Positions 1 to 27,291 of a DNA stretch of 27,291 bases are shown here, piece by piece. The stretch is from NCBI GenBank assembly GCA_946803715.1, contig CAMPET010000001.1:571360-598650 (forward strand), written 5' to 3'. The notes beneath the pieces are model-generated. The model did no database searches, was not told the DNA's origin, and worked only from the letters and a program-made list of their open reading frames with translations. The stretch comes from Beroe ovata (lineage: Eukaryota; Ctenophora; Nuda; Beroida; Beroidae). How positions within the stretch are numbered: position 1 is the first letter of the stretch; each line of letters opens with the position of its first letter. Position numbers and translations under genes: made by a program.

Positions 1-387
1 GTGTGTGCGTGTGTGTGTGTGGGGGCTTGTTGACGTTCGCGTACATACAGGTACAGTGTACACTCGCACAGACGTATTGTCATACATAACAACTGCCATA
101 CTTCCATACAGGCGTACATAGAGACGTACAGGCATTCATACATACATGCCGTACAAACATACAAACATTGCTGTAAACCTACTGATGTAGTGTGTGCTTA
201 TTACATACATTTTAACAAACAAACATCCCAGCTGAATCTATACCCGAGTCTTAGCTACGCCCATATATAATCCATGACAAATAATGCGATTTCGGTGACA
301 TAGTTATACATTGAACTATATCCTCATAGCTCAGATTACAGCAAGTCACTTGACCAAACTATAAATAACTCGCTATGAAATGATAAA
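1..387. repeat. GT microsatellite and CATA-rich flank, no gene seen
   Basis: Bases 1-22 are a (GT)n tract cut by the window edge. About 40-200 is rich in ACATAC/CATACA repeats. No ORF or RNA gene is supported between here and the 3' end of the FUBP-like gene. Confidence 0.6.
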
Positions 388-3300
388 TCAATAACAATTA
401 CTGACATTGAGTATTGACAAGTAATTGTTTATTGAGATTAGAGACTCGCAAATTGCACACAACAGCCACGAAACTCGGTACTGAAGACAACTAGCACCAA
501 AAAACTCAACATAATATGCTTTTCGCGATGATTTTAAAAGAAAATAATTACTTGTGTTTGACTTGGTGTTCTGGGAGGCGTTGTTTCTCATCTGTTGGTT
601 ACGGAAATTCTCGAAGTCTTGAGTGGTTTGTCCGTTCATGTCATACGAAGTACCAGAGAGATAGACTGAAAGGGGAAGAGGGGGTTAGGGGGAGTTGAGA
701 AAGAGGGTAATAAGGGTGAAGTGTTGAGGGATGGGAGTCAGTTTTGGGAGTAAAGAGGGAGTAGGGGGAATGAATGGGGGAATATCACTTGTTGGAAAGG
801 GTGAGTTTGGGATTACACAAGGAGTTTTGTAAGGAAGCTGAGAGTGTGGTTGAGCGTTGTGAGAACATATCGCACCGTTATTGATCCCAATTCTCTGACA
901 AATCAGCTGTTGAGCTAACTCAATCTGAGGCTGTGTTCCCCGAACAGTGAACGCTTTCAGCATTGCATCTGGCGGGTTGTTCTTGTTGAGCTCGATATGG
1001 GCTCCACTTTGTTCGATAAAACTCTTGATCGTTTCTCCTCCTGGAACATTTCTGTGTGGTGCACAGACACACAAACAAAATTTTTGATATACAAACAAAC
1101 AAACAGGGACAAAAATTTTTACGTCTGCTCCATGAACATCCAGGATATTGCACGGAATCGCACTGCATATTTTAACATATTTCCTACAGTGTGCAGGAGA
1201 AGTGTATGATTACTGTTTAAACTGGGAATTCTTGTAATGAGGTTACCATGGTTACCACCAGCCTCTGACACTCACACGTACACAAACACAACTACAGACA
1301 CACACATACAGACATACAAACACGATATCCATGGCTCTTCGTGACCGATTATTCAAGAATTCACATTTTAAATTGATCGATTAAACTTGTGACTGTGTTT
1401 CTCAAACACTTCCCTTATTTCAGGGCAGTTCCCGCCAAATTGACGAGCAGGTAACTTTGCGAAGACCCACCTTTTCCAATGACAAGTCCACACTTGTTCG
1501 CAGGAATCCTCAGTTCAGTGATTATTGTACCTGGACCAAACCTACTTTCCTTGGAGATGGCTTTTTCGCAAATTTGGTTGACTTGGAACACCGCCCTTTC
1601 GACCTGAGCGTTATCAGTTACCATAGAGATGCTGTGTGATGAATGACTTATCATTATCACAACACATTATCAAATAACAATGATATTTGGGACTAATTTC
1701 GGTAAATGATCCATCAAATTACAGAAAATGTCGTAGATAAGAGGAGCAAATACTCGTGGGGATGTAAAATTCTTCTCTTGTGAGGTTGGAGAAATTTATA
1801 ACACAAACCTGCTCCTTGGTGCCCTGGACCAGGACAAATCTCTCCCCAGGAACGCTGGGATCCACTGTATTGAACTGGACCTTGGCACCAGTTTCATTCT
1901 GGATCTTCCTGATAGTCTGCCCATCACGTCCAATGACCATCCTGATACAAAATCATGATTCAGAACGTTTTACCTATGCGCATGATCGCCTGATTTCGAA
2001 CCATTGCATGATTTTGAAATCATTTAATAACTTCACAAGAAATCCTCACCCCACTAAGTCTTTAGGGACAGGAACATGCTGCGTGGCTTCAAAGTTCTGA
2101 GCATTGAGAAGAGATACGTATGCTGATCCATTCATCCTCCCGATAACATCATCCTTCAACAGCTCATTCACTAGCTCCTGAAGAGAACTCAATGTTAGAA
2201 CAGGGTGTTACTTTACGGAGGATTACATTTGCCAACATTCATTCTTAGTACATAGTACCTTGGCTTTGACAATAGCTTGAGGAGATCCGATCATTTTTAG
2301 CGGCTTCTCTGGGGCATTAGCATAAGCTCCTTCCTGTATCATTTGCATACGACAGCCAGCTTTGTTCTGAAGGTCCTTGATGGACTCCCCTCCACGTCCT
2401 ATGATCAGTCCAACCTGACAGAGAATGAGTTGATCACATAACATTTTCCATCTACACAGTCCAATCCCTATAATAAACACTGAATAGGCACCGATTGTCA
2501 ATTCAAAATTACACACCCAAGTTAGGTGGTTCTGAGTCTTACCTTGTTTTGAGGGATCATAATCTCCTCTGATTCCATTGTTAGTTGTGACATTGATGTC
2601 TTCTGGAACAAATTCTGTATGGCAAGATCACTGGCACTTCCTGCTGAGGAAGGGTCTGTTGGTTGGTTAGTAATGGGCCTTTGAGAATCTAAAAAACAGT
2701 TATGAGTGTTTTCAGTTTTGCAGAGCATGCAGTGATAGTTGAATTCGAACTTACCAGATGAAAAGTCATTCAGCCCAGGAAAATTCATTGCAGGAGGTGA
2801 TGGAGTACTGACAGGATGCTCTGATATGATCTGCTGAATGAGTCTCTTGCACATGTCAATACTACTCCTACTTCCAGATAGGGTCACAGGTCTGTCAAGA
2901 GAAGGATCAGGGCCCGGAGGCTGAATCTGGACTGTACAGTTTGTTTGTTGCTGAATCTGCCTTAGGGTTTCAGCTCCCTGCAAAGCAAAAAGCTAGATCA
3001 AAGAACTCACAGCAAGCTCTCTAGGAGGCTAAACTGTCAGTGTTGAAGGCAATGATACATGTTAGAGTTCAACAAGTCTGATTAGAAAAGAATCTAACTC
3101 ACAGGCCCAATGAGATGGCAAATTACTTTACTAGGGACACGTAGTTCATCTTTGATCTTGTCAGATTGGTTGAGGGCGAAGAATGGAAGATTATTCATTG
3201 TGTTCTCAGAAATGAACATCACCTATCAGTTAGAGTGTGATTAAAAAAGATTGTTTTACTTCTCTCACTACTTATTTGTCCTTCAATAATTACATTAGGA

Positions 3301-3455
3301 TTTCAGTCTGGTTTTGTATCTTACAATGTTAGCAATGGTTAACCCACTTGCACGACATGGAATTTGATTAGGCAATCAACTCCTGTGACAGAGTAGTCAC
3401 AGGACCCAAATTTCCATTCCTTGTTTAACATGCTGTCGGCAAGGATATCCACCAT
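388..3455 (-). CDS. FUBP/KHSRP-family protein with four KH domains
   Basis: This encodes a single-stranded nucleic-acid-binding protein of the far-upstream-element-binding family, whose members act in transcription, splicing and mRNA stability. Proposed exons: 3348-3455, 3103-3222, 2755-2977, 2543-2688, 2259-2414, 2050-2177, 1809-1941, 1471-1603, 789-1040 and 388-665. All have GT-AG borders and matching phases, giving about 558 aa (human FUBP3 is about 570). GxxG loops of four KH domains are visible: LIGPGAET (KH1, divergent, rebuilt exactly across an intron), IIGRGGES (KH2), VIGRDGQT (KH3) and VIGKGGET (KH4, across an intron). KH4 is followed by IEQSGAHIEL. The start ATG at 3455 has a strong Kozak context (CGACCATGG), but this 36-residue first exon does not resemble known FUBP N-termini. 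The last two exons are the weakest part: reading straight through the KH4 exon ends at 685. No C-terminal tyrosine-rich YM motifs were seen. KH exons are near certain; both ends are tentative. Confidence 0.87.
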
Positions 3456-4175
3456 GGTCGCCAGGGCAGCTCATTACCACTCTGTCTTGACAAAAGTCGA
3501 TTTTGAATGACCCCTTGGTTTGAAATGTTTCCTAGTGCTTGACAACACAACAGGTGCCTGCACAGTACTCCATTACAACGAGTAGATGCTGCATAAGCTA
3601 GTTTAATGTGAGAGACGAGGCGGAAGAACCAACCACTAAGTGCAATGTCACTGGACTATGGTGTCAGGATGTAGGATCATACTACAGAATCAGGACATAG
3701 GATCATACTCTCACTATGATACCTCAGTGAGGTAAATGTGAGGTTACCTAAATGTGAGGTAACCTCACATTTGCCACTTCATTACAAAGGACACTTCATT
3801 ACAAAGGACAATAGAACATGCTTCATAGTTTGTTAAAAGTCACATATGCCTCAAGATCTGCAATCAATAATTATGCAATATTGTTAGANTTCTCTGCTGT
3901 CGAAGAAAAAACCTTGCATCCCGGTCTGCTTTACAAAGATCTTCATTAACCCAATGGATACCCATATGATTGTTGAAATTTATTCTGTATTTGTCCATGA
4001 ATGTCAACAAAATATTTATCTTTAAAATTGGAAGTTTCCAATTGCGCACTACGCGCATTGCCTGATGATGCTTTTTTATAAGCCGCGAGTGCCAGCAATA
4101 ATAATTTGTGGCGCGCATTGAAATTCTCGACGCGACAGGCTAGGGGCCGGTCTTGTCAGATTTTATCTGACCTCA
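3456..4175. other. Intergenic stretch, no gene recognised
   Basis: I see no convincing exon or RNA gene here. It holds a short perfect palindrome (3750-3772), a tandem pair of a 17-18-bp unit containing CACTTCATTACAAAGGA (about 3776-3810) and an assembly N at 3889. Confidence 0.5.
3750..3772. repeat. 23-bp perfect palindrome
   Basis: Arms AAATGTGAGGT and ACCTCACATTT surround a single central A. A partial extra copy of the left arm (AAATGTGAGGTTACC) begins at 3734. No function can be assigned. Confidence 0.7.
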
Positions 4176-4225
4176 GTTTCTCGCGCGCGGCGCGCGCGCC
4201 TTCATCGAAGGCGCGCGCAAGAAAC
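4176..4225. repeat. GC-rich hairpin (GTTTCT arms, GCGCGC stem)
   Basis: A perfect 12-bp stem (4192-4203 with 4207-4218) closes a 3-base loop. Outer GTTTCTC.../...AAGAAAC arms extend the fold. The right flank 4221-4245 recurs inverted at 20270-20294 with 24 of 25 bases identical, so this is a piece of a dispersed repeat. Confidence 0.65.
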
Positions 4226-4318
4226 AGTAGACAGATAACATCCGGCAAGGGCCGGTCTAGCTGGCTATCATTGACAGCCAATGCGCGCAATTGCGCGCAA
4301 GTTATGTATATTCTCCGC

Positions 4319-4401
4319 TTGTAGGATTTTACCCTACCGTCGGTGCGCGCGATTTGCCAGGGATAAAATCCCGCCAGCAAGGGTAGGGTGAAATCCTACA
4401 A
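4319..4401 (-). mobile_element. MITE copy 1 (83 bp, 9-bp target duplication)
   Basis: The terminal inverted repeats start TTGTAGGATTTTACCCTACC on the left and TTGTAGGATTTCACCCTACC on the complement of the right end (one mismatch in 20). The element is flanked by a perfect 9-bp direct repeat, ATTCTCCGC (4310-4318 and 4402-4410). Its interior is the reverse complement of the copies at 19620 and 19813, so it lies in the opposite orientation. It has no coding capacity. A 9-bp duplication is usual for Mutator-like transposons and possible for Merlin; the superfamily is an inference. Confidence 0.9.
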
Positions 4402-4473
4402 ATTCTCCGCCATCCGCGCTGCGTCATTTTCAATCCTGTTCATCTGCATCGCGTCGATGCAATTCAATTCAAT

Positions 4474-4743
4474 TAGGGTGGTCACAATAAAAATGAGTCC
4501 GAATTAATGTTGGCATATTTGGTACCAAAATGATGCCCACATTTTCCGAAATAAGAATGCGTTCTTCTTTTTGAACGCATTATTCACGTTCTCTACAACA
4601 TATCCAAATTTCAGCGAGATTGGATGATCAGGTGGTGATATAAGTTGTTTTAACTGCGAAATTGTACCGTAGCGTCTTTTTTGGCGAAATTGTACGTCAA
4701 AGTCGCGCGCGCTCACCATATCTCGCGAGTTGTGACCCCCCTA
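4474..4743. mobile_element. hAT-like MITE candidate
   Basis: The left end TAGGGTGGTCACAA is matched by the complement of the right end, TAGGGGGGTCACAA (13 of 14). The flanks AATTCAAT (4466-4473) and ATTCAATA (from 4744) nearly duplicate each other. Placing the right border one base earlier gives a perfect 8-bp AATTCAAT duplication. An 8-bp duplication and TAGGG tips fit hAT elements. Inside is a small hairpin (AATGCGTTC/GAACGCATT, about 4556-4581). There is no ORF of note. The border is uncertain by one or two bases because the flank itself repeats AATTC. Confidence 0.6.
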
Positions 4744-4774
4744 ATTCAATACTGAATACCAGTATGCAGTACAT

Positions 4775-4820
4775 GTTACCTGGCCTGTTTCTCGCGCGCG
4801 TCGAGAACAGGTCAGGTAAC
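4775..4820. repeat. Imperfect hairpin with GCGCGC loop
   Basis: The left arm GTTACCTGGCCTGTTTCTCG pairs with 4802-4820 (one mismatch and one bulge) around a GC-only loop. It resembles the 4176-4225 hairpin in having a TTTCTCGCGCGC core. Confidence 0.65.
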
Positions 4821-5855
4821 CTGGTTAAACATCTGACAAGTACAACAGTAGAACTGGACTGCAGATCAGTGCAGTGATCACATCCAGGCAAGGTCAGATG
4901 AAGGTCCGATATTGGAAATATAAACAATATCATAAGAACAACATGTAGATCGAGATGCGAGAGTGTGATGAATTTGAAAGGACAGGATCAGAATGTTAAT
5001 TTCTGCCTAATAAATCAATCTTAGGTAATATTCAATTCTATGTACATGCAAAATTAAAATAATATCATCCAGTATGGAAATGTGTCACCGAACAGTACAG
5101 CTGATAAAGTTTCAATCATACAACGCTCTTACTTTAGGGTGTCACAGAAATCATAGAAATTATTCTTAAAGATTCGGAACAGGGCTTCCCTTCAATATGT
5201 GAAATGTCCCAAAAAAACTACAGGTAGAACTAAAAGTACTAAAATATAAAATAACGGTTAAATATAGAAAAATTAAGCTAAATCATAAATAAAACCATTT
5301 CACTAAAAACTAACTCAATAGGGGATTAAAACCAAAGATTGACATGAGTAAAAGAGGGCGAATTTGACAAATTTGGCAACGTAAATTCCTTATCAGCAAA
5401 TGTGAGTAGAATCAGACGCTCAATGCTTAGCTCGAGTTTTTGGGCATCTTATTCACTGGTGCCGAGGCCCGAGGAGCACAAAATCACTCAACAAATCCCA
5501 GTGTTACCAATTGCTCGCATAATACCGAGTTCTTCTACACAGAATCGTTCATAATATGTTCATGCAACCACACGCAGTAATCATATATACAGCCGCACAT
5601 AAAATACATCCCACTCAGCTCATGATGAGAACAATCTCATTTTATGCAAGGCGTATGCAGAGGGTGCAGCTTATTTGCCACAGCACTGCAAATTTTGTCG
5701 ATCTTGGTGAGCTGTTTCCAACAGGAAAGCGCTATTAACATTTGTCACGTGATTGCCGTATTAGGATTGTGGTACATGGGTGTGCAACTCAATAATATTG
5801 TCTTTAATTTGTCCCGCAGTAAGGGATGGTGTCTCAAGTGGGGACAGGGGCGTGT
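4821..5855. other. Intergenic stretch, no gene recognised
   Basis: This is AT-rich sequence downstream of the zinc-finger gene's stop codon. It probably includes that gene's 3' UTR near 5700-5855. I see no further exon, RNA gene or clear transposon ends. Confidence 0.45.
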
Positions 5856-6002
5856 TTACAGTATTTCAACATCAGTATCTTGCATGAGAAGATCAGCCGT
5901 ATCCACAACCTGAAGAGTGAAGAGTGGATAAAGATACATACAAACACTCACACACAAACACTCACACACACACACACAACNAAAAAAAAAAAACCAAAAA
6001 CA

Positions 6003-6047
<45 letters not shown>

Positions 6048-9000
6048 TACAGCTACCTGGCAGGAGTTGAGGATGGTATCAGTAAACTGGTTGAGGTCAG
6101 CAACTAGTTTCGCATCCTCATCAGAGACCCCAGGTCTGACACGGGACTCCAGTATTGCCTTGTCCAGCTTATCGAGAGGCTTACTGACAGTGACAGCAGA
6201 GCTCTTCGTGAATTCCATCGAAACCTCTTTCCTGTGTAAGAACTTAGTGTTAAACACATGATCATAATATTGAATGGTCGACACTTGGGTCCTTTTCTCA
6301 ATGCGTGGAAATAGCAAAATATAATGAGCTATCATACAGGAAACACCTTATTAACCATGCCCTAATTGGCGTGTATGATCTTTGCCTCAGGGTGAGACAT
6401 ACTGAACAACTACCTTAAATCGACCCTCAAGGGTATTTCAGGGGACAGGGCCCCTCACAACAACTATACCACCCTTAGGGTAATGGCGCCTTGGGAAAGT
6501 GTACAATTTGTATAATCTCTGGTACACTACAGACAAACTGTGAAATTGAGGATATTGATGTCATGACACTTGCAGTTGTTGTCAACAACAAAAGATCGTT
6601 GATAAAATGCACGCGCGCCGTTTTATCAGTTGACAGAATCACGCCGCGCAAAGGAATGTAAGGCGCGCACAATATATTTCGAAAATTTTCCAAACTTTTT
6701 AAGCAAAATTATCGGCTGCGCCCTCCGTCGAATTTTTTTGTAGACCGTTTTTGTAGCTTTTGAGAGAACTTTTTTTTGAGAGAACATTGTCAGAATGTCA
6801 GAATTACCGTCCCAAACTTACTTCAAATTTCAGAAATGAAATGTCTCTTTAAGTTGTATCTCTAGATAAAGCGTTTTCGACCAAAGTCACGGATGTATCA
6901 AACAGAACGCCTCAAACGTCGTATGGTACATTTCGGTTAGAAATATGTATTAATTCTACTATCTCTATTTCTAAATAAATATTGCGAGCAGAAACGTTGA
7001 CTGAAATTTCCTATCTACATAAGATAAGCGAGATTCTTTGCTGGCGTTGAGCTAAAAATAAATCCAGTGATAGAGTGTTGAGATAAGGTGATGACAAATT
7101 CAAACACAAATTCAGTGTACACTGAACATAGATAACCTTAAACATTACACACAGACATTCATACATCGCATACATACACACAAACACAAACACACACTCA
7201 CACTCACACACACGACACAAAGACTCACACACACAACACTCACACACACATACACACACACACACACATTCTTACACAACATGAATACGATAACACTTCT
7301 TTGTCTTCAGTCAATATACTGTACATTTGAAGAAATATTTCGAATTACAGCAGCAAGATTATCGCTTCGATTGCAGAAAAGTGACAGTCAATATTGCTCA
7401 CTATCGGACATATGCCATCGGGCATATGCCATCGAGAATGTACAATCTATTTGAGTGCAAATTCTTGGGTACAAATTTCTGAGCACAGAAAATTTGAGAA
7501 GTCTCAGTGACTTCATTGATATATAATTCTCATTTGAAATTACTTACAGCTTGGAGCAGTTTTCCTCGTGTTCTTTACAGGATACACCGTCAGCGAAAAC
7601 TCCAAAACACGAAATAGCTTGACAAAATATATACTTGTGTTTGACTAGGTGCATTTTGAGATGCTGACCTTGGCCGAGCGTTTGTTTACAGTGTGGACAC
7701 TGTAAACAATCCTGCAGGGAGGGAAGGTCACTATGACAATTTGCAAACATGAGAACTTGTCTGTCACTTGTCAAGTTGTCAGTATGTCTGTCTGTGTGCG
7801 GCTATCATGACTGTCAGTAACCCACCACTTCATGTTTCCTGATTATATGTTCCACCAGGTGGAATCGACTGTTGAATACTTTGTCCGGGCACAGGGAACA
7901 CGGTGACTTAGCCCGCGACAACAACTTCAACCCGCCACTATCTGAACATGGTAGGTGCCACGTGATTAGCCAATATAGTGCGAGAATCAGCAGCTACAGA
8001 CAAACAGCCAATTACAGGCAAACAGCCAAGTACAGACAAACACGGTCAGAGTATCAACCAATCCTAGTTAAGTATAATTCCCGAGGGCTGAACACTAACT
8101 TGTTTTGTTGTTTGTGTTAGCTATGATGTAATCATTCAGCATTTTCAATGGAGTATTCCGCGGACCATCACTTGGTGTCTGAAAATGAATGATATCATCA
8201 CCAACTGTATAACTGATATCATTATCATGTAGGTGATAACTACTCTATGTGGTAACTACGTGATCTAAACGAACTGAAGATGCGATCGAATTCAAATACT
8301 ATAATCATATAATAGTGTGAACTATCCCTATTTCACCACAACATTCCTGGCCTGACATTGTAGTTGTAACAATATATTATCTTGTTAGTTCTGTATAGAA
8401 CGAGTAACGACCCCTAAGACCCAACTCCAAATTCGCACACAACGACTCCCCCATCCCCCATCCCCTCCCCCCAAATTCACCCCTAATTCAACAACAACCA
8501 CCCCATATTCACCCCTAATTCAACAACAACCACCCTATACTTTACCCCTCTTCCTACAATAGAGAGAGGACGGTGTAAAGATCACGGTTAACATGGAGTG
8601 TGCTCAAGTGGAACAGTTCAAATCCCAGCTCACGTACACGCTCGACTATTGGNTAGCCCGCGACAACAACTTCAACCCGCCACTATCTGAACATGGTAGG
8701 TGCCACGTGATTAGCCAATATAGTGCGAGAATCAGCAGCTACAGACAAACAGCCAATTACAGGCAAACAGCCAAGTACAGACAAACACGGTCAGAGTATC
8801 AACCAATCCTAGTTAAGTATAATTCCCGAGGGCTGAACACTAACTTGTTTTGTTGTTTGTGTTAGCTATGATGTAATCATTCAGCATTTTCAATGGAGTA
8901 TTCCGCGGACCATCACTTGGTGTCTGAAAATGAATGATATCATCACCAACTGTATAACTGATATCATTATCATGTAGGTGATAACTACTCTATGTGGTAA

Positions 9001-12000
9001 CTACGTGATCTAAACGAACTGAAGATGCGATCGAATTCAAATACTATAATCATATAATAGTGTGAACTATCCCTATTTCACCACAACATTCCTGGCCTGA
9101 CATTGTAGTTGTAACAATATATTATCTTGTTAGTTCTGTATAGAACGAGTAACGACCCCTAAGACCCAACTCCAAATTCGCACACAACGACTCCCCCACC
9201 CCCACTCCCTCCCACTAAACATTATATCCTCACTTTGTTGGTTAGAGTGGATCTCACTCCCAGTGTTTTCTTGTGATCTGTCTCCGAGTGTGCCGTCATC
9301 TCGCTCATGGAGAGGAATGTCACGTGACAAACAGAACACGTGTGTTTTCCACCACTACTACTCTGCTGTGGGAGTGTGCTACGTTAATCTTTGTATACAG
9401 CCTAGACACAGACACGCACAGACACGCACACACACACGCACACTCGACTTTCTTCTCTCTGTCTCGTCTTTACTATCTACATTTTTATGATGAGTGATAA
9501 GAGAGATATTGCGATAAGTATAATTGGATCATTATACCGGATAAAGAAACTGATCAATCTAAATGCGCGTGTGTGTGTGTGTCTATAACTCACATCTTTA
9601 TCACACTTCTTGGCGGCACTCTTGCTTGTGCTAGCGATGGCCTGCACACATTTTGTCGCAGTTTTGAGGTGCGTTCTCAGACTCCATGGTGTCAGGAATA
9701 TGACACCGCAACTCGGACACGGGTGACACGGCTTCTTGGGGAACGTACACGATTTCTGGGGCAGAGAGTGACATTAGAGAGAGGAAGTTAGAGGGGGAAT
9801 AGGGAATATGGGATTACTTTAGGGAATGAGTCGTAATCTTATTGGAAAAGGGCACTTGAACTAGATTCTTGATGTGGTGTGATGAGGCTTCTCATCTCGA
9901 ATGTGGCGAGAATGAGAACTGTGCAGCAGTGACTACCTGATGTGCAGTGCATATCAACGCAGATGAGAATATTCTGTCACATTTGGCACAATTAAACTTT
10001 GTTTTCTTCACCGAATCTGTCTCTGACTGTGGTGTCAGAGTCTCTGATTGTGTTGTCAGGGTATCTGATGGTGTTGTCAGGGTGCTGTCAGTGTTTGGCA
10101 TCTCAGTATCCGGCTTGTTACCACTGAAACAAGACATGTTTGATGTGCTTATTGGGTGAGTCGCATGATATCATTGAACTCTATATCTCTTTTTCATGCA
10201 TTTGGGGAGAAGAGATAAGAGAAACCGATTCTTGTCATGAAAACAGGCTGTACTATGGGCTCACAGAGTATTCACGAATATGATCAAGTCTGTGACAAGT
10301 GATTGGAGTGTATCATATGAATGGAGAAATTCTGTAGTAATGTGGTATCACAGTATCTCTCTCTCCGTCACCTCTTCATATGTATTGACGTGGCATGTTA
10401 ATTGACCACGTTTGATTTTCCACATTCCCCTCGGGGAAACTAATCGAATGTTGGAAGTTTGATATGAAAGATTAGCTGAGATTTGTTTATCCTAGGAGCT
10501 GATATTTGTCTATCCTAAGAGATGTTTACATTAGGAATTACGCGGGAAACACGTGTGCATGGATATATAAGGAGATGCACACGTGTAATCGGGGTTCCGA
10601 CCTTTCCGAGAGTTTCAGTTGATTTTGGATATACTCTGTGANTGACAGTAGCATGATTTGGTCACGTTGCCAGACATGGTGTTGGATTCCAAGCGGCGCT
10701 CGATCCCTGGTCACACCGAGATCAGAAAACACGTTACCTGAGGAGTTTTCATGAGAACTGGATCAGTGTTCTCTGAGTCAGACACTTCACTGCTCCCTGT
10801 CTCCATGTCGCATGCGTGCTCCTGCGCAAAGTTATTATTGCGGGATTTGACACCGCTCAAAACGTTACAGCCCAGATATGACCGATTGGAACCCCCGTCC
10901 CCCTTCCCCAAATAAGATCTGAAACCCTGTTATCCTGAACTCACCTCTCCTTGAATGTCATTCTTCATTTCCTCCACTTTGTCTCTGAGGGAGTTGATCG
11001 CTCTCTCCAAATCAGCTCCACCACTCTCCACACCGCCACTCTCCACACCGCCACTCTCCACTCCGCCACTCTCCACTCCGCCACTCTCCGCTCCCCCGTT
11101 GTCAACTGTGGAACTGTCAACTCCCCCACTCTCGACAACAGCGGACCCCTCAGCCGCCGCGGGGGCGGGAGAAGAGTCAGGTGAGCCCTCCTCCAGGATA
11201 ACTGAAATATTGAGATATTGAGAGTAGACAAAACGTCATGGTACCCAAACTATATAAAGCTAAACCCTGACCCTGACGGCTGACCCATATCATTTTCAGC
11301 TACTAGGTAGCTAGTGAACTCTTCGTGCAATTTCTATCAACGAAAACATAGCATGGACTATGGTAATTTCATCGAGGTAAAAAGAGCCCTGGTCTGTAGC
11401 AAATATATCTTGCTATTCATCATACAACGAGCAATTGTCGCAAAACACTCTCTAGCCATCAAAGCTCAATTATGTCAAGATTCGGCTAATTGATAGTTGT
11501 AACAATAGCTCTGTATCAGAGTGACATAAATCACCGGGGAGTGCTCATGGTACAGATCACTTTCTATCGGGATATATGTGATTATCAGTGTGTATGTGAA
11601 CCAGGCTGTACCATGCTGTTATGCGGGAATAACAGTCGTGATACCACGCAGTACCAGCGGAAGTTGTGAACTCTCGGGAGGCGTGGTGCTTCCCATACTG
11701 TGAAGTGTGAGAGTGACTGGGAGGAAACACCGCATTTCTAGACCGATACGAGATAATGATGAGAAAGAACGTGTCCTCACTCTCTACCCACGTGTCCTCT
11801 CTACCCACGTGTCCTCTACCCACGGAATCACTCGGTACCCACCGGCATTGTGAGAGGGTATGCCCAGTATCTCAGAGTTGAAGAGCTCTCCTCCAATGTA
11901 GTATGGGACTGTAGTGGACGTGCGCGTGGACGTGTTCTGTCCACCACCGCCACTACTTATGCTGAGGACATCACGTTAACACATGACAACACGTGATAAC

Positions 12001-15000
12001 ACATGATAACACATGTGATAACACATCATGTGATAACACAGGACGACACATAACAACACATGATAACACCTAATGACACGGTGTTCTTGATTTCAGGTTT
12101 CGCTGAGAACTGTTACCTGACAGTGTTGTCACTTCTATCTGACAACATGGTGAAAGTGTTGTCATGTATGATAGAGCGGTAACAGTGAGGAGTCCGTTTG
12201 TCACCACCGACCCGTCTATTGCGAGTCATGATGCTGTCCTTTTTGAGACTCAGGGGCCGATTTCGCTGAAATGAGGTTTAGGTACGGACTAAGAATTATT
12301 GTAAAACTAGCAGTTTTGAGATCATCGTGGTCAGAGTTCAGACATAATCATTGAGATTTGAATGTTCAAAGGAACAAACACAATCGAAAATGCTGAGAAC
12401 ATCCATAGTACACGTAACACACAGTACACACTATGTATAATGTATATTGTATACACTCACATTGTGCAGCTTGTAGTAGAGCCCGCAAGCGTTACACACA
12501 GGCTGACCCGCGGGATTTCTCCTCCACAATGTAGTGGAACACGTGTTACAGTTGCTACACACCACGCGAGACGAGGAGGAGTTGCCGGATCGGCGGGATC
12601 GCTTCTCGGGGGTTGTAACCCGCAGTAAACCCGGTCGCGGGAGACGGGTTGAGATAGGGCTGAGGGGAGGAGAGAGAGTGAGAACTAGGGAAGGGAGTTT
12701 GTTAGGGAAGATTGGGCTGATAATAAATGGTGGGAGGGTGGGAGAGAAAATGGGGCAATATGATTGACCGAGGGAAGTGTCATTGGAGAAGTCTAAGTTT
12801 GTCCCAAATTGGAGAAGTCTAAGTTTGTCCGAGGTGTTGGAGGTGATGAGTTCTCTATTCCCAGACTTACTTATCCGATGGTCTGGCTGGTTGGTGTGTA
12901 TCTTTGTGCGCTGGAGTTGTGAATAGAGGAGACTTCTCTCCCGTCCCCTGGGTTAGGAATGGGTAAGGAATGGGCGAGGAATGTCGCAGTTTATGGCAGG
13001 CATTGCTAATTGCTGTCAGCCGGCAGCCCAGTGATTCAAGTTTGTCTATAACATGTAACATAGGTACAAGTTGGAGTTCTTTGTTCATGACATGTAACAC
13101 GAACGTAGTTACATGTCAAGTATTAATTCCACACATGTTACACTGTGTAACATGTGCGTAACACGCATGTAGGTGTTACGTACATGTGTTACCTTGGCAT
13201 CGGCGGATATCCCTAGCAGAATATCCGTGATACTGTTGATACTGTCCGTCGGAGAGAGGTATTTGGTAAGGAGATAACTGGAGCGTTCCAACACCTGTCA
13301 GGAATACAAGGACTCAAGAGGGAGTTGTCAAGAAGGAGCTAAAAAGAACATGGAGTGAAGACATGTGGTTAAAATAAAACAGCCACGGTTGGCGATACTC
13401 ATTTGAAATTTTTAAGAATATAATCTGTGACTTCATCGAAAAAGTTAAGCAGCAAACTCCAAAGCAGTTGCCGAATAGGCATCTCTAAACATAGGCTAAC
13501 AAAAACTAAGTTTATTTAGTGCAATATCAAAAAACCTCATCTGTCAGTCCATTCTGGGTGACATCTTCAGAAATACTAGCTAACTCCGTGAGTAGTCGCT
13601 TGTTAACTTTCAACCGGGTAGACTGGCTATTCAGCCGAGTGTTGGTCGACTGTGATCCAGCGTTAGGTTGTGTGGTGTTTCGAGAAGGAAAGAGAGGGGC
13701 TGATCTAGAGATAGGTTGTACGCTGGGTTTTGTGGTGGACGAGGGAGGGAATGCCAGGGATCGTCTTTCGTTCTGAGGAATACACTAAGCTATCATTATG
13801 CTATAGTGAATAACGGTCAGCGGTGTTTCCAACTGGGATTAGACATTCTGAATCGGGACTCCAACAGTCCTATTTGTCTATCTAACGGTTTGATACAAAT
13901 ATTTCGAGAAAAGTATGAAGTTTACAAAATGTTCAATCGTGCTCCTAACCTCATTCCTGCTGGACGAGGGAATGGTAACTCTGATGATAGGTTTCTGGGA
14001 GGCTGGATCAGGTGTTCTCAGTTCAGATGTTACCGTGGTGTTGCAACTGTTGAATTCGACACCTGGGAATAGCATGTCACCACGATAGCATAGAAATTGT
14101 AGGGGGGTAAAGAGGTGTGTCAAGTGAGATGGAAGGGTCAAGCTTTGCATTGTGTTAACAAAACTTGATTATTATTTTACCGCGTATGGAAAATTATAGC
14201 ATATGGGTCATTGGAAAATTATAAGGGAGGGGAAAAGTGGTTAATAGAGGATCATATCAAGCATTTTCGGGTTATTCATACGAGAACTCTATTAGGTTTT
14301 CACTGAACAACTCAGTGATTGATTTGCCACCCACCTGAGGTTGAGGGAGATGTTCCCCCCTCCCCCACACTCTCCTCCCCCTCCGCGCAGGCGGCCGTTC
14401 CCGCCAATATCTCTGATATCTCAGGGTATTGGAGTAAAACACTCATTATCTCCTCCGGCTTCTCCTCTATTCCCTTCAGCAGTTCCGATGCAACCTGTAA
14501 AAATCAGTTCACTATTTCTGCGTCAACTTTCGAACTTTGAGGTGAAATTCTGGGAGCACAACACTGATTGGTATTCGGAACTTGTCTCAAAAACCTGATT
14601 CAATTTAATGAAATTCATTCACTACTGAAAGTCGGAATGCTTTACTACATTAAATCTTTGGGTTACTTTACTTGGTTACTTTACTCGGTAATTTGATCAT
14701 CCATTTAGAGTTTAGAGCTAGATATAATTGATGAGAATAGTTATCAATCGCGGGGGCCGGCAGGTAGATTATTGAACACGTGTCACCTGTGCCAGTTCAT
14801 TCTGTGTCATGGGTTTGGCAAGTGTCTCATGCAGATTACTCTCAGCTGGTTCACTCTCCATTGGTTCTTCTTCCTCCTTGGTACAGCCCTCATCTTCCTC
14901 TGTTTTCGGCTCGACCATCTCAAATTCTTCATCAGTCTGAAGATTCACCTCTTCATTTGCCCGATCCTCACATTCAAACTGTTCCGTTTTATCCTGATCA

Positions 15001-15941
15001 CATGGAAAATATCATACATGATGAAAAAGTCGATCACATAATGGAGAAGGAAACTTACCTCAAAACACTGCCTAACCTCTTCCACTTTCGGCGATGAGAT
15101 GTCCTGAACAGGCACAGGTTTATCCACCTCCGAATATTCGTCCTCCAGACATCTCCTCTTCCTAGAATCCGGAGTCGGGTTGTCTGTCTGAGTTTCCTTA
15201 CTCGTACCTTCTTTAGCAACCTGGAATAAGTAGGTAATCATGAGAACTCCATAATATCATACCTCCCTAAGGGCATCAGAAGTTTCACCGTTGAGCTCTG
15301 TTGCAGTATGGATTAATAAGGGATTAGTGGATTACATCCAATCTGCGATAACATGGAGAAATCTTGAAACGCAGATTAGATTAGGTGTAAGCCACTTAGT
15401 TAATTAAAACAGACACAGTTATCAATCGACAGCGTTTCTATGATCAAGTTTCAAGATCAACACTTGATAAGTGATTAATCTAAAACAAGCACACACATAT
15501 GGTTACTGATTGAACTCTTCAACTCATGATATAATAGTTCGGAATCAGATAAAAAACACCACATTCAACCTTTGATAAACCAGTGCTCTAAAAGGGAGTC
15601 GGTACCCAGCTTCTTATGAACTGTTTTAAAGAGGGAAAACTTAGTTAATTTCAGGGGAATTCTGAATTGAGCATAGCTATTATTCATCACATGCAACTAT
15701 GGATTAGGTTGGTACCTATAATATATCACTAATTTCTCACCTCTGAAGTCACGATATCAAGTTGTCCACATTCCTTTACCAGCTCATACTTGCTAGGACT
15801 GATATTGAGGTGCGCGGCGCACAAAAACACGAGATCCCGACTATTTTCCTCCTCAAGGAGATGACGTGGGACTCGGATCAGTAGTCGAGGCGAGTCGTTT
15901 GAGCAAGTGGACACTAGACATTGTGATACTTCCAAACACAT
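5856..15941 (-). CDS. GATA-type plus C2H2/C2HC multi-zinc-finger protein
   Basis: Probable nuclear DNA-binding regulator. Exons: 15741-15941, 15263-15295, 15059-15220, 14787-14993, 14335-14494, 13950-14062, 13536-13772, 13193-13294, 12871-12947, 12461-12659, 12117-12265, 11843-11961, 10945-11201, 10738-10821, 9937-10113, 9594-9755, 9234-9365, 7826-7906, 7548-7711, 6057-6231, 5856-5909. Every junction keeps frame, giving about 1,014 aa. The GATA finger (residues about 465-497) is C-x2-C-x17-C-x2-C with CSNC, TLWRRN and [12 protein letters not shown]; a basic tail [17 protein letters not shown] follows in the next exon. Acidic exon about 146-214; SGGVE repeats about 633-657. Fingers after residue 735: CAKC...HQKSC, CPSC...H...C, CSVC...H...H, CSLC...H...H, CPHC...H...H, CQAISC...H...C. 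TRPS1 also joins GATA and C2H2 fingers, but most of its C2H2 fingers precede the GATA finger. Weak points: the first exon beside N 15962, the acceptors at 10113 and 7906, and a possible exon lost at N 10642. Confidence 0.82.
5941..6047. repeat. CA microsatellite in the last intron of the zinc-finger gene
   Basis: Two (CA)n runs are split by an N (5981) and a poly-A tract. They fill most of the 147-bp intron between the final two coding exons. The N probably marks unresolved repeat length. Confidence 0.85.
7150..7270. repeat. CA-rich microsatellite
   Basis: Irregular (CA)n with CT and CG interruptions lies in the intron between the exons at 6057-6231 and 7548-7711. ORFs read through it on either strand are low-complexity artefacts. 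Confidence 0.85.
7909..8453. repeat. 545-bp direct duplication, copy 1
   Basis: This segment is identical, by eye, to 8654-9198 (offset 745). It is intronic sequence of the zinc-finger gene and begins three bases upstream, in gene sense, of the finger exon 7826-7906. It contains short AAACAGCCAA-type internal repeats near 8010-8042. See the finding on the adjacent N. Confidence 0.93.
8454..8652. repeat. Low-complexity segment between the duplicated blocks
   Basis: This holds C-rich runs and two copies of CACCCCTAATTCAACAACAACCACC (about 8497-8533) and ends at the N at 8653. No coding potential was recognised. It may be an alternative-haplotype tail. Confidence 0.6.
8653..8653. other. Assembly N at duplication boundary
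   Basis: A single ambiguous base sits immediately before the second 545-bp copy, consistent with an artificial contig join. Confidence 0.85.
8654..9198. repeat. 545-bp direct duplication, copy 2
   Basis: Copy of 7909-8453 with no mismatch seen. It starts right after the N and runs to within about 35 bp of the CSVC finger exon (9234-9365). The sequences diverge after CTCCCCCA. Confidence 0.93.
10549..10586. repeat. 12-bp inverted repeat containing ACACGTGT
   Basis: Perfect arms ACACGTGTGCAT (10549-10560) and ATGCACACGTGT (10575-10586) surround a 14-bp spacer, GGATATATAAGGAG. It lies inside an intron of the zinc-finger gene. Each arm holds an E-box-like CACGTG; a regulatory role would be speculation. 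Confidence 0.6.
10642..10642. other. Assembly N inside a long intron
   Basis: This single ambiguous base lies between the exons at 10738-10821 and 9937-10113. An acceptor at 10123 would be better than the one at 10113 but needs a different incoming phase. A short exon may therefore have been lost at this join. Confidence 0.6.
11012..11095 (-). repeat. 15-bp coding minisatellite (SGGVE repeat)
   Basis: Within exon 10945-11201 a 15-bp unit is repeated in frame and encodes SGGVE about four to five times, followed by [15 protein letters not shown]. The plus-strand reading ([10 protein letters not shown]) is a shadow. Confidence 0.85.
11970..12068. repeat. Degenerate ACACATGATAAC tandem repeat
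   Basis: This intronic run of imperfect 10-13-bp units (ACACATGATAAC, ACACGTGATAAC, ACACATGTGATAAC) sits between the exon carrying the basic tail of the GATA finger and the next exon. It is likely a minisatellite. Confidence 0.7.
13132..13156. repeat. 25-bp palindrome in a TGTAACA-rich intron
   Basis: CACATGTTACAC and GTGTAACATGTG surround a central T. The surrounding 13045-13195 contains many ACATGTAACA/TGTTAC variants in both orientations, directly downstream of the exon at 13193-13294. Confidence 0.7.
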
Positions 15942-15961
15942 TGCATTGAACCGTTCATGGA

Positions 15962-15962
15962 N
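15962..15962. other. Assembly N next to the putative first exon of the zinc-finger gene
   Basis: The N lies about 20 bp upstream, in gene sense, of the ATG proposed at 15941. The reading frame is open through HERFNA before it, so the true first exon may extend or be incomplete here. Confidence 0.6.
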
Positions 15963-16141
15963 AGTAAGAAGTAAAACTGAGCAACAGCACAACTTCAGAA
16001 CGCTGTGTACTGTGTAGGATACTAACATAGTGTTAGTCTTAGTTAACAGTGCAACTAGTAAGTATCGCGAAATCCAAAAATAAGTTGAGGTGAACAAGTT
16101 TTAATGACCACGCGCATTATCTCAGAATAATGTGAATCAAA

Positions 16142-16192
16142 CAATTATTAGGGAATAACAATTATTAGGGAATAACAATTATTAGGGAATAA
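16142..16192. repeat. Three tandem 17-bp units
   Basis: The unit CAATTATTAGGGAATAA occurs three times in a row in the spacer between the zinc-finger gene's 5' end and the 3' end of the TatD gene. Confidence 0.85.
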
Positions 16193-16352
16193 CAGTTGTT
16201 TCAGATACAAGGGAGTTTAATTGAAGTGAAATCTAAAAAACAAAAAAACAAGAAAACAAAACAGAAAAAGGGGCCATTACAGTATTAAAACTCAACAAAT
16301 AAAAACGTATTATCATGAAATAAAACCGCTTTAACTCTTAAAGGAACCTAAC

Positions 16353-18107
16353 TCATATACCATACAGTTCACCCGTGTTTTCTCTTAGTTGAGTGAGAAC
16401 ATCATCAAGATCAAGTCCCTTGATTTGCGACAATTTTTGAGCAATGATTAAGCCCATTCCTGGTGTTGAACCTTTTCTGCTCACATCTTTATCCAGATAC
16501 TGATTATAAACTGGCTGCATGTATGGAGCGTCAGTCTCAATCAGCAATCTGTGAAAGGGAAGATCTCGTACCACATTCACTAATTTCGTTGCTTTACTGA
16601 ATGTTATGAGACCTGAAAACACAAGTTTATGCATGGCATATTCAAAACATGCATTTCATTAGTGATTGAGGATCGAATCTTTGTGAGTGAATATCTGAGC
16701 AAATTACAAAATTAGGTACCAGTGAGACCGATGAAGAGATTTGGAAAGCTACTGGTAAGCTTGCTAGCAAACTCTGCAGATCCTGCAAAGCAGTGGTAAT
16801 GGATTTTGTGATGTCTGGGGACGTATTGCTTCAACAGGAGAATCATATCTCCATCAGCACATCGTCCATGGAGGACAAGGGGTTTTTGCGATGATACTGC
16901 CGCCTGCAATTGACCAATGAATGCTCGCTTCTGGGTACATTTCATCTCGTCTGTTATCTTTGCATCACTATAATCCAACCCAATCTCTCCCCAAGCAACA
17001 GCTTTTTCATGTGAGTTTGCTTTTTTCAGCTGTTCCAAAATGTCTTCATTGTACAGCTCTGCATTATGTGGGTGGAGCCCGAATGTACCCCAAACACCTC
17101 TTTCAGACAAAACATCTAGATGATACTCAGCATCTCTAATAGAAGGTGGGTCGCAAAAACAGGTAATACAGCCGGAAAAGTTGGAGGGAAAATCTCGCTT
17201 GCTGATATAGGATCCGAATGAAGTGAAATGGGATTCTCTGACAAACATGTAATCAAGGTGACAATGAGTGTCTATAAACGGTATCTTGGACATTGGATAC
17301 AGATCGGCACCTCTGGTGATTTTGAAAGGGAAATCAAAATTTCTGTCTCCCCTTGAGTTGTGGATGTTATCTGCTTCATTGCCAGACTTCAGTGACGATG
17401 TTTGTGGTTTATTCAGCTCACTTTCATTTTGAGAGGCATCTAAGTTTACACCACTTTCCAGCTTCGGTTGAAATCTAACAAAACCTTGCTTAACCTGAAA
17501 ATCATGTTATCAGAAAACCTTCTCATTAGGCATGAGTGGCAAGCATAACTTTCAGCCTTCTATACTATCAATTCACCTGAATTTCTTTCTTTAATGGGCA
17601 TGTTATGTCGTTGTGGTTCATGAAAGAGTATTTGAAGCGTTTCCTGGATTTGCTTGACTTTTCTCCCAGAGTACTTTCATCATTTTGTAAATGGCATGTA
17701 CTTATAAAAGTCTGGTATGGTATGGGTGATGAATTCTGATATCTTGCAGGTATACTGCTAAAGCTCATTGGTAGCATAGGCCAGTTTGGTTTCAAATGCC
17801 TTTGATTTGATGAAAAGCAGTTGAATAAGTTACTTCTATCAATATCATTACGTGCTTGTAAATTATTTGGCCTGTTGATATTTATTCCTGCCTGACAAGA
17901 GGAATCATATTCAGGAAATCTTTTTTTGCTATTCAGGGATTGTTGGATTAATGATTCATCACTCTCAAATTTGTTGTGGAGTATCAACTCATGCTTCCCA
18001 AAATGAACAACTGTTGGTTTATGCTGGTGAACTGTATCATGACCTTTTTTCATTCTGTTGCCAGTTTTGGATGGCCAATATGCTATATGAACTTGCATAG
18101 TAGACAT
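16353..18107 (-). CDS. TATDN2: TatD-family metal-dependent nuclease, TATDN2-like
   Basis: Exons are 17577-18107, 16720-17494 and 16353-16612, with phases 0 and 1 and clean GT-AG borders, giving about 521 aa. The C-terminal ~270 residues are a TatD amidohydrolase-fold hydrolase (3'-5' exonuclease or RNase activity in characterised members). Metal and catalytic positions are all present: IDTHCHLD (HxH), GLHPHN, GEIGLDYS (Glu), VLHGRCADGD (His), IHYHCFAGS (His) and LLIETDAPY (Asp). The motif order, FCDPPS and REN...LYGI end are closest to TATDN2 rather than TATDN1/3. The first exon and part of the second encode about 270 Ser/Asn/Lys-rich, probably disordered residues, also a TATDN2 trait. Start chosen at the ATG opening the first exon (MSTMQVHIAYWPSKTG); an upstream exon cannot be excluded. 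It lies 246 bp downstream of DPCD on the same strand. Confidence 0.9.
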
Positions 18108-18353
18108 GAAATAAGGTTAGATATATAAATTATCAGAAGAAATCAGTAAAACTATCAATTAATGTAGTTACGTAATAATTTACAATGTTAACTTTATACA
18201 CTATTTCTGATATTGAAAGCCATTTTATATTATATTCAATATCTGAACACAATTTATACTTCAAGCAAATCAGCCCAAAGAGAGGTTTGAGAGGTTTTAT
18301 CTAACAACCACAGAACTGTATCAATGTGATAGATAATATAATTGCTGGGTCTT

Positions 18354-18950
18354 CTATTGCTGCTTACAATTTTCTGATTCACCATCTTGCATGGGTTTCA
18401 CTTTACAAAGTTCACTATAGATTGCTTGTTCAAGCTGGAGAACTGGAGGGGGCTTCTCATATGAAATCATTAGAGTAGAATTTGCATGTGCACAATTAAC
18501 ATGCTTGGACAATAATGGGAAGCCAAATCTATCCATATCTTCAATCTTGAGTTTCTTGAAGTACTTTTTGTTCTCAGTTCTAACAAATATGGTATTTTCT
18601 TCAACAGAGATTAGATAATTAGACATAGGCCAGGTCAAAGGTTGTATCCTCCATGCATAATGAGTTTTACTATCCTGGCGGTACACCTTTGGTGTTGTAT
18701 TGCTCTCCCATAGCATATCACAATTTTTGTTTGCTCCTAATGGGGGACAGCCAATCTCGTATTCCCAGTCTGATTTTCTGCCAATTGCAGAGGACCGTTT
18801 CCATTTGCGTACCAATAATTCACCAGTTTTCATATCATAATCTTCTGCCATTTCCTCATCTTTGCCAAAATCATAATGTACTTTACGAACACAACCTTGT
18901 ACTAAAGCAGTTTTCCTTGCACTAAGCAACTTCTCTTTCCAGGAATCCAT
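18354..18950 (-). CDS. DPCD: DPCD protein (deleted in primary ciliary dyskinesia homologue)
   Basis: A single uninterrupted exon of 198 codons; human DPCD has about 203 residues. Family hallmarks run along the whole length: KTALVQ, RKVHYDFG, EMAEDYD, TGELLVRKWK, AWRIQ, ENTIFVRTENKKYFKKL, HANSTLMISYEKP and a polar C-terminus. DPCD is expressed in ciliated tissue and has been linked to ciliogenesis and to the RUVBL1/2 ATPases. The start ATG (MDSWKEKLLSARKTALVQ) aligns with the usual N-terminus, so no upstream exon is needed. The absence of introns contrasts with every other protein gene in the window. Product call is firm. Confidence 0.96.
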   Translation of the reverse strand: MDSWKEKLLSARKTALVQGCVRKVHYDFGKDEEMAEDYDMKTGELLVRKWKRSSAIGRKSDWEYEIGCPPLGANKNCDMLWESNTTPKVYRQDSKTHYAWRIQPLTWPMSNYLISVEENTIFVRTENKKYFKKLKIEDMDRFGFPLLSKHVNCAHANSTLMISYEKPPPVLQLEQAIYSELCKVKPMQDGESENCKQQ

Positions 18951-19380
18951 TGCTTTAAGAAAGGCAACAAGTATGTTAAATATAATGAGTACAGCAAATA
19001 GCTTTAATTTTAAAGCTGTGAATAACTCTCCAGAAATAACAATAACCAGACGCAGGAGTACTTCTCAACTAATAAGCATGAACAAATAATTCAGGAAATA
19101 CTTACTTTAGAAGTTTTATGTATTATGCTAACAAACAAAGTCATGGTACAACACTCGACTTGCATTCAGCTTGCATTCTTCTGGATCATAATCATCACCC
19201 TTAGATCACTTTTTACAAAGAAAATGTAAATATCTATATAAATGGAATAAGAGCTCTGGAATCATTGCATTGACATTGCAAGTGGACTCAGAAAACATTG
19301 GAATAGAATAGGAAAGTTATGATAAAAACCATTGCAATGGATGAAAGAAGGACAAGAACAAAATAATAAATGGATGAATA
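18951..19380. other. 5' flank of DPCD, nothing specific seen
   Basis: AT-rich sequence upstream of the DPCD start. It should contain that gene's promoter, but I cannot point to a defined element, and no ORF or repeat was recognised. Confidence 0.4.
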
Positions 19381-19619
19381 AATGCAGAATTGTCTAATTG
19401 CGACCCCTTATTTTAAATTCTGTTATTCGAAATGCTTGTCAGATATGCACAGGGTTGATTGTCGATCGATGATAGACCCTGTCGAGAATTTCGTTTTGTG
19501 CGCGCGGCGCAAACTTATTCTCAGACGCGGCTTGCATCAGCGGTCTAGCATCGCCAGACAAAGGGTTAGGTTGAACTTGAAGAACAGCTCAGGTAACATT
19601 GTAACAATGTAATGCATTT

Positions 19620-19722
19620 TTGTAGGATTTCACCCTACCCTTGCTGGCCCTGGCGGGATTTTATCCCTGGCAAGGGGCGGATTGAAAATCGCGCGCACCG
19701 ACGGTAGGGTAAAATCCTACAA
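19620..19722 (+). mobile_element. MITE copy 2 (103 bp, 9-bp target duplication)
   Basis: The left end is TTGTAGGATTTCACCCTACC and the complement of the right end TTGTAGGATTTTACCCTACC. It is flanked by a perfect 9-bp duplication, AATGCATTT (19611-19619 and 19723-19731). This is the longest copy. Its interior carries a small hairpin (GGCGGGATTTTATCCCTGGC region) and a GCGCGCACCGACGG block. It is non-coding. Confidence 0.93.
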
Positions 19723-19812
19723 AATGCATTTGACAACGAAATGTCGTATAAGAGGGCTCCAAACTACGGTACCAGTGTACCACGCAGCGCTTGCAGGGTA
19801 TTTGGGTAACCA

Positions 19813-19885
19813 TTGTAAGATTTCACCCTACCCTTGCTGGCGGATTGAAAATCGCGCGCACCGACGGTAGGGTAAAATCCTACAA
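19813..19885 (+). mobile_element. MITE copy 3 (73 bp, 9-bp target duplication)
   Basis: Same ends as copy 2 with one change (TTGTAAG). It is flanked by a perfect 9-bp duplication, GGGTAACCA (19804-19812 and 19886-19894). Relative to copy 2 it lacks about 30 internal bases. The deletion edges fall at repeated GGC/GGCGG words, so it is a shortened derivative. Confidence 0.93.
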
Positions 19886-20160
19886 GGGTAACCAATAACG
19901 CAGCGCGGGGACGTAGTCAAATTTAAAACATTTATTTAATTTTTGTTCCCAGCGCGCGGCGCGCTTTGATCGATGGAAGTTTGCGTATTTGGATCACATC
20001 GAAAAAGCATGTGCACACGTTGCGCGCCTCTGTTCTACTCAGTGAACTGAAAAGTCGTAGAACTGAGAAAGCGCGCGGAGTATTTGGGTCACGCAGCGCG
20101 GGAACAAAAGTGCAACGAGGTCGGGCAACCAAATTTTAATTGAACTGCTCATTAACATCT
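19886..20160. repeat. GCGCGC-rich repeat remnant
   Basis: This contains several GCGCGC runs and a repeated ACGCAGCGCGGG word (about 19898 and 20093; a related ACGCAGCGC at about 19781). The plus-strand context GTATTTGGGT...ACGCAGCGCGGG occurs both around MITE copy 3 and at about 20080-20107. No gene. Confidence 0.55.
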
Positions 20161-20216
20161 ATTATTAGGGGTCCCAAATGATTTTAATCATGTGACATCA
20201 TTTCTTGATTCTCAAT

Positions 20217-20519
20217 GGTTGTTCAATTAAAGATCATTGCTGATAGTGGAACTTTTTCAGTTCCACTAGCCGGATGTTATCTGTCCACTGTTTCTTTGTA
20301 GTAGAAATTCAAAATCAATACTCTCAGTGAGTGTCACTTAGCTTATTACAATCAAATTTGAGTAGGAAATTTGAGATTCTCAAGAGACATTTCGTTTCGT
20401 ATCCGTTTCGTATCTGTTGAATTGTTGGGGCTGCTTCATTGNCATGGTTGAGACCAATCGTCAGAAGACATTTCAATAGGTTGTTCAATTAAAGATCAAT
20501 GCTGATAGTGGGACTTTTT
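20217..20519. repeat. 41-bp direct repeat pair around an N
   Basis: 20217-20257 and 20479-20519 share 39 of 41 bases (GGTTGTTCAATTAAAGATCA...). An N lies between them at 20442. The first copy runs into a 9-bp hairpin, TAGTGGAAC/GTTCCACTA (20244-20268). It is not an exact duplicate, so divergence predates assembly. Confidence 0.7.
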
Positions 20520-20760
20520 GGGAAGTTTCATACCAGATTTTGAGTAGAATAAAGGGACCAAGTTATTTAGCTATTAAATCTTCTCAGTTTTGCTATCTTA
20601 TGACAAGCCCAGAAGATGCCGAGTGTAGAGGCATATATATTTAGAGGATTTTAAGAATTAAGAAGTATATCAATGACCCTCTACTGACCCTCTGCTGACC
20701 CCTTACTGACCTCCTACTGGTCAAAAATGGGAAAAGTAGTCTCATGGGAGGTCAAAATAA

Positions 20761-21253
20761 GGTGCAGTCTGGAGGAAGTTTGACCCTAAAAAGTGGACAT
20801 CTACTTTCTCATCAAAAAAGCAAACATTGATCAAAAAATGGATGTCTGCTTTTAAAAGCCGACATCATCTCAAAGAAGCAGACATCCCCTTTTTTGAAAT
20901 TCAACCTCTCTTGAATTCTGGATAGTTTGGTCATTTATTTTAAACGTAGCACTTAAATCCTCTTGTCTTACTCCCTTTGCCTCTAATAACACCAAACCTT
21001 CAGAAGGTTGGTGGATGTCTGTGTGAACTGTGAGGGGAAGGTTATCTTCCGCTCACACAGACATCCACCAACAATTCTGTTGGGAATTCAATGGGTCTGA
21101 TATTTGTGACATAAAGTGCCGTGAAAGTTGGATATTCTGTTCAGACTTCGGCTTTTTTGAAATGATGTCTGCTTTTAAAAGCAGATGTCAGCGTTTTGGA
21201 TATATGTCTGGCATATTGTCTGCTTTTTAGGGTCAAACTCCCTCCAGACTGCC
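20761..21253. mobile_element. 493-bp foldback MITE, PIF/Harbinger-like
   Basis: The terminal inverted repeat core begins CAGTCTGGAGG(A/G)AGTTTG and runs 29 bp (20765-20793 and complement of 21223-21251) with one mismatch. Tips start with GG, and a 3-bp TAA flanks each side (20758-20760, 21254-21256). TAA duplication and GG tips are typical of PIF/Harbinger. The element is non-coding. It contains many copies of an ATGTCTGC word in both orientations and a central perfect hairpin (21007-21072). A longer outer inverted repeat also surrounds it. Confidence 0.75.
21007..21072. repeat. Perfect 20-bp stem hairpin in the foldback element
   Basis: GTTGGTGGATGTCTGTGTGA (21007-21026) is exactly complementary to 21053-21072 across a 26-base loop. 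CAGAA/TTCTG extends the stem after a small bulge. Confidence 0.9.
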
Positions 21254-21960
21254 TAATAAGGTCATAAAGTGATTACCAATGGTTCACCAGGGGGTCAGAG
21301 GGGGGTCAGTAGGGGGTAATTGAGACACTTTCATACGACCTTTGTTTTCTATGCCAGAAGTTTTTGAGTTTGCCAGTGAATTTATTCATAGGCATAGATA
21401 GACTGAATACAAATATGATGATGTATTTTATACACCAGAATAAGTGGCTTAGTGGCATGGGCACCATTCCTGGCCACTGAACTACTCAGCTAAGGGTGAG
21501 AGATATAACTCAAGATACAATAGAAGTAAAACTACTAAATGAAAAAGAAAAAAAATATATCATTTTATCTTATGTTATGTTATGTTATCAATATATATTT
21601 TCATTGTCAATCGCTGTCACTTCACTGAACAAAATTGGGACCCTAAACCCTCTCCAATAAAACGATTCTCAGAATATTCTCGATGTAATCCCTACCTACT
21701 TGAATTTCGTTCTCCTAGGTACTTGAATTTCTTTCTATATAGGTATTATGATAACCAAAAAGGGGCCTGATAATCTGATATGATACCACACACTTTCACC
21801 TAAAATCTATTGATAGTTTCAAGACATTTTAATCTCTTCTTCAGGATCTCCACAATATGTGGCCCTCGCTTCTGAGATGATATGATAGGACTGATTATGT
21901 TTGGTTTATATCACTGTATTATATATGTGTCACAGCGGTATTATTGTAGAATAGGAGGTT
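21254..21960. other. 5' flank of NAA50, no separate gene seen
   Basis: The first part carries the right outer arm of the foldback region (to about 21345). A short TTATG tandem tract occurs near 21570-21590. The remainder is AT-rich and should include the NAA50 promoter and 5' UTR, but no defined motif stands out. Confidence 0.45.
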
Positions 21961-23257
21961 ATGCCAGTTGCTCAAGCAAGGGTTGAACTTGGTGATATAA
22001 CTCCACACAACATAAGGTAGGGTTCCTGACTTTTGATTGGTAACAGGCTCCTGTCATTGTTTGATAAGCATTGTACATGCTGTTAATTGTAATGTTACAA
22101 TTGCATGGATATTAAATGACATGAACATTGAACAGTATGTTAATTTGATATTTATGCTATTTAATTTCATTTCAGGCAGCTCAAGGTACTGAATCAAGTG
22201 GTGTTTCCTGTTACATACAATGACAAGTTTTATAAGGATGTACTCGAAGTAGGAGAGTTAGCTAAACTAGGTTTGAGATTGAGCTATTCACATGATATAT
22301 CCCACAATCTGAAATCCCAATGCTCATACATTTATTGGCTGTTCCCTCATTGTGCAATAGCTGTCAAATGATTTCTCAAAATGTGCCTCTTGCTCCTTTC
22401 CAATTATTATAGATTCGGTCAATATTTATAAGTTACCACCCCTATTTATAAGTTTACATCCGTCATTCTTTGCAGCATTTTTCAACGATATTGTTGTTGG
22501 GGCGGTGTGTTGTAGAACTGATGTACAGGATGGATCAAGGAAACTGTATATCATGACCTTGGGGTGTCTTGCACCTTATAGACGATGTGGAGTAGGTAGG
22601 TTCAATCCTGATATATTATTCTGGTGGCTGAATTGTACATTGCAATTTTAAACTTAGACCCGCATGTGCATAATAATGCAAACGTAACGGTTGAAAGAAA
22701 AAGGTTAGCACCCTACAGTGAAAGCTGCTTACACAATACACAGAAAGGAGTGTTTTGAGCAGTCTTCACTGTAAAGTGTGCATCTTTTTGTTTCCACCAC
22801 CTAAACACCGATCATGTCTACACAATCGTGTACAAATTACAATATCACTTATACATACAAAGTCACTCAAATTCACTCAAATATTCAACGCAGGGAAGAA
22901 GCTATTGGATCATGTTATGAAAATTGCAAAAGAGGATGGATTATACGACGCTGTATTCTTGTGAGTTATCATTTCTACTTGATCACACGTTCATGGTGAA
23001 ACAATGAAAAACCTATCATCGATTCTTCATTGTAGGACTACATGGGCACAAACTGAAACCTGCCTCAGTTAGAAACTCTTATTATTCCCCACAGGCATGT
23101 TCAGGTTAGCAACAATGAAGCTCTGGAATTCTACGACAAGTTCGGCTTCAAGGTGATCGACACTAAGGAAGAGTATTACAAACGGATAGAACCTGCCGAT
23201 GCGTACGTCTTGGAGAAATCTCTAAAACAGTGTGAAACGCGAGGAAATGTTTCATAG
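21961..23257 (+). CDS. NAA50: N-alpha-acetyltransferase 50 (NatE catalytic subunit)
   Basis: Exons are 21961-22016, 22176-22270, 22476-22595, 22894-22960 and 23095-23257, all GT-AG with compatible phases, giving 166 aa (human 169). The enzyme transfers acetyl from acetyl-CoA to protein N-termini, typically Met followed by a hydrophobic residue, and associates with NatA; it is also needed for sister-chromatid cohesion. Signatures: the FPVTYND peptide-binding segment, YIMTLGCLAPYRR, the acetyl-CoA loop RRCGVG, the Tyr of YIMTLG and the His of LHVQVSN at the known catalytic positions, then FYDKFGFKVIDT, YYKRIEPADA and VLEKSL. The ATG at 21961 (MPVAQARVELGDITPHN) is the only start before the first exon's donor in frame. 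It is intact and points away from DPCD, with about 3 kb of repeat-rich DNA between them. Confidence 0.97.
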
Positions 23258-23660
23258 AATATCACGAATCAAAGGATAGAAGCATTCTGTCTGTGGTGCA
23301 TTATTATTTGATACTGAGTTCATATACTGTGGTTTTTTGTTTTTAATTTATTTCACTAATTAGAGTCGATTCATTTGTTGTGGGTCTTGTCTGCTGCCTG
23401 GTCAAGTTATGGCCCATTTTTGTCGATTGAGGGCCGGTCACAGCTAGGAATATCAGAATTCGTGACGCGCTGAAACACCTTTCTTTGATAGAATGGTATT
23501 TTTCAGCGCGCACTGCGCAATTAAATTGCGCACGCGCGTGCGTTACATGCAAGATATTTATTCATCATGCCCTATCACTGTGATAGTTGCACGGATTCGG
23601 CAAAAGTGTATGGCCTCTCTGAATTCCGTCGCTCATTAGCCGTGAAGATAATAAAATGAG
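23258..23660. other. 3' flank of NAA50 with GCGC-rich palindrome
   Basis: This contains the NAA50 3' UTR and then a GC-rich patch (23463-23545) with a 19-bp perfect palindrome, TGCGCAATT-A-AATTGCGCA (23514-23532). No gene seen. Confidence 0.5.
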
Positions 23661-23752
23661 TGCTCCAGGAGAGGCTCGAACTCTCAACCTTCGCATTGCT
23701 AAGCCTGTACTGCTTATAAGTACGACGCGCTAACCGATTGTGCCACTGGAGC
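23661..23752 (-). tRNA. tRNA-Ile (UAU) with intron
   Basis: The 7-bp acceptor stem (GCTCCAG/CTGGAGC) carries discriminator A. The A box reads TGGCACAATCGG and the B box GAGTTCGAGCC. The anticodon loop CT-TAT-A-A is interrupted after position 37 by an intron of about 18 nt. The mature RNA would be 74 nt. An intron in tRNA-Ile(UAU) is common in animals. A T-run for polymerase III follows within about 10 bp. Confidence 0.95.
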
Positions 23753-23850
23753 TAGTTCCAGTTCTATTTCAAGAGTTTTGAAATTTCGAAACACTGCACA
23801 CAACACAAGGAAAATTGTCTCTGCAAGCAATTTTCGCTAACTTACCGCTA

Positions 23851-23904
23851 TATGAGCATCAAATCGAATCGTACGACTATAGTCGATTCGATTTGATGCT
23901 CATA
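23851..23904. repeat. Perfect 21-bp inverted repeat
   Basis: 23851-23871 and 23884-23904 are exact reverse complements (core ATGAGCATCAAATCGAATCG) with a 12-base spacer. The spacer itself overlaps the palindrome GACTATAGTC. Flanks show no obvious target duplication. Confidence 0.93.
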
Positions 23905-24181
23905 AACGACTTAAACAAACGCATTCCTCGCATTGTATACATATTGATCAAATTTGGATTAGCTCGAGCGCGAAACAGTTGACAAAACATGGGCCAGCCC
24001 TACTAGGGCTGCCCTAGAGGCTTTAAGCTGTAGACCTACAGCTGATCAATATGAATAACAGTTTAGATAATTCTTTCTTGTGTGGCAATCATTGAATAAG
24101 AAGAGCAGCAGCATCCCGTTCTGAATGGAAATACCCAATACAATTTTTGTTATGATACTCTTGGATTATAACATTGTTGTC

Positions 24182-24254
24182 GGTTCGATGGTGTAGTGGT
24201 TATCACATCTGCTTAACACGCAGAAGGTCCCGGGTTCAAAACCCGGTCGAACCT
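24182..24254 (+). tRNA. tRNA-Val (AAC)
   Basis: The cloverleaf has acceptor GGTTCGA/TCGAACC, A box TGGTGTAGTGG, anticodon arm CTGCTTAACACGCAG with anticodon AAC, and T arm CCGGGTTCAAAACCCGG. The unencoded CCA and a T-run downstream (about 24260) fit a polymerase III gene. The discriminator is T. Confidence 0.95.
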
Positions 24255-24398
24255 CGATATTTTGTTCGGTTTCACTCGTATTATGGCATGGGAGAAAGAA
24301 AGAGATCTCGATGATTATATTTTGGGAAAAATTTTAATCATGCGCAACCAAATATGTGCAAATTCACATTACAGGAATTCTAAGAAATTTGAGAAAAG

Positions 24399-24471
24399 AG
24401 GTTTCGGCGAGGTTCGAACTCGCGACCTTCTGCGTGTGAAGCAGACGTGATAACCACTACACCACGAAACC
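24399..24471 (-). tRNA. tRNA-Val (CAC), copy 1
   Basis: The cloverleaf has acceptor GGTTTCG/CGAAACC, A box TGGTGTAGTGG, anticodon loop TTCACAC (CAC) and T arm GCGAGTTCGAACCTCGC. It is followed on the minus strand by CTTTTC as terminator. Confidence 0.95.
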
Positions 24472-24787
24472 TTCTAAATAATTAATTTCATACGATTTTG
24501 TATGCTTAACCAGAGAATCAAATTATATAACTGGAGTTCAGAGAAACGAATTGTTTTCTTGATTAAACCAAATTTCCAACTGTTAGGTTTAATGGGGTGT
24601 GCGGTAATGCAGAATGATAAAGCTCGGTACTATTCATTATTTTAACTTTACAACACTATTATCATTTTAACTTTACAACACTACTTTATTCAATCATTCA
24701 TTATTTCATTACTAGAAAACCCGTCCAGTGGGAATTTTTTGCTCTTTATCTAACAGAATATAAACTTTACAATTGATTCGTCATTAA

Positions 24788-24860
24788 GGTTTCGTGGTGT
24801 AGTGGTTATCACGTCTGCTTCACACGCAGAAGGTCGCGAGTTCAAACCTCGCCGAAACCT
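24788..24860 (+). tRNA. tRNA-Val (CAC), copy 2
   Basis: This differs from the minus-strand copy at 24399-24471 by one base in the T loop (TTCAAAC instead of TTCGAAC). A TTTTT terminator follows at once. The two genes form a 73-bp inverted pair 316 bp apart. Confidence 0.95.
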
Positions 24861-25629
24861 CTTTTTGTCATTTTCTGCACAAATATATCACGCATGTTAG
24901 TACTAACATTGATTAAATCAGATTCAATCGATTTTATTCAAATTGATAACATTGAAACCAGCGAACAGGCAGCTATATCCAGTCGAACAGTGTACATAGC
25001 TACTGTACACAGCTACTAGCTGCTAGTTAAATAATCAATACACAGTTTTCACACAGTTCCCATTTTGAAAAATAGTCAATAGTGTGAAGGTCAACTCAAT
25101 AATCCTAATACCAACTTAATCCATCTTCCAACGCCATATTATAGATCTTCACTTTTCTACAATCTGTACATTATATTAATTGTGGCTGAATGGCCGATAT
25201 AAACATTGAAATTATGGTTGTATCAGCATAGACTAGTTAATATCGATTTCGATAAAAAACGAATGAACATCATCGGTCGTGATTCAACTTGAACTCTAGC
25301 TCTTTTCTCTCAAATTTTCAATGCTTTAACGCATAGAATTGTTTATCATCGCTAGAAATAGGCCACATGAAATGTCATATGATATGAATGAAGGTCATAA
25401 TCAATGAAAAATGTCAACACGGTTATCATAGGTTAACCTGAATCTCCTGAATGGCAGTTAATATAGCAGTTAATAGTCCACTGATCATATCATATGATCT
25501 GTACAAAATCCCACAATAATTGAGCTCCACGCTCCATCCTGTTCAAAGTTAAAATACACTCCCATTATCCTTGACTAGTCCACAAATCCTTCACTAATCC
25601 ACAAATCTCTCACTAGTCCACAAATCCTT
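24861..25629. other. Intergenic stretch, no gene recognised
   Basis: AT-rich sequence between the tRNA cluster and the minisatellite. I see no exon or RNA gene; CCACAAATC-type units begin to appear near 25581. Confidence 0.5.
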
Positions 25630-25750
25630 CAGTGTCTACAAATCAGTGTCCACAAATCAGTGCCCACAAATCAGTACCCACAAATCAGTGTCTACAAATC
25701 AGTGTCCACAAATCAGTGTCCACAAATCAGTGTCCACAAATCAGTGCTCA
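25630..25750. repeat. 14-bp minisatellite
   Basis: Eight full units of CAGTGTCTACAAAT-type sequence (variants CAGTGTCC, CAGTGCCC, CAGTACCC) and a partial ninth, with looser related units from 25581. It ends about 30 bp past the stop codon of the gene at 25781. The units are contiguous, with no spacers. Confidence 0.92.
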
Positions 25751-25780
25751 CTATTGTGTAGACAACTCTCACTCTCCCGA

Positions 25781-27148
25781 TCATCTCTGACCGATACGAT
25801 TCGCTGCAAACGAGTCGAAATCGTCTAGCGAGGGTCCGGGTTGCGAAGCGAAGGGGTTTGTGTTCGAGAATTGGGTGAATGTGGAGGCCATGTTACCATG
25901 GAAATTACTGGTTGCCATGGTAACACCCTGCTGGTCATTGGAATCGTCCAGTTCAGGTGGTTTGAAATCGTCATCGAATTGCATCGTCTGAGGAGAATAT
26001 CACTAAGAGTTAAATCGTAGACAATATTATGGAAACCTCAATTATAGTGAGCAATGCTTGGCATTGAGGAGAATCTTGATTTTGGCAAAGAGCATCATCT
26101 GCGCGTATGATCAGAAGAAGGTTAATGATAATAATAATAGTATAATGGCAGCAAAGCCATCTCAACTCTTACATAATAAACAGTATGATTGATAGTATTC
26201 AAGTAACATGGGGGCGTGCACTACCTTGAATATGGGGTGAAGGGGGTCAAACTCATCGAGTAGATTATGAGTTGGTGTCCGCTCAGTGGCTGCTCGTCTC
26301 CTTTGCTCATGCTGACTTGTCATCTCGTCTGGGGGGGGGCGGTAGCTTGGGAACAAGTTTTCTCACAGGTGACAATGAGGTGAGGGAGAGATACCAGAAC
26401 ATTATTGATAGTTCTGGTAAATCATGCGTTTCCCCCCCCACAGAGTATCCCCCTTACTACAGTGACAACGCAGCGCGTGTCGACCACCGTACAGTACACA
26501 GTGCGTGTGTGTGTGTGTCCACACCACCTGACAAACTCACTGGGGTCGAAGAGCAGTATATCCGCCAAGTCTGCCGTGAATCCCCCCTCCTCGTCATTCT
26601 CCTCTTTCCCCCTCTCGTGCATCACTGTGACTGATGGAGGGGTCGACATCCCAATAGTGGTCGCCGATCTGTCACGATCAGCCATGGCTGGCAGCGGGAC
26701 AGTGATTTCTGATGAGGGTAGGCGATCAGTAGATTGGATAAAGTCATTCGCACGGTTGCTTCTTCATGAGGCCAATAAGAAGCGAAGAAGACAGATCTAT
26801 CAATATATAAAATCATTGAAAACTACCTTTCGGGGGTTGTCTTTTCACAGATCCAGCAGAATGATTCGTTCTAATCTGAAGGGAAATTGAGATAACCTGG
26901 TCTTAAGTCAGGGTCATGGAACATTGCATGCTGCTATGTGATTGGCTGAGCGAACTTACAGCTGGCTGCGATGTTCTTCTTGGAGTAGATATTGTATTGG
27001 CGTGAACTGTCAGAGATGGGTTAGATGACTGTTTGATGACAGGTTGCTTGGGAACTGTTATGGGTTGCTTAGCAACAGGGAGGCTTGGTTGCGTATCAGT
27101 AGGTTGCTTTGTTGCTGGCGATGATTTGGACCCTGGACTGTCTTTACC
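25781..27148 (-). CDS. 3' part of an NPF/FDP-motif protein (possible endocytic accessory factor)
   Basis: In-window exons are 26960-27148, 26827-26875, 26541-26708, 26225-26328 and 25781-25987. Phases chain 0-0-1-1-0, GT-AG borders are good, and they give 238 C-terminal residues; the gene continues beyond the window. The first exon is low-complexity with repeated KQP (TKQPTD, AKQPITVPKQP, IKQSS). Then come EITVPLPAMADRDRS, an acidic segment DLADILLFDP, HNLLDEFDPLHP and a tail with DDDFKPPELDD, SNTNPFASQPG, SLDDFDSF and a final GQR. NPF is the classic EH-domain ligand, and FDP/DDF clusters occur in AP2/clathrin-binding tails, so an endocytic adaptor or kinase tail is possible; I do not recognise the family. 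The strong splice consistency supports a real gene. Confidence 0.72.
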
Positions 27149-27186
27149 CTGATGGAATGATTGTGAGAGAGAGTGAGTCAGTGATT

Positions 27187-27217
27187 CCCACACACACACA
27201 CACACACACACACACAA
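27187..27217. repeat. CA microsatellite
   Basis: A (CA)n run just upstream, in minus sense, of the acceptor of exon 26960-27148, within an intron that continues past the window. Confidence 0.9.
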
Positions 27218-27291
27218 CCCACAACCACACACAAAACACCACGGACACCACCGGAGAAGCGCGCTCAAAAAAAGAAAAGATGGCGGGGGGG

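Follow-up and report, generated by a model that had tools for sequence, protein, structure and literature searches.

The three short elements analysed here, which lie in a 27,291-nucleotide stretch of genomic DNA (the window), are very likely copies of a single family of non-autonomous cut-and-paste DNA transposons, a MITE family that we call family A. This assignment follows from their anatomy, their copy number and the duplications that flank them, and the identity of family A as a MITE family is firm: its copies have inverted ends and a flanking duplication of fixed length, they leave no room for coding sequence, and they are numerous and dispersed. MITEs are a well-known kind of element and family A itself is new; a search of the literature produced no paper that we recognised as describing it.

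The positions of the window copies and of two related elements are collected in Table 1. A first-pass annotation had reported the three copies, each with its own perfect 9-bp repeat, and we recover the same borders to the nucleotide, with duplications that differ from one copy to the next. The conserved inverted ends of the family are approximately 20 bp long (TTGTAGGATTTYACCCTACC), and because each window copy carries TTTCACCC at one end and TTTTACCC at the other, the two ends can be told apart. Copy 1 has the T-type end first, in reverse relative to the consensus, and is shorter than the consensus. Copy 3 lacks part of the middle and falls 30 bp short of copy 2, with which it shares an identical right-hand 47 nt. 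The ends had been given as starting TTGTAGG; the borders are indeed fixed by the duplications, but the left end of copy 3 (TTGTAAGATTTCACCC) starts TTGTAAG, one mismatch away.

Table 1. Family A copies, their target-site duplications (TSDs) and related elements in the window.
Feature	Position	Strand	Description
MITE family A copy 1	4319..4401	-	83 bp; perfect 9-bp TSD ATTCTCCGC
Copy 1 TSD ATTCTCCGC	4310..4318 left, 4402..4410 right		exact repeat
MITE family A copy 2	19620..19722	+	103 bp, near full consensus; perfect 9-bp TSD AATGCATTT
Copy 2 TSD AATGCATTT	19611..19619 left, 19723..19731 right		exact repeat
MITE family A copy 3	19813..19885	+	73 bp; perfect 9-bp TSD GGGTAACCA
Copy 3 TSD GGGTAACCA	19804..19812 left, 19886..19894 right		exact repeat
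Related MITE, families C/B (TTGTCAGATTTTATCT / TTGCCGGATGTTATCT)	4153..4248		96 bp; foldback; from the blind TIR+TSD scan
Family D MITE (TTGTCGATCGATGATA...GCATCGCCAGACAA / GCCAGACAA)	19459..19561		103 bp; read from sequence

Chance similarity is excluded as an explanation for the window copies. The 16-bp end matches the window at seven places when up to 3 mismatches are allowed, where 0.54 would be expected and none of 100 shuffled windows reached seven; six of these are element ends, and the remaining one, at 17466, carries 3 mismatches. We also scanned the window blindly for inverted ends that agree at 12 or more of 16 positions, lie 40-600 bp apart and are bounded by identical flanks of 8-10 bp; this returned six rows, namely copies 1-3, the element at 4153-4248 and two overlapping rows at about 20858-21172, and the same scan on ten mononucleotide shuffles gave a mean of 0.1 rows. 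The inverted repeat at 20858-21172, which is flanked by TTTTAAAA, is not of the TTG...CAA type. When folded as single-stranded DNA, the window copies are predicted to be nearly self-complementary throughout (z = -6.57 for copy 1, with a perfect 20-bp stem, -5.37 for copy 2 and -4.03 for copy 3), and for none of the three did any of 200 shuffles match the fold of the real sequence.

The window lies on contig C1 of an assembly of 77.8 Mb in 534 contigs. Its genes are animal-like, and include a DPCD protein (44-45% identity to named relatives and 62-85% to nearer ones), a TatD-family DNase and KH-domain exons. A COX1 family search gave no match. Four tRNA genes are clustered at 23660-24861 (Leu-TAA, Val-AAC and two Val-CAC copies that are mutually inverted), and a perfect 300-bp direct repeat occupies 7909-8208 and 8654-8953, 745 bp apart.

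As the first-pass annotation had proposed, the assembly was searched with the 20-bp end of family A. Allowing up to two mismatches, this gave 954 forward and 946 reverse matches (~1,900 ends), with none for the reversed pattern used as a control on the same assembly. The description of a MITE family therefore holds, but its size, put at three copies from the window, was understated, and it belongs to a set of at least four families with TTG...CAA termini. Were all ends paired, family A would amount to as many as about 950 copies. A related end, TTGTAGGGTTTTTCCCTACCG, is found exactly at 27 places and at 739 with up to two mismatches, these overlapping family A, and appears to belong to an older-looking relative. 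The exact end pattern is absent from collections of viral and prokaryote contigs, from which records near the window's genome may have been omitted. Under a 300-bp merge rule, which fuses some true neighbours, the clustering of copies does not reach significance on C1 (P 0.21) and C2 (P 0.25), is weak on C3 (P 0.008), and is accordingly no claim of ours; the strong-looking clustering obtained with a 130-bp rule was dropped because that rule splits long copies.

The consensus of family A, built from 36 copies of 80-120 bp, is 96 bp long. Identity to it has a median of about 98% and a minimum of 61.8%, figures that are inflated by the choice of the sample through its ends, and this high median suggests that the family spread recently. 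In an earlier pairing of ends, 51 pairs spanned 41-473 bp, with 40 falling between 71 and 124 bp; the eight above 124 bp, as judged by reading the sequence, are either false pairings or copies into which other repeats have inserted. Where a perfect 9-bp duplication is present (32 copies), the element measures 55-126 bp in 30 cases. The smallest, of 55 bp (L068) and 62 bp (L065), may owe their size to deletion after insertion; with perfectly flanked copies as small as 55 bp, the earlier remark that the elements are unusually short was a fair one. We did not accept as an established insertion a 41-bp copy (L076:214-254, or G000:C23:165363-165403) that is barely more than its two ends, its AT-rich flanks agreeing at 6 of 9 positions.

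Target-site duplications were scored in a non-random sample of 101 records (316,938 bases, some overlapping) drawn from C1, from places where an unusual base follows the end and from targeted regions, in which ends with up to two mismatches were paired when 32-260 bp apart and duplicates were removed. Perfect duplications of 9 bp flank 32 of the 52 pairs obtained; of the rest, four pairs show 8 bp, a single pair 6 bp and 15 no duplication in the range 5-12 bp, and when left and right flanks were deliberately mispaired, 0 of 2,652 combinations matched at 8 or 9 bp. The claim of the first-pass annotation that transposition, and not chance, produced these copies is supported. That annotation had also staked its reading on consistent 9-bp flanks and on ends going no further than TTGTAGG: in the copies checked neither expectation failed, since 32 of 52 pairs have the perfect 9 bp and, because these duplications abut TTG, the ends of family A stop there. 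The sample taken most systematically is that of contig C1, where the 17 pairs comprise 11 with a perfect 9 bp (the three window copies included), one with 8 bp and five with 0-1 bp.

Where a family A copy has a duplication of either 8 or 9 bp, it is 9 bp in 32 of 36 cases. Each of the four 8-bp cases (L025, L067, L069 and L088) lies beside short single-base runs, so that loss of one base from a 9-bp duplication is possible. Among the pairs that lack a duplication, some may represent old insertions or ends paired by chance; the pair in L077 matches the consensus at 62% identity. Thirty TSDs reveal at most a weak symmetric preference, for a T in the fourth and an A in the sixth position. At L070:1651-2504 (G000:C118), nearly the same 9-mer stands before each of two left ends (1651 and 2399) and recurs after the single right end at 2504 (GCGCGATCA), a pattern that would fit joint movement or duplication of a composite of MITE copies.

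Three more short families, B, C and D, have TTG...CAA termini in common with family A, and were paired by the same procedure in the same set of sequences. Family B (TTGCCGGATGTTATCT) gave 12 pairs, eight with an 8-bp duplication and four with none; family C (TTGTCAGATGTTACCT / TTGTCAGATTTTATCT) gave 10, six with 8 bp, one with 9 bp and three with none; and family D (TTGTCGATCGATGATA / TTGTCTGGCGATGCTA) gave 23, six with 8 bp, three with 9 bp, one with 7 bp and 13 with none. Pooled, a length of 8 bp accounts for 20 of the 25 pairs that have a duplication, and 20 of the 45 pairs have none. Members of related families, with 8-bp duplications of their own, are nested in family A copies at C1:194583-194814 and in L071, L052 and L079. 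The C/B element of the window, 70 bp upstream of copy 1 and overlooked in the first-pass annotation, has TTG...CAA termini and a perfect 9-bp TSD (GGGCCGGTC), although its families mostly show 8 bp. The family D element is located upstream of copy 2 and its flanks (AGGGTTGA and AGGGTTAG) agree at 6 of 8 positions.

Mobilisation of family A would involve a DDE transposase, encoded elsewhere, that binds the ends and excises the element, which would then be joined to a target whose two strands had been cut with an offset of 9 bp; filling of the gaps by host repair would leave the target duplication. Variants with internal deletions could arise from imperfect gap repair or from slippage within the hairpin. 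The 9-bp duplications require a transposase with a 9-bp stagger, which is probably of the type that leaves TSDs of 8-9 bp, and a MULE-like enzyme is more likely than Merlin, duplication length alone making MULE the best guess.

A Mutator-like or Merlin partner had been suggested from the window, and this suggestion has so far found no support. Domain searches of the assembly covered three transposase families, and while MULE and Merlin domains are present (7 and 3 matches, respectively), none is bounded by family A ends in the flanks read; KDZ (Kyakuja-Dileera-Zisupton) gave no matches, in a search that was also blank in every control genome. That a MULE transposase still in the genome mobilises family A is a tentative proposal. 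The 9-bp duplications fit the MULE type, and the largest frame among the seven matches is an open one of 542 aa (C117) in which FLYWCH and MULE domains are combined. Against this, no family A end was present within about 1.5 kb on either side of any of the seven MULE matches, nor of the three Merlin matches (0 of 10 in all, the flank of the C306 match being shortened on one side by a contig end). Wider stretches around the C117, C183, C97 and C306 matches likewise contain no family A end. In the wider flanks of the four MULE matches for which they were read (C117, C183, C97 and C343), the one exception is C343: one side of this match holds two complete MITE copies, of 99 and 126 bp, the closer of them about 2.5 kb away, and its other wide flank has no family A end. 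In addition, the repeats on either side of the C117 frame are of another type (CGGAATCCCGAACTACG), and the C384 and C184 matches have inverted repeats of other kinds.

The search for a long element that has the same ends and encodes a transposase, also recommended at the outset, used five patterns for ends with deviant next bases, which occur at 44, 39, 8, 11 and 46 places. The surroundings were read at 30 of the 44 places on the first list and in 6, 1, 1 and 14 regions of the others, mostly on the expected body side for the later lists, with the remainder judged by the matched string. With these five patterns and the three transposase families, the places read yielded no autonomous element or transposase with family A ends. 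They gave instead MITE variants, nested MITEs and truncated MITE ends, some of them adjoining host genes, and many of the deviant-end strings look like MITE variants with small insertions. One family A end (L013) runs into an assembly gap, and at the deviant end in L089 a coding-like frame is present.

Several candidates for an autonomous element were rejected. Where ends led into coding sequence, this resembled host genes and not transposons, the genes concerned being named from a reading of the sequence and not from a search. The end in L048 falls in an intron of a putative membrane-protein gene, that in L082 is upstream of a putative DDX59-like host gene, and L092 contains a putative STT3-like host gene, where a further 4 kb (L098) was free of family A ends. 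An apparent element of 468 bp in L071 was discarded on two counts: 67 of its 70 matches cover only about the first 105 bp, a clustered repeat, and L071 is itself an inverted duplication. This large duplication (G000:C3:758500-763499), in which four copies of family A are arranged as mirror images, is either an artefact of assembly or a genuine palindrome. Clusters of a 105-bp repeat that contains a GC hairpin (CTGGGGGCGGCGCCCCCGGACCCC) occur on G000:C168, C175, C257, C43 and other contigs, with a spacing of roughly 140-480 bp on C168 and C175; this repeat is possibly a satellite or a small gene array.

We think it rather unlikely that the mover belongs to an unassigned or undescribed transposase lineage that has TTG...CAA ends, makes 8-9-bp duplications and mobilises families B, C and D as well. 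One lineage of movers is hinted at because four short families in a single genome combine TTG...CAA with duplications of 8 or 9 bp, and the MULE, Merlin and KDZ searches yielded no element with these ends. However, a missing autonomous copy is weak evidence in a draft assembly, the KDZ search was blank in the control genomes too, the searches extended to these three transposase families, and TTG amounts to three bases. The fuller version of this idea, in which families A-D all descend from a single undescribed lineage of eukaryotic DNA transposons, with TTG...CAA termini, a duplication length that differs between families (9 bp in A, mostly 8 bp in B-D) and moving units down to about 55 bp, is a long shot.

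Mobilisation of family A by a Merlin (IS1016-like) transposase is also doubtful. Merlin duplications of 8 or 9 bp, the lengths given in the published account (PMC8101967), would fit both the 9 bp of family A and the mostly 8 bp of families B-D, and one of the three matches to the Merlin IS1595 domain (PF12762) lies in a frame of 326 aa with one undetermined base. The same account describes a conserved 5'-GG terminus, though, and Merlin is disfavoured because this is absent here, all four families starting with TTG; moreover, none of the three matches has a family A end in the flanks read, one of them lying by a contig end. Finally, the strong predicted foldback of the window copies might suggest structural or functional repeats, such as recombination or replication hairpins, with incidental flanking repeats, but this reading is contradicted by the perfect 9-mers that abut TTG and CAA in 32 of 52 copies when no mispaired flanks match, and we dismiss it.

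Family A, as a MITE family, is thus abundant and apparently of recent spread in a compact (78 Mb), animal-like genome. By itself it is a matter of routine repeat annotation, unless its autonomous partner proves unusual. Once the transposase is identified, the sister families would offer a natural comparison of one type of terminus used with staggers of 8 or 9 bp, and the copies of 55-62 bp with perfect duplications bear on the minimum transposable unit, later deletion being possible in these.

Family A resembles other MITEs in its short, gene-less form, inverted ends, fixed-length duplication, high copy number and internal-deletion variants, and differs from them in being almost entirely stem; its sizes sit at the short end of the MITE range. 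A near-complete palindrome is shared with foldback elements, which are defined by long, internally repetitive arms, whereas the ends of family A are only ~20 bp. The 8-bp duplication of hAT and P elements is not that of family A. Duplications of MULEs are 8-10 bp and typically 9 bp, a length that the non-autonomous elements of this group have in common with family A, but MULE ends usually start with G, and those of family A are very short (20 bp) and start with TTG. For maize Mu, a 9-bp duplication is given in PMC2774946. With Merlin and IS1016, family A shares duplications in the 8-9-bp range and a similar length of end, and Merlin-domain genes are present in this genome; its termini, however, are TTG...CAA, fixed by the TSDs, in contrast to the conserved 5'-GG described for Merlin (PMC8101967).
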